This document shows positions 1-64,000 of a stretch of DNA of 64,000 bases, in pieces. Below the pieces are notes generated by a model. The model was not told where the DNA came from. It saw only the letters and a program-made list of their open reading frames with translations, and did not search any database. The stretch's first letter is position 1. Each line of letters starts with the position of its first letter. This DNA is from Methanoregula sp. (GTDB taxonomy: Archaea; Halobacteriota; Methanomicrobia; Methanomicrobiales; Methanospirillaceae), in the NCBI RefSeq assembly GCF_028712425.1, contig NZ_JAQTQD010000007.1:1-64000 (forward strand), written 5' to 3'. Both the position numbers and the translations under genes were made by a program.

Positions 1-662
1 TTCGACCGGGTCATCTCCCGCTCGATCAGTTCGTGGGTGTGGACTTCCGCAAACTTCTCTGAAGCAGCGTCGACCACGATTGCCATCTGTTCCAGAAAGG
101 GCGTGTAGCACGCAAGGTATCCTCCGGGCCGGAGCAGAGAGTATGCATGCGCAACATGCTCCGGCTGGATCTGCATGTCCAGGTGCACGACATCGAATGT
201 GCCTTCCGCGGCAAGGAAGTCAGCGGCAATGGCTTCGACATTGGCGAGCTTTGCGTCCGTGATATTTTTCTTTGCCAGCGTGGAGAACTCCGGGCGGACC
301 TCGTAGGTCTTCACGCTCTTTGCAACGCCGCCAAAGTAGATCGCGGCGATTCCGCTGCCGGTGCCGGCATCGAGCACGTCATCGTTGTGGTTCATGCCGG
401 TGTAGGCGATGACAAGGCCGATGTCTTTTGGGAGCATCGGGGCTCCTGAGCGCTTCCCGTACGTGAAGAAGTCGGTTGGCCGGGGGATGCGGATGGTGAA
501 CTCCGCACCGGAGTGGGTGGTAATAATATCGCCGGGGCTCTTCCCGACAATCTGGGCAAGGTCAAGCTGGCCCTTGTCGGTGCCGAGACTCCCCGGCCCT
601 GCTTTTACGAAAAATTCCCGTCCTGCCCCTGAGAGCAGGACCCGATCGCCAGTCTCGATCAT
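1..662 (-). CDS. tRNA (adenine-N1)-methyltransferase TrmI-like, C-terminus cut by window edge
   Basis: Reverse-strand reading from ATG at 662 gives MIETGDRVLLSGAGREFFVKAGPGSLGTDKGQLDLAQIVGKSPGD...VLDAGTGSGIAAIYFGG, with a SAM motif (DAGTGSG); open to the window edge. Confidence 0.85.
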   Translation of the reverse strand, partial: MIETGDRVLLSGAGREFFVKAGPGSLGTDKGQLDLAQIVGKSPGDIITTHSGAEFTIRIPRPTDFFTYGKRSGAPMLPKDIGLVIAYTGMNHNDDVLDAGTGSGIAAIYFGGVAKSVKTYEVRPEFSTLAKKNITDAKLANVEAIAADFLAAEGTFDVVHLDMQIQPEHVAHAYSLLRPGGYLACYTPFLEQMAIVVDAASEKFAEVHTHELIEREMTRS

Positions 663-1012
663 CACGATGCGAGCTTCATGATGGCTTCGGCAATATCGCC
701 CTTTGATGCAACCAGGGCTTCCTTTGCCTTCTCTTCAGAGACATTAGCCTGTGCGGCAACCATCGTGACATCCTCTTTTGGGATCTCGATTGCCGCAGCC
801 TCGAACCGGGGCGTGCCGGAGATCTGGTAGGTTGTCGCACCCTGCATGGTCATGGCCGTAACTTCTGTGCCGGCATCAAAGATCCAGTTGCCTTTCGGCG
901 TTTTGATAACGATACTCTGCACGTCTTCAATCTGCTCGACATTCATGCCGAGCTTCTTCATCATCGCCCTCATCTGGCGCGGATTGATGTTTCCCGGAAG
1001 CATCCTTCTCAC
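662..1012 (-). CDS. nac: Archaeal nascent polypeptide-associated complex protein (NAC alpha)
   Basis: MRRMLPGNINPRQMRAMMKKLGMNVEQIEDVQSIVIKTPKGNWIF plus C-terminal UBA domain. Confidence 0.95.
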   Translation of the reverse strand: MRRMLPGNINPRQMRAMMKKLGMNVEQIEDVQSIVIKTPKGNWIFDAGTEVTAMTMQGATTYQISGTPRFEAAAIEIPKEDVTMVAAQANVSEEKAKEALVASKGDIAEAIMKLAS

Positions 1013-1454
1013 TACCCTGCCGTACTTTTACCGCTACTCCGTAATTAAATGCAAGCATCTCGGGGCCTGAAACAGCCGCAGCGCCGCAGGCTACCAGCCG
1101 ATCGTCCCCTGCCACAACGATAACATCATCCCCCGCGCGGATCTGCGGGTCGGCTGCGGTCACGTGCTTGGCAAAGGCGTTCTTCCCTTTTGCCACGAAC
1201 TCTGCCACATCATCGCGGATGGTGACGCGGTATCCCGGAGCGGGCAGAGCCTCCTTCAGCCTGCGGGCACCTTCGATCCCGAGGGTCAGCCTCCCGTCCG
1301 ATGCACGGACGGTCGCAAGCCGAATCCCTTCAAAAAGCACCTGCCGGACCCGTCCCGTGGTGGAATGGATGAACGTGCAGCCCTCGGGAAAGAGGGACGG
1401 CCCCACGTTCCCGCCGAACTGGAAGTCAGCGATTACCTGGACCCTTCGCAGCAA
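927..1454 (-). CDS. PUA-domain RNA-binding protein
   Basis: LLRRVQVIADFQFGGNVGPSLFPEG...PQIRAGDDVIVVAGDDRLVACGAAAVSGPEMLAFNYGVAVKVRQG; probable TTG start at 1454 preceded by GGAG. Confidence 0.75.
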   Translation of the reverse strand: MLRRVQVIADFQFGGNVGPSLFPEGCTFIHSTTGRVRQVLFEGIRLATVRASDGRLTLGIEGARRLKEALPAPGYRVTIRDDVAEFVAKGKNAFAKHVTAADPQIRAGDDVIVVAGDDRLVACGAAAVSGPEMLAFNYGVAVKVRQGSEKDASGKHQSAPDEGDDEEARHECRAD

Positions 1455-2832
1455 ACTGTTCTCCGAGTATCCGGTTGACACGAATAACAAACTCCTCTTC
1501 CGCGGGTTTGGGAATATATGCGCCCGCTGCAATCTTATGCCCTCCGCCCCCGCCGCCGTATTCAGCCGATGCATCCGCGAGGGCTTTCTGGAGGTCGATT
1601 CCTTTCTCGACAACGCGCTCCGTTGTCCGCATCGAGACCTTGGTCAGGTTCCGGTCCTCCGGCACCTCGCACATGATCAGGACGGGCTTGCTGGAATTCA
1701 GTTTCGAGAGCGCCATGCCCGCGCCGATCCCGACAATCGTGTCGGGGTATTTCCCGCCCACGTGCAGCCACTGGAGGTATTCCAGCTCTTTCACGCCCCG
1801 CTCAACGATATACTGGAGGAGCTCGCGGAGGATGGCCCGGTGGTTGTTGAGCATGTGCTCGGCATCGCGGTACGCAGTGCCCCGGTCCCCGCGGAGGATG
1901 GCCCCTCCAATCTGGGGTTTAGACCAACGGCCGCAGGCATTGAGCAGGGTCGCGTACTCCTGGGCGTTCCGCAGGGGGGTCCTCGGGATCTCACCCGGGA
2001 ACCTGTAGGATTCCATGAGCAACCGGTCGGTCTTCTCGCCGTTTGCCATCAGCTGCTGGGCGAGTCCTGAGATGATAGTCCTCCGTTCTTCATCGGAGAG
2101 TTCTTCCCATACATACCAGCGCCCGTCCGGGGCCTGCTGGCGGATGCCGAGTTTCTTTAAAAACTGCCGCGCTGCTTCGGGATTGTTGCTGATGCCCTTT
2201 ACGAACGGGTCGTCATTGTAAGCGAGCGAGAGGTGGACCGGGCGGGTCGCTGTTCCGTAACAGTTCAGGTCCTTTTTCCGGACATCAACCGACCCGTGCC
2301 GGATCCCGTCCTCAACAATGATCTCCCGGGCAGGCCCGACAAGCCCGCATTTCTCGCGGGCCATCATGTCGCCGACATTGCCGATTACGGCCAGTTGTGC
2401 AAGGTCGATGTTAGCATCATCCAGCTCTTTTGCCACAAGGTACGAGACACCGGCTGCGCTCATCCGCGTGTGGCCGTAGGGGAGGCAGTTGACCTGCGTA
2501 TACTCCCGCTCGCAGGGCTGGCTGACGTGGTGGTCGATGATAAGGACGTCCTTTTCGGTCAATCCCCGGTCGAGCATCAGGTTCTGCTGGCCGGCACCAA
2601 GGTCGGCAAAGATCTTAAGCGAGGTATCGTCCGGAACCTGCGGCATGGTCAGCGGCTCGAGCTGGCGCACGAAGACGGATTTGACCGGTATCTCAAGACG
2701 GGATATCGCCTGCGAGAGGATCCCCTCGCAGCTGATGCCGTCCGCATCGATGTGGGAGATGATGGTGATCTCCGGGGCTGCCGCGATCTGCTCCGCGGCC
2801 GCCTTTACATCATCGCAAAAACCCATTGCCAT
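1426..2832 (-). CDS. DHH-family phosphoesterase (RecJ-like)
   Basis: MAMGFCDDVKAAAEQIAAAPEITIISHIDADGISCEG...VLIIDHHVSQP...GGGGGGHKIAAGA. Confidence 0.9.
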   Translation of the reverse strand: MAMGFCDDVKAAAEQIAAAPEITIISHIDADGISCEGILSQAISRLEIPVKSVFVRQLEPLTMPQVPDDTSLKIFADLGAGQQNLMLDRGLTEKDVLIIDHHVSQPCEREYTQVNCLPYGHTRMSAAGVSYLVAKELDDANIDLAQLAVIGNVGDMMAREKCGLVGPAREIIVEDGIRHGSVDVRKKDLNCYGTATRPVHLSLAYNDDPFVKGISNNPEAARQFLKKLGIRQQAPDGRWYVWEELSDEERRTIISGLAQQLMANGEKTDRLLMESYRFPGEIPRTPLRNAQEYATLLNACGRWSKPQIGGAILRGDRGTAYRDAEHMLNNHRAILRELLQYIVERGVKELEYLQWLHVGGKYPDTIVGIGAGMALSKLNSSKPVLIMCEVPEDRNLTKVSMRTTERVVEKGIDLQKALADASAEYGGGGGGHKIAAGAYIPKPAEEEFVIRVNRILGEQFAAKGPGNR

Positions 2833-2869
2833 ATATTTAGGGAGTTCAAACAGATGAATTGTACCAGCT

Positions 2870-4270
2870 ATGCCTGCGAAACGCTCTCCTGAGTTCGTGG
2901 ATACGGGGCTCATCACCCCTGCCCGGATGCGCGTTGTCGATGCCAATGCCATCGCGCTTGGCGTTACCGAGCTGCAGCTGATGGAGAGCGCAGGACGAGG
3001 GCTTGCCGAGCAGGTGCTCACGTTTGGCCCGTCGCGGGTGCTCATCCTCTGCGGGAAAGGCAATAACGGGGGGGATGGGATGGTTGCGGCCCGCCACCTC
3101 CGGCGCCACGCGGAGACGGAGGTATGTTACCTTGAAGCGGGGCCGCGAAGCAGTGCCTGCGAGCACCAGTTCCGTGCCGTGAAACACGCTCACGTGGGAA
3201 TGCACCCGCTTGCGTCCCGCGACGATCTCGAACCCCTCTGCCCGCTCTTTGAGAAGGCGGAAGTCATTGTCGATGCGCTGCTCGGGACCGGGATGAGCGG
3301 GAGCCTGAAGGAACCACTGAAAACCTGCGTGGCAATGGCCAATGCCTCCCCCTCGAAGATCGTTGCCGCCGATATCCCAACCCCGGGGATGCGGGCAGAC
3401 AGGATCTGCGCCTTCCACCGGCCCAAGGTCGAAGGGTCAAAGGTCATCGACATTGGGATCCCGGTGGAAGCCGAATGCTTCACCGGCCCGGGAGAGCTCA
3501 CGCTTATCCCCCCGCGGGCAAAGAGATCGCACAAGGGCCATGGTGGCGAGGTGCTCATCATCGGCGGCGGCCCGTACCAGGGTGCGCCATGGCTCGCAGG
3601 ACTCGGGGCGCTCCGGACCGGGGCGGATATCGTGCGGATTGCATCGCCGGTCTTCGAGCCGGTCCCCGACCTGATCTACGAGCGGCTGGAGGGAAAGGCC
3701 ATCAGCCCTGAACACACGGAACGGCTCATCGCGCTTGTGGAGAAGGCTGATGCGGTTGTCTGCGGAAACGGCCTCGGTGCGGAGAGCCACGGGATCGTGA
3801 CGGCCATTGCGCCGCACTGTAAAAAGGCAGTCTTCGACGCCGATGCCCTCCGGCTTCCCCTGCCCGTTGCCGCCGGCGAAACGATCTATACTCCGCACGC
3901 CGGCGAATTTGCGCGGCTCACCGGGAAAACCCTACCGGAGGATACCCGGGGCCGGGCACGAGTACTCAAGGGTACGGGGCTGCCGGGCACTGTCATCCTC
4001 AAGGGGCATATCGATATCATTTCCGATGGAAAACAGGTCAGGTTCAACCGGACCGGTGATCCTGCGATGACGGTCGGGGGAACGGGCGACGTGCTGGCCG
4101 GGATTGCCGGGGCCCTCCTCTGCCGGCTCCCCGCGTTCGATGCGGCCTGTATTGCTGCATATGTCAGCGGGAAGGCCGGGGAAGCGGTGGTTGCCGAGCG
4201 GGGCGGTGGGATCCTCCCCTCGGATCTGGTGGACAAGATCCCATCGATCCTTTTCAGGAAAGGTGCATGA
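2870..4270 (+). CDS. nnr: Bifunctional NAD(P)H-hydrate epimerase/dehydratase
   Basis: N-terminal YjeF epimerase (CGKGNNGGDGMVAARHL) and C-terminal kinase-like domain (KGHGGEVLIIGGGPYQGAPWLAG...GTGDVLAGIAGA). Confidence 0.93.
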   Translation: MPAKRSPEFVDTGLITPARMRVVDANAIALGVTELQLMESAGRGLAEQVLTFGPSRVLILCGKGNNGGDGMVAARHLRRHAETEVCYLEAGPRSSACEHQFRAVKHAHVGMHPLASRDDLEPLCPLFEKAEVIVDALLGTGMSGSLKEPLKTCVAMANASPSKIVAADIPTPGMRADRICAFHRPKVEGSKVIDIGIPVEAECFTGPGELTLIPPRAKRSHKGHGGEVLIIGGGPYQGAPWLAGLGALRTGADIVRIASPVFEPVPDLIYERLEGKAISPEHTERLIALVEKADAVVCGNGLGAESHGIVTAIAPHCKKAVFDADALRLPLPVAAGETIYTPHAGEFARLTGKTLPEDTRGRARVLKGTGLPGTVILKGHIDIISDGKQVRFNRTGDPAMTVGGTGDVLAGIAGALLCRLPAFDAACIAAYVSGKAGEAVVAERGGGILPSDLVDKIPSILFRKGA

Positions 4271-4737
4271 TGCCAAAATTCACTCATATCGAGAACGACA
4301 GGGCACAGATGGTGGATATCAGCGGCAAGGGTGAGGTCGTGCGAGAGGCGACTGCCGCAGGGAAGATCTTTCTCCGGCCGGAGACCCTGAAGGCAATACG
4401 CGAAGGAACGGTTGTCAAGGGTAACGTGCTTGCCACGGCCCGCGTTGCGGCAACGCTTGCGGTCAAGAACACCGCGTCCATCATCCCCATGTGCCACCCC
4501 ATACCCATCAGTTCGATCTCGGTCGATTTCACTGATGGCGATGGGTATATCGAAGCGGTCGTTGTCGTGAAGATGACGGGCCGGACCGGTGTGGAGATGG
4601 AGGCGCTGACGGGGGTGTCGGTGGCTCTGCTGACGGTGTGGGATATGGTGAAATCGGCGGAGAAGGATTCTGCCGGACAGTACCCAGTTACTGCTATTAC
4701 TGATATCCGGGTTGTGGAGAAGAAGAAGGGGAAGTGA
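4267..4737 (+). CDS. moaC: Cyclic pyranopterin monophosphate synthase
   Basis: MPKFTHIENDRAQMVDISGKGEVVREATAAGKI...MCHPIPISS...TGVEMEALTGVSVALLTVWDMVKSAEKD. Confidence 0.96.
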   Translation: MMPKFTHIENDRAQMVDISGKGEVVREATAAGKIFLRPETLKAIREGTVVKGNVLATARVAATLAVKNTASIIPMCHPIPISSISVDFTDGDGYIEAVVVVKMTGRTGVEMEALTGVSVALLTVWDMVKSAEKDSAGQYPVTAITDIRVVEKKKGK

Positions 4738-4939
4738 GTACTCTTTTTTCCTGACGATTCTTTGACGCTCTTGGGGACTCGAAGAACGCAGAGGGGTTCT
4801 TCTCATCCTCATGGCTCTGATGAACTACTCGGACTTCGCCCCGCCACTGGGGCATCCCCCTTGCGATTCGACTACGCGCGAAACGCCTCGTCGGGTTTCG
4901 CGCTAGCCATTACCTGCTCAAGGCTGTAATCGGTAATTG

Positions 4940-5013
4940 AGGCCGCCGCGGGGAGCCCTTCGGGGCGGCGGCAGGCATCATAATCGGGGGTATGGGGGCA
5001 TCAGCCCCCATCA
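4940..5013. repeat. Dispersed GC-rich hairpin repeat (copy 1 of CCGCCGC...GGGGGTATGGGGGCATCAGCCCCC family)
   Basis: ggccgccgcggggagcccttcggggcggcggcaggcat...cgggggtatgggggcatcagcccccatc; inverted copy at 43829-43905, partial copy at 28289-28314. Confidence 0.8.
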
Positions 5014-5158
5014 TTATTGTAGCGGTAACGTGAGATTCTTCATAAATCTCCCGCACCCCTCCTTTATTACCCCCATGAACCAATCTATACAGGCATACGG
5101 GATCCGTCCCTTGCACAAGGAATGTAGCCCTCTTTGGGCCGAACCTTAGGTGATTACC

Positions 5159-5749
5159 ATGGTAAAGTCAATGTATGCGTTCGTCAGGGACGCATGGAAG
5201 AGACCTGACAAGTCAGAGGTTGCAGAGCTCCTCTGGAACAGGATGCAGGGATGGCGCCGCGAAGGCTCCGTTATCCGCATCGAGCGCCCGACCCGTATCG
5301 ACCGCGCCCGCGCTCTTGGTTACAAGGCCAAGCAGGGTATCGCAGTCGCCCGCGTGCAGGTCCGCCGCGGTGGCCGCCGGGCATCCCGGTACGTCCGCGC
5401 ACGCCGCTCCGCCCGGATGGGCAAGAACCGGCTCACGGCCGGCAAGAGCATCCAGCGCATTGCCGAGGAACGCGCGTCCCGGAAGTTCCCGAACATGGAA
5501 GTCCTGAACTCCTACTGGGTAGGGCAGGATGGCAAGCGGAAATACTACGAGGTCATTCTCGTTGACGGACACCACCCCGCAATCCAGGCGGATAAGCGCC
5601 TCTCGTGGCTTGCAGACCCTGCCCACCGCGGCCGTGCCGAGCGCGGCAAGACCTTTGCCGGCCGGAAGGGCCGTGGCATGAGGACCCGCGGCAAGGGTAC
5701 CGAGAAGACCCGCCCGAGCATCCGGTCCCACGCGAACCGGGGCAAGTAA
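5159..5749 (+). CDS. rpl15e: 50S ribosomal protein L15e
   Basis: [60 protein letters not shown]. Confidence 0.97.
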
Positions 5750-5781
5750 CCTTCTTCTTTTTTTAGCACAACGTTATTCTC

Positions 5782-6423
5782 ATGAAGATCACCGATGCGG
5801 CAGTCTGCCCGTACCCGAACGGGGATTCATCGGTGCGCAGGCTTGCGCTGGAAGCGGAAGCGCTGGGGTTCGACAGCCTTGTTGCCGTTGATACTCCGTC
5901 CGCAACCTATGGGGACGTGGATGTCCGGTGCGGGCTGTTCATCCAGAACACGGGCATGAAGGATGTCATTTCCCAGGTGAAACGGGTGAATGATCCTGGC
6001 ACGGTCGTGTCGGTGAGGGCGGGGGATGCCGGGTTCAACCGGGGCGTGGTCGGTCTAAAGGGAGTGCATATCCTCCGCGGGCTCCATGCAGCCGACAAAA
6101 ACGCCTTCGACCATGTGACCGCGAAGATGGCTGCGGACAACCGCGTTGCCGTGGATATCGATCTCTCGTGTTTAATCTCGGCACGGGGGATTGCACGCCA
6201 GAAGGCGATCCAGCGTTACCGCGATGTGATGGTGCTCGAACAGCGCTTTGAGTTCCCCCTCACGCTCTCGACCTATGCACGTTCGGTGCTGGACCTGCGG
6301 GCGGTCCGGGAGATCAGCGGTCTCTGTATGCTTGTTGGCATGGACCTTCCGGATGTCGAGAAAGCGCTTGCCGGTGTCGGTGCGGTCACTGCCCTCCCGG
6401 AACCTGCCGTGAAGGTGGTCTAG
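5782..6423 (+). CDS. rnp3: RNase P protein component 3 (Rpp30 family)
   Basis: Length, PHP-like fold motifs and operon context next to the Pop5 family. Confidence 0.88.
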   Translation: MKITDAAVCPYPNGDSSVRRLALEAEALGFDSLVAVDTPSATYGDVDVRCGLFIQNTGMKDVISQVKRVNDPGTVVSVRAGDAGFNRGVVGLKGVHILRGLHAADKNAFDHVTAKMAADNRVAVDIDLSCLISARGIARQKAIQRYRDVMVLEQRFEFPLTLSTYARSVLDLRAVREISGLCMLVGMDLPDVEKALAGVGAVTALPEPAVKVV

Positions 6424-6915
6424 ATGGCGGTCCGCCCTCCCACGCTCCGCGACAAACGGCGCTATCTTCTCGTGCGAGTCGATCCCCCGGGAACCACCAT
6501 CGACCAGAAGGAACTCTATTATGCGGTATCGGACGCGGTCTCCTCGCTCTGGGGGGATGCCGTTGCCGGCATAATCGTCCAGGCCGTAATCTGTGCCGAG
6601 GGCGATTACGTGGTCATCCGGTGCCGGCGGGGGACCGAACGCGAGCTTGCGATTGCGCTCTCAACGGTCACCCGGCTCCGCGATGCGAAGATCGCCCTGC
6701 GGATCATCTCTGCATCGGGGACCATCGAGAGCCTGCGGGACCGGATGAAACCCCGGCCCCCGCCCCCCTCACCGGATGTAGTGCCGGAATACCGGTTTTT
6801 CGGGAAGGACTACGTTGCCGTTCACTGTGACGGTCAGAAGGTTGATGTGATTGAAAAGGGATTTAAAAATACAAGCCGATTGTTTCTGACAACAGAAGAT
6901 ATGGAGACTGAATAA
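6424..6915 (+). CDS. rnp2: RNase P protein component 2 (Pop5/Rpp14 family)
   Basis: [45 protein letters not shown]; immediately precedes psmA. Confidence 0.88.
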
Positions 6916-7637
6916 TGCAACCACAATACCAGATGGGATATGACCGGGCCATCACCGTCTTTTCGCCTGACGGCCGGCTCTACCAGGTGGAGTATGCCCG
7001 CGAGGCCGTGAAGCGCGGGACCACAGCCGTAGGGATCAAGGCAAAGGACGGGGTCGTCCTGATCGTTGACAAGCGCGTCAGCTCCAAGCTGCTCGAGGCC
7101 TCGTCCATCGAGAAGATCTTCAAGATTGACGAGCATATCGGGGTAGCGTCCAGCGGCCTTGTCGGGGATGCCCGTGCGCTCGTTGACCGGGCACGCGTGG
7201 AGTGCCAGATCAACCGGGTCTCCTACGATGAACCGATCGAGGTCGAGGCCCTGTCCAAGAAGCTCTGCGACCACATGCAGAACCTCACCCAGTACGGCGG
7301 CATCCGCCCGTATGGAACCGCTCTCCTTATTGCCGGTGTCAGCGATGGCGACTGCCGGCTCTTCGAGACCGATCCTTCGGGCACGCTCCTTGAATACAAG
7401 GCAACGGGTATCGGCATCGGCCGTCCCGCCGCGATGAAGGTCTTCGAGGAAGAGTACAATCCCGATGCCGAGATAAAAGACGTGATCCTCCTTGGCCTCA
7501 AGGCGCTCCACTCGGCAACCGAAGGCAAGTTCGATGTCGACACGGTCGAGATCGGGGTCATCGGCAAGGAAAACCCGGCGTTCCGCAAGATGAGCCGCGA
7601 AGAAGTGGCCTCGTTCGTGGAACAGTTCAAGCCGTGA
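6915..7637 (+). CDS. psmA: Proteasome subunit alpha
   Basis: [42 protein letters not shown]. Confidence 0.98.
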
Positions 7638-7641
7638 TCGT

Positions 7642-8346
7642 ATGATTCCGCTCGACCATGCCGTGGTGGCGCGCCTCGAAAGCCACGGGGAGCGCTTCGA
7701 GATCCTTGTAGATCCCCATGGGGCCGCGCTGGTCCGGCAGGGACAGCCGGTGGAGATCGAGGACGTGGTAGCCGCGCTCAATGTTTTTGGCAATTCCTCG
7801 AAGGCGACCCGCGCTTCCGATGAATCGCTCATGAAGGTCTTCCAGACAACGGACTTCGATGCGGTTGCGCGGAAGATCATCATCAAGGGCGAGATCCACC
7901 TCACAGCAGACCAGCGCAAGCAGATGGTCGAGGAGAAGCGCCGGCAGGTCATCACGTTCATTTCCCGGAACGCGGTCAACCCGCAGGACGGGCACCCCCA
8001 TCCCCCGCAACGGATCGAGCGGGCCATGGAAGAGGCACGGGTGAATATCGACCCGTTCAAGCATGTCGATGAGCAGGTGAAGGAGACGGTGAAAGCCCTG
8101 CGCCCCCTCCTCCCCATACGGTTTGAGGAACTCCGGCTTGCGATCAAGATACCGCCGGATTATGCAGCGCGTTCCTACGGCGACATCGCAGCAGCAGCCA
8201 CCATGGAGAAGGACGAATGGTTAAAGGACGGCTCATGGGTCTGCGTTGTGCGGATCCCCGCGGGTATCCAGGGCGAGTTCTACGACCTGATCAACAAGCT
8301 CTCCAAGGGCGAGGGGCAGGTCAAGATCCTCAATCAAGTATATTAG
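7642..8346 (+). CDS. Ribosome maturation factor SBDS family
   Basis: MIPLDHAVVARLESHGERFEILVDPHGAALV...EKRRQVITFISRNAVNPQDGHPHPPQRIERAMEEA. Confidence 0.95.
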   Translation: MIPLDHAVVARLESHGERFEILVDPHGAALVRQGQPVEIEDVVAALNVFGNSSKATRASDESLMKVFQTTDFDAVARKIIIKGEIHLTADQRKQMVEEKRRQVITFISRNAVNPQDGHPHPPQRIERAMEEARVNIDPFKHVDEQVKETVKALRPLLPIRFEELRLAIKIPPDYAARSYGDIAAAATMEKDEWLKDGSWVCVVRIPAGIQGEFYDLINKLSKGEGQVKILNQVY

Positions 8347-8389
8347 CACAGACGTCAAATAAAAGAAGACAGATTGGTGGGGATCCATC

Positions 8390-8686
8390 ATGGCAAGTTC
8401 AACAACTCACAAGGCAAAAGGAAAAGTGACCGGCAGCGCCGGGCGGTTCGGCTGCCGGTATGGCAGGTTTGTACGGAAGCGGGTAACCGATATCGAGAAG
8501 ATTTCGCGCGCCCTCCACACCTGCCCCAAGTGCGACATGCAGTCTGTCAGCCGGGTCGGTACGGGCATCTGGGAATGCCGCAAGTGCGGGTACAAGTTCG
8601 CGGGCGGCACGTACCAGCCCGTGACCCCGACCATGAAGGTTGCCCAGCGTGCGATCGACCGCACGGTTGAAGAGATCAGGAAATAA
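8390..8686 (+). CDS. rpl37ae: 50S ribosomal protein L37Ae
   Basis: [29 protein letters not shown]...[31 protein letters not shown]. Confidence 0.96.
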
Positions 8687-8700
8687 CCGGTTATACAGTT

Positions 8701-8835
8701 ATGGCAAGTACCTACAAGTGTGCACGGTGCAAACAGAAAGTCGAGATCGACGTCAATGTCCGGTGCCCCTACTGCGGCCACCGGATCCTGTTCAAGGAAC
8801 GCGGCGCGGCGATCAAGGAACTGAAAGCCCGGTAA
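8701..8835 (+). CDS. rpoP: DNA-directed RNA polymerase subunit P
   Basis: 44-aa ORF not in the supplied track: [44 protein letters not shown]. Confidence 0.95.
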
Positions 8836-8902
8836 GCACCGTCCCGTAACCCCGGGACATATCTATATCTCTTTTTCACCAATAATCCGGAGAGGGCATC
8901 CC

Positions 8903-9187
8903 ATGCCACAGCACGAAGCCGTCTTCCGGTTCACCACAGAACATGCCGAAAATATCTACCGCTCGCTGCTCCCGGAACTGGAAGACGAGGTGAACCCCCG
9001 TTCATCCGTGTCCTGCCGGCTTGAAGGCTGCGACACCCTTGTCCTTACGGTGACAGCTCAGGATACGTCCTCGCTCCGGGCTGCGCTGAACATGTACCTG
9101 CGGCTTGTCACTGTGGCAGATGAGGTAACCGGAATTGCGCAAAATCACGAACCGCGCGACACCAGCGGTCCCGTATCAAAGGAATAA
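8903..9187 (+). CDS. pcc1: KEOPS complex subunit Pcc1
   Basis: MPQHEAVFRFTTEHAENIYRSLLPELEDEVNPRSSVSCRLEG...SSLRAALNMYLRLVTVADEV. Confidence 0.88.
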   Translation: MPQHEAVFRFTTEHAENIYRSLLPELEDEVNPRSSVSCRLEGCDTLVLTVTAQDTSSLRAALNMYLRLVTVADEVTGIAQNHEPRDTSGPVSKE

Positions 9188-9230
9188 TGCTTTTTATCAC
9201 CGGCGCCGATATACTCTGCAGGATTTTTCT

Positions 9231-9593
9231 ATGAACAATATCTCACCCAAGGTCCAGAACCAGCTGGCCATGCTCCAGCAGGTCCAGCAGCAGCTCCAGA
9301 CGATCCTCCAGCAGAAGGCCCAGTTCGAGATGGCAGTCCGCGAGGCAAAGCGTGCACAGGAAGAGATCGCGGACTCTCCTGAAGACGCGGTCATGTACAT
9401 GAGCGTTGGCACGGTCATGATGCAGAAGAAGAAGGAGGTTGTGAACACCAAGCTTACCGAGAAGGTCGAGACCCTTGAGCTCCGGATCAAGTCTCTCGAA
9501 AAGCAGGAGAAGATGCTCCAGGGCAAGTTCGAGCAGCTCCAGGCGCAGATCAAGGCAGCCATCGAGGGCAAGGGCGCCCCGACGGCTGCGTAA
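9231..9593 (+). CDS. pfdB: Prefoldin subunit beta
   Basis: MNNISPKVQNQLAMLQQVQQQLQTILQQKAQFEMAVREAKRAQEEI...VGTVMMQKKKEVV. Confidence 0.96.
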   Translation: MNNISPKVQNQLAMLQQVQQQLQTILQQKAQFEMAVREAKRAQEEIADSPEDAVMYMSVGTVMMQKKKEVVNTKLTEKVETLELRIKSLEKQEKMLQGKFEQLQAQIKAAIEGKGAPTAA

Positions 9594-9633
9594 ATTCTTT
9601 TTTCTTCCTGAACCCCTTCTGTATGTATCCGCA

Positions 9634-10461
9634 TTATTGGCAAGGGTCGAATTTCACGACGTTTCCGGTGATGGCATCGATATAGACTGCGCCTCCGCGG
9701 TGGTCTTCAAACCCGAAACGGAGATCCATATACCGTAACTCCACCTGTACTATCCAGACTTTCCGGTTATCTCTATCCGGCATGACGGTCAGTAATACCG
9801 ACGTTTCGTTACTGCTGATGTTACTGATTTTTGTTTTCTCGATCACGTACCTGGTGGCTGTATCAATCGCCTGGTTTTTCGAAATGCGGACCGGTTCCAA
9901 TCTTGGTGCCGTCTTGTCCCGGGCATGGTAAGACCTGACACTCCCGTCAGTGTTGAGAGAGACATGGACCAGGTTCCCATTATTAATACTCTGGTCCTGT
10001 TCATTCCAGGTATAGGAATACTCGGTTGCTGCATCACCATGATCAATCGCTTGCGATTCTGTCAGCACCATATTTCGCCTGTTGAAGTTATAGTAATGGA
10101 GTAGTGCAAATGTCCTTGCGGAGTTTTTTGCCTGTTCCAGGCTGAGGGGGCCTTGATTTTCCTTCCGAACCTGAACAAACTGGGCCCCGGTCACCATTCC
10201 TGTTTTTGGGTCAACGATGAAATGATTGTCATTCACCCGGTATGAATCATAAGGTTCGCCCGCAACATTCACCATCCTCTCTTCAAAGACCACGACTACA
10301 TCCGGATCCCCGATAAACTGACGGATGGACTCCGTCGGGTCAATTGGTTTGTTTTCTGAAACCGGTCCGGGGCCTGCAACAAACAAGAGACCTCCTGTTA
10401 TTGCAATAACCGCTACAATTCCCAAAATGGGGTAGAAGATTTTTTTATCCGGCAACCTCAT
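9634..10461 (-). CDS. Membrane-anchored PepSY-like protein
   Basis: MRLPDKKIFYPILGIVAVIAITGGLLFVAG N-terminal TM segment; C-terminal YIDAITGNVVKFD resembles PepSY ends. Confidence 0.6.
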   Translation of the reverse strand: MRLPDKKIFYPILGIVAVIAITGGLLFVAGPGPVSENKPIDPTESIRQFIGDPDVVVVFEERMVNVAGEPYDSYRVNDNHFIVDPKTGMVTGAQFVQVRKENQGPLSLEQAKNSARTFALLHYYNFNRRNMVLTESQAIDHGDAATEYSYTWNEQDQSINNGNLVHVSLNTDGSVRSYHARDKTAPRLEPVRISKNQAIDTATRYVIEKTKISNISSNETSVLLTVMPDRDNRKVWIVQVELRYMDLRFGFEDHRGGAVYIDAITGNVVKFDPCQ

Positions 10462-10599
10462 AATAAAAGTCCAATCTGATAAAATAGAATTTAAACATAT
10501 TTTACTATTGCGATAATTCTCGGAAAAAGATGAGGAAATACCAAAATACCCGGAAAATTGTTCGATAGAAATCCTTTTCACAACGCACTCAGTTGAATT

Positions 10600-10745
10600 A
10601 CGAGTGTGACCCCCTCTCTCCCCCAAGGGGGGAGGCAGCCCAAGGGGACAAGCGCCCTTGACCCCCCCGTTTTCTTTAAGGCTCGCATACAACCAGGTTC
10701 CACGGGGCGAGGGTCGGCAGACCCCGAGCACCCGTGGCCCCATCC
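10600..10745. repeat. GC-rich dispersed/hairpin repeat, intergenic
   Basis: ctctcccccaaggggggag hairpin, and gtcggcagacc motif shared with R1 copies at 34.5 and 40.97 kb. Confidence 0.45.
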
Positions 10746-10804
10746 TAGACTAGCACTATTCCACATAGGTTTTCTACAGAGCACGGAAAAAAGAGTGATT
10801 CCGG

Positions 10805-12325
10805 TTACGCCCGGTTGATCAGGTTCACGGCGTTCACCATTGCCTCGACCGATGACAGCACAATGTCATCGCCACTGCCACTGGCGTCAAAGATCCTGCC
10901 GCGCTCGTCCTCGACCGCGATGGTGACGTGGCACATCGCGTCCGAGCCGCCCGAGATCGCCTCGATGTTGAACTCCTTGAGCTGGAGTTTTGCTGGGGTG
11001 ATCCCGAGGATCGCGTTCAGCGCCGCGTCAACCGGGCCGTTCCCTACTGCCGAGAAGACATGCTCCGTGCCGTTCACCTTTGCCCGGACGCTGGCCGTCG
11101 GGATGGCGTGGTTGCCCGTCATGATGGCAATGTCCTGGAGGTCGAATATCTTGTGGTTGAACTCGATGCCCATCACGCTCTCTGCAATCTCGTAGAGATC
11201 GGCATCGGTAACCCGTTTGCCACGGTTCGCGATGGCCTTGACCTTCTCGATGATAGCCTTGAGTTGTGTTTCACTGGGATCGATGTGGGCATCGGCAAGC
11301 ATCTGCCGCACCGCGTGATGCCCTACGTGTTTCCCGAGCGTCAGCCGCCTGCGGTGACCGACCATCTCGGGCGTCATGATGCCCGGCTCAAACGTGGCCG
11401 CGTTCTGGAGCACGCCATGCGAGTGGATACCGCTCTCGTGCGAGAAGACATTCTCCCCGACAACCGGCTGGATGGGCGGGATGCCGAGGCCGGAGAAGCG
11501 GGAGACGAGGCGTGAGGTCTCAACGAGGCGCTCTTTTGCTATCCCCGTTTTGATCCGGTACATCGACTCCATGATCATGACGGTCTGGGCAAGATCGGCA
11601 TTGCCGGCCCGTTCCCCGAGACCGTTCACGGTTACCTGCACCTGCGAGGCGCCGGCCTCGACTGCCGCGATGGTGTTTGCCACCGCGAGGCCGAAGTCGT
11701 TGTGGCAGTGGACATCGATGGGGCACCGGACCTCTTTATTGATCCGGGTAATCAGCGTCTTCATCGCGGACGGTGAGATGACTCCCACCGTGTCGGGCAC
11801 GTTGATGATCGTTGCACCGGCATCTGCGGCAGTCTGGAATACCTCTATCAGGTAGTCCCAGTCCGTTCTCGTCGCGTCCATGGCGGAGAACATGCAGAGG
11901 TTGGAGCGTTTCCGGATATAGCCGATGATGTCGGCCGTGATCTCCAGGACCTCTTTTCTCGATTTCTTGATCGTGTTCTCGCGCTGGATGTCCGAAGTCG
12001 GGATGAAGACATGCACCATGTCGACATTGCAGTCAAGGCAGGTGTCTACATCGGCTTTCACGGAGCGGGCAAGCCCGCAGATCTTTGATTCCAGGCCGAG
12101 GTTCTTTATTGCCGTTACCGTCTCTTTCTCGGCTTTCGAAGACGCAGGGAAACCTGCCTCTATCGCGTGAATGCCGATTGCGGAGAGCTGGCGGGCAATA
12201 TCGAGCTTCTGTTCGAATGTGAATGCAATACCCGGGGTCTGTTCTCCGTCACGTAATGTCGTGTCAAAAACAGTGACTTCTTCACGAGCTGCGCTATCGG
12301 TGAAGAAGACGATCCCCCGCAAAAT
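10805..12325 (-). CDS. leuA: 2-isopropylmalate synthase family (LeuA/CimA/AksA)
   Basis: EEVTVFDTTLRDGEQTPGIAFTFEQKLDIARQL...HCHNDFGLAVANTIAAVEAGASQVQVTVNGLGERAGNA; start uncertain. Confidence 0.88.
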   Translation of the reverse strand: MLRGIVFFTDSAAREEVTVFDTTLRDGEQTPGIAFTFEQKLDIARQLSAIGIHAIEAGFPASSKAEKETVTAIKNLGLESKICGLARSVKADVDTCLDCNVDMVHVFIPTSDIQRENTIKKSRKEVLEITADIIGYIRKRSNLCMFSAMDATRTDWDYLIEVFQTAADAGATIINVPDTVGVISPSAMKTLITRINKEVRCPIDVHCHNDFGLAVANTIAAVEAGASQVQVTVNGLGERAGNADLAQTVMIMESMYRIKTGIAKERLVETSRLVSRFSGLGIPPIQPVVGENVFSHESGIHSHGVLQNAATFEPGIMTPEMVGHRRRLTLGKHVGHHAVRQMLADAHIDPSETQLKAIIEKVKAIANRGKRVTDADLYEIAESVMGIEFNHKIFDLQDIAIMTGNHAIPTASVRAKVNGTEHVFSAVGNGPVDAALNAILGITPAKLQLKEFNIEAISGGSDAMCHVTIAVEDERGRIFDASGSGDDIVLSSVEAMVNAVNLINRA

Positions 12326-12500
12326 CCTTGCGAGTAACCATACACAATTGTTGGCCCGCGTGTTATTTAAACAATCGCTGCACCAGATCCGGTTTCGGAC
12401 GAATGGGATCTTTCCAGCCACGAGCATGATGCAGGGATATGCGGATCACTTCCGGCACCCACGGGCAGATTTTATATAACGAAAAATTCCAGAGCGAATT

Positions 12501-13109
12501 ATGGGTATCAATACCTTCACGTGCGATTATCCCTGCACGGATGTCCATCCGAATATGATCTTCCCCAAGCCGGATCTCAATCCCCAAAAGATCAGGATTG
12601 TCATGGTATCCGAGTGTCCTCCTGCCAACCGGACGGATTACTTTTATGAGAGCGGTTCCGGCGCCTTTTTCCAGACAACAAAAACGGCATTCCGTGATGC
12701 AGGAGCAGTCATTGAAACCTATGAAGACCTGGCCAGAATGGGCATCTATCTTACGACTGCCATCAAATGCAACAAGACCGGTTATCTCGTTTCTGCAAAG
12801 ACCATAAAAGAATGTGCGTTACGGTTTTTGAAACCTGAGCTGGAGCAGTTTCCCGATATCAGGATGATCCTGTGCATGGGAGACTTTGCTATAAAAGCCG
12901 TCAATTACGTCTATAAGGAAAAATATGGCAAAAGCCCGATCCCCGCAGGGTCTACTTACAAAATACGCAAACAGGAATATAGCCAGAACGGCATCCGGTT
13001 TCTCCCTTCATATACCCATACCGGGGACAGTTTCAATATCGAAAAGGTGAAGCGGCAGATGATTGCCGAAGATATACAGACTGCCCTGGCGTACCTGAAG
13101 TCTCATTGA
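12501..13109 (+). CDS. Uracil-DNA glycosylase superfamily-like protein
   Basis: IRIVMVSECPPANRTDYFYESGSGAFFQTTKTAF...YLTTAIKCNKTGY...ILCMGDFAIKAV...FLPSYTHTGDSFN. Confidence 0.6.
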   Translation: MGINTFTCDYPCTDVHPNMIFPKPDLNPQKIRIVMVSECPPANRTDYFYESGSGAFFQTTKTAFRDAGAVIETYEDLARMGIYLTTAIKCNKTGYLVSAKTIKECALRFLKPELEQFPDIRMILCMGDFAIKAVNYVYKEKYGKSPIPAGSTYKIRKQEYSQNGIRFLPSYTHTGDSFNIEKVKRQMIAEDIQTALAYLKSH

Positions 13110-13300
13110 TTGGTTTGCGGCTGGGGAACTGTCTGGTGCAGGCGGGGAAAGCCATGTACGACCTGTTTTTCCCAAAAGAAATCTGCGCATCGTGCACGGT
13201 GAAATGGATCCTGGGATGAATCCAGGCATTTTAACCCGGAACCACCGGGGATCTTACGATACGTTTAATAGTAAACTTGCCCTACATTAGTAGCGCAGTG

Positions 13301-13406
13301 CCCCGCCTTAACTCAGCCTGGTAGAGTGCGCGGCTGTAGTATGGTTTGCCGATTCAGGCAACTGCGCGGCTACCGCGATGTCCCCGGTTCGAATCTGGGA
13401 GGCGGG
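13301..13406 (+). tRNA. tRNA-Tyr (GTA) with a 32-nt intron at 13339-13370
   Basis: Acceptor CCCGCCT/AGGCGGG, anticodon stem CGCGG/CCGCG, loop CTGTAG-[intron]-A, T-arm CCCGGTTCGAATCTGGG; intron at canonical 37/38 position; 74 nt after splicing. Confidence 0.93.
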
Positions 13407-13420
13407 ATTACTGTAACAAT

Positions 13421-13493
13421 TGCCCAGGTAGTGTAGTGGCCTATCATGATTGCCTGTCACGCAATCGACTCGGATTCGAATTCCGACCTGGGC
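13421..13493 (+). tRNA. tRNA-Asp (GTC)
   Basis: GCCCAGG...ATTGC CTGTCAC GCAAT...GGATTCGAATTCC..CCTGGGC; complete cloverleaf. Confidence 0.95.
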
Positions 13494-13650
13494 GTACTCT
13501 TTTCGGGTCAGATGCCTGAAAAACCATAACCTGCTAGCGAAGGCAGGGCTTTTGTCAAATAGACCGGCTCGCAGAACGAGGATCTGGCCCAGGGCAACAC
13601 AACATATTTGATTTCCGGGTACGCATATAGCCAGTAAGGATAGAACATCT

Positions 13651-13866
13651 ATGAAACTCGGCATTATCCTCGAGGAGGAAGAGGATGGTACTTACTCTGT
13701 TCACTGTCCTGCCCTTAAGGGATGCCATTCTCAGGGAAAAAACCGCGAGGAAGCACTGAAAAATATCCAGGATGCCATCGATCTTTATCTTGAAGTATCC
13801 CGGGAAATGGCAGAAAAGGCAGCCAAAGGCCAGCCAAAGAGTACTCTTGTCGAGATCGCAGTATGA
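13651..13866 (+). CDS. hicB: HicB-family antitoxin
   Basis: MKLGIILEEEEDGTYSVHCPALKGCHSQGKNREEALKNIQDAIDLYLEV. Confidence 0.92.
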   Translation: MKLGIILEEEEDGTYSVHCPALKGCHSQGKNREEALKNIQDAIDLYLEVSREMAEKAAKGQPKSTLVEIAV

Positions 13867-14084
13867 CCGGCGATCGCCTTCTCCCGGTTTCCGGCAGGGA
13901 GATGGTGAAGGTCTTTTCCCGGCTCGGTTTTTCTGTCATACGCCAGCGAGGGAGCCATATTGTGATGGCCCGTGACGAGGAGATTCTTGTCATCCCCGAT
14001 CACGATGTGGTTGCAAAGGGAACGGAGCGCGACCTGATTCGGGATGCGGGGATTTCCGTGAGTGAATTTAACCGGATGTTGTAA
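13863..14084 (+). CDS. hicA: HicA-family mRNA interferase toxin
   Basis: LPVSGREMVKVFSRLGFSVIRQRGSHIVMARDEEILVIPDHDVVAKGTERDLIRDAGIS; catalytic His in GSH; 4-nt overlap with hicB. Confidence 0.92.
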   Translation: MTGDRLLPVSGREMVKVFSRLGFSVIRQRGSHIVMARDEEILVIPDHDVVAKGTERDLIRDAGISVSEFNRML

Positions 14085-14190
14085 AGGCGCACACGTATCA
14101 GCATCATAATCCGGATTCCCCAAGGACTTACCTTTAAGAAAAAGAAGATAGAGTAACAATTCCCGTCAGGGAACAGATGTTGGTAGCCCA

Positions 14191-15609
14191 TCAGGTTTTC
14201 TGCACACCGTAGATCCCGCTCCCGATCCACCAGGTGTCATCAACTGCCTTCGCGTACAGCAGTTTCGGTACAGAAGTCCCCCGTCCTCTGGCCGTGTCCA
14301 TGAACATCGCGTGCGTGAACCCGGTCCCGCTCCGGATCGCATTGATATTGAGGACCGTGGTCTTTGAGCCGTACGGATCCGAGTAGTCCATCCAGTTCTT
14401 GCCAATGCCTTCCTTCCAGTACGGGTCGGCAAGGAGCGTCCCGTTGAAGTCCTCGGCCCAGACAAAGAGGTCGCCGTTCACGAACTCTCCTTTGGGATTG
14501 TTGATCTCCGCAAGCGTCCTTTCCTTCCCGTTGACCTTCGCGTAGGTTACGGCCCGGTCAACAAGGTCGTACAGTTCCGTTCGCGTATGGCTGCGCACGG
14601 TAATTCCGGTCAGGTTGCCCTCTCGGAGCTGCTCGTACTCCGGCACAATGATGCCGGAGAAAACCCAGTACGTGTCATCAACGGGCTCGGCATAATCGAT
14701 CTTTGGCGCATACCCTGTCCGGCCATCCTTTGTCACGGCCGCAACCGTGTACGAATACCCGCCGCCCTGGAGGGCAAGGTCCCGCATCTCGCGGATTGTA
14801 GTCACGCCATCAGGGTCATGGTAGTTGATGAGGTTGATCCGGTTGTTCGCGGTATCAGGAGTGAGGGAATTAGCGAGCACCGTGCCGTTGTAGTCCACCG
14901 CGATGAGCGTGAGTTCACCATCAGCAAACTGTCCTTTGGGATCATTGAAGGCAATGAGCGCCTTTTCTTTGCCGTTCTCCTTTGCATAGGACACGGCACT
15001 CTTTACGAATGTTGTCAGGTTCCCGACCGTATACTCGCGGCTTTTCGGGCCGATACCGATCGAGGGATAGACCATTCCGGATCCGGCATACGTTCCGGCA
15101 CCGATATAGTAGCTCCCGTCCACATCAGCGACAACCGAGAGTTTCGGGGTGATGGTCTTTTTGTCCTGCGGGTTGGGGTAATCGTAACTCACATACCCGA
15201 TCCCGTATCGTGCGGTCTCCTGCAGGTTCTTAACAAGGGGGACGCCATACCGGTCCGTCATGTTCCCGATGTTTGTCCCGACAAGTTCCTGTTCGAAGGG
15301 TTCTGCAAGTGCGGTTCCGTCATACCTCTCAGTAAAGATGTAAACGCCGTTCCTGACAAACGAACCGTTCGGATCATTGAATTCAGCAATGGCTTTCTCC
15401 TTCCCATTCTCCTTTGCATAGAGAACGGCCTCCTTCACCTGGTCTGTCAGGTCAGCAGGAGTGATCTTTGCAGGCGATAGCCCGGTGGCAGGGGAAGCCG
15501 GGGGAGCCGGAGTCTGGCCCTTCTGCGCCGGAAGGGTTCCGGTGCAGCCTGCAGCAAGGATAAGCCCGGTGATCAGGAGAAAAATGAGGATTGGTGCCCA
15601 CGGTTTCAT
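14191..15609 (-). CDS. Lipoprotein with three tandem Cache-like domains
   Basis: Lipobox LAAGC; three repeats of V..AV.YAK.NGKE.A...FNDP.G.F..G......DYNGT.LA. Confidence 0.75.
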   Translation of the reverse strand: MKPWAPILIFLLITGLILAAGCTGTLPAQKGQTPAPPASPATGLSPAKITPADLTDQVKEAVLYAKENGKEKAIAEFNDPNGSFVRNGVYIFTERYDGTALAEPFEQELVGTNIGNMTDRYGVPLVKNLQETARYGIGYVSYDYPNPQDKKTITPKLSVVADVDGSYYIGAGTYAGSGMVYPSIGIGPKSREYTVGNLTTFVKSAVSYAKENGKEKALIAFNDPKGQFADGELTLIAVDYNGTVLANSLTPDTANNRINLINYHDPDGVTTIREMRDLALQGGGYSYTVAAVTKDGRTGYAPKIDYAEPVDDTYWVFSGIIVPEYEQLREGNLTGITVRSHTRTELYDLVDRAVTYAKVNGKERTLAEINNPKGEFVNGDLFVWAEDFNGTLLADPYWKEGIGKNWMDYSDPYGSKTTVLNINAIRSGTGFTHAMFMDTARGRGTSVPKLLYAKAVDDTWWIGSGIYGVQKT

Positions 15610-15724
15610 GCCCGAATCTCTTGGTCCAAAACCATAAAAAAATACTGAAACAGGGGAAAGCCCCTGCGACAGGTGCATCCGGAATATGGCAGGATGCGAT
15701 TAAAATCCCTGCGATCGTGAAAAT

Positions 15725-16009
15725 TTATTCTGCGGCAGGAGCCTGGATCAGCAGGCGCCCCCGGGAAGTGAGCCTGAGAACGACTTCACTGCTGGATTTG
15801 CCCCCGTCAAGACACCCCCTGGACAAGAGACCCCTGACGCTGGACCGGATGAGGCTCTCGCTGAAACCGGGGTACAGCGTCTGTACAACCTGCCCGATGC
15901 GACAACTCTGGTTGTCGGCAACGGCCCGGAGGATAGCGAGATGAGCTGCTGTTGGCGTGAAAACCTCGGGTGGGGCAAATTCGATTGCTTTCATGGTTGT
16001 TTCTTTCAT
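15725..16009 (-). CDS. Small winged-helix-like regulator
   Basis: HLAILRAVADNQSCRIGQVVQTLYPGFSESLIRSSVRGLLSRGCLDGG pattern. Confidence 0.5.
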   Translation of the reverse strand: MKETTMKAIEFAPPEVFTPTAAHLAILRAVADNQSCRIGQVVQTLYPGFSESLIRSSVRGLLSRGCLDGGKSSSEVVLRLTSRGRLLIQAPAAE

Positions 16010-16313
16010 GATAGGTCCTGGTGATGGTGAAACACAACTGTTTCAGGCAGTAAAAGAACGAATCACCACTATACTCTTAGCTCTCTGACATAATGTAACC
16101 ATGGTTGCCGTGCCCGGGGCAGATTTCCGCGGGAAGGGTAAAAACAACCGTTCTGCATAGTCAGTCATGATTCACGGGGAAAAAAGGTTCATGCGCCGGA
16201 TGTTTTTCCAAAGCCGGACAATAGTTACTGTATCGTAAAACCGGTGACACAACACAGGGAAGAACCAGGGCCCCCCAGGGGAATTAATATATCAGCGGGT
16301 ATCACCTTTTCCC

Positions 16314-16892
16314 ATGATGATCGATGCGATAATTGCGAAGGTGAAGGGGTTCATCGTGAATCCGGTGGAGAGTTTCCGGGCTGCACGCCCCGATACACCT
16401 GACATCATTGTGCCTTATTTCATCGCTTTGCTCCTCATCCACACAGTCATGACGGCGATCATATCTCTTGCCGGCATCAGTGTCATGGGAATGCTTTCGC
16501 CCATGATGCCGGGGTTCGCGATGCCGGTCGTGATCTTCTTTGGCGTGCTTATCGGGGGTGCGATCGTTACCATCCTCTTCTCGCTCTGGCTGCACCTGTG
16601 GGTGTACCTGCTTGGCGGGAGGAAGGGACTTTTTGAAACTGCAAAAGCCGTTATCTATGGCATGACCCCTGGTATGATTCTCGGCTGGATACCGTTCATC
16701 GGTTTCCTCTTCTGCCTCTGGTCGATTGTCCTGCAGATCATCGGCATCCGCGAGCTGCAGGAAATGAGCAGTGGAAAAGCTCTCGTTGCCATGATCATTG
16801 CCGTGATGGTACCGCTCATCGTTGTTGTGCTCCTGGCGATGTATTTCTTTGTCAGCATGGTTTCCGTCTCTCCCATTCCGGTTGTACCGTAA
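16314..16892 (+). CDS. Yip1-family integral membrane protein
   Basis: VKGFIVNPVESFRAAR...; several TM segments and GGRKGLFETAKAVIYGMTPGMILGWIP. Confidence 0.8.
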   Translation: MMIDAIIAKVKGFIVNPVESFRAARPDTPDIIVPYFIALLLIHTVMTAIISLAGISVMGMLSPMMPGFAMPVVIFFGVLIGGAIVTILFSLWLHLWVYLLGGRKGLFETAKAVIYGMTPGMILGWIPFIGFLFCLWSIVLQIIGIRELQEMSSGKALVAMIIAVMVPLIVVVLLAMYFFVSMVSVSPIPVVP

Positions 16893-16966
16893 ATCTGCGG
16901 ATAACCTTTTTTTTAATGACATCCTGAAAACGTGGAGTGTGAGCTGGGGAGAGGCGACCGATCCGG

Positions 16967-17437
16967 TCATTCCACAAGGAAATCTTTTTGCCGGAGAAAT
17001 GCAGCGATCCAGGGTTCAGCCTCTTCATCGGATCGCGGCCGTTTCCGTTCAACCTCATCCCATGCTGACCTGAGCTCATGGTCTTCGGAATGCAGGGCGA
17101 GCGCCCCGGTTACGTACCCAAGAGACCTCCCCCGGATATCGGATACCTTCAGTGCAACACACCGGTAAAACTTGCACTGGGGCGGGCTGTCGCGGTGGAT
17201 GGTGCAGCGCAGGAGATCCCCGTCCGGGCGGAGGAAGCGGCAGGCATGGGGGTGCGAATCGGGAAATGTGTGATCTTTGAAGATCTCGCGCTTCTCCTCG
17301 TCAACCTCCGCCGTGAATGGTGTGCCGGTGGAGACGGATTCGCAGGCAAACGAGAACGGCCCGGTCTGCTCTTCGATCACGATATAGTCGCCCAGGAACA
17401 TGCAGCAGGATCCGCACTGGCGGCAGGAGAAGACCAT
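16967..17437 (-). CDS. YkgJ-family cysteine cluster protein
   Basis: MVFSCRQCGSCCMFLGDYIVIEEQ...CRFLRPDGDLLRCTIHRDSPPQCKFYRC. Confidence 0.85.
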   Translation of the reverse strand: MVFSCRQCGSCCMFLGDYIVIEEQTGPFSFACESVSTGTPFTAEVDEEKREIFKDHTFPDSHPHACRFLRPDGDLLRCTIHRDSPPQCKFYRCVALKVSDIRGRSLGYVTGALALHSEDHELRSAWDEVERKRPRSDEEAEPWIAAFLRQKDFLVE

Positions 17438-17498
17438 GGTTGTACCCTGATGTACAGTCAGGGAGGGCGTGGTAAAAAAGGGATCGAAGTGTGCCGGT

Positions 17499-18140
17499 TC
17501 ACCGGATTTTATCAGCCGCCGTGGCTGCAAGTGATTTTAAGAGTTCATAGTCCGTACTGGTGCCGGCCAGTGCAATCTTTTCGTACACGTTCTTTTTTGT
17601 GAAGATCACTGTATAGGTGACAACGGGAGTTATTCCGGAAGTGCTGACCTCGCGCCACGCGATGCTTCGGTCTCCTGTCTGCGGGAACGGCACCTGGTAG
17701 TCCGTCCGGCTGTCCTCTTCAGGAAGCAGTTTCTCTTTTTTTAGCGAGTACACGTCCCTGACGGTTTTCAGGGGATACACCGCAATCTCCTGGGTGATCA
17801 TCGTGATATCATTCAGGTCCGTGTCCATGCGGTAGTAGGTGACCTCGTATCCCTGCTGCCAGCCCAGGTCCCGGTACACCTGTCCCGCACTGGCATAGGA
17901 TGTGAACGTCCGGTCTTTCAGGCGATAGTCAGAAGGGAGGTCTTCTTTACTGAGTGCCAGGTCAGAAAGAGGTACCGATGCCACCGGGCTCTCGGGAGCA
18001 GGAGTGGGGACTGGTGTTACCAGGGTCTGGACTACCACGGGCGCCGGGACCTCGGCAACGCAACCGGCAGAGACAAGAAGGCAGATCAGGCCTGCCGGCA
18101 GAAACCACAGCCGGGAAGGTAATCCCATAGCGTACTCCAT
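17499..18140 (-). CDS. Hypothetical lipoprotein
   Basis: Signal sequence and lipobox LLVSAGC; no family recognised. Confidence 0.65.
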   Translation of the reverse strand: MEYAMGLPSRLWFLPAGLICLLVSAGCVAEVPAPVVVQTLVTPVPTPAPESPVASVPLSDLALSKEDLPSDYRLKDRTFTSYASAGQVYRDLGWQQGYEVTYYRMDTDLNDITMITQEIAVYPLKTVRDVYSLKKEKLLPEEDSRTDYQVPFPQTGDRSIAWREVSTSGITPVVTYTVIFTKKNVYEKIALAGTSTDYELLKSLAATAADKIR

Positions 18141-18244
18141 GGAAGAAGGGGTTTAAATTATTGGTGGATGCCCCGGGTTCAATGCATAATTGCGCAAGCG
18201 CTATTATGCCGGGCCGCAGAAACCTTGCTTGGAGAGGAGTACAG

Positions 18245-18694
18245 ATGCCTTCAGCCAGTATTGCCATGCTTGACAAAGACCACCATATCCATATGGTCCC
18301 TGCAGAGCGGGTTCTTATGATGAGTATCGAGCATTCCGCGGCGAGAAAAATCGATAACGAGCGGTTCGAGATCGAATGCCAACTCAGGCTCTCGGTCGAG
18401 ACGTTCCCCCACCCGTTTTCAGACGTTATCCGGTTTACGTTTGCTGCAACTACAGTACCAGACCAGAAGATGATGACCGAGATAACGTTTGTCCAGAACC
18501 ATATAATAAAGTCCATCTTTGACAAGAACCTTGCCGGGGATATGACGGTCTGCGCCCCGGACGATCCCCGTTCCAGCGAGATCGGCATCACCATCTCGTC
18601 AGAGATCAAGGCACAGATGGCGGCTTCAAAGCAGTTCCGGGAAGTCCTTGCACGGAACGGTGCCCTGCCGGAATCTGTGGTCTTCACGCTGTAA
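18245..18694 (+). CDS. Conserved hypothetical protein
   Basis: MPSASIAMLDKDHHIHMVPAERVLMMSIEHSAARK; downstream start preferred over 18161. Confidence 0.6.
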   Translation: MPSASIAMLDKDHHIHMVPAERVLMMSIEHSAARKIDNERFEIECQLRLSVETFPHPFSDVIRFTFAATTVPDQKMMTEITFVQNHIIKSIFDKNLAGDMTVCAPDDPRSSEIGITISSEIKAQMAASKQFREVLARNGALPESVVFTL

Positions 18695-18806
18695 CAGGGC
18701 GGTCCGTGTACAGCGGGGGTTATGCGAAACGCGCATCCCGATAAATATCTTTTTCCCGTGTCAGGTCGAACAACTAGCATCCAGAAAAAACTTCAGGCGT
18801 GATTGT

Positions 18807-20117
18807 ATGGGCGATCCAGAACTTTACCGTGGTGAACAGGTCCTGTTGAGGACACCGGGGGTGCACGTCAAGTCGATCCCGTTTGAGGGCATCCTCACCA
18901 ACATGCGTATCATTCTCGTTGACCGTGCGAAGAACATCCTCCCGACAAGGGAGGTCGCATACGACATGATCATGGAGGCCGAGATTGGAGAGAACGCGAT
19001 TGGCGACGAGATCCTTACCCTTACCGTCCAGACTGCAACCGGCGAGAACCGCCAGATGATCCTGACCTTCCCGCAGCGGCAGGGCGGCACCCGGTCACGC
19101 GAGCGTGATGAATGGGTACGGATCATCCAGCAGGAGGTCTCCGCTGCCCGTAACGCAGCAGTGCACGACGCGGTCACCGCCCCGCAGACTGTTTCAGTGA
19201 GACGGAGTGCCCCGGCAGAAGCGTACGAGAGCCCGGCCCCGGAAGATCCTGCGGGGGCATCACCTGACGAGATCGTATACTGCACGAAATGCGGGAACCG
19301 TGTTCTTACCGATTCCGCGTTCTGCAACAAGTGCGGCACGCCCATTGTCGCACCTGCCCCGGCTTCCCGGCAGGCACCCCCGCCAGCCCGGTCACCTGCC
19401 TATGAAAAAGCCGCGGCAGGTGTTCCCATGGACTCCCCGCGATCATCACAGCCCCCGGCGGCCAGCCCCGCCACACCCCCGCAGAAGCCGGCAAAGAAGG
19501 GATTCTTATCCGGTATCCTGGGTGGAGGGAAGAAGAAGGCAGCACCCCGGCCGGCAGTTCCTGCACCGGCAAGGAGACCCCGGCGAAGCATGATGCCGGG
19601 AAAGAACGTCATCATGGGGGGAATCATCGTCATTGTCCTCATCGTGCTGCTTGCAGCAGCTGCATTTGTTGTCCTGCCGATGCTCTCGTCCGGTCCTTCT
19701 TCTGAAGGAGAGCCCACGACACCGGGTGAACCTGTGGCAGGAGAGACACCATCGGGCAGCAGCGCTGCTGAACCATCCAGGCCTCTGAGCAACACCGGTG
19801 TAGCCTCCATCACGGTAAAGGAGACCACTGCTCCCACCGTTCCCGTCTCCGGTGTGTGGGTTATGATTAATTACATTGGCAGTTACAAGGGGACATACGG
19901 GATGTCATCGGATCTCCAGAAACTGGAAGATTCCGGTTCCCGGCTCTATGAAGTAGTGAATGCAACAGGAACCGTCCAGGCCGATGTTGAGAAGAAGGAC
20001 AGTTCCACAAAACACGAGCTCTCGGTTGCGATCTACAAGGACGGGGCACTCCTGAAAAGCGACGCCACCAAGGAATCCTACGGGAAGGTAAGCATCTCTG
20101 CCGATGCCGGAAGTTAA
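18807..20117 (+). CDS. PH-like/zinc-ribbon membrane protein
   Basis: N-terminal PH-like region (LYRGEQVLLRTPGVHVKSIPFEGILTNMRIILVD), zinc ribbon YCTKCGNRVLTDSAFCNKCGTPI, one TM segment. Confidence 0.65.
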   Translation: MGDPELYRGEQVLLRTPGVHVKSIPFEGILTNMRIILVDRAKNILPTREVAYDMIMEAEIGENAIGDEILTLTVQTATGENRQMILTFPQRQGGTRSRERDEWVRIIQQEVSAARNAAVHDAVTAPQTVSVRRSAPAEAYESPAPEDPAGASPDEIVYCTKCGNRVLTDSAFCNKCGTPIVAPAPASRQAPPPARSPAYEKAAAGVPMDSPRSSQPPAASPATPPQKPAKKGFLSGILGGGKKKAAPRPAVPAPARRPRRSMMPGKNVIMGGIIVIVLIVLLAAAAFVVLPMLSSGPSSEGEPTTPGEPVAGETPSGSSAAEPSRPLSNTGVASITVKETTAPTVPVSGVWVMINYIGSYKGTYGMSSDLQKLEDSGSRLYEVVNATGTVQADVEKKDSSTKHELSVAIYKDGALLKSDATKESYGKVSISADAGS

Positions 20118-20270
20118 CGTGCGGCCCTTCCGGTAGTGGCAAGTGCATCAACAACCATTTCACCACCCTCTTTTTGACAAACGCAATGCCGGGAATAAAA
20201 AACTCCCTCGCGCTCTGTTCATTCTCCCCATCTTTTATCCTGAGGAGATCAATACTCCTGCGGTGATACT

Positions 20271-20903
20271 ATGACCACACCCGATCTGTTTCCCCGGAAG
20301 GTCCCTTTCAAACCTTCACCGGCATTTGTTCCCTGGTTTATAATCGATTTCATCCTCTTCCTTGGTCTCATTGCCTGCTGTACAGTCCTCCCCATGGTCC
20401 TGGCAGCCGGCCCGGAGATCGATCCTGTCGTCACAGGCGCAGTTCTTGTTGGATTCCTTATCATCACCGTCCTCTTTATTGCCTGGACCCGGCTCTATTA
20501 CGCCACCATGGAGTACGAACTTCACGACGACGAGATGCGCTGGCGCCGTGGCGTCTGGTTCCGGACAACCGGGATCGTTCCCTATAACCGGATCACGAAC
20601 CTCGACCTGAAACAGGGCCCGGTCATGCGCTGGCTGGGGATCTCCACGATCTCCATCCAGACCGCGGGGTATTCAGGCCAGGCGGTTCCCGAGATCCGGA
20701 TCGAGGCCATCGAACATGCAGAAGAACTCCGGGAGATCCTCCGCGGCTCTGTCCGTGCGTGCAGTGGCACAAACGACGGCACGGGGACCGGCGCGAATGT
20801 TTCTTTGGCTCCCGGATCTCCGGTTGCAACAACCGGCACAAGCATCCTGATCCTGGACGAACTCAAACGGATCCGCCAGCTGCTGGAACAGCAAAAAAGA
20901 TAA
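20271..20903 (+). CDS. Bacterial PH (bPH2/YdbS-like) domain membrane protein
   Basis: Two TM segments then YYATMEYELHDDEMRWRRGVWFRTTGIVPYNRITNLDLKQGPVMRWLGISTISIQTAG. Confidence 0.85.
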   Translation: MTTPDLFPRKVPFKPSPAFVPWFIIDFILFLGLIACCTVLPMVLAAGPEIDPVVTGAVLVGFLIITVLFIAWTRLYYATMEYELHDDEMRWRRGVWFRTTGIVPYNRITNLDLKQGPVMRWLGISTISIQTAGYSGQAVPEIRIEAIEHAEELREILRGSVRACSGTNDGTGTGANVSLAPGSPVATTGTSILILDELKRIRQLLEQQKR

Positions 20904-20908
20904 TTGTT

Positions 20909-21826
20909 TTATTGTTTCTTTTCAAGGATTTGGGCAGCCGGTCCTTTCCTTTTTTTCTGCCATGTGTAGATCCAGTACCCGATCGCGCCGATGATAACAA
21001 GCGGGAGGAGCGTGAAGAAGAGAACGATCAACGCGTCGATCATTCCGAGGAACCCGTCAATCCCTTCATTGATTGCTGACACGAAATCATGGCCTGCCTG
21101 CCCGCCAACCGGTTCAGGCTCCTGGAGATAGACCGTGATGGTTGAGAGATCGATCCTGCTGTCGAGATAATTCAGCCGGCCATTGAGCCGGTCAAGTTCG
21201 GTCTGAACCCGGTCGATCTGTTCCTGCACCTTGATGATGTCCTCAACCCGGGTGCTCTGTTTCATGATCGCATTGTACTGCGCGAGCTGGTTGGTGTACG
21301 AAGCCTTCCGTGCCTCGAGATCGACATACTGCTCGGTCACGTCCTGTCCGCTCGTGGATATCGACTTGAGCGTTCCGAGGCCTTTTACCCCTTCAATAGC
21401 TGTATCGAATGATGCCTGGGGAATACGAATGGTCACCGTTCCCGTGAGCTGGTTCTGATAATTCTTACGGATGCTTGTCGATGAGAGGTATCCCCCGCTG
21501 GACGTTGCAAGGGACTTGAGCGATTCTGCGGCCCCGGTAACATCCCTGACCTCCACGGTCATATCAGCGGTCTTGATGATCTTTGTCTCGACTGTGGCGG
21601 AATCCGCGCCGTAATTACCCGAGGTAGGTGCAGGCATGGGGGTTGCGGCCACAGATCCACTGATTTTCTGTGGTGTGCCGCCCCATCCGTTGTCATAGAC
21701 CACCTCGGTCCGTACACTGTCCTGCGATGTTGTATACCCGGAGGCTTGGGTGCGGAGTCCTGTACAGCCCGCTGCAGCGGCAACGGCAATGCAGATGATC
21801 AGGAGCACGATGACTTTCTGGTTCAT
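20909..21826 (-). CDS. DUF4349-family lipoprotein
   Basis: VETKIIKTADMTVEVRDVTGAAESLKSLATSSGGYLSST...VRIPQ..F...; coiled coil plus C-terminal TM. Confidence 0.85.
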   Translation of the reverse strand: MNQKVIVLLIICIAVAAAAGCTGLRTQASGYTTSQDSVRTEVVYDNGWGGTPQKISGSVAATPMPAPTSGNYGADSATVETKIIKTADMTVEVRDVTGAAESLKSLATSSGGYLSSTSIRKNYQNQLTGTVTIRIPQASFDTAIEGVKGLGTLKSISTSGQDVTEQYVDLEARKASYTNQLAQYNAIMKQSTRVEDIIKVQEQIDRVQTELDRLNGRLNYLDSRIDLSTITVYLQEPEPVGGQAGHDFVSAINEGIDGFLGMIDALIVLFFTLLPLVIIGAIGYWIYTWQKKRKGPAAQILEKKQ

Positions 21827-22050
21827 ACTAGTCCATCGTGGCAGAAAATATAAAAACCCGCCGTATACTGCGATTTTTTTGGCACTTATGGAGAAATCCT
21901 GTACCAGGTAATGGCATATTTATTGTTTGGTATCGCTGCGTCTCAAAATGATGTATCTTCATCGTACCTGTCCCTGGATTACCTGTCGCTTCTCCCAGTT
22001 CAGTCACGGCATTTTTTATACATCGACAGGCGATACTTCAATGATGCAGT

Positions 22051-22668
22051 ATGACAAATGATCAACCCATGGAAGAGAATGCACCAAAGAAACCGGAGAA
22101 CGCTCTCCAGCTCGAAGCGCTGGGACTCGAAGACCTTGCGCGGGAACTCCGCAACAACACCGATCCCCTCGTGCGGCAGTACGCTGCCTATCTCCTGGGA
22201 AAGGCCCACAATCCCTACGCCATCCAGCCGCTTATCGAAGCCCTTGCGGATTTTGACAAATCTGTCCGGGAGCAGGCGACCCTTGCACTTTCAAGGATTG
22301 GAAAGGCTGCAATAGAGCCCCTTGCCGAAGTCATGCATGAGCCAAAGTGGCAGACCCGGTACCGCGCTGCCGAAGCTCTTGGCAGGATTGCAGACGAAAA
22401 TGCGGTAAAACCCCTCATCCAGGCACTGAAGGACAACCGTGACCACGTGCGCTACATGGCGGCAAAGGGCCTGAAGCAACTGGGGGACTCCAATGCAATC
22501 GAGCCCATGGTCATCCTCCTCAAAGACGAGAACCCGTACGTGAAGATGATGGCTGTCAGAGCACTCGGCACCATTGGCGGAGATAAAGCATCCGATGCGC
22601 TGAAGGCTGCGCTGGCGGAAGAGAAAGACGAGAAGATCCGAAAAGCAATTACTGAAGCGCTCCAATAA
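22051..22668 (+). CDS. HEAT-repeat protein (PBS-lyase type)
   Basis: Repeated AxxAL..IG...A..PL...L.D pattern. Confidence 0.9.
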   Translation: MTNDQPMEENAPKKPENALQLEALGLEDLARELRNNTDPLVRQYAAYLLGKAHNPYAIQPLIEALADFDKSVREQATLALSRIGKAAIEPLAEVMHEPKWQTRYRAAEALGRIADENAVKPLIQALKDNRDHVRYMAAKGLKQLGDSNAIEPMVILLKDENPYVKMMAVRALGTIGGDKASDALKAALAEEKDEKIRKAITEALQ

Positions 22669-22898
22669 TTCATCCGGGGTCCTTATGACCATTGGTGCAT
22701 GCACCACGTAAAACTAAAAAGATCTCTTTTTTATTATCGTAAATGATATGAAAAATGACTGGATCGCGACCGTACGGGATCATGGACAGATAATCCCGTT
22801 CCTGCCCGAAGTTCAGGCACCCGGCCGCTATTCTATCCTTTCAGCTCCGGCGCGGACCGGGTTGCTGTCTGGAGCATACCAGAAAGCGAGTGGCTCGA

Positions 22899-25046
22899 AT
22901 GGTTAAAGAAAAAAGTTCCCGGAGATCGAACCGGTCTTTTTCCTTTTATATCCTCATCTTCATGGTCCTTTTGATCGTCTGTATTGTCGGCCTTCTCACC
23001 GTCAATGCTTATGTCTTCACAAGAGAGAACTTCGACCGTGAATACCAGAACCTGGAGAGCCAGACGGAATGGAATGTTGTCGAGGCATTACGTCTGACCG
23101 ACACCGCGACAACGATCCTCGATGACAGCCTGAACGACAAGATGCGGGACGGGCTCAACAAGGTCAATGTCGAGTATGAGCGTGTCAATGGCGATCCCTC
23201 ACAGATGAATCTTACCGCGCTGAAAGCAGCACTGGGGACCGGGTATGATATCTATATCATTGATGAGAATGGCGTGATTGTCGAGACAACGTACCTGCCT
23301 GAAGTTGGCCAGGACTTCCGGTCCATCCCCTACTTTTACCAGTACCTGACAAAGATCCGGAATGCGGAAGGATTCTTTCCCGATCGCGTTGTCCATGAGC
23401 TTCTCGGGGCAGGGCAGTACCGGAAATACGCGTACATGCCTACGGCTGACCACAGGTATGTACTTGAACTCGGGCTTGGCGGGGAGTCCTTTGATGCTGT
23501 CAACGATGCACTGGACGATCACAAAAATGTGAAAAAAATCATCATGTCTAATCCGTATGTCGAGGATTTCACCACCTTCAATACGCTTGGTTTGCGTGTC
23601 AGCAACAATACAGCTCCCCCCGAACCGGTAAAGAGCCAGCTTGCGGAAGTGATCCGCACGCGGGCGAACCTTGAGATTGTCGATACGGCGAATTCACGGA
23701 CAACGCATTACCTGTTCATCGATCTCCATGACACCCTGTACGGGTCGGATCCCAGCAGGATCGTGATGATCACGTATAATACACAGTTGATCGAGGATGC
23801 TCTCAACAACCTGCTGATCTATCACATCGTTGTTGCGCTGATCGCAATCATCACCGGCTGTATTATGGCATTTTTCCTTTCCCGGCACATGACCCAGCCA
23901 ATCCAGGCTATTGTCGAAGATGTTGACATCATTGCCCGGGGCAACCTCAACCACCGGATCCGTGAGACAAGAAACATCGAGTTTGCGATTCTTGAAAATG
24001 GTATCAACACCATGGTCGATTCGCTCAAAGCCGCGTTCCAGAAGATGAAGGATGACGAGATCTTCCAGAACGAGATGATCGATCAACTCCCGGTGGCCAT
24101 CTTCATCACCCGGGCTTCTGACGGGAAATATATTTTCTGGAATAAGATGAGCGAGAACCTGTTTGGGATCCCTGCATCAGAGACCCTCGGGAAGACCGAT
24201 GCGGAGCTCTTCTCTCCTGACGTTGTCACCGCGATCCAGGAGGAGAACAGCGGGATCTTCTCCCGCCCCGGAGAAGTCCGCAATAAAATTATTTCAAAAC
24301 GGGACAACGGCGGAACGATCATCCACATGATCATTGTCCCGGTCTTTGACTCGCACGGGACTCCCCAGTATCTCCTGGGGATCTCTGAGGATGTCAGCCA
24401 GCAGAACATCAACCTCAAGATGGACCTCCTCTTTTCCATAACGCGGCACGACATTCTCGACAACCTGTCGGTTATCATGAACCATCTCGAACGGGCCCAG
24501 CTCAAGAACACGCACGAGGAGATGCAGCAGTTCTTTGACAAGACGGTCGGGTCTATCGAGTCCATCCGCAACCAGATCGCGTACATGAGAGCGCTCCAGG
24601 AACTGGGTTTCATCTCTCCCAAATGGCAGCGGGTGGAGCAGGCGTTCCGCGATGCGGTTCTCCTCCTGCCACAACATCGTGCATCCATCAAAACGGAAGC
24701 GCGGGAAGTGGAGATCTTTGCCGATCCCCTTCTGCCGCGTGTCTTTTTCAACCTGCTGGAGAATTCTCTTCGCAACACTACCCTTGCCAAACCGGAGATC
24801 ACCCTGTTCACGAAGAGGGAACCCGATGATCTGCTCATCGTATATGCCGATAATGGCTACTCGATCCCGGCAGACGTAAAAGAGAAGATCTTCGAAGGGG
24901 GCGTTGACACCGGCCCAATACGGAGCCTCTTCCTTATCCGCGAGCTGCTCGGGTTCACCGGAATTACGATACGGGAAACCGGGACTCCAAAAACCGGGGT
25001 CCGGTTCGAGATCCGGGTGCCAAAGGGGAAATACCGCTTCCTGTAA
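22899..25046 (+). CDS. Membrane sensor histidine kinase with HAMP and PAS domains
   Basis: Two TM segments, HAMP (SRHMTQPIQAIVEDVDIIARGNLNHRI), PAS, H-box ITRHDILDNLSVIMNHLE, N-box FFNLLENSLRNT. Confidence 0.9.
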   Translation: MVKEKSSRRSNRSFSFYILIFMVLLIVCIVGLLTVNAYVFTRENFDREYQNLESQTEWNVVEALRLTDTATTILDDSLNDKMRDGLNKVNVEYERVNGDPSQMNLTALKAALGTGYDIYIIDENGVIVETTYLPEVGQDFRSIPYFYQYLTKIRNAEGFFPDRVVHELLGAGQYRKYAYMPTADHRYVLELGLGGESFDAVNDALDDHKNVKKIIMSNPYVEDFTTFNTLGLRVSNNTAPPEPVKSQLAEVIRTRANLEIVDTANSRTTHYLFIDLHDTLYGSDPSRIVMITYNTQLIEDALNNLLIYHIVVALIAIITGCIMAFFLSRHMTQPIQAIVEDVDIIARGNLNHRIRETRNIEFAILENGINTMVDSLKAAFQKMKDDEIFQNEMIDQLPVAIFITRASDGKYIFWNKMSENLFGIPASETLGKTDAELFSPDVVTAIQEENSGIFSRPGEVRNKIISKRDNGGTIIHMIIVPVFDSHGTPQYLLGISEDVSQQNINLKMDLLFSITRHDILDNLSVIMNHLERAQLKNTHEEMQQFFDKTVGSIESIRNQIAYMRALQELGFISPKWQRVEQAFRDAVLLLPQHRASIKTEAREVEIFADPLLPRVFFNLLENSLRNTTLAKPEITLFTKREPDDLLIVYADNGYSIPADVKEKIFEGGVDTGPIRSLFLIRELLGFTGITIRETGTPKTGVRFEIRVPKGKYRFL

Positions 25047-25191
25047 GTGTCAGCATGTTCAGATTTAATGGAAGAGCACCCCGGGCTTATCATACCCACG
25101 GCGGAGTTTGCGCGGGGACTCTGCAGCAATGCAATGACTCAAATACGTGGATTGGGATACTATCCACAGACCCCCTTCTGGAGGAACTTTT

Positions 25192-25809
25192 ATGGAATCA
25201 AAACTCTATACCCTGCCGAAACTGCCGTATGATTACAAGGCACTGGCGCCGTATATGTCGGAGGAACAGCTCACCCTGCACCACACCAAGCACCACCAGG
25301 CGTACGTGACCGGTGCGAATGCTATCTTCGAAAAGCTGGACAAGGCACGGAAGGAGAAAACGGACCTTGACATGAAAGCCACGTTAAAGGAGCTCTCGTT
25401 CCATATCGCGGGCTTCCGTCTCCACAACCTCTTCTGGGAGAACCTTGCGCCCGCGGGAAAGGGCGGGGGCGGCGTCCCGAAAGGTGAACTTGCCAAAGCG
25501 ATCGATGGTGAGTTCGGCAGCTTCGACCGGTTCAAAAAGGAGTTCACGCAGGCCGCATCCAGCGCTGAGGGATCCGGGTGGGCTGTACTGACCCATTGCA
25601 TGAAAACCAACCGGCTCATTATCATGCAGGTGGAGAAGCACAACGTGAACCTTGTCCCCGGGTTCCGGATTCTCATGGCCCTCGATGTCTGGGAGCACGC
25701 ATACTATGTCGATTACAAAAATGACCGTGCGAAATTCATCGAAGGGTTCTGGAATATCGTGAAGTGGGATTCTGTGAATGCACGCTATATCAGCCACATA
25801 AAGAAATGA
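25192..25809 (+). CDS. sod: Superoxide dismutase (Fe/Mn)
   Basis: [38 protein letters not shown]...[23 protein letters not shown]. Confidence 0.96.
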
Positions 25810-25945
25810 TCGCGGTTGCCCTGCAACCCGACCGTTCAGGATCAATTCCCCTCTTTTTTTCATTGAACCTGCAGGTTCCCTGATCGTACCCGCAGGATTT
25901 TTACAATTAATATCCTGTTTGCCCCAACACTCACGCGATACATCC

Positions 25946-26092
25946 ATGTCAGATGGCTATTCAATCCGGAGATATCGCCGCAGGACCTCCCTGGGATCAG
26001 CGGAGACCAACCGGTGGCGCAGTTCTGTCCTGATGGCGGTCATGGCCCTCGCAGGCATGGCCGGAATCCTGCTCGCGGTGCTCTGTGCCTGA
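25946..26092 (+). CDS. Small single-TM protein (48 aa)
   Basis: MSDGYSIRRYRRRTSLGSAETNRWRSSVLMAVMALAGMAGILLAVLCA; not in supplied track; TM helix evident. Confidence 0.45.
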   Translation: MSDGYSIRRYRRRTSLGSAETNRWRSSVLMAVMALAGMAGILLAVLCA

Positions 26093-26100
26093 AAAGAGAT

Positions 26101-27107
26101 GGTTCTGGTGCATCTTAGTGACTTTTAGTGTTTGCACTATCGTTGGTGCAAAACGAGATGTGAAGATTGAAAATTAATGAAAGGCCACAGATTCCAATAT
26201 TTGTCTCGTAATTAAAATTTTATCATCGGCTGCTGTGAGTAATTCATCATGAACAGAAAAATCAGAATAATAGAGTTTTACAAGAACGCCAGCATCTTTT
26301 GCAGTTTGAATGGCAGGAACAAAATCGCTATCACCTGCAATTAGGATTGCAGTTCCAATATTTCTTGTCCAACTCAATTGTGCCAAATCTACAGCCAGTA
26401 AAACATCCATCCTTTTTTGTCTGAAATCAACTTCCCCACGCTCGTTATAATATTTTTGTAATCTTCCCAACTTAATTTGGAATCTTGATAGTTGTTCTAA
26501 TCTGTGGAGAAATTTGCTCATATTTGCGTATTTTTGTTTTTCAATTTCAGTTGGGGGAGAACTTTGGTAGGGCATACAATTGTAATAATATGTTCGTAAT
26601 CTTTCACAATCTCCACACACCAAATCTGAAAATTTTTCATAATCTATTCTACGGCCGGGTAAAACAGCAAGAAGGAGTTTGTTTAGATATCCACCATCGA
26701 TTAGAACAACAGCTCTACCATTCAAAAAAAACCACCAATTAATGAATTACTATCGTTCCAAAAGGGACGATAGCGATTATAATGATTATAGATATAGACG
26801 AATTCAATATATCAAATTATCGCATTATCAATACAATGAATTGTCAATGACCAATTGATCGAGTGAAAAAGAATTTGTTTTGATTTTGTCGCCAACCCAA
26901 TCATAAATATCCATCGATTCCCTGTTAAACCAATCTTAATACGGACCATCTTTGCCGATGTCAAGTGATTTTCATTATTTTTTTAAGAGAATCTAATCAA
27001 TCACTACTTCACATTGATCTTATATTGATGGATTAAAAATAGTGTTGAGTCACGCCGCACACCTCGCCACGTTTCACGTCATGAAGTCACGAGGATGCAC
27101 CAGAACC
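26101..27107. mobile_element. Transposon-like element with a NYN-domain gene and no transposase
   Basis: 24-bp inverted ends GGTTCTGGTGCATCTTAGTGACTT (26101-26124) and reverse complement of 27084-27107 GGTTCTGGTGCATCCTCGTGACTT (22/24 identical); perfect 8-bp direct repeat AAAGAGAT at 26093-26100 and 27108-27115; AT-rich interior. Confidence 0.85.
26174..26725 (-). CDS. NYN/LabA-like (PIN-like) nuclease
   Basis: AVVLIDGGYLNKLL...KRMDVLLAVDLAQLSW...AILIAGDSDFVPAIQTAKDAGVLVKLYY; TTG start preceded by GGTGG. Confidence 0.85.
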   Translation of the reverse strand: MNGRAVVLIDGGYLNKLLLAVLPGRRIDYEKFSDLVCGDCERLRTYYYNCMPYQSSPPTEIEKQKYANMSKFLHRLEQLSRFQIKLGRLQKYYNERGEVDFRQKRMDVLLAVDLAQLSWTRNIGTAILIAGDSDFVPAIQTAKDAGVLVKLYYSDFSVHDELLTAADDKILITRQILESVAFH

Positions 27108-27153
27108 AAAGAGATCGAATTTTAAATAGGAATCACACTAACATAATGTAAAC

Positions 27154-27780
27154 ATGAATGAGGCTCTTGAGGTAGCACGGCTTCTTGATATCCTGGGAAA
27201 CCGCAACCGGAGGCGCATTATCGAGCTGCTCCGCCAGAAGCCCTGCTTTGTCACCGAGATCTCAGAGACCCTGATGCTCTCCCCTAAGGCGGTCATCGAC
27301 CATCTCCAGATGATGGAGCGCGAGGCTATCCTTTCCTGCGAGATGGATGACCGGCGGAGAAAGTACTATTACCTTGCCAACGACATCTTAATCGACATCA
27401 GTCTCAAGGAATTGCGCATCGCTGTTCCTCGTCCGGACCCCGAAACAATAAAAAACGACCAGCTGAAAAAGTCTGTCGCCATGCTGGCACGGATGATCCA
27501 GGCGCATGACCAGATCCTTGCCAGTCTTGAGCAGGTCAACCATGACATCGAGAGCAAGATCAACGACCTTGCCCAGATCCATAAGGATATATTCGAAAGC
27601 GATGGAGAGATCAGTGTTGTGATCGCCCTGTCCCACCAGCCGCTCACCCTTGCAGAGCTCGAACAGGCCACGGAACTTCCCCGGTCGCGCCTTGTCGGGA
27701 TCATAAAACAGTTTGAACGGAAGGGTATTGCAAAAAAGGAGAAAGACCGGTATATTCTTGGAGGTGTCTATGCAGAATAA
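27154..27780 (+). CDS. ArsR-family winged-helix transcriptional regulator
   Basis: LDILGNRNRRRIIELLRQKPCFVTEISETLMLSPKAVIDHLQMME. Confidence 0.88.
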   Translation: MNEALEVARLLDILGNRNRRRIIELLRQKPCFVTEISETLMLSPKAVIDHLQMMEREAILSCEMDDRRRKYYYLANDILIDISLKELRIAVPRPDPETIKNDQLKKSVAMLARMIQAHDQILASLEQVNHDIESKINDLAQIHKDIFESDGEISVVIALSHQPLTLAELEQATELPRSRLVGIIKQFERKGIAKKEKDRYILGGVYAE

Positions 27781-28189
27781 CCCGGGCGGGCCCTATGATG
27801 ATGTCTTTAACAACCTTGCACGGATCGTGGAAGATATCGTGAAGAGCATGCCCGAGAGCCAGCATGCCCGCATCATCGGGTACACGATCATCACCCGCCA
27901 GGCTGACAGCGGAGATCCGGAAGTATTCCGGCTGAATAGTCCTGAGGATGATGGGGAGGTCCCGTACGAAGTTGTCGAGACCGACAACGAGCTGTTCATA
28001 ACCGCCGAACTCCCCAGCGACCTGAAGAATGCCCCGTTTGCGGATATCGAAACCCAGTGCGTACGGATCATTGCCGATGACCGGATTACAACCATCATGC
28101 TCGATGGACCGATTGACCGTATCCACAGTTATTACCGTGTCCACCGCGGGATCATGGACATCTCGTTAAGAAAGATCCGGCATCTCTGA
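27770..28189 (+). CDS. Hsp20/alpha-crystallin-like protein
   Basis: Beta-rich ACD-like region (YEVVETDNELFITAELPSDLKNAPFADIETQCVRIIADDR); overlaps upstream regulator gene. Confidence 0.6.
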   Translation: MQNNPGGPYDDVFNNLARIVEDIVKSMPESQHARIIGYTIITRQADSGDPEVFRLNSPEDDGEVPYEVVETDNELFITAELPSDLKNAPFADIETQCVRIIADDRITTIMLDGPIDRIHSYYRVHRGIMDISLRKIRHL

Positions 28190-28288
28190 TCTCTTTTTTT
28201 TCAGGCTTGCATTTATCGAATGATCCTGAGAGGCTTCCGTTTTGGCAAATGATAAAAAAATTGCTCTATTGAAATGATTATTCATACG

Positions 28289-28400
28289 ATAGGGGCTGAT
28301 GCCCCCATACCCCCGGTTGTGATGAACGGCTGCCGAAGTCGAAGAACGCATCCGCGTTCTTCTCATCCTCCTGGTTTTTCAAACCAGTCGGAGGCGCAAA
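28289..28400. repeat. Partial dispersed repeat (GGGGCTGATGCCCCCATACCCCC plus GAAGAACGC..GTTCTTCTCATCCTC)
   Basis: Shares ggggctgatgcccccatacccc with 43829 and 4986, and the cgaagaacgc..gttcttctcatcctc segment with about 4780-4812. Confidence 0.65.
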
Positions 28401-28449
28401 GGGGGGCAATCATAACAGGGGGATATGGAAATCTACTGAGCTAAAAAAG

Positions 28450-30636
28450 TTAAACTTTCACCGGGAAATCGGACGGCGTCGCGTGGCTGACCGGTTTCTT
28501 GCCGGACTTCATCTCGTGGAACTGCCGGAGCGCGACTGTAATGTCCCGGGTAAATGCGAAGTACCCGATCTGGGTGTTGCGGCAGAGTCTCATTGCCATG
28601 TCCATGAGGCCCCGGGGGTCCGGCCGTGCTTCGCCAAGCCAGATGTGGAAGATGTTGCCGCCGTCCACAATCGGGAAGAAGACATGCTCGATATCCATGC
28701 GCTTTGTCAGGGGCACGTTCGCCCCGGGGGCAACATGGGTGCCGTTCGTGTAATAGATCGGCAGGTCGCGGACCTTGCCCAGTTTTGGCAGGCTGTAGTC
28801 CAAATCTCCCTTGATCACCTTTACGGCAGCGTCATGGTACCGGCGGTCGAGAAGATCGGCCACTGCGAACCGCTGGCCGGTTGTTTCTGCCGGGGTGCGG
28901 GCAAGGGCGATCGTCATGTTGTTCTTCTGCGAGAGCTCGCGGCCATAGAGTTCCATCTCGGTCATGGCCCGGATGGCAAGCTTGAATGCCTCCTTTGACT
29001 CGTGGAGCTGCTTGCCGGTATGGTGCTGGACCATCTCGTTGACACCGACGACACCGATCGTGTACACCAGCCCCTCAAGATCGACTGCAAGGGCGCCCCG
29101 CTCCCCGGTGTTCGGGTCCTTCGGGCGCTGCATGGCAAACGGCATCCGGCTGTTGGACCGGATCAAATCCATCCAGCGCCGCTTGATCTTGAAGATCTCG
29201 ACCGAGACATCCATGAGCTTCTTCAGCTCGGCAAAGAGGCGTGCGTCATCTCCCTCCGCCTTGTACGCTGCACGCGGGCAGTTGACCGAGACGACCTGCC
29301 ATGATCCCATCGAGAAATGGCGGCCGTTCTCGAAGAAAAGTTTCTTGTCAAAGTCCGAGTCCTCGTCCGCCACCGCGGAGAACTGGTAAGCGCAGCACTG
29401 GTAACAGGAGATCCCTTTGCCGGCGCCGCGGTAGGCCGGGAGCTGGTTGTCGTAATACGGTGTTCCGAACTTCGAGGCCAGCTCGAAGGTCATGAGGTAG
29501 AGGTCCTGGTACGTGGGGAGTTCGGGGTGTTTTTTGTTGAACTCCTCGCGTTCCTGCATGAAGTCGGGCTCGATGGAGATCTCGGGCTTGGGGAAGTTGA
29601 AGGGCTTGCCCCAGTAGTCGCCTCCGAGCATAACTTCCATCAGGGCCTTGAAGAGGAGCCGCACTTCCCGCTCGAACTCGCCATACGTCCGGTGCGGTGC
29701 GGCCGATCCGTCCCAGACCTTTCCCTTGTAGATGCAGGGCTTGTCCTGCCAGAGGGTCGGGACACCGGGAGAGAGCTGGATGGACGAGAAGACCAGCTGG
29801 CCGCCCCGGGCAACCATCATCTGGGTCATCTCGTATACGAACATCTGGACCATCTGCTTGATCTCCTCGTACTCCATCCCTTCCATGTACGGGGCAAGGA
29901 ACGTGAGGAAATTATAGTAGCCCTGGCCGCCGGCAAAGTTCGTCTGGGCGGACCCGAGGGCCTTCACCGCATGGAGGATAGCGACCTCGGCACGCTTGGC
30001 CGGGCCGGCAACCGATGCCTTGGTGCCGTTGCCATCCGGCATCAGGCCGTAATAGAGGAAGTAGCGCAGGTCCCAGTCCTGGCAGAAGGGCCGCGTGCCG
30101 AAGTATTCGAGGTCATGGATGTGCATCTCGCCCGAGAGGTGGTGGTCGGCAAGGGAGGGGGGCAGCTGGAGGAGGTATTGTTCTTTCGAGATCTTGTCTG
30201 CCTTCTTCTTGTGGGAGGTCTCCGCATTCTCCTGCAGGTTCGCGTTGTCGTGGGCTTCGAACCCTTTCCCCACATCGATCAAGTGAGCGTCGAAGACCGG
30301 CGTACCGACACGGGTCGAGACGTTCCGGTACTGGACCATGCCGCGTTCAAGGAGAGTGATGTTGACGATCTCGCGGATGAGCGGGCCGGAGAGAGACTTG
30401 AGCCCCATGTTCTTGATTTTGTGTTCGACATCGAGGGCGATCTCCTGCGCGGTCTCCTCTGAAGCACCTTTGTACCCGTAGAAGGTCTCGACAAGCTTTG
30501 TCTCTTCCACGATCTGGCGGACGATGCGGCTCCGGTCCCATTCAACGATATGCCCGTCGGTCGTCCTGACCGGGGGGAGGGAAGGAGTATACTCGCCAAA
30601 GATGGTCTGCTGGCGGGTCTCCTGCCGGCTCATCAT
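28450..30636 (-). CDS. nrdD: Anaerobic ribonucleoside-triphosphate reductase
   Basis: ATP-cone N-terminus, YLLQLPPSLADHHLSGEMHIHDLEYF, long class III RNR sequence. Confidence 0.93.
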   Translation of the reverse strand: MMSRQETRQQTIFGEYTPSLPPVRTTDGHIVEWDRSRIVRQIVEETKLVETFYGYKGASEETAQEIALDVEHKIKNMGLKSLSGPLIREIVNITLLERGMVQYRNVSTRVGTPVFDAHLIDVGKGFEAHDNANLQENAETSHKKKADKISKEQYLLQLPPSLADHHLSGEMHIHDLEYFGTRPFCQDWDLRYFLYYGLMPDGNGTKASVAGPAKRAEVAILHAVKALGSAQTNFAGGQGYYNFLTFLAPYMEGMEYEEIKQMVQMFVYEMTQMMVARGGQLVFSSIQLSPGVPTLWQDKPCIYKGKVWDGSAAPHRTYGEFEREVRLLFKALMEVMLGGDYWGKPFNFPKPEISIEPDFMQEREEFNKKHPELPTYQDLYLMTFELASKFGTPYYDNQLPAYRGAGKGISCYQCCAYQFSAVADEDSDFDKKLFFENGRHFSMGSWQVVSVNCPRAAYKAEGDDARLFAELKKLMDVSVEIFKIKRRWMDLIRSNSRMPFAMQRPKDPNTGERGALAVDLEGLVYTIGVVGVNEMVQHHTGKQLHESKEAFKLAIRAMTEMELYGRELSQKNNMTIALARTPAETTGQRFAVADLLDRRYHDAAVKVIKGDLDYSLPKLGKVRDLPIYYTNGTHVAPGANVPLTKRMDIEHVFFPIVDGGNIFHIWLGEARPDPRGLMDMAMRLCRNTQIGYFAFTRDITVALRQFHEMKSGKKPVSHATPSDFPVKV

Positions 30637-30902
30637 TCACCCGCGATCAGCTGGCTGAGGTGCTCGTTGTCGAGTTTTCCCGCAGGAAAGAGGTCGGCCG
30701 AGGTGAAAAAATCCTCGCTCTTCTGGAGCACCGGGGCCTCGTTCACGAACACCCCGTTCACCCGCAGTTCGGTCAGCGACTCGGCAGTTGACAGGTCGCG
30801 CTCGATATAGGGATATCCCCCGGTCTTCAAAAATGACTTGAGGAGTTCGCAATTCGGGCAGTGCTCAAGCGTGTATACGATCAATTGTGGAGAATCCGTC
30901 AC
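30633..30902 (-). CDS. Glutaredoxin-like protein
   Basis: LIVYTLEHCPNCELLKSFLKTGGYPYIERDLST; CPNC motif; overlaps nrdD; GTG start. Confidence 0.85.
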   Translation of the reverse strand: MTDSPQLIVYTLEHCPNCELLKSFLKTGGYPYIERDLSTAESLTELRVNGVFVNEAPVLQKSEDFFTSADLFPAGKLDNEHLSQLIAGE

Positions 30903-31039
30903 AAAAAACACCCTCAACTCTGTTAATGATCCATTAGGTGGTATGTGAATAAAAAAATCATGGTTTGCGAAGCATTTCCCGGCTGCCCGCGACACCGGGC
31001 GATTACCCTTATCAGGGAATTGGAACAATAACTACCGTA

Positions 31040-31579
31040 ATGGTCAGGACGTTTGTCGCGCTGGAGCTCTCCGAAACAGTACGCGGGCAGCTGAAGGAGG
31101 CCCAGGATGTACTGCGGGCCAGTTCGTCCCGGCTTACGTTTGTCGACCCGTCCCTCATCCACATCACCGTGAAGTTTCTGGGCGAAGTGGATGACAAGAT
31201 GCTCGTGCGAATCAAAGATGCCCTGAAGCTGGTACCGTTTCAGCCATTTCCCGTTTCAGCCGGGAACGTGACCGTGAACAACCCGAAACGTCCGCATACC
31301 GTCTGGTGTGCGATCGATGACAAGGGGAATGGCGAACGGCTCCTCTCCCTTGTCGAGGATGCCCTCTCCCCTATGGGATTTCCCCGCGAGAGCCGGAAGT
31401 TCACCCCCCATGCAACGGTGGCACGGGTGAAGTATTCCGATCCTTCGCTCTTCGCGGCCCTCGACCAGCTCAAAGGCCGGAGCTATGGAGAATGTATGGT
31501 CAGCGGCCTGAAACTCAAGAAGAGCACCCTGACCCCCCGGGGCCCGGTGTACGAGGACCTGCTGGAGGTGAACTGGTGA
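31040..31579 (+). CDS. thpR: RNA 2',3'-cyclic phosphodiesterase
   Basis: MVRTFVALELSETVRGQL...HITVKFLGEV...FTPHATVARVK (two HxT motifs). Confidence 0.94.
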   Translation: MVRTFVALELSETVRGQLKEAQDVLRASSSRLTFVDPSLIHITVKFLGEVDDKMLVRIKDALKLVPFQPFPVSAGNVTVNNPKRPHTVWCAIDDKGNGERLLSLVEDALSPMGFPRESRKFTPHATVARVKYSDPSLFAALDQLKGRSYGECMVSGLKLKKSTLTPRGPVYEDLLEVNW

Positions 31580-32955
31580 CCCGGAGTTCTCTGGAAGAGA
31601 CCGTGCTTGCCGGCCTGCGCCCCTCGCAGGAAGAGAAGGACCATGTCTGCGGGATTGGCCAGCGGATCTTGGAGAAGATCCGGCAGAGCGGCAAGGCCGA
31701 GGGGATGGTCGTGGGATCGATCGCCCGGCACACGTGGGTGAAGGGAGACCGCGACCTCGATGTCTTCATGCTGTTCGATCCCTCCCTGACCCGGGAACAA
31801 CTCGAAACCGAAGGGCTGGCACTGGCACGGAGCATTGCAGCGGCGTTCACCGACAACTACCACGAGAAGTATGCTGAGCACCCGTACATCAACGCCACGA
31901 TCGAAGACGTTGACGTGGACCTGGTCCCCTGCTACAAGGTGGAGAGCGCTTCACGGATCCAGAGCGCTGTTGACCGGACGCCGTTCCATACGCGGTACAT
32001 CACGGATAAGATCAACGGGTTGATCGACGATGTCCTCCTCCTCAAGCGTTTCGCCAAGGCCGGCGGGATCTATGGCTCCGACCAGATGACGGAGGGATTC
32101 TCCGGGTATCTCTGCGAGCTCCTCGTCCTGCATTACGGGGGCTTCACCCCTCTCCTGAAGGCCGCTGCCGAATGGAAGCCCCGGACCCTGATCGATGTGG
32201 AGAACCATGTGGCCAAGGAGTTTAACGAACCGCTTGTCATGATCGATCCGGTCGACCCGAAGCGGAATGTCGCAGCCGCGGTCTCGGTCGATCGCATGGC
32301 CGAGTTCGTGGAGCTGGCACGGGGATACCTTGAGTCGCCATCGGCGGCGTTCTTTGAGATGCCGGTGAGTTGTGCCATAACGCGTTCCACGCTGGAAGAC
32401 CTGCTCCGGGATCGCGGGACGAAGTTGTACTCCCTGACCTTCCGGACACCTCCCTATATCGAGGAGATCGTTGTCCCCCAGCTGAAGCGGAGCACCATCG
32501 GGATTGCCGAACATCTGGAACGGAACGGGTTCTCCGTGCACCATGCCCACTATCACATGGGGCTGGAGGAGTGCATGATTCTCATCGAACTGCTGGTGGA
32601 TGATCTCCCCGCGATCCGGAGCCATGCCGGCCCCCCTGTCTGGAACCGGGTGAATGCGGAAAAGTTCCGGACCAAGTATCTCTCGGCCGATCTCCCCGGG
32701 CCGTTCATCAGCGGCGGGAGGTACGAGACCGAAGTGCCCCGGGAGTTCCGCCATGCCGGCGACCTGCTCCGCTCCGAAGGGATGCAGCAGGTGAGCCACG
32801 GGAAACATATCCGGCTCGCGATGGAGAACGGATGGCAGGTCAGGGAAGGCGGGGACTGTTGGAGCCCGGCGTTCTCCGCCTTCATCGCGGTTTTCTTCAA
32901 CCGGCGCTCGCCGCTCGTGCGCCATGCGGCAGGGGCGTGTCTGCCGGAGCGGTGA
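31576..32955 (+). CDS. cca: CCA tRNA nucleotidyltransferase (archaeal class I)
   Basis: VVGSIARHTWVKGDRDLDVFMLFDPSL...TIEDVDVDLVPCYKV; 4-nt overlap with thpR. Confidence 0.95.
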   Translation: MTRSSLEETVLAGLRPSQEEKDHVCGIGQRILEKIRQSGKAEGMVVGSIARHTWVKGDRDLDVFMLFDPSLTREQLETEGLALARSIAAAFTDNYHEKYAEHPYINATIEDVDVDLVPCYKVESASRIQSAVDRTPFHTRYITDKINGLIDDVLLLKRFAKAGGIYGSDQMTEGFSGYLCELLVLHYGGFTPLLKAAAEWKPRTLIDVENHVAKEFNEPLVMIDPVDPKRNVAAAVSVDRMAEFVELARGYLESPSAAFFEMPVSCAITRSTLEDLLRDRGTKLYSLTFRTPPYIEEIVVPQLKRSTIGIAEHLERNGFSVHHAHYHMGLEECMILIELLVDDLPAIRSHAGPPVWNRVNAEKFRTKYLSADLPGPFISGGRYETEVPREFRHAGDLLRSEGMQQVSHGKHIRLAMENGWQVREGGDCWSPAFSAFIAVFFNRRSPLVRHAAGACLPER

Positions 32956-33194
32956 ACGGTTTACTCAGTCTACAGATTGGAGACTGTCGGAAAAGGATAA
33001 TCTCTCTCTCTGGATGCAGATCGGTTTAGATTTGCCGTAGATCTGGAGAAACTTAGCGCCCTTATCACGCTTACAACAGGGATGGGTCAAATCCTCGTAA
33101 CAACATTCTTTTACTGATGATGCAATGGATTAGTTTCTCGGAAGGTGGATCTGTTTCAGTATGCGTGACTCATCCAGTGCCGTTGGAAATATTT

Positions 33195-34193
33195 TTAAAT
33201 TGTGTTCTTTCTAGTTCTTTTAACAATTGAAAATGGAACAAATGCCTTATACTCAGACGGATGTAAGTAATCACAGTTGAGGTCTTTACCTGAAATGAAT
33301 CTAACTTTTGGGTTTGTCTCTCCTGCATTAACGACAAAATACAAGAAATAATTTTTTGTACTTTGACTTCGTTGCCATTGATTTTCTGAAATAAAAAATG
33401 AATAACAGCCATTGGTTACTTGAACAGCCTTTACCTCAATTTTCCTTTCAGAACCATCTTCATTATAGGATAAAATATCATATCCAAAGTCAGGATTAGA
33501 GGAGATTGTAGGATCGATTTTTTTTGCTAATTCAGGTTTTTTTGCTTTAACCAATCTTTTTATCTCAGCATGATACACGATAAATTCAGCACGGGCACCT
33601 AAAGTCGCCCTTGCTTTATTACGGCTGTCAAAATCGATTTGTTTTGATCTGCCATTTTCTCCATCTTTTAGACTTGTTTTTTCCTTTTTCTGGCGTGCCT
33701 TATCAATTGAAAGTGGTTCGGGTATTGGGATCTTGATGTCCGATTCGGAAGGTAGTGAAAGTTCAATTAGCGTAGTTCTGTCTTCTTCCAATGATTTCTC
33801 TAGATCTTGAGTTTTACGTTTAGTGCTGCATCGACCGAATATATTTTCAAACGCTGTCACTAATTCAGGTCGCAATATCCATGGAAAACGGCCATCTTTT
33901 TCATATCCTAAAAAAGGAACATGCCACCATCGAGGCTTTCCGTTTTTCCCCAAGGGAGTTCGCGCACGTGTCTCTTTGATTACGCGTTTACTAAACCGAC
34001 TGATTTGTAAATTAATTGGCCCATGATGTGTATACGATGTCATTGGTACAATTTCTGAAGCTCGAATCTCATGATTTGGGCTTTCATATACTATTTTTAA
34101 AATCTTCATATCTTGTTCTGTGGTCACATCGTTGTTAGTAAGCAGTTCAGTCCAAGCATCAGCATTTATATCCAAAGGATCGTTATAAAACAT
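33195..34193 (-). CDS. DUF3883-domain protein, putative nuclease-like
   Basis: C-terminal GARAEFIVYHAEIKRL...NPDFGYDILSYNEDGSERKIEVKAVQVTNGCYSFFISENQW, typical GYD...IEVK...S.ne. pattern. Confidence 0.75.
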   Translation of the reverse strand: MFYNDPLDINADAWTELLTNNDVTTEQDMKILKIVYESPNHEIRASEIVPMTSYTHHGPINLQISRFSKRVIKETRARTPLGKNGKPRWWHVPFLGYEKDGRFPWILRPELVTAFENIFGRCSTKRKTQDLEKSLEEDRTTLIELSLPSESDIKIPIPEPLSIDKARQKKEKTSLKDGENGRSKQIDFDSRNKARATLGARAEFIVYHAEIKRLVKAKKPELAKKIDPTISSNPDFGYDILSYNEDGSERKIEVKAVQVTNGCYSFFISENQWQRSQSTKNYFLYFVVNAGETNPKVRFISGKDLNCDYLHPSEYKAFVPFSIVKRTRKNTI

Positions 34194-34422
34194 CAGATTT
34201 CACACCATACTTACCAAAAATATTTTTTTATATATCATCAATATTTTGATTTATTTCGCAACCTTTCAACGCTACCAAAATGATTCATCCGGATTTATTT
34301 GTCACATATTCTTCGGATCAAAGAACATCAATGTCGGGTCCATAGCTGAGATTCGAGATGGGTATTCCATCTTTATAACACCAGACTGTGAAATTGAAGT
34401 CTAAATTGAAGTTGCGATTCTT

Positions 34423-34650
34423 CCCCCTCCTCGCTACGCTCGGAGTCGCTCGGGCGCGGCGCCTGTCGGGCCCTCGCTGGGCAAGGGACTGTATGCAAAT
34501 TCTCGTACAGGTAAGTGCGTAGCGCAAAAGTCGGCAGACCTTTTGCGCGTTGGCCTCACAAATTTTATTTTTGTTTTCAAAATTCCGAAAAAATCCTGAA
34601 AAGTTATCTCTCAAAAAATTTTGATAAACATTTTCCAAAATTTTTCCTAC
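34423..34650 (+). repeat. R1 dispersed module, copy A
   Basis: ccccctcctcgc..ggagtcgctcggg...ccctcgctgggcaa...gtcggcagaccttttgcgcgttggcctcacaaattttatttttgttttcaaaattcc; matches 40812-41085. Confidence 0.85.
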
Positions 34651-34796
34651 AAAATTTTTTAAAAAATTTCACAAAAGATTCAACCCAACCTCCCCCATCC
34701 TCTCAAAATATATACATGAATTAAAATAACAAAAAGTACATCAAAACAGGAGATGCACCTTATCGAAGAAAAAATACTAAACATGGAGGCTACCTA

Positions 34797-35321
34797 ATGT
34801 CCCGCGGCCGGTTCCCGGCAAAAGCGCTCGCAGCCGCGATGGAGATTGCGGTGAAACGGGGACTCGTCCGGATGTACGAACGCGGGCCGGGCAGCCTCGC
34901 CACGTTTGCGATCGTTCGCCCGGGGTTGCTTGCCGAGGTCCGGGTCAAACGGTTGCGGCGGATGGATTGCACGAGTGCGTCGCTCAATCGCGATGCAGCG
35001 CAGGAGATCGCGGGCCTGAAAATGTACCCGTCCTGCCCACAGATCTCCCGCGAGCTCTGGGTTGTCTCGCAGGATTATTTCATCCGCTTCTTCCGGATCA
35101 TGGACAACGGGATCCTTGAGTTGAGAAATGATGGCGAGCCCCTGCCGGCCGGTGCCGTGGTGCGGCCTGACCAGATCCCGGGGCCGGTGCGGTTCCTCCG
35201 GCGCCGGAGAAGGGAGTTAAGTGGGATGGCGAAAACCCGGAAGCTGCCCCCGTCTGAGGCTGTCGTCTCCCGAGAATCCGGTTCACAATCGAAGAGCCCT
35301 TCGGACTGTTCGAAGACCTGA
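34797..35321 (+). CDS. Hypothetical protein X (arginine-rich), possible lineage-specific family
   Basis: MSRGRFPAKALAAAMEIAVKRGLVRMYERGPGSLATFAIVRPGLLAEVRV...ISRELWVVSQDYFIRFFRI; C-terminal portion repeated at 40295-40490. Confidence 0.6.
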   Translation: MSRGRFPAKALAAAMEIAVKRGLVRMYERGPGSLATFAIVRPGLLAEVRVKRLRRMDCTSASLNRDAAQEIAGLKMYPSCPQISRELWVVSQDYFIRFFRIMDNGILELRNDGEPLPAGAVVRPDQIPGPVRFLRRRRRELSGMAKTRKLPPSEAVVSRESGSQSKSPSDCSKT

Positions 35322-35640
35322 CTGTCTTCTCATCTCTCAGGTCTGGTGACCTTCGAGTTCTCCAGCTCCAGGTCGGATGACCTGTCGCACATCGCAGAGC
35401 CCTTCGGACTGTTCGAAGACCTGACTGTCTTCTCATCTCTCAGGTCTGGTGACCTTCGAGTTCTCCAGCTCCTGGTCAGATGACCTGTCGCACATTGAAG
35501 AGCCCTTCGGACTGTTCGAAGACCTGACTGTCTTCTCATCTCTCAGGTCTGGTGACCTTCGAGTTCTCCAGCTCCAGGTCAGATGACCTGTCGCACATTG
35601 AAGAGCTCATCGGACACCACACATGCTCCAGGTCAAATGA
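35291..35640. repeat. 103-bp tandem repeat, three near-identical units plus a degenerate fourth
   Basis: Units begin at 35291, 35394, 35497 and (degenerate) 35600; gaagagcccttcggactgttcgaagacctgactgtcttctcatctctcaggtctggtgaccttcgagttctccagctcc... Confidence 0.95.
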
Positions 35641-35649
35641 CTAGCTGCA

Positions 35650-35945
35650 CGTCGGAGACCGATCCTCAGGAGAGCACTCCTTCATCCTGAAAACCGTTTT
35701 CTCAAATCGAGCGTATTTCTTCAATCGAGGGCTATTTTGACCCCCTTTGATTTTCCAGTGATTTTTCAGGAACCGTGAAACTGACTTATTCACATGGATC
35801 ACCTGACATAAACTCCCGGAAACGCTCATTTTGGACTCCGATTTCGAGGGTTTTACGTCGGCAGGCCCAAATTGCGCTAATAGAACCCTAATAGATCGCA
35901 AAAGTCGGTACCGATCGGGCTATAGTGGGGGTATTTCGGCGCCCG
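35650..35945 (+). repeat. R2 dispersed module, copy A
   Basis: ccgttttctcaaatcgagcgtatttcttcaatcgagggctattttgacccc...ggcaggcccaaattgcgctaatagaaccctaatagatc; matches 40440-40745. Confidence 0.92.
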
Positions 35946-36052
35946 GATCACCGGATCCGGGGCTCCCAACAAAAAGATCACCGAAGGGATACCCGGGTCC
36001 CACCCCCCGGATCTTTTATCGTCCGTTATAGCGCAGGTAGTACTGATCGTCC

Positions 36053-38179
36053 ATGCAGACAGACCTCCGGAACATCCTGAATTATTCTCTTGCTGCAAGC
36101 GCTGTTACGCTCATTATCGCGCTCTTACTCATCGCAGGGTGTCTCCAGACCGGTACGCCGGCAGGCATCCCGGCACAGAATGGCACGGGACCGGCAGCGC
36201 CGATCCCTGCCCGGTATGGGGCCGGGGAAATTACCCGGCTTAATCACGAAGCGGAAAAAACCGCCACTGCCTCGCTCGACGCGATCGCTGCCCTTCCCCC
36301 AAAAGAACGTACGGTCGACAACACCCTCCTTGCGTACGACCGGGTGATCTCGGATTACAACGATGCCGTCGGACCCCTCATCCTCATGCGGTATGTGTAC
36401 CCGGATCCTGCCATAGCCGCGGAAGGCAGCAAGGCTGCAACATCCTCCCAAATCTTCCTCAACGGGGTAACGACCCGGCGCGACCTGTACGATGCGCTGA
36501 AGGGCCCGGTGCCACGGACCCCCGATGAATCCCGGCTCTACAACGAAACCCTCCGGGAGTTCGAGCACAACGGGCTTGCACTTCCCGATGACCGGCTCGC
36601 AAAGGTCAGGGCACTGCGGGCAGACCTGAGTGCGCTTGAATCGCAGTACATGTACAACCTGAACAACGACAACTCCACGCTTGAGTTCACGTCGGAGGAA
36701 CTGCGGGGCGTCCCGCCTGCAACGATTGCCGGCTTTAAACAGACACCGCAGGGAACGTATCTCGTCACCACGAAATACCCGGATTACACGGCTGTGATGG
36801 CGAACGCTGAACCGGGCCAGACCCGGAAGAAGATGTACGCTGCCTACTATAACCGGCAGGCAGAGGCGAACACCCCCCTGCTTGAACAGGCGATCGTTCT
36901 CCGCCAGCAGGCTGCACAGGAGCTCGGGTACGCCACGTGGGCCGACTTCCGGCTGGACGGGCGGATGGCAAAAAGCACCGCGAGTGCCATGACGTTCCTC
37001 ACGTCCTTACAGAAACCCCTGCGGGAGAAGACCGCCTTGGAATTTTCCGATCTCCTCGCGATCAAGAACGAGATCGATCCCGGGGCAACGGCGCTCGATC
37101 CCTGGGATATTGCATACCTGCAGGAGATCCAGAAGAAACGGCAGTATAGGTACAGCGACGAGGAGGTGCGGCAATACTTCCCGATGGACAACGCACTTGC
37201 GGGCATGTTCTCGATCTATGGTAACCTCTTTGGCATCCGGTTCGATGAGGTGAAGGGTGCCCCGGTCTGGTCGCCCGAGGTGCGCCTGTTCGCTGTAAGG
37301 AACCTCTCCGACAACGCCACGGTCGGGTACCTGTATCTCGATCTTTATCCCCGTGATGGGAAGGACGGGTGGTTCTCCGAGTCAGAGGTTATCAAAGGAA
37401 GAGAGACCAATGGGTCATACACGGTCCCGGTTGTGGCCATTGTTGCAAATTTCCAGGCCCCGTCGGGGGACCGGCCCTCGCTTTTGACCCCGTATGATCT
37501 GGAGACGCTCTTCCATGAAGGCGGGCATGCCATGCACAGCCTTCTCACGACGGCGCCCTATGGTACGATGTCCGGGACCAGCGTTGAGTGGGATTTCGTC
37601 GAAACCCCCTCGCAGGCCCTTGAGGAGTGGGTCTGGGACCCGCAGGTGCTGGAATCCCTGTCAGGCCACTATACCAATACGTCCCGCAGGATCCCCCCGG
37701 ACCTCCGCGACCGGGTCATTGCCGCACATAAAGCCACGATGGGAAGTAAGTACAGCAGCCGGATGGAGAAATCCCTGGAGGACATGCGCTTCCACACGGC
37801 TTCTGGGCCGGTCAACGTGACCGGCATATGGTACCAGACGTACGAGGAAGTGTGGGGCATACCTCCGCTCGCAGGTACGCACCAGCCGGCATCGTTCGAC
37901 CATGTCATGGACGCGTACGATGCAGGGTATTACAGTTATCTCTGGGCGAAAGTGTACGCCCTGAATATCGCTGACAGGTTCAGCCAGGACGGGATGACCA
38001 ACCAGACCACCGGCATGAAATTCCGGCAGGAGATCCTTGCCCGTGGCAACATGGAGGACGGCAGCGTTCTCCTGAACAATTTCCTTGGGCATGAGCCCGG
38101 GACGGAGGCGTTGTACCGCCAGATCGGGATCACCCGGCCGCAGACCGGGTCCGGGGCCGAAGGACCTCCTCGTTTTTAA
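36053..38179 (+). CDS. M3-family zinc oligopeptidase, lipoprotein
   Basis: LLLIAGC lipobox; HEGGHAMHSLL zinc motif; YDAGYYSYLWAKVYALNIADRF. Confidence 0.9.
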   Translation: MQTDLRNILNYSLAASAVTLIIALLLIAGCLQTGTPAGIPAQNGTGPAAPIPARYGAGEITRLNHEAEKTATASLDAIAALPPKERTVDNTLLAYDRVISDYNDAVGPLILMRYVYPDPAIAAEGSKAATSSQIFLNGVTTRRDLYDALKGPVPRTPDESRLYNETLREFEHNGLALPDDRLAKVRALRADLSALESQYMYNLNNDNSTLEFTSEELRGVPPATIAGFKQTPQGTYLVTTKYPDYTAVMANAEPGQTRKKMYAAYYNRQAEANTPLLEQAIVLRQQAAQELGYATWADFRLDGRMAKSTASAMTFLTSLQKPLREKTALEFSDLLAIKNEIDPGATALDPWDIAYLQEIQKKRQYRYSDEEVRQYFPMDNALAGMFSIYGNLFGIRFDEVKGAPVWSPEVRLFAVRNLSDNATVGYLYLDLYPRDGKDGWFSESEVIKGRETNGSYTVPVVAIVANFQAPSGDRPSLLTPYDLETLFHEGGHAMHSLLTTAPYGTMSGTSVEWDFVETPSQALEEWVWDPQVLESLSGHYTNTSRRIPPDLRDRVIAAHKATMGSKYSSRMEKSLEDMRFHTASGPVNVTGIWYQTYEEVWGIPPLAGTHQPASFDHVMDAYDAGYYSYLWAKVYALNIADRFSQDGMTNQTTGMKFRQEILARGNMEDGSVLLNNFLGHEPGTEALYRQIGITRPQTGSGAEGPPRF

Positions 38180-38268
38180 AAATAAAAAAAAATTTGCATT
38201 CAACCGGGTTGATGTAAAAAACCGGATCGCGATCGGGCGGGACCGGTTACGTTCGCTAAAAGACCCGG

Positions 38269-38460
38269 TAAAACTTTTTGCAGTAACGTCTTGGGAAATT
38301 TTTTTTAACAAGGTCTGGTTGTTCCGGATTTGTTTTTTTAACCAGGGTCGTGATCGCGCCAAAAATTTTTGAGCAAAGTCTGAATAAATTTTTCACGCAT
38401 GGTCTGCTGAAAAAAATATGAGCAGGGTCTGCCCGGAAAATTTTCGAGTAAGGAAGGCAC
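38269..38460. repeat. Degenerate approx. 25-34 bp tandem repeats (AAAATTTTTxAGCAxGGTCTG)
   Basis: Core GGTCTG-like motifs at 38287, 38312, 38346, 38377, 38401, 38426 and 38451, each preceded by an A/T tract. Confidence 0.6.
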
Positions 38461-38527
38461 GGCGGATCTTTGCCTGTACACGGGGGACAGGATAGTTTTA
38501 ATCCAAGAGTTTTCAAACGTTAGCCCT

Positions 38528-40261
38528 ATGAAAGGAGCGCTGAAGATCGGAATCATCCTGACGTGTTTTTTTGTTGCTGTAATCGGGGGATCGCTGGTTT
38601 TCTTACAAACCGGGATCCCTGGAGGGGAGTATCCGATAAATTCCACCGTCTCTACAACGATTGAGCGGACCATCATGCCGGTACCTGTGCCTCCCGGTGC
38701 ACCGGCTCTTCTCCCGCACCAGGTCCCAGACTACTCCGCCAATGGATATGGCCAGTGGCGGTTTGGCGAGGGGCTTGGTTATGAGAAACGACTGGACCTG
38801 ATGCCCGCGGAATATTCCGCAAGCGACGTTGTTCCCGCTGCGCGGCTTCTTAATTATTTTGTCATGACCGATATCCACATCACGGACAAAGAATCTCCGG
38901 GGCAGGTGATCTATTATGGCTATAAGTGGGGGATGATCTCCGGATATTCTCCGGTAATGCTGTATTCAACCCATGTTCTTGATGCCGCAGTCCGGACGGT
39001 AAACGTCCTTCACGAGGAAAAACCGTTTGACTTTGGTATTTTTCTGGGAGACGCGATCAACAGCGGCCAGTACAACGAACTCCGGTGGTATATCGATGTG
39101 CTTGACGGCAAAACGGTAAAACCCGATTCCGGGGTGATGGACGATCCCGTTCCCGGGCCGCTCAATGATTACCAGGACCGGTTCAAGGCAGCCGGTCTGA
39201 ATGCATCGATTCCCTGGTACCAGGCAATCGGCAACCACGATCATTTCTGGATGGGATTGTTCCCGCCGGACAATTACATCAAAAGTACCCTTACCGGTAA
39301 TTCCATCCTCAACATGGGCAATGTCCTCACCAGCAAACTCCGGATACAAAGCCGTGGTTATTATATGGGGGCTGTCGATGGGCGGACTCCCTATGGGGAC
39401 ATTACCGGTGCAGGGAATGTAAGCGAATTTCCGGACGGGCCTCCCACCGTACCTGCGGATCCTGATCGACGGTTCCTTTCACGAAACGAATGGATCAGTG
39501 AATTTTTCCGTACCTCATCGGGCCCGGCAGGACATGGTTTCAGCCAGTCTGACATAACAACGGGATTTGCCTGTTATTCGTTCGAACCGGCATCGGATGT
39601 ACCGGTCAAGGTCATTGTACTCGATGATACCATGAAAGACGAAAATATGCCGGATGGCTCCAGCAACGGATTTGGGTCGCTGGATAAGGAACGGTATGCG
39701 TGGCTGGTCCATGAACTCGATGCGGGCCAGGCTGAAGGAAAGCTCATGATCATTGCAGCACACACACCGGTGGGTGTGGAACTGCCAGAGACCGGCCTGG
39801 GATCGTTGATGGCCTGGGACAAATATGCGGCCGTATCCGATACGGACCTGGTGGCAAAACTTCATACCTATCCCAATCTTCTCCTCTGGATCGCGGGGCA
39901 TCGTCACCAGAACACCATCACCGCGTTTACATCCCCGGATGCAGCCCATCCTGAACTCGGCTTCTGGGAGGTTGAGACGGCATCGTTACGCGAGTTCCCC
40001 CAGCAGTTCCGCACCTTTGAGATTGTCCGCAACAGCGACAATACGGTCTCTATCTTTGCAACCGATGTTGATCCGTCTGTCAGTGAAGGGACTCCTGCTG
40101 CCCTGTCACGGTCCTATGCAATCGCGGCTCACCAGATATTCAATCTCACGACCGATCCCAGTCCGTCCGGTTCGTACAATGCAGAACTGGTCAAGCAGCT
40201 CAGTCCGGAGATGCAGGTGAAGCTCCAGAACTACGGGACTCCGGCAGGCAGGCAGCGCTGA
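38528..40261 (+). CDS. Metallophosphoesterase, signal-anchored
   Basis: FVMTDIHITDKES, GIFLGDAINSG, QAIGNHDHFWMG, AGHRHQN motifs. Confidence 0.88.
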   Translation: MKGALKIGIILTCFFVAVIGGSLVFLQTGIPGGEYPINSTVSTTIERTIMPVPVPPGAPALLPHQVPDYSANGYGQWRFGEGLGYEKRLDLMPAEYSASDVVPAARLLNYFVMTDIHITDKESPGQVIYYGYKWGMISGYSPVMLYSTHVLDAAVRTVNVLHEEKPFDFGIFLGDAINSGQYNELRWYIDVLDGKTVKPDSGVMDDPVPGPLNDYQDRFKAAGLNASIPWYQAIGNHDHFWMGLFPPDNYIKSTLTGNSILNMGNVLTSKLRIQSRGYYMGAVDGRTPYGDITGAGNVSEFPDGPPTVPADPDRRFLSRNEWISEFFRTSSGPAGHGFSQSDITTGFACYSFEPASDVPVKVIVLDDTMKDENMPDGSSNGFGSLDKERYAWLVHELDAGQAEGKLMIIAAHTPVGVELPETGLGSLMAWDKYAAVSDTDLVAKLHTYPNLLLWIAGHRHQNTITAFTSPDAAHPELGFWEVETASLREFPQQFRTFEIVRNSDNTVSIFATDVDPSVSEGTPAALSRSYAIAAHQIFNLTTDPSPSGSYNAELVKQLSPEMQVKLQNYGTPAGRQR

Positions 40262-40294
40262 GGGTGGCAGCGAGCCGGGCCGGATTTTTTTTTC

Positions 40295-40490
40295 GAGCCG
40301 CTGCCGGCCGGGACCGTGGTGCGGCCCGACCAGGTGCCGGGGCCGGTGCGGTACCTCCGGCGCCGCAGACGGGAGCTGGCTGGGAAGGTAAAGACCCGGA
40401 ATCTGCCCGTGGCTGAGGAGGCAACCCTCCAGCCGGAGGTGCAGTCTCCGACGGAGAAGGACCCTCAAGGGAGTACCCACACTCTTTAAA
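40295..40490 (+). pseudogene. C-terminal remnant of gene X
   Basis: EPLPAGTVVRPDQVPGPVRYLRRRRRELAGKVKTRNLPVAEEA vs EPLPAGAVVRPDQIPGPVRFLRRRRRELSGMAKTRKLPPSEA in 34797-35321; no upstream part. Confidence 0.85.
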
Positions 40491-40745
40491 ATCCGTTTTC
40501 TCAAATTGGGCGTATTTCTTCAATCGGGGGTTATTTTGGCCCCTTTTATTTTCACCGCGATTTTTCCATAATAGTGAACCTGACATATTCACCTGGATCA
40601 CCTGACATAAACTTCCGGAAACGCTCATTTTAGGCTCCGATTTTGAGGGTTTTACGACGGCAGGCCCAAATTGCGCTAATAGAACCCTAACAGATCTCAA
40701 AAGTCACCTGCGATCGGGCTATGGGGAGGGTATTCGGGCGGCTGG
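40440..40745 (+). repeat. R2 dispersed module, copy B
   Basis: ccgttttctcaaattgggcgtatttcttcaatcgggggttattttggcccc...ggcaggcccaaattgcgctaatagaaccctaacagatc. Confidence 0.92.
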
Positions 40746-40811
40746 ATCGATGGATCCGGGTGTCCGGGAAGGTTTTTACTGACAATATATTATTATGAAA
40801 ATACGATATCT

Positions 40812-41085
40812 CCCCCTCCCCGCTTATGCAGGGAGTCGCTCGGGGGGCTCGTCGCCCCCTCGCTGGGCAACGGCCCGAACGCAACCAAGAATACCAGTAA
40901 GTGAGTTGCGCAATGTCGAGACTCATCTGAGTCGAGACACGAGAAGAATTGCAGGGCAATTCTTCGAAGAGTCGGCAGACCTTTTGTGCGTGGGCCTCAC
41001 CATTTTATTTTTGTTTTCTAAATTCCGGAAAAACCGGAAAAAATTTCTCTAAAAAATTCTGGTAAACATTTTTGGGATTTTTTTT
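40812..41085 (+). repeat. R1 dispersed module, copy B
   Basis: ccccctccccgc..ggagtcgctcgggg..ccctcgctgggcaa...gtcggcagaccttttgtgcgtgggcctcaccattttatttttgttttctaaattcc. Confidence 0.85.
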
Positions 41086-41136
41086 GAAAAATGAATTTGT
41101 GAAATATTTTCATGTAAAAACAATCATTAGAAATTA

Positions 41137-42138
41137 ATGCGTTGGGCATTATCTGAAGATAATGAATTGATTGAAGCCACGACTCGTGGCATTGTAGGTT
41201 ATTGTCCCCTATGTAGTGCGAAGGTTATTTCTCGTCCCGGAAAAATCAGAAACCCTCATTGGGCTCATAAATCTGGAAGGGACTGTGATTCATGGGGGGA
41301 GGAAACACCTTGGCATTATCAATGGAAAAATGAAGTTGATAAAAAATTTCATGAAAAAACTGTCGAAAAAAACGGTATTAAACATAGAGCCGATATTCAA
41401 TTAGAATCCGGCATTACTTTTGAATTTCAAAAAAAATCATTAAAGATTGAAGAACGGAAGGCACGTGAGGAGTTTTACAATAATCTGATATGGGTAATCT
41501 ATTTTGAAAATGGTAAAATATTGCAAACAGATATCAGAAAAATGTATCAACCTACATTAGGCGACTCACTAATCGAAGTAAAAGGTTTCAGTGAACGATT
41601 TCTGTTTCCTCCGCATCCAAGCCCAATTTTTTTGGATTTTAACGATGGTCAGATGTTTTGGATAAGAGAATTTGATGAATATTGTTTCGGACAAATAACA
41701 AGGATGTACGGAAGATTCCTAAAAAAAACTGAATTTATCGATCGTTATTTACTGGATCCTAATTTTTCTGACATTGAAGAATTAAAAATTGCACATTACC
41801 ATAGAGATTACGAAGTGAAACAAAAAGAATTGTTTTCCGTTAAAAACGAATTACGTGAATTACAAGAGGAATATAGCATTCTAATGCTGCAAAAACAAAA
41901 AGAGGAGCGCCTCGCATTGCAGCAAAAAGAGTCTGATGAACGTAGTCAAAAAGCACAAAAGAAATTTGATGACTATAATCGAACAAGAAGAGAGATCATT
42001 GAATCTATTAACCAAATAAAAAATATTGATTCTTGGGGTCTTTCAACAGAATTAAATGATGAATTAATCGCACTTGAAAATAAGTTAAAACAATATATGA
42101 TAAAAGAATGTCACGATGATTTGTTCTGGTGTGAATAA
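41137..42138 (+). CDS. CoiA-like protein (nuclease-like domain plus coiled coil)
   Basis: ARGIVGYCPLCSAKVISRPGKIRNPHWAHKSG zinc finger then HRADIQLESGITFEFQKKSLKIEERKAREEFYNNLIWVIYF. Confidence 0.78.
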   Translation: MRWALSEDNELIEATTRGIVGYCPLCSAKVISRPGKIRNPHWAHKSGRDCDSWGEETPWHYQWKNEVDKKFHEKTVEKNGIKHRADIQLESGITFEFQKKSLKIEERKAREEFYNNLIWVIYFENGKILQTDIRKMYQPTLGDSLIEVKGFSERFLFPPHPSPIFLDFNDGQMFWIREFDEYCFGQITRMYGRFLKKTEFIDRYLLDPNFSDIEELKIAHYHRDYEVKQKELFSVKNELRELQEEYSILMLQKQKEERLALQQKESDERSQKAQKKFDDYNRTRREIIESINQIKNIDSWGLSTELNDELIALENKLKQYMIKECHDDLFWCE

Positions 42139-42469
42139 TTGAAAGGATATTAATTGAGGTTTTCTGCTATTATCAACTGATAATTTCCCATCAGCCCCAA
42201 TGAGATCAGGTCATGCAACTCGGATATCTAATCGCAGCGCATCAAACTGCAATCCCGGGTAGCTCGGAAAAACAGAACCCCATGGAAGCCCCTCGCTCCC
42301 TGATCGATCGTTCTCTTACCGGCCAGCACCCGCCTTTTTTACGCTTTCCACCACACATATTATGAGAATAGAAACTGATTCAGTACTGTCGATCACTTCC
42401 TTATGGGCATTGAATTATTTATCGGGATGAGCAGCACCACGGGGAAACAGATCATCATGGTAGGTGAAC

Positions 42470-43807
42470 ATGTCGTCTAACAAACCAGCAGCGGTAACGA
42501 AAATCCTCAAAAGGATTGAGGTGGACAAGGTAAAATTCATCCGGCTCCAGTTCACGGATATCCAGGGCCAGCCGAAAAATGTTGCGATTCCGGCGATCCA
42601 GGCAGAGAAAGCGCTGACCGAAGGCATCTGGTTCGATGGGTCCTCCATCGAGGGTTTTGCCCGGGTTGAGGAATCCGACATGATCCTCAAGCCGGACATG
42701 GCAAGTTACGCCGTACTGCCCTGGAGGCAGGGCGATGCAAAGGTTGCGCGATTCATCTGCGATATCCAGACGTACGGGAATAAGCCCTTTGAAGGCGATC
42801 CGCGATATGCGCTCCATAAGGCGATTGCCGAAGCTGCCAAGATGGGGTTCACGTTCAATACCGGCCCCGAACTCGAGTTCTTCCTGTTCCGGATGGTCAA
42901 TGGTCTCCCTACCACCGAGTTCGAGGACCACGGGGATTACTTTGACCTTGCACCCACCGATTCGGCAGAGGATGTCCGCCGCGATGTCGTTCTCGCGCTC
43001 AGCGATATGGGGTTCGAGATCGAGGCATCGCACCACGAGGTTGCAGACAGCCAGCACGAGATCGACTTTAAGTATGGTGATGCCCTGACCACTGCTGACC
43101 GGGTCATTACATTCAAGTTTGCGACAAAATCCATCGCGTTACAGTATGGACTCCATGCTTCCTTCATGGCAAAACCCATTGCCGGGATTGCCGGGAGCGG
43201 GATGCACACCCACGGATCCCTTTGGAAGAACGGGAAAAATGCATTCTATGACCCGAACGCAGAACTCCAGCTCTCGGACACTGCGATGTATTACATCGGG
43301 GGCATCTTAAAGCACGCAAAGGCCATCACCCGCCTTGCAAATCCGACCATCAACTCGTACAAACGCCTGGTTCCCGGGTACGAGGCCCCGTGTTATATCT
43401 CGTGGAGCGCGGCAAACCGCACGGCGCTTGTCCGTGTCCCGGCTGCCCGCGGCAACAGCACCCGTGCCGAGTTCCGGAGTCCTGATCCCATGTGCAACCC
43501 GTACCTGATGTTTGCTGCAATGCTTTCCGCGGGTCTCGACGGGATCAAAAACAAGATCATGCCCCCGGAGATGAGAAACTCCAACATCTACCACATGGAT
43601 GAGAAGACGCGGAAGAAGAACAAGATCGATATGCTGCCCGGAAGCCTCATGGAGTCCAATGCCGCGCTTGTGAAAGACGATGTGCTCTGTAAAATTCTTG
43701 GCGAACACATTGTCTCGAACCTGACACGCATTGCGGAAATGGAGACCGAGTCCTTCAACCTTGCCGTCCATCCGTGGGAACTGGACCGGTACCTGGCAAC
43801 CTACTGA
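42470..43807 (+). CDS. glnA: Glutamine synthetase type I (copy 1)
   Basis: FTDIQGQPKNVAIPAIQAEKALTEGIWFDGSSIEGFARVEESDM...NPTINSYKRLVPGYEAPCYISWSAANRTALVRVP. Confidence 0.97.
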   Translation: MSSNKPAAVTKILKRIEVDKVKFIRLQFTDIQGQPKNVAIPAIQAEKALTEGIWFDGSSIEGFARVEESDMILKPDMASYAVLPWRQGDAKVARFICDIQTYGNKPFEGDPRYALHKAIAEAAKMGFTFNTGPELEFFLFRMVNGLPTTEFEDHGDYFDLAPTDSAEDVRRDVVLALSDMGFEIEASHHEVADSQHEIDFKYGDALTTADRVITFKFATKSIALQYGLHASFMAKPIAGIAGSGMHTHGSLWKNGKNAFYDPNAELQLSDTAMYYIGGILKHAKAITRLANPTINSYKRLVPGYEAPCYISWSAANRTALVRVPAARGNSTRAEFRSPDPMCNPYLMFAAMLSAGLDGIKNKIMPPEMRNSNIYHMDEKTRKKNKIDMLPGSLMESNAALVKDDVLCKILGEHIVSNLTRIAEMETESFNLAVHPWELDRYLATY

Positions 43808-43828
43808 TTTTTCCCCCACTCTGTAAAG

Positions 43829-43905
43829 ATGGGGGCTGATGCCCCCATACCCCCAATCAGGATGCTTGCCGCCGCCCCGAAGGGCGCCCCGCGGCGGCCT
43901 CAATT
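43829..43905. repeat. Dispersed GC-rich repeat, inverted copy of 4940-5013
   Basis: gatgggggctgatgcccccatacccccaatcaggatgcttgccgccgccccgaagggcgccccgcggcggcctcaat. Confidence 0.85.
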
Positions 43906-44109
43906 TTTTTATGAAAAAAACTCCTTGTCGAAGTATCACTATCAGGTAATGCAGAGGCATCCTCAGCGCCCCCGCCCCCATTGGGGGCAGGGCTGGCGCA
44001 AGGGGGACAATTATCCAAAAGAAATTTTTACAAAGCACAATGTTCTGCCAGCGATTGTCTGTTGGAACTCACAACCTTACAAAAAAGAAATTCAGTGCCG
44101 ATCGGAAAA

Positions 44110-45132
44110 TTATTTCCGCCGGTTCTTTTTGATCTTGGCCTTTGCCAGTTTTTCTATCGCAGGAATGTCTGCTCCTTCTTTGACGAGAAGTTTTTGGGCC
44201 TGAACTGTCGCGTCAACAAATGCCTTGCCGGTGGTATTCCGGATGAGGAGCGTGGTCATGCCTGCCGGGCTGCCAACGGATCCGGCAGAGATATCGGCAT
44301 AGAGAGCAGTAAAGTCCGTGCAGGAATGGCAGCCTTTTCGGATGCAGGCTTCCAGCTCCGAAAGAGGGATGCTCGTGCTGCTGCCATCAGTCTTCTCGAT
44401 GGTGAGTTTTCCTTTCACATCGAGTTTTTTGATCTGGAATGGCTCAAGCTTGTTGCCCACCTGGAGCTGGGAGTGAATGAGCGAGGAATAGTCGAACGAC
44501 TCGGTACAGAACAGGCCGATCACAAGGCGGATGGCCCTGGCATAGGGCCTGAGGAGATCATTGTCACTGGTCCGGATCTTTCCGAGAGCCTGGACTGCAC
44601 AGGGGACCCCGATGACAGCAATCCACCGGTATTTCTTCTCAACAACGGCGGTTTTCAGCGCTGCAAGGAGCGGCACCCACCAGCTGTACCGGCTGCCGGC
44701 AACGCTGATGAGCGCTTCGGACTGTGTGATGATTACAGACGAGGATTTCAGGGTGAACCGGTCCTCGCTCACGGTAACAACTGCATCAATGAGCCCTGTA
44801 TTAAGTGCGTGGGCAAGGATTGCTGTGACCGCACCCCCGCTCTGCGCGTGGGGAACTTCCGATGCAGACCGGGCAGACAGGACTTCGAGATACGTGCCCA
44901 GCGTCTCCTCCGGCTGCGGCCCGGTCCTCGGGCATGCTGCATAACATGCGCCGCAGGGAACTAAATCCGTTGCCTCTTTGCAATAGCCGGAACTGACCGG
45001 GCTTGTGACCATTTCTCCTTGGGGAAACGATAGCGCATCTGCCGGGCAGACTGCAATACAGGCACCACAGCCCGAGCATATTCCGGTCTCCCAGACCTCC
45101 TTTTTCAGATCAAGATAATTTTTTTGTGCCAT
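44110..45132 (-). CDS. F420 hydrogenase/dehydrogenase beta subunit (FrhB)-like, with ferredoxin domain
   Basis: CSGCGACIAVCPADALSF...CGACYAACP...; ARSASEVPHAQSGGAVTAILAHALNTGLIDAVV...IGVPCAVQALGKI. Confidence 0.88.
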   Translation of the reverse strand: MAQKNYLDLKKEVWETGICSGCGACIAVCPADALSFPQGEMVTSPVSSGYCKEATDLVPCGACYAACPRTGPQPEETLGTYLEVLSARSASEVPHAQSGGAVTAILAHALNTGLIDAVVTVSEDRFTLKSSSVIITQSEALISVAGSRYSWWVPLLAALKTAVVEKKYRWIAVIGVPCAVQALGKIRTSDNDLLRPYARAIRLVIGLFCTESFDYSSLIHSQLQVGNKLEPFQIKKLDVKGKLTIEKTDGSSTSIPLSELEACIRKGCHSCTDFTALYADISAGSVGSPAGMTTLLIRNTTGKAFVDATVQAQKLLVKEGADIPAIEKLAKAKIKKNRRK

Positions 45133-45137
45133 TGCTC

Positions 45138-45881
45138 TCACTCCCACGTGTACTTGCTGGCAAAGGGCCGTTTGCTCGCGGGTACGATCTTCGAATACTC
45201 TGCGGAAAAGACCGGGTCCGGATCGATGGTGAAGGTCCGGACAAAATCTTCGAGGATTGGCCGAATCGCCTTTTTCTCATCTTCGGTGAGTTTCTTCTGT
45301 TCCGCTCCCCCCCCAAGGCAGGTATTGTCAATGCGGCCCCGAACAATGATCTCACCGCCATGAATGCCGCTCCCGACACCCCGCCCGCTGACGGGAGCTA
45401 CTCCGTCTGTGCCCAGGACAATCACGAGCCCTCCCGCCATGTACTCCCCGAGAAACGCTCGGGCAGAGCCTCCGACAACAAGGATGGGGCGTTTCGTTTG
45501 GTATTCCTTCATGTTGATGCCCCCGCGGTACCCGATATTGTCCCGGACATAGACCCGGCCGCCCCGCATGCTGTGGGCTACCGCATCCCCGGCACTGCCA
45601 TGGATGACGACCTTGCCGTTGTCCATGGTGTTGCCGGGGGCATGATCGGCATTGCCGTGGACGATGACGGTCGGGCCGCTCATGAACATGGCGAGGTCCC
45701 CGCCCGGTACGCCATTGACCGTTATGGTTACATCATCTCCCCGGATCCCGTCGCCGATGAACCGCTGGCCGAGGACGTTGTCGAGAATGATGTCCTTCTC
45801 GCCGCTGGCAACGAGAGCCCGGACCCGCTGGTTGAGGACCTGGTACGGCATGTCTTTTGCATTGATGCGAACTTCTCCCAT
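45138..45881 (-). CDS. gltB3: Glutamate synthase GXGXG-domain (alpha C-terminal) subunit
   Basis: GDDVTITVNGVPGGDLAMFMSGPTVIVHGNADHAPGNTMDNGKVVIHGSAGDAVAHSMRGG. Confidence 0.9.
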   Translation of the reverse strand: MGEVRINAKDMPYQVLNQRVRALVASGEKDIILDNVLGQRFIGDGIRGDDVTITVNGVPGGDLAMFMSGPTVIVHGNADHAPGNTMDNGKVVIHGSAGDAVAHSMRGGRVYVRDNIGYRGGINMKEYQTKRPILVVGGSARAFLGEYMAGGLVIVLGTDGVAPVSGRGVGSGIHGGEIIVRGRIDNTCLGGGAEQKKLTEDEKKAIRPILEDFVRTFTIDPDPVFSAEYSKIVPASKRPFASKYTWE

Positions 45882-45884
45882 TGC

Positions 45885-47396
45885 CTATGCTCCTACGGTT
45901 TTTACGTCAAGCACGTTCATCAGCCCTTCATCGAGCATGTATCCCCGGAGCCGGTCACGGTTGCCGCGCAGGCTCTCGATGCTGTTGATCCCGGCGGCCC
46001 CCATCAGTTCGGCAAGTTCAAGGGTCCACCCGTGGATCAGGTTCTCGACCTGGACTGCGTTAACCTCCGGGTCCAGCCGGGCAACAAGTTCCGGCTTCTG
46101 GGTTGCGATCCCCCAGGCGCAGGTGCCGCGGTAGCAGGTGCCGCAGACCCGGCAGCCCATGGCAATGAGCGCGGATGTCCCGATATACACGGCATCGGCG
46201 CCAAGGCAGATGATCTTCGCTACATCGGCGCTTTCCCGGATCCCGCCGCTTGCGATGATGGAGACTTCGTTGCGGATCCCCTGTTGCCGGAGTTTTGCGT
46301 CAACACTAGCGACGGCAGCTTCAACCGGAATGCCGACATGATCGCGGAACACCCGGGGCGTTGCGCCGCTGCCCCCGCGGAAACCGTCCACGACAACAGC
46401 ATCCGCCCCGGACCGGGCAATACCGGCGGCGATGGCAGCCGAGTTGTGGACCGCTGCGATCTTTACGAAGACCGGTTTTTTCCATTCGGTTGCTTCTTTC
46501 AGGCCACGGACAAGTTGTTTTAAGTCCTCGATGCTGTAGATGTCGTGGTGTGGTGCCGGGCTGATTGCATCGCTGCCCTCCGGGATCATGCGGGTGCAGG
46601 AGATATCGGCACAGACCTTATCACCCGGGAGGTGTCCCCCGATACCCGGTTTTGCACCCTGCCCGATCTTGATCTCGATGGCAGCTCCCCGCTCAAGATA
46701 ATTGATGTCCACGCCGAACCGGCCGGATGCTACCTGGACGATCATGTGGTCCTGGTACGGGTAGAGCGATTCGTGGAGCCCCCCTTCCCCTGTGCCCATG
46801 AATGTCCCGATGCGGCTTGCTGCTTTTACCAGGGCCGTCTGGGCGTTTAAGCTGATAGCCCCGTAACTCATGTGACCGATCATGACGGGAGTCTCGATCT
46901 GGAGATTGGGCGAGAGTTTTGTGCAGAGCTGGACATCGCCATTTTCGAGGTGCCGCAGGTCAAGGGATGACGGCTTCTTCCCGATATAGGTACGCAGTTC
47001 CATGGGCTCCCGGAGCGGGTCGATGCTGGGGTTGGTCACCTGGCAGGCGTCCAGGAGGAGGCGGTCGAAGATGATCGGGTAGGGCAGTGCATTTCCCATG
47101 CCGGCAAGGACAATCTTTCCGGTCTTTGCCTGGTTGAAGATCGCTTCCCGCGCCTCGCGTGTCCATACCGGGTGGCTCCGGTAATCCCCGGGCTTCTCTT
47201 CAATCTCGATTGCGTCGCGCGGACAGAAGGCAAGGCAGCGGTGGCAGGCAACGCAGTTGCGTGATTGTATCTGGATCCCGTCGCCCTCTTCACGGAACAC
47301 TCCGTATGAGCAGTTCTCGATACAGCGTTTGCACTGCATGCAGCGTTCCGTGTCGATCTTCACCCGGTATTTCAGGGGAGTGCTGCCGATGCTCAT
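45885..47396 (-). CDS. gltB2: Glutamate synthase FMN-binding/ferredoxin subunit
   Basis: Two 4Fe-4S motifs, SYGAISLNAQTALVKAASRIGTFMGTGEGGLHESLYPY, GVDINYLERGAAIEIKIGQGAKPGIGGHLPGDKV. Confidence 0.93.
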   Translation of the reverse strand: MSIGSTPLKYRVKIDTERCMQCKRCIENCSYGVFREEGDGIQIQSRNCVACHRCLAFCPRDAIEIEEKPGDYRSHPVWTREAREAIFNQAKTGKIVLAGMGNALPYPIIFDRLLLDACQVTNPSIDPLREPMELRTYIGKKPSSLDLRHLENGDVQLCTKLSPNLQIETPVMIGHMSYGAISLNAQTALVKAASRIGTFMGTGEGGLHESLYPYQDHMIVQVASGRFGVDINYLERGAAIEIKIGQGAKPGIGGHLPGDKVCADISCTRMIPEGSDAISPAPHHDIYSIEDLKQLVRGLKEATEWKKPVFVKIAAVHNSAAIAAGIARSGADAVVVDGFRGGSGATPRVFRDHVGIPVEAAVASVDAKLRQQGIRNEVSIIASGGIRESADVAKIICLGADAVYIGTSALIAMGCRVCGTCYRGTCAWGIATQKPELVARLDPEVNAVQVENLIHGWTLELAELMGAAGINSIESLRGNRDRLRGYMLDEGLMNVLDVKTVGA

Positions 47397-48445
47397 GCGT
47401 ACAACCTCCCGATTACCGGTTCACCGGCACCGGGCATCCGGATGTTCGTAACATCGTCATCGATCCTGCGGATCGCCGCCTCCTCGCTGGAGATGAAGAG
47501 CCGGTCGCCACTCTCCGCGGCAACGAGGGGACGGAGCTTGATGCGATCGGTGAACCCACAGAGCAGGTTCTCTTTTGCCACGCAGATCGCAAAGGGTCCG
47601 TTCATCAGCGCAGGGCCGTAGGCAAGCCGGAGGGCCCGGTTCAGTTCCTGGTCTTTCTTCTGCATGCGGTCGATCTCATCCCAGAATGGGGGCGCGAATG
47701 CCCGGACTGCCATTTCTTCCGAGAGCCCGTGCTTCCGCACAAGGAGATCGATGAGGTATGCAACGACTTCCGTGTCCGTGTGCATCGTGCACTTGTACCC
47801 GAAACTTTCTATGTACCTCCGGTTTGTGCCATAGGAGGTGATCTCGCCATTGTGGACAACACTCCAGTTCAGCAGGTTGAACGGGTGTGCGCCTCCCCAC
47901 CAGCCGGCCGTGTTCGTCGGGTAGCGGTTATGCGCAAGCCAGAGGTATCCCTTGTAATCCTGGATCCGGTAAAAGTTCGCCACGTCTTCCGGCCAGCCGG
48001 CTGCTTTGAAGACGCCCAGGTTTTTTCCGGAGGAAAAGATTAGCGCGCCGTTCCTCTCGCTGTTGACTTTCATCACAAGCGAGGTGATGATGTCTTCCTC
48101 CGGTGAGGTGCTCTTGGGCATCATGCTCGGGTTCGGCCGGAAAAAGTAGCGCCAGGGAGTATGGACTTTACGCAGGCCGGGCTGCTCATACGTTTTTATC
48201 TGTTCGTCATGGATGATCATGCCCCATTTCTCTAGGAGGTCTTCAAGCGGAACCTTGTGTTCACGGATGTTATCAAAGAAGACATGAAGGGCATAGTACT
48301 CCTTGTAATCCGGATAAATGCCGTATGCAACATATCCGGATCCTTCACCGCTGCCCCGCTCGTCCATCGAAGCAAGTGCCTCCCGGATCTTCGAGCCGTC
48401 CATGCACTGGCGGCTCCGGTCAATTACACCAATTATTCCACACAT
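47393..48445 (-). CDS. gltB1: Glutamate synthase class-II glutamine amidotransferase subunit
   Basis: MCGIIGVIDRS N-terminal Cys nucleophile; LAHNRYPTNTAGWWGGAHPFNLLNWSVVHNGEITSY. Confidence 0.93.
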   Translation of the reverse strand: MCGIIGVIDRSRQCMDGSKIREALASMDERGSGEGSGYVAYGIYPDYKEYYALHVFFDNIREHKVPLEDLLEKWGMIIHDEQIKTYEQPGLRKVHTPWRYFFRPNPSMMPKSTSPEEDIITSLVMKVNSERNGALIFSSGKNLGVFKAAGWPEDVANFYRIQDYKGYLWLAHNRYPTNTAGWWGGAHPFNLLNWSVVHNGEITSYGTNRRYIESFGYKCTMHTDTEVVAYLIDLLVRKHGLSEEMAVRAFAPPFWDEIDRMQKKDQELNRALRLAYGPALMNGPFAICVAKENLLCGFTDRIKLRPLVAAESGDRLFISSEEAAIRRIDDDVTNIRMPGAGEPVIGRLYA

Positions 48446-48555
48446 AGCATCACGAATAATCCTGGTTTCTCCTTACTGGCACTGAATCCTTATCCAGTGA
48501 GTGGTTGCAAGGCTGCATAATCAGGTTAGTTCAATAAGTATTTATATTGGCTGAT

Positions 48556-48569
48556 GGAACATTCCTTCC
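48556..48569. promoter_or_regulatory. Candidate NrpR-type operator GGAA-N6-TTCC at glnA2 promoter
   Basis: GGAACATTCCTTCC between a TATA-like box (tatttatattgg about 48537-48550) and the glnA2 ATG at 48573. Confidence 0.6.
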
Positions 48570-48572
48570 AGT

Positions 48573-49898
48573 ATGACAACGGACGTACAAAAACTTCTGA
48601 AAAAAATGGAAGCGGAGAACGTCAAATTCATCCGCCTGCAGTTCACGGATATCCAGGGTTTGCCGAAAAACGTGTCAATCCCGGCCATCCAGGCAGAGAA
48701 AGCACTGACCGACGGCATCTGGTTTGACGGTTCTTCGATTGAGGGCTTTGCGCGGATCGAGGAGTCCGACATGCTCCTCAAACCGGACCCCGCAACCTAT
48801 GCGGTTCTCCCCTGGAGGCCGAATGAGGGAAAGGTCGCACGCTTCATCTGTGATATCCAGACCTATGGCAACAAGCCGTTTGAGGGTGATCCCCGCAATG
48901 TGCTCAGGAAGACCATTGCCGAAGCAGCGAAGATGGGATTCACGTTCAACACCGGCCCGGAACTGGAGTTTTTCCTGTTCCGGATGATCGATGGTATGCC
49001 GACAACAGAGTTCGAGGACCGCGGGGCCTACTTCGATCTTGCGCCAACGGACGCTGCAGAAGATGTCCGCCGCGATGTTGTCCTCGCCCTCAGTGACATG
49101 GGATTCGAGATCGAGGCTTCCCATCACGAAGTCGCAGACAGCCAGCACGAGATCGATTTCAAGTACGGCGATGTGCTCACTACCGCAGACCGGGTCATCA
49201 CCTTCAAGTTTGCCGCAAAGTCCATTGCCCTGCAGTATGGCTTGCATGCCTCATTCATGGCAAAGCCGATTGCCGGCATCAACGGCAGTGGTATGCACAC
49301 CCACGGATCCCTTTCAAAGAATGGCAAAAATGCATTCTATGATCCCAATGCAGAGCTCCAGCTCTCCGATACCGCAATGTACTACATAGGCGGTCTCCTG
49401 AAACATGCAAAGGCGATCACCCGCGTGGCAAACCCGACCATCAACTCGTACAAGCGCCTCGTCCCCGGGTATGAAGCGCCCTGTTACATTTCCTGGAGCG
49501 CAGCCAACCGCTCGGCCCTTGTCCGCATACCGGCAGCCCGAGGCAACAGCACGCGTGCTGAGTTCCGGAGCCCGGACCCCATGTGCAACCCGTACCTCAC
49601 CTTTGCCTGCATGCTTGCTGCCGGGCTCGATGGTGTCAAAAACAAGATCATGCCGCCGGACATGACCAACTCCAACATCTATCACATGGATGCAAAGCTC
49701 AGGAAGAAGCTCCGTATCGACATGCTGCCGGGAAGCCTTGCGGAATCTAATGCCGCGCTTCTCAAGGATGATGTGCTCTGCAAAACCCTGGGCGTTCACG
49801 TTGTCGACAATCTCAGCCGCCTTGCAGAGTTGGAGACCGATGCATTCCGGCTCACGGTTCACCCATGGGAACTTGACCGGTACCTGGCAACCTATTGA
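48573..49898 (+). CDS. glnA: Glutamine synthetase type I (copy 2)
   Basis: Near-identical long stretches with copy 1. Confidence 0.97.
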   Translation: MTTDVQKLLKKMEAENVKFIRLQFTDIQGLPKNVSIPAIQAEKALTDGIWFDGSSIEGFARIEESDMLLKPDPATYAVLPWRPNEGKVARFICDIQTYGNKPFEGDPRNVLRKTIAEAAKMGFTFNTGPELEFFLFRMIDGMPTTEFEDRGAYFDLAPTDAAEDVRRDVVLALSDMGFEIEASHHEVADSQHEIDFKYGDVLTTADRVITFKFAAKSIALQYGLHASFMAKPIAGINGSGMHTHGSLSKNGKNAFYDPNAELQLSDTAMYYIGGLLKHAKAITRVANPTINSYKRLVPGYEAPCYISWSAANRSALVRIPAARGNSTRAEFRSPDPMCNPYLTFACMLAAGLDGVKNKIMPPDMTNSNIYHMDAKLRKKLRIDMLPGSLAESNAALLKDDVLCKTLGVHVVDNLSRLAELETDAFRLTVHPWELDRYLATY

Positions 49899-50112
49899 AG
49901 CCGTAGCTTTGTGAAGGATATGGAACGCAGGATTGTACCAGAAGATCAGACAAACGGGATGCGGGGTGCGACCTGCATCCCTCGCTCTGCAATCCACGTT
50001 CCCGTATTTTTTTCCTGGCCGCCGGAAATGCGGCACGTCCCCGGATCGGTAAACCGCTCCTGCCGTTCCTGCGGATCCAATGGTTGTCTTTCCATCACGG
50101 GCAGGTGCAACG

Positions 50113-52656
50113 ATGCATGACCGGGTAAGCACCGGGATGTCCGGCTTCGACCGGGTCATCGATGGCCTGCGGCTCGGGGATAATGTTGTCTGGCAGGTGG
50201 ACTCGATCCCGGACTACCAGCGGATGGTGGAGCCCTATGCCCGGCAGGCTTTGCTGGATGGCCGGAGGCTCGTGTATGTCCGGTTCGGGAGCCATGAACC
50301 GCTGTTGCAGGAAGCGGCGGAGATCCAGGTTTATCACGTTGATCCAACGCTGGGATTCGAGCACTTTGCAACAGAGGTGCACAATCTCGTTGAACGCGAA
50401 GGGAAGAAGGCCTTCTATGTCTTTGACTGCCTGACGGACCTCCTCCAGTACTGGTACTCTGACCTGATGATAGGGAATTTTTTCCGGGTCAGCTGCCCCT
50501 TCCTGTACGAACTGGACACGATTGCCTACTTTGCCATCATCCGTAATGCCCATACGTACGGGACCATTGCCGGGATCCGGGAGACAACCCAGCTCCTTCT
50601 CGATCTGTATCTCGTGAACGGCAGGATCTACATCCACCCGCTCAAGGTCTGGCAGCGCTACTCCCCGACCATGTTCTTCCCGCACCTGATCCGCGGGAAC
50701 GAGGCCGTGTGCATCACCGCGAGTTCTGAAGTCGCAGAGCTCTTCTCCAGTGTCGAGCGCAAAGGCGAGAGGCTGGATTACTGGACGGTGGCGTTTGATC
50801 GTGCACACGAAGCCCTCGCCCTTCCGGCAAAACAACAGGAACCGGTCAAGCGTTCGCTCATGAACATCCTGATTGGCAGGCCATCCCGGATGTTCGAACT
50901 CTGTGCCCGGTACTTCTCCCTTGCCGATATTCTCGCTATCGGCTCGCGGGAAGTCGGGACCGGATTTATCGGCGGGAAGAGCGTGGGCATGCTGCTTGCA
51001 CGGAAGATTCTGGAGAAAGACGGGGGCGACCGGTTCACGCCCTATTTGGAACCGCACGACTCGTTCTACCTCGGGTCAGACATCTTCTACACCTACATTG
51101 TCCAGAACGGATGGTGGCGTCTCCGTACAAAACAGAAAACCCGGGAGGGATATTACAAGTACGCGCCCGAGCTCCAGGAGAAACTCCTGCAGGGAGAGTT
51201 CCCCAACACGATCCGCGAACAGTTCATGCAGATGCTGGAGTACTTCGGGCAGTCGCCTATCATCGTGCGTTCCAGTTCTCTGCTTGAAGATGATTTCGGG
51301 AATTCCTTTTCCGGTAAGTACAAGAGCGTGTTCTGTGCAAACCAGGGAAGCCCGGAAGAACGGTATGAAGCCTTTGAAAAAGCCGTCCGCACGGTGTATG
51401 CCAGCACCATGGGAGAGGACGCTCTCGACTACCGGATGACCCGGGGGCTCGTTGACCAGGACGAGCAGATGGCGATTCTGGTCCAGCGGGTGTCGGGGGA
51501 CCAGTACGAGGATGACTATTTCCCACACGTTGCCGGGGTGGGAAATTCTTCGAACCTCTACATCTGGGAAAAAACCATGGACATGGATGCCGGGATGCTG
51601 CGGCTGGTCTTCGGGCTCGGTACTCGCGCCGTGGACCGGACTGTCGGCGATTATGCCCGGATTGTCTGCCTGGACGATCCCTCGCGCCTGCCACCGATGA
51701 GTTATGGCGATGAGAAGAAATTCTCCCAGCACATGGTCGATGTTCTCTCTCTTACGGAGAATATATGGTGCAACCGGGCACTGGAAGAATTTGTGTCGTA
51801 TGATCTGAAAGCGGACCGGGCACTCTTCATGAGTGTCGATTCCCAGACCGTGAACCGGCTGCGGGAGATCGGGCGGACGGATATCAAAGTACCCTACATC
51901 CTCGATTTCAAGAACCTGCTCACTGAGACGGAATTTCCTGCGCTGATGAAAGACATGCTCGCGCTGCTTTCAACCGTGTACGATTATCCTGTTGATATCG
52001 AGTTCACCGCGAATTTCAAATCGGAACGTAACTTCCGGGTGAATCTTTTACAGTGCCGCCCGCTCCAGACGCGTGGCCTTGGGAGGACCGTGGAGCTGCC
52101 GTATCTTGCCGATGTCAATGACTGCATTTTTTCCGGCAAAGGAAATTTTATGGGGGGGAATGTTCGGATCCCGCTCGACTTTATCATTTACATCAGCCCC
52201 CAGGAGTATCTACAGCTGAGCGAACAGGACAAGCATGCGGTTGCACGGCAGATTGGGGTCCTGAACAGCCGGCTGAAAGGAAAGATCGTGATGCTGCTTG
52301 GCCCGGGCAGATGGGGCACAACGACGCCGATGCTGGGAGTGCCGGTACGGTTTGCCGAGATCAGCAACATGGCGATTATTGGTGAGGTGGCATCCATGGA
52401 AGCCGGGTTCATGCCGGAATTATCCTATGGCAGCCATTTCTTCCAGGACATTGTGGAGTCCGGCATTTTTTATGTGGCGATTTTTGACGGGCAGAAAGAT
52501 GTTGTCTTCAACCCCCACCGTATCCGGGATCAGGCAAATCGTATCGCAGAAATTTCCGGGGAGAATGATCAGCTTTCGCATGTTATTCACGTGGTCCCGG
52601 CTCCGGGAATTGAAGTCTATTCAGATATCATAACGCAGACCGTCCTGTGTAAATGA
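50113..52656 (+). CDS. PEP synthase/PPDK-type ATP-grasp domain protein with N-terminal degenerate RecA/KaiC-like domain
   Basis: N-term STGMSGFDRVIDGLRLGDNVVWQVDSIPDYQRM without a P-loop; ATP-grasp part IGGKSVGMLLARKIL...IIVRSSSLLEDDFGNSFSGKYKSVFCANQGS. Confidence 0.75.
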   Translation: MHDRVSTGMSGFDRVIDGLRLGDNVVWQVDSIPDYQRMVEPYARQALLDGRRLVYVRFGSHEPLLQEAAEIQVYHVDPTLGFEHFATEVHNLVEREGKKAFYVFDCLTDLLQYWYSDLMIGNFFRVSCPFLYELDTIAYFAIIRNAHTYGTIAGIRETTQLLLDLYLVNGRIYIHPLKVWQRYSPTMFFPHLIRGNEAVCITASSEVAELFSSVERKGERLDYWTVAFDRAHEALALPAKQQEPVKRSLMNILIGRPSRMFELCARYFSLADILAIGSREVGTGFIGGKSVGMLLARKILEKDGGDRFTPYLEPHDSFYLGSDIFYTYIVQNGWWRLRTKQKTREGYYKYAPELQEKLLQGEFPNTIREQFMQMLEYFGQSPIIVRSSSLLEDDFGNSFSGKYKSVFCANQGSPEERYEAFEKAVRTVYASTMGEDALDYRMTRGLVDQDEQMAILVQRVSGDQYEDDYFPHVAGVGNSSNLYIWEKTMDMDAGMLRLVFGLGTRAVDRTVGDYARIVCLDDPSRLPPMSYGDEKKFSQHMVDVLSLTENIWCNRALEEFVSYDLKADRALFMSVDSQTVNRLREIGRTDIKVPYILDFKNLLTETEFPALMKDMLALLSTVYDYPVDIEFTANFKSERNFRVNLLQCRPLQTRGLGRTVELPYLADVNDCIFSGKGNFMGGNVRIPLDFIIYISPQEYLQLSEQDKHAVARQIGVLNSRLKGKIVMLLGPGRWGTTTPMLGVPVRFAEISNMAIIGEVASMEAGFMPELSYGSHFFQDIVESGIFYVAIFDGQKDVVFNPHRIRDQANRIAEISGENDQLSHVIHVVPAPGIEVYSDIITQTVLCK

Positions 52657-52690
52657 AATGAAAAATGTTCGGGGAAAAATCATGAAAAAA

Positions 52691-52803
52691 GGTACCATGA
52701 ATCTGCAATGAAAACGGCCTCCCTGGAACAGGGGGAACTCACTCCAAAAAGAGAGGTACCGGATTTATCTTCCGGCACTAGCCTCCCTGGAAGGAGATGT
52801 TCC
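52691..52803. promoter_or_regulatory. Amt upstream region with two copies of GGTACC-N20-GCCTCCCTGGAA, 64 bp apart
   Basis: GGTACC at 52691 and 52755; GCCTCCCTGGAA at 52717 and 52781; both offsets exactly 64 bp. Confidence 0.6.
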
Positions 52804-52874
52804 TGAAAGGATCACGGGAAGATCCGTGGTCTTTCTGCTAAGGGGATAGTGCAAACAGATAGCAGGTGAAAAAA

Positions 52875-54077
52875 ATGGCACTAGATTCTGGAGCAACTGC
52901 ATGGATCCTTGCCTCAACGGCGCTCGTCATGCTCATGACGCCCGCGGTGGGATTCTTTTATGGGGGACTTGTTCGCAGGAAAAATCTGATCTCCATGATC
53001 ACCCTGTCGTTCGTCGCCTTTGCACTGGTGAGTATCCAGTGGGTTGTGATCGGGTACTCGTTTGCATTTGGATCCGATGTCAACGGGTTCATCGGAAATC
53101 TTGAGTACATGGGATTGAACAACGTGACCATGGAACCCGGGGCCTTCAGTCCGATCGTGCCGGGGCTCTTGTTCATGGTCTTCCAGCTCGTGTTCGCTGC
53201 GGTGACGATGGCTATCGTAACGTCGGGCATTGCCGAACGCGTCAAATTCAGTGCGTATCTGGTGTTTGCCCTGATCTGGACAACGATTGTCTACGATCCG
53301 CTCGCGCACTGGGTGTGGGGCGGCGGCTGGGCGGCACAGTTCGGTGCGCTGGATTTTGCTGGGGGGACGGTAGTCCACATCAGCTCAGGATTTGCAGCGC
53401 TTGCGCTCGCCCTGGTCATCGGGAAACGTGTCGGCTTTGGCAAATATGTAATGGAACCGAACAATATCCCGCTGACCATTCTTGGGGCGGCGCTCCTCTG
53501 GTTCGGGTGGTTCGGGTTCAATGCCGGCAGCGCGGTTGCGGCAAACGGCCTTGCAGCGAATGCGTTTGTGACAACAAACACGGCAGCAGCTGCGGGTGCG
53601 CTTGCCTGGATGATCGTCAGCTGGCTCAACGGCAGGCCAAGTTCCCTCGGGTTCGTCAGCGGTGCTGTTGCAGGGCTTGTATCGATCACACCGGCAGCGG
53701 GGTTCGTGACACCGATGGCAGCAATCGTGATCGGCGCTGTCGGGGGTGTGTTCTGCTACTGCATCATGCTCTGGCGCATCAGGAAAGGCCTTGATGAGAG
53801 CCTTGACGCGTGGGCAATCCACGGCATGGGCGGTCTCTGGGGTGCACTCGCAACCGGTATCTTTGCGGTGGCTGCCGTTAACGGTGCATCGGGTCTTATC
53901 GAAGGAAATGTGCACCAGTTTGTGGCAAACGCAGCGGGAGCGTTTGCAGCGGTTGCTTATGCATTCGTGGTTACCTACCTCCTTGCACTTGCAATCGACA
54001 AGACGATCGGCCTGCGCGTATCGGAAGAAGAAGAGTATGTCGGCCTTGATCTATCGCAGCACGGTGAACGCTGCTAA
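52875..54077 (+). CDS. amt: Ammonium transporter
   Basis: [37 protein letters not shown]...[25 protein letters not shown]. Confidence 0.97.
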
Positions 54078-54094
54078 AATGGGGGTGAACCAGT

Positions 54095-54559
54095 ATGAAA
54101 ATGATCAAAGCAATCATCAAACCGGAACGATTTGAGTATGTAAAAAAAGCACTGGAGGATAGTGGCTTTCCCGGCATGACGGTGACGGAAGTCCAGGGGC
54201 GGGGCGACCAGAAAGGGATCACCCTGGAGTACCGCAGCGGCCACATGACCGTTGATCTCCTGCCCAAGATCCAGATCGAGATCGTGGTCGAATACAATAA
54301 AGTCGAACACGTCATCACCACGATATTGGAAGCCTGCCGTACCGGAAAGGTGGGAGACGGGCGGATCTTTGTGATGCCGGTTGAACGGGCAATCCGGATC
54401 CGGACTGGTGAGACCCTGGAGGAAAAAACCGTGGGCGGGACGTTTGGTGTCCCGGCATCCAATCCTCCTGTTGAATTCACGACCAGCGTTGAGGACGAGG
54501 AGATGATGGTCTGGCTGGATCTTGCAGGCTCCCAGCCAACTAAGAAGAGCGGGGTGTGA
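54095..54559 (+). CDS. glnK: P-II family nitrogen regulatory protein
   Basis: MKMIKAIIKPERFEYVKKALEDSGFPGMTVTEVQGRGDQKGITLEYRSG...VGDGRIFVMPVERAIRIRTGE; about 40-aa C-terminal extension. Confidence 0.93.
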   Translation: MKMIKAIIKPERFEYVKKALEDSGFPGMTVTEVQGRGDQKGITLEYRSGHMTVDLLPKIQIEIVVEYNKVEHVITTILEACRTGKVGDGRIFVMPVERAIRIRTGETLEEKTVGGTFGVPASNPPVEFTTSVEDEEMMVWLDLAGSQPTKKSGV

Positions 54560-54927
54560 AGACCCTGAAACTGGTGAGGGCACTATTCCCGCCGGATAAG
54601 ATAACAATCATCACCCGGGCGCTGGAAGAGAACGGATTTTTCCGTATGTTCTTCACACCCGTTGAGGGAACGGGTACTCAGAGCCCCTCCTCTTTTTTTG
54701 CATGCAGGAGTTTTCGAAATTCAAATCTTTTACCCTGGATCCAACTCGAGATGGTTGTTGATTATTCCCGGGTTGATGACCTCATTGCCACCCTTATGGA
54801 CACCTGCCAGACCCGGGGGATCGACATTCACATCTACATAATTCCGGTGGAAAAAGCAATCCGGATCGGGAATGGAGAAATCCCCGACGATTCCCTGGCT
54901 GGCGGCTCATACGGAATCGCGGCATGA
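54556..54927 (+). CDS. Divergent P-II-like protein
   Basis: GIDIHIYIIPVEKAIRIGNGE P-II C-terminal signature; T-loop region not conserved; overlaps glnK by 4 nt. Confidence 0.8.
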   Translation: MKTLKLVRALFPPDKITIITRALEENGFFRMFFTPVEGTGTQSPSSFFACRSFRNSNLLPWIQLEMVVDYSRVDDLIATLMDTCQTRGIDIHIYIIPVEKAIRIGNGEIPDDSLAGGSYGIAA

Positions 54928-54997
54928 GCGCACGGCGGAAGCGGGGAATCCCTGAGCGGAAAAAAGTTGTGCGTTTCAAAAATCTACAGGAAAACTG

Positions 54998-56149
54998 TTA
55001 TCCGGTCCTTTGCCGTTCGTGGATGGTGAACGCGTCGATGATCTGCAGCGTGATCCGGGCCCCGAGCGTGGGCTGGATGGTTTCCAGCCAGAGGAAAAAA
55101 CCGACCTTGGGGGGTGTGGGGCGCTCAAACTTGAAATGCCCGTCTTTCATCTGCACGAGTTTATGGTACTCCTTCTTCTGCCGCGACCTCAGGTAAATGA
55201 TCAGTTCATACCCGGGAAGATCGGTTGCGATGATCGCCTTGGAGTACTGCTTTGAGAAATCCTCAATTACAATTTTTTTCCCCTTCACGGTCATCCCCCA
55301 TGTCTCGCAGACCGCCCTGATCGCCGGGGGGAAGAGCCCGCCATAGAGCACCTTTTTCACAAGCTGGCCGGTTGGCCCGGGAATTTCAGGATTGATCCGG
55401 CCGGGCGTATGTGTGATCTCGGTAAAAATCCGGTTCTTCACTTCATCGTGGTTGCCCTTGTAATTGAACGGGTGTTTCATCCGGATATCCGTTGCCCGGA
55501 TCAGTTTTTTGTGGTCCTTTGGTTCATTGTAGATGATGCGGGGGCGGTAGTGCTTGACAAGCGACTTGATCTCCTCGCAGGAACTGGTATGGATGATCGC
55601 GTTGGTCTTGTCCTTTGCCAGCCGTTTGACAACGGAATAGTTGGAGAGATCGAACGATGAGACAAGGAGGAACGGCGTTGTCTTCTGGTTGTAGAGGTAT
55701 CCCAGCAGTTTCTTCTTGTACGCGATCTCGATCTCGAACTCTTTTAAGTCAGCCGGCGAGGTGACCACTTCAGCAAAGGCAACATGGTTGTTTGAATCCA
55801 CGAGCAGCATGTCGAACTCGGCAAGGTCCTGGCCATTGCCCCGGATGGTGATATCCCCGTATTTTGAGTAGAAGAGCCCGTTCTGCCCGACCTTCACGCT
55901 CTCGCGCTGGCGCGGGGCATCGGCACCTTTCATGGCGATATACCGGATCGTGTCGGTCTTTTTTGCAATGTCAAGAAACATCTCGTAGACAATGGCCTCG
56001 AACCATCGCCCCTCCGCGGTACGCATCGGCTCGATATCCGGGGAGAAGAGTTTCCGTCTCTCGATCTTGTTCATGTGCCGCGTGGCATTGATGGCAATGG
56101 CCGCTGTCGGTTTAAAATGCCGGAAATTCGTATTGAGCCACGGGATCAT
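54998..56149 (-). CDS. Hypothetical protein, possible PD-(D/E)xK-like fold
   Basis: GQDLAEFDMLLVDSNNHVAFAEVVTSPADLKEFEIEIAYKKKLLGYL resembles an E-x-D...xExV nuclease core. Confidence 0.55.
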   Translation of the reverse strand: MIPWLNTNFRHFKPTAAIAINATRHMNKIERRKLFSPDIEPMRTAEGRWFEAIVYEMFLDIAKKTDTIRYIAMKGADAPRQRESVKVGQNGLFYSKYGDITIRGNGQDLAEFDMLLVDSNNHVAFAEVVTSPADLKEFEIEIAYKKKLLGYLYNQKTTPFLLVSSFDLSNYSVVKRLAKDKTNAIIHTSSCEEIKSLVKHYRPRIIYNEPKDHKKLIRATDIRMKHPFNYKGNHDEVKNRIFTEITHTPGRINPEIPGPTGQLVKKVLYGGLFPPAIRAVCETWGMTVKGKKIVIEDFSKQYSKAIIATDLPGYELIIYLRSRQKKEYHKLVQMKDGHFKFERPTPPKVGFFLWLETIQPTLGARITLQIIDAFTIHERQRTG

Positions 56150-56297
56150 GATTATGACTATGAATCTCTGTGGTTAATAGTAAATAACCATCTGCCTTTG
56201 CGGATTGTATCGGCCCGGCAGGTGAGAGTCAGGCCTGGATCAGTGATGACCGGAGGTGGTGAAGGGCGGTCCGTTCCGGACCCGGAGAAAAAATGGA

Positions 56298-57683
<1,386 letters not shown>

Positions 57684-58008
57684 TCACTTGAATGATCCAT
57701 AAATGGGTTGTGTAATCTTTCCGGGTAACACCCGAAATTTTCCAGCCGAAGAATGATGCCGCTTCCTCACCGGGTGTCCGGGTTGAAGGCGTATTTTTCC
57801 CTGGGTGGTTGGAGGTGTTGCCTGATACCCGGCTCTTCACAAGCCAGTTACATTTAATACCTATTCACTAATAAGCCATTGCCCACCATCCCTTTATAAA
57901 TTTAGTGTTTAGTTTCTCACCTCAAACGGTTTTCCCCTGGATAGTTGGAAAATTACAGGCAAAAATAAAAAAACGTGAGAATGGATCAGTATGCGTTTTT
58001 TCTGAGGA

Positions 58009-58794
58009 TCAGATCCTGATGAGCTCGTAGTTGCTGCTGCCCATCCCGATCTCCTCGCCGTACCGCACCTGCCGGTACCCGTCCGTCTGCTCATGGACGC
58101 CCGTGAACTTATCCTCGCCCGGGTGATGGTGTGCAGTGAGGAGCGAGTCCTTGTATCCCTGCTGCTGGTTCACGAGATCGAAACTCGCGGCATCGATTGC
58201 CACCGGGTCCTTCGATGCAAGGATCCCGATATCCGGCACGATCGGGGCGTCAGAAAACGGGAAACAGTCGCAGTCCGGTGTGATCCGGATCAGGAAGTTC
58301 ATGAACCCGACCTTCTTCTCTTTCCCCTTCACCGCCCCGTACGCGTACTCAACCATCCGCTCCATGAACTGCGGGATCTCGGTCTCCCAGTCAATGTCGA
58401 TCGCATGCTCCGGGCAGGCGTGCATGCATTCGAAGCAGCCGATGCAGAGCTCGCGGTCGATCACGGACTTTTTCTTCTTCACGGTTATCGCGTCTTTCGG
58501 GCAGACCTTCAAGCACGAAGCGCAGCCCGTGCACTTCTCCGGAATGGTGAATGGCCGGGCATTGTGCTGTGCCCGCTTCCCTTCCGGTGGAGCACAGCCC
58601 ATGGCCATATTCTTGATCGCTCCCCCGAACCCGGAGACGATGTGGCCCTTGAAGTGGGAGAGTACGATCATGCTGTCCGCTGCTGCAATATCTCCGGCAA
58701 TTGTGACTTCTTCGAAATGCTTCTTGCCTATGGCTACCTTCCGGACATTCTTCCCGTTCAGCCCGTCCGCAATGATGACCGGTGCGCCCGCCAC
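58009..58794 (-). CDS. DUF362-family ferredoxin protein, apparently 5'-truncated
   Basis: GAPVIIADGL...FKGHIVSGFGGAIKNMAMGCAPPEGKRAQHN...CTGCASCLKVCP...CIGCFECMHACP; family N-terminus absent. Confidence 0.8.
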   Translation of the reverse strand: MAGAPVIIADGLNGKNVRKVAIGKKHFEEVTIAGDIAAADSMIVLSHFKGHIVSGFGGAIKNMAMGCAPPEGKRAQHNARPFTIPEKCTGCASCLKVCPKDAITVKKKKSVIDRELCIGCFECMHACPEHAIDIDWETEIPQFMERMVEYAYGAVKGKEKKVGFMNFLIRITPDCDCFPFSDAPIVPDIGILASKDPVAIDAASFDLVNQQQGYKDSLLTAHHHPGEDKFTGVHEQTDGYRQVRYGEEIGMGSSNYELIRI

Positions 58795-59340
58795 GGCAAA
58801 ATCGAACCCGTGGGAGATCGCGGTGCCGATATGTTCGACAGCGTTCGACCGTGCCCCCAGGTCGGGTGAACTTTTTCCGGGTTGGAATTATCCGTTTTCC
58901 AACCTTCTTTTGTCAAAATCGAACCTCCTTGGGTTCTGATCAGTAGATCGGCGCGATCCGAAATAAAGTTATGTAAGCCGGGATGGGGAGTTTTGTAAAT
59001 CCAGCATCAAAGGGAAAATGCGCGGGGCCGGGAAATGTCCTGTGGCACGGGATAAAACAACATACTTCTATCGTGATATGAGGTGTTTCCTTATCCCAGA
59101 TCCTCTTGGGATTACTGTTGATTTGATCAAAACAAAAAATATCTTGGGCGTATTGTTAGAAAAAACAGGAAATTTTTATGGTTTTTTTTGTCTAAGAATC
59201 GTGACAATTCTAATTCATGTTGTTACGGGGGAGACCTCCGTAGTTTTCCTTATTGTTCCACACGTATTTTACGGCATCATTTTTTGAAGAACAACAGGAA
59301 AAAGCGAGAACAATAGGCTCGATAATACGAAATGAAAAAG

Positions 59341-60183
59341 TTATTTTTTACGGGTTAAATGATAGAGACGAATTTCCTTTATTCCATTTTCATTAATTTC
59401 TGTTGTATTCTTAAATTCAATCAAAAAAATACGATTTCTATCAATTGGTTTAGCACATATCGGGCGACAAATCAGATCGGGGAAGTTTTGTTTGGCGAAT
59501 TCAACCATGCTCGTGATTTGTACCCATCCCAATTTATCACGTTCTTGAGGACTTTTGGCTTCAAGAGGGAAAATGTATTTTTTACCTTCTCGATCAATCC
59601 CTACATAGATTTCATCAATTTCAATTTGGCCCTTATTTTTTATCGTGGTTCTAATATGGGATTGCAGAGGAAAGCAAGTGACTTTAGTAAAAATATCAAT
59701 TAGCCGGTTATACCTGATAGACGATAATAATCCTTGTTCATCTTCAGCTGAATAATCTTCAACAATTTCTGGAAGTGAATTTAGAATTTCAATTTCGGAT
59801 AATCCATCCTGTATTGAGATAAAGGGAGATTTGTTGATTTTTACAAACGCATATTTTCCCTTACCTCTTGGTTCGATGATCCAATTTCCAGTTTTCAAGA
59901 TTTTTTCAGGGAAATCGCCACGTGATCTATATGTGTAAATGATATCCGGAACATTTTTCGCCTTGATTCCTAGTGATTCACCAGACTCAACTAACTCTGT
60001 TTTTAAAAATGGAAATTCCGTAATTGTTTCAGAATTTGTTTTTGGATATTTTTTGAAAAAGAGATCTTCAATTACTTTATCGTATTGAGACAATTCTTCA
60101 TGAGTAATTGTATCCGCGTTACTAGTGTCTTCATCTTCGAGTTCTTCATCGGTTTTATTTCTCTTTTCTTTCATAATTAACAA
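59341..60183 (-). CDS. Putative restriction endonuclease (PD-(D/E)xK-like)
   Basis: IEIDEIYVGIDREGKKYIFPLEAKSPQERDKLGWVQITSMVEFA (D-x11-15-ExK); adjacent to MTase. Confidence 0.72.
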   Translation of the reverse strand: MLIMKEKRNKTDEELEDEDTSNADTITHEELSQYDKVIEDLFFKKYPKTNSETITEFPFLKTELVESGESLGIKAKNVPDIIYTYRSRGDFPEKILKTGNWIIEPRGKGKYAFVKINKSPFISIQDGLSEIEILNSLPEIVEDYSAEDEQGLLSSIRYNRLIDIFTKVTCFPLQSHIRTTIKNKGQIEIDEIYVGIDREGKKYIFPLEAKSPQERDKLGWVQITSMVEFAKQNFPDLICRPICAKPIDRNRIFLIEFKNTTEINENGIKEIRLYHLTRKK

Positions 60184-60187
60184 CCCC

Positions 60188-61534
60188 TCATTGATTTTCG
60201 AGAATTATTACATTTTCATCAATTGAACGCGAAGTAGCAGTTGCATATCGGGTTCTCCACAGTTCAATTTCAGATACCTTGTACCCTAATGACTCTGCAA
60301 CTTCACCTAACAAATCCGCAGTCGGGATATACGTCTGGAAGAACGACATTTGATCCCCAACAACATACGCCAGCTTTGCATCGGGAGATAAAAACGGTTT
60401 CAAGGTTTTCAGGTGAAGTAACATGCCCCCAAAATAATGACGAACAATCTTATGGTACTGTTTTTCAAATCCTGATGTTTTATTCATCCGAATCCTTTTT
60501 TCCTCAATTTCATCAGCAATTTTTTCAATACTCTCGAATTTTCTTACATATTCGCCATCAGTATCATTTACGAATATATTGCGTGAGTTGCTTCTGAGTA
60601 GGTTTTCCTTCATTGATCGCAATTCCTGCTTATTTTGGATAAATCCAAGGAGCACACTCTCTAATCGTGTACTTCGTGTGTAATCTTTCTCATTTGGATA
60701 CGGGGGTGATGTAATAACACAATCAATTTTTCCTTTTAAATCGGAATTTAAACAACTATTTACGTCTCTTGAATCTCCATGAACTATATTTGAAATATTA
60801 CGCCCATTTTTAAATAATTTTATATCTTGGATCATATGGTCCGTATTTACGCTGTAATACGACAATGCATCGATATCCACTTTTGCCTTTTTCCGATATA
60901 TCTCAGGTCCAAACCCGATATTCCCTGCACGTTTAACAATCAAATTAGCTAATGACAATGTGAAAAAGGCCCGAACCTCGTTATCTTCGATAGTGTCGAT
61001 AATCGTTTTTAAAATTTGAACTTTGTACAGGGGTTTTTCACTAATGAATCCCGCTGGAATTATTTTTTCTTGTTCTTCTGTCAATCTTGGAATTTCTTTG
61101 ATTATGATTGGATCTTGTTGAGATTCCAAAGGAGTTAAAAAAGCAATTCCATCCGAGATATGGTGATAATTGAACGAGTAATTCGCCGATTGAACAATGA
61201 ATCCAAGGGTATCAGATAATTCCGATGGATCTAGTGCAAGGTTGGTTTTCACGGTTGAGGCAAAATAAGCCATATTATTCGCTTCGATACCCCAATTAGC
61301 AATCCCACACTTCATACATTCAACGGGGGTGGTACCAGTCCCACAAAATGGATCCAAAACGAGATTACCACGGTGAATGTTGAATTTTGATAAATAATAT
61401 TTTACTAAGTGGGGTGGATATCCTAAAACAAATTGATACCATGAATGGATGGGGGTATCTACGAGTTGCAGCTTATTTTTCTTTCCATTATCGATGTCGG
61501 TGTGGATAAAGGAAGCTTCTTTCGATCCAATCAT
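60188..61534 (-). CDS. DNA methyltransferase (N6-A/N4-C type)
   Basis: LDPFCGTGTTPVECMKCG (motif I) and CVITSPPYPNEKDYTRSTRLES (motif IV SPPY). Confidence 0.88.
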   Translation of the reverse strand: MIGSKEASFIHTDIDNGKKNKLQLVDTPIHSWYQFVLGYPPHLVKYYLSKFNIHRGNLVLDPFCGTGTTPVECMKCGIANWGIEANNMAYFASTVKTNLALDPSELSDTLGFIVQSANYSFNYHHISDGIAFLTPLESQQDPIIIKEIPRLTEEQEKIIPAGFISEKPLYKVQILKTIIDTIEDNEVRAFFTLSLANLIVKRAGNIGFGPEIYRKKAKVDIDALSYYSVNTDHMIQDIKLFKNGRNISNIVHGDSRDVNSCLNSDLKGKIDCVITSPPYPNEKDYTRSTRLESVLLGFIQNKQELRSMKENLLRSNSRNIFVNDTDGEYVRKFESIEKIADEIEEKRIRMNKTSGFEKQYHKIVRHYFGGMLLHLKTLKPFLSPDAKLAYVVGDQMSFFQTYIPTADLLGEVAESLGYKVSEIELWRTRYATATSRSIDENVIILENQ

Positions 61535-61633
61535 TTCCGTAATCTCTGATGAATAATATGTGGCATAGATAATTTAATACTCTGTTAAGGTCTGTGAAAA
61601 GAACTAAACGTGGACTGATATAAGCATAATATA

Positions 61634-62299
61634 ATGAGTGTATTGATAATCACAGAGGACACTGCGACAAAACTACCTCAAGTCGATAAATGGACCACCC
61701 CAATACGAAAAGGGCAAGATATCGAAAAAAATATTGAGTTAGTTCAATTATTAAAGACACATAATTCAACAATTCCATCAGATGACCTCAAAAAAGAAAA
61801 GGCATATAAAACCATTTTAAAAAAATACATTCGACCTGCAAAGTACATGTTTTCCGCCGTGTTTTCCGAAGTCCGTGATTTTTCGGATGAATCAGCGGAA
61901 CTCACAAGAACCGACCTATATATTATATCTGGACGATATGGATTAATTAATGGAAATGATGAGATTATCCCGTATTCAAAAACTGTGAAAACAAGTATCG
62001 AATTGGCAGAGCTCGATAGAAAAACTGATTTTGTAAAAAATATTCAGACGCTCTTAAACCAATACTCAATAATTATTTTTTTACTACCGAGTGAATTCAT
62101 AAAATTTTTTTTAATTGTAGGTTTTTTTGATTCTATCCCAAAAAAACAAACAGTGATAATTGTCACCAGTACACAAAATAATACAATTTTAGGAAAATAT
62201 CCGAATTTTATAACCTTATCTCGAAAAGGATTGGCACGACTTGGTGCGATCAACCGGGAAAAAATTATTGATCTAATTAAAAAAAAGAATACCTCATAA
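61634..62299 (+). CDS. YaaA/DUF6884-like protein associated with the R-M pair
   Basis: DLYIISGRYGLINGNDEIIPYSKTV motif; divergent from MTase. Confidence 0.55.
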   Translation: MSVLIITEDTATKLPQVDKWTTPIRKGQDIEKNIELVQLLKTHNSTIPSDDLKKEKAYKTILKKYIRPAKYMFSAVFSEVRDFSDESAELTRTDLYIISGRYGLINGNDEIIPYSKTVKTSIELAELDRKTDFVKNIQTLLNQYSIIIFLLPSEFIKFFLIVGFFDSIPKKQTVIIVTSTQNNTILGKYPNFITLSRKGLARLGAINREKIIDLIKKKNTS

Positions 62300-62348
62300 C
62301 TTCCCCAATTAAAAAATGAGGGTTTTTATAATTATCTGCTAAAATCCT

Positions 62349-62714
62349 TCAGAGATTTTGTTTGTTCAACCGTTTCTTCAACCGCTGCTTAATATTGCAG
62401 GTTGTCGCTGTACACCCATCATCCGTTGTTGTCTTATCAGGTTCACTTACTGTTCCTTCAGAAGTCTCACCCGGATCCTCGGCCACCTTTGCTCGAAGGG
62501 ATTCATCGTAGATAGGAATCCGCCGACACTGCTTAGTTTCACCGGTAATAACATCTACATCACATTCCAAAAGGGACAGCGTCTTTCTTGTACCTGATGC
62601 GGATGTTTCCGTCTGCGATACCTTCATCTGCCCTGCGGTAGATGAAATTTCCTTGGGGGTGCTCTGTTCAGATTGTACCCTGGAACGAGACTCCCCCAGA
62701 TCTTCTTTTGTCAT
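62349..62714 (-). CDS. Hypothetical protein
   Basis: MTKEDLGESRSRVQSEQSTPKEISSTAGQMKV..., low-complexity, Ser/Thr-rich. Confidence 0.4.
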   Translation of the reverse strand: MTKEDLGESRSRVQSEQSTPKEISSTAGQMKVSQTETSASGTRKTLSLLECDVDVITGETKQCRRIPIYDESLRAKVAEDPGETSEGTVSEPDKTTTDDGCTATTCNIKQRLKKRLNKQNL

Positions 62715-62814
62715 GTTTTTTCCTATGTGATTGAACACATTGCAACTGATTTACGCAACAGCTGGCGAATTCTTATATCGATAATGATCTGTTACCTGTC
62801 AAGTTCCTTATTCA

Positions 62815-63144
62815 CTACACAATATCGCCCCCCAATTGAGAGTATTCCCCGTTGGTAGTCGGAGAGTTTCGAAAAGGAGGCTGTCCTATGGGTGTGGGTA
62901 TAGATGCCATCACGGCACCCCGCACCCTCTTGGAATAGCGTGTAGCAAGACGGTAGCGTATCGGAGTATCTCCTGATGCCCGGAGGATCATTTTGTCCCC
63001 ATACAACCGGAAGAAGATTGCACGGTCGAAGCCCGGTATCTCGCTGGCCTGTTGGAATGTGAAGTGGCGGTACCCGAACCTGTTATGGATATCCCTGAAC
63101 AGATCGCCCTTATGGCTGCCCATGCCGCGAAGGGTCATGCTCAT
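62815..63144 (-). CDS. Small winged-helix-like protein
   Basis: GDLFRDIHNRFGYRHFTFQQASEIPGFDRAIFFRLYGDKMILRASGDTPIRYRLATRYSKRV; start at 63144 or 63207. Confidence 0.45.
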   Translation of the reverse strand: MSMTLRGMGSHKGDLFRDIHNRFGYRHFTFQQASEIPGFDRAIFFRLYGDKMILRASGDTPIRYRLATRYSKRVRGAVMASIPTPIGQPPFRNSPTTNGEYSQLGGDIV

Positions 63145-63354
63145 AAGCGGTCCTCCGCTGGTTTGGTCGGGTTTTCGACAACGATTCTCTTCTCTTTCAG
63201 AACGCATTCGCCACGGCCCACGAGTATGTCAACTGTCAGCTTGTGAAGAGGGCTGGGAAGATTGTCATACTGTGCACGGGTCAAAACAAATTTGTCACAG
63301 TTGTTGATTTCTTTCATAAAAAGAAGTGGAAATCCAGCTTACATAAGCATTTTG

Positions 63355-63398
63355 GGCATTATTTGAGCGTTAAATTGAAATTGCGCTTAAATAATGTC
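63355..63398. repeat. Stem-loop, imperfect 16-bp inverted repeat
   Basis: GGCATTATTTGAGCGT (63355-63370) vs GCGCTTAAATAATGTC (63383-63398), 13/16 complementary. Confidence 0.75.
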
Positions 63399-63580
63399 TC
63401 AAAAATGGAATTCAACTGTCCATGGACGGACAATTTTTCATTTTCCGGAAAATTTTCTTGTCCATGGCAGGACAGTTTGTCAAGGCACCTGATCGGTTTT
63501 TGTCATTGCAATGACAAGTAAGTGTCATTCCATGGACATTTTTGACAACAGGACGTGATTTTGCTGTCAGTATGCTGACA
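63395..63580. promoter_or_regulatory. Phased array of TGTC-N8-GACA palindromes (five exact, one degenerate)
   Basis: 63417 TGTCCATGGACGGACA; 63459 TGTCCATGGCAGGACA; 63501 TGTCATTGCAATGACA; 63523 TGTCATTCCATGGACA; 63565 TGTCAGTATGCTGACA; degenerate TGTCTCAAAAATGGAA at 63395. Confidence 0.9.
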
Positions 63581-63723
63581 CAATTATTTTTTAATTTTAT
63601 GATAAATTTTCAAATCTTTGGATTTATCGACGATAAAAACTAAAACTCACATTTGTCAGTGCGGATCGATAGCGCAGACGCGCGGAAAAATGTTGAAAAA
63701 AGAAATGATGATATCGGGAACAG

Positions 63724-64000
63724 CTACGGTGCCGCTTCTTCCATCTGGGCTGCCTTCATGGTCAGCTCCGCGACAAGTGACTTAAACACCGGGTTCTGCT
63801 CGATCTTCTTCACTACCTGCTCCATCGTTCGTTCCTCCGTTTCAGACAGGGGCATGCCGCACGTTCCACAATACTTCACACCGGGCTCACATATTGCCTG
63901 ACAGTTCCGGCACTGGGTAGCCACCATCAGGGACTTCTCCGAGTTCTTCGGACACGAGATACCGTTCAGCCGGAGTATTTCGGCATCGACATCGGAACTG
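63724..64000 (-). CDS. Archaeal tyrosine recombinase/integrase, C-terminal part (extends beyond window)
   Basis: Reverse-strand reading continues to the edge: SSDVDAEILRLNGISCPKNSEKSLMVATQCRNCQAICEPGVKYCGTCGMPLSETEERTMEQVV; S..DVD..IL...GI plus C-terminal zinc ribbon typical of archaeal Xer-like integrases. Confidence 0.72.
   Translation of the reverse strand, partial: SSDVDAEILRLNGISCPKNSEKSLMVATQCRNCQAICEPGVKYCGTCGMPLSETEERTMEQVVKKIEQNPVFKSLVAELTMKAAQMEEAAP

Follow-up and report, generated by a model that had tools for sequence, protein, structure and literature searches.

A mobile element in the genome of a Methanoregula species carries five exact 16-bp TGTC-N8-GACA palindromes that lie in phase with the DNA helix, directly upstream of a small two-gene operon. 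The best explanation found for this array, and one to which we give about an even chance, is that it is a helically phased multi-site operator of that operon, bound by dimers of the element's own predicted winged-helix protein. The window in which the array was found (64,000 nucleotides, positions 1 to 64,000 of the contig) is part of a 120.9-kb contig in a 2.67-Mb genome; since this genome encodes methyl-coenzyme M reductase, the organism is a methanogen. The array offers a compact, testable case of what would be cooperative control through helical phasing, in an archaeal mobile element with a restriction-modification system.

A helically phased palindrome array

The five exact sites that had been predicted were all found, with start-to-start spacings of 42, 42, 22, and 42 bp as claimed. 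Site 1 (TGTCCATGGACGGACA) occupies 63417..63432, site 2 (TGTCCATGGCAGGACA) 63459..63474, site 3 (TGTCATTGCAATGACA), which is a perfect 16-bp palindrome, 63501..63516, site 4 (TGTCATTCCATGGACA) 63523..63538, and site 5 (TGTCAGTATGCTGACA), the arms of which are 6 bp long, 63565..63580. The degenerate sixth site of the original prediction, TGTCTCAAAAATGGAA, was likewise present at 63395..63410 and retains six of the eight arm bases. The sequence TGTCCATGG is common to site 1, site 2, and the reverse of site 4. Adjoining the array at 63580..63619 is a 40-bp A+T-rich block (10% GC) that could be a promoter, a terminator, or a duplex-unwinding region, and between array and operon there is a separate imperfect inverted repeat (63350..63403) with 20-nt arms that are 80% complementary and a gap of 14 nt. 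Searching Rfam for structured RNA gave no match.

The contention that the array is highly non-random was borne out by Markov simulation of the 406-bp intergenic stretch (n = 20,000), in which TGTC-N8-GACA occurred with a mean of 0.006 and a maximum of 1 copy, compared to the 5 sites seen. When the dyad search was left free (any 4-mer arm, spacer of 0 to 20), the best simulated result was 3 copies, reached in 2 of 500 simulations, versus 5 observed. Moreover, the array falls on a grid of 21 to 22 bp, with every spacing at most 1 bp off a multiple of 21, and the helical phase of the sites had a vector length of 0.957 for a period of 10.5 bp and 0.989 for one of 21 bp. In simulations, phasing of this degree had a probability of 0.001 when the ends were fixed and 0.0005 with random spacings of 16 to 60 bp, and the proposal that the sites occupy one DNA face therefore held (simulated P of ~0.001). 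Several palindromic sites at whole-turn spacing, as are looked for in a multi-site operator, are thus present in the array.

An integrative element with its own recombinase and operon

The array is contained in a complete integrative element of 6.2 kb (contig 58856-65061) that splits a DUF362 ferredoxin-type gene (PF04015) into a C-terminal part (58009..58868, minus strand) and an N-terminal part (contig about 65055-65350). The direct repeat CCCAGGT is found at both element ends, as the attL core at the left end (58856..58862) and as a right copy at contig 65055-65061, beyond the window, and joining the flanks in silico restored one open DUF362 frame (TDTNTLYLGARSNAVEHIG). In 32 genomes of the same genus, a single uninterrupted match spanned the insertion site, the weaker ones among these 32 matches being possible DUF362 paralogs. 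Together with an intact recombinase core domain, the duplicated attachment site and the relatives' empty site demonstrated the mobile element that the original prediction had suspected. As read from the sequence, an imperfect inverted repeat surrounds CCCAGGT in the joined ends and is unlike the array motif; the attachment core is flanked by this inverted repeat of its own (CCCCGAAAAGAGTACG / CGGGTGAACTTTTTCCGGG).

As cargo, the element encodes a type II restriction endonuclease (59341..60183, minus strand; PADLOC REase_II PDLC03404, E = 4.5e-65) and a type II DNA methyltransferase (60188..61534, minus strand; PADLOC MTase_II, E = 3e-32; PF01555). The divergent gene next to this pair (61634..62299, plus strand) specifies a YaaA/DUF6884/DpdC-like protein (PF03883, E = 1.4e-6, just below the cut-off; in PADLOC, DpdC with E = 1e-5 and PDC-M57A with E = 9e-7). 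With these three genes at 59341-62299, the element is a small mobile defense island.

The remainder of the element is arranged, in minus-strand order, as recombinase, array, 58-amino-acid (58-aa) open reading frame (ORF), 109-aa winged-helix ORF, and an ORF at 62349..62714 without a family match in Pfam, NCBIfam, or PADLOC. The tyrosine recombinase matched PF00589 (E = 1.1e-28) and XerA_Arch (E = 1.2e-31, below the equivalog cut-off) and has a XerA-like core followed by a C-terminal zinc-ribbon-like stretch. Its gene adjoins the array, as had been stated, but it overruns the window; only the 3' part (63724..64000, minus strand) lies within, and the gene continues to contig position about 64962, short of the element end at 65055-65061. 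Similarly, the array was said to lie upstream of the minus-strand winged-helix gene (62815..63144), and it does, but the ORF for the 58-aa protein, P0001 (63141..63317, minus strand), sits between the two. The 58-aa and winged-helix ORFs overlap by their stop and start codons (ATGA) and constitute a two-gene operon, and the array fills the gap directly upstream of it.

Distribution of the motif and of the candidate binders

A search of the 2.67-Mb genome, which had been proposed as a check, revealed 53 exact TGTC-N8-GACA sites versus 28 for the reversed control pattern, and the array was the sole cluster. Most of the single genomic sites (32 of 41, by hexamer score) fell in predicted coding sequence, and no exact copy was found elsewhere in the element. 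Since the motif is absent from the rest of the element and its single genomic copies lie mostly in genes, a dedicated element protein is likely and a regulon of the host is not; the host regulon was rejected because the other motif copies are single and mostly in coding sequence. Recognition sites of the element's own restriction-modification pair were also rejected, by reasoning only, as such sites are not expected to cluster.

The AlphaFold2 model of the 109-aa protein, the candidate binder, has the order helix-helix-helix-strand-strand, with a mean pLDDT of 69 and values of 80 to 89 in residues 11 to 70. The top Foldseek matches were MarR, PadR/LmrR, and AspA, all with E values of at least 0.009; AspA (5k5q, 4rs8) and TubR (3m8f) were among the first fold matches, with E values of about 0.03. 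From this medium-confidence model and these weak matches, the protein is predicted to be a winged helix. Pfam, including its PadR domain, gave no match for any of five members of the winged-helix family, and the modeled resemblance to PadR would be one of fold only, not of family membership. The model of the 58-aa protein is strand-helix-helix-strand, and a fold search with it returned no significant match and no known DNA-binding fold.

Related recombinases were present in 51 of the 60 genomes of the order that were searched, distant XerA-type matches included, and, of 232 genomes of the order, 72 had the 58-aa family in a profile search. The winged-helix partner was rarer: it was present in 6 of the 232, and the genome with the array has it also in a second element. 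At the loci examined by position, the 58-aa gene mostly followed a recombinase of this type on the same strand, at a distance of about 0.1 to over 2 kb. These results indicated that the 58-aa/winged-helix operon is a recurring partner of these recombinases. A more general by-product of the analysis is the 58-aa family itself, which occurs alongside zinc-ribbon XerA-like recombinases and is present in about one-third of the order's genomes. The family is without a Pfam name; its members are roughly 40 to 70 aa long and have the consensus IxRExLxHLPxxHKAxAExLIxxGxWxL (for example, at loci L123, L128, L144, and L150).

The array itself was not found at these related loci. Not even three clustered TGTC-N8-GACA sites were present in any other genome of the order, and the 39 distinct regions upstream of 58-aa homologs contained no comparable cluster of non-homopolymer dyads, the L123 upstream region having a single TGTC-N6-GACA. 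Conservation next to homologous integrases, another check that had been put forward, therefore failed, with the array and its spacing in 0 of 39 homologous loci; such lack of conserved spacing argues against a link to the integrase, but not against an element-specific operator. The array was also absent upstream of the other operons that bear a winged-helix gene (L123, L024, L128, L009, and L269), and the winged-helix proteins of four of these five operons, when aligned, were only 24 to 33% identical. In several homologous elements, a small AbrB/MazE-like or RHH-like gene is situated between the recombinase and the P0001 homolog, and for this reason the gap looks like a regulatory slot. The second element in the same genome (L128, G000:C1:14000-26000) has recombinase, 58-aa, and winged-helix homologs and no array. 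At L009, a sister element, the regulatory gap from the recombinase to the 58-aa homolog contains a direct repeat of about 40 bp (TTTTTGATTTTCGTCCATAGAACATTTTTAGAAAAGAAAAAG).

A triple-site pattern retrieved 83 stretches from viral contigs, and a pattern with one 41- to 43-bp spacing retrieved 38 stretches from genome contigs. These were rejected on inspection as instances of the same array, as many were tandem repeats or phage-type arrays with other cores, and for none of them was a relationship to this element shown. In a group of viral contigs (L030-L034, L037, L040, L052, and others), TGTC-N8-GACA arrays have a spacing of exactly 39 bp, and three contigs of a Hodarchaeaceae MAG (L174, L188, and L189) contain clustered TGTCCTATTTAGGACA-like palindromes that are irregularly spaced. 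Searches of viral contigs and phages for the winged-helix protein, of viral contigs for the recombinase, and of plasmids for the array DNA yielded no homologs.

A proposed phased operator, its alternatives, and known systems

Three functions had been offered for the array, namely, a cooperative operator, arm-type sites for the recombinase, and an iteron-like origin. The operator is the best supported of the three, as the array is palindromic, phased, and directly upstream of the operon; the cooperative part of the claim we infer. Palindromic sites are suited to a dimer, and one dimer of an element-encoded DNA-binding protein would occupy each TGTC-N8-GACA palindrome, the most likely binder being the 109-aa winged-helix protein from the adjoining operon. 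With sites two or four helical turns apart, neighboring dimers would be aligned on one face and could bind cooperatively, and the 58-aa/winged-helix operon would thereby be switched sharply, probably by autoregulation. The array is roughly 80 to 260 bp from the operon start codon, a long distance for a simple repressor site in an archaeon. In a scan for TATA-like promoters, the best sites did not rise above shuffled sequence. One conceivable promoter would precede the 58-aa start codon by about 28 bp and give a leaderless transcript; another is in the A+T-rich block (63580-63619), which would place the array in the leader. Neither position stands above background, and the switch may be one of repression or of activation. 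The array would be a well-made new example of a familiar kind of regulatory array. A bolder proposal, which we consider doubtful, is that the 58-aa/winged-helix pair represents a control module, not described before, of integrative elements in methanogens, with the phased array filling the regulatory slot and assembling a higher-order complex that controls mobility or copy number.

A role as arm-type or accessory sites of the tyrosine recombinase or of a directionality factor would account for the presence of the array in the same element, beside the recombinase gene, and for the small protein that recurrently accompanies recombinases of this family. However, about 1.5 kb, including the recombinase gene, separates the array from the attachment core; the inverted repeat at that core is a different one, and the array is missing beside homologous recombinases. 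This part of the original prediction was rejected on distance and lack of conservation, and we hold it to be very improbable. The iteron-like origin fared better in one respect, since five phased repeats do adjoin 40 bp of 10% GC, as in plasmid iteron origins, and do so within an excisable-looking element with matching ends; an initiator bound to the phased palindromes might then melt the A+T-rich block once the element is excised. Iterons are usually direct repeats, though, whereas those of the array are palindromic; no Rep gene or other recognized replication initiator, helicase, or primase was found among the element ORFs examined (Pfam, NCBIfam, and PADLOC), and homologous elements have no such array, all of which makes an origin improbable.

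The array might instead serve as a centromere-like site on which the winged-helix protein loads for partition, as does AspA of an archaeal plasmid, or TubR. Both proteins are among the first fold matches of the 109-aa protein, and AspA binds to a palindrome that precedes its own gene, spreading across 200 bp (PMC5120986). Those matches are nevertheless weak and equally good for ordinary repressors, no ParA, ParB, or TubZ partner occurs among the element ORFs, and an integrated element needs no partition; we therefore regard a centromere as quite unlikely. A different binder for an operator array has somewhat more in its favor, either a host-encoded regulator (e.g., of the Lrp type) that controls the element or the 58-aa protein instead of the winged-helix protein. 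Lrp-type regulators do use phased sites (PMC2995911), and the 58-aa family is the more conserved partner. Against a host regulator are the single motif copies, mostly in coding sequence, elsewhere in the genome, and against the 58-aa protein is its model, which matches no known DNA-binding fold; such a binder seems to us a minority possibility.

The phased operator that we favor resembles several known systems in part. The operators of archaeal Lrp-type regulators (Ss-LrpB, Ptr2, and the LysM class) are clusters of imperfect palindromes whole turns apart on one DNA face (PMC2995911). The spacings reported for them are two or three turns, whereas those of the array are two and four; the motif also differs, and no Lrp-type gene was detected in the element. 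PadR proteins are reported to bind inverted repeats of the form ATGT/ACAT with spacers of 8 to 10 nt, and in operators of this family (LmrR, PadR, and LadR), winged-helix dimers bind ATGT-N8-ACAT, a geometry close to that of TGTC-N8-GACA (PMC3506622, PMC4517056). The array, in contrast, has five phased copies of a TGTC-N8-GACA motif, and the 109-aa protein has no Pfam PadR match. The pNOB8 AspA-ParBA centromere shares with the array an archaeal mobile DNA, a winged-helix protein, and a palindrome upstream of that protein's own gene. The AspA site is, however, one 23-bp palindrome from which the protein spreads (PMC5120986), rather than a five-site array, and neither ParB nor ParA was found in the element. 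The parallels with Lrp, PadR, and AspA are analogies of mechanism and not memberships.
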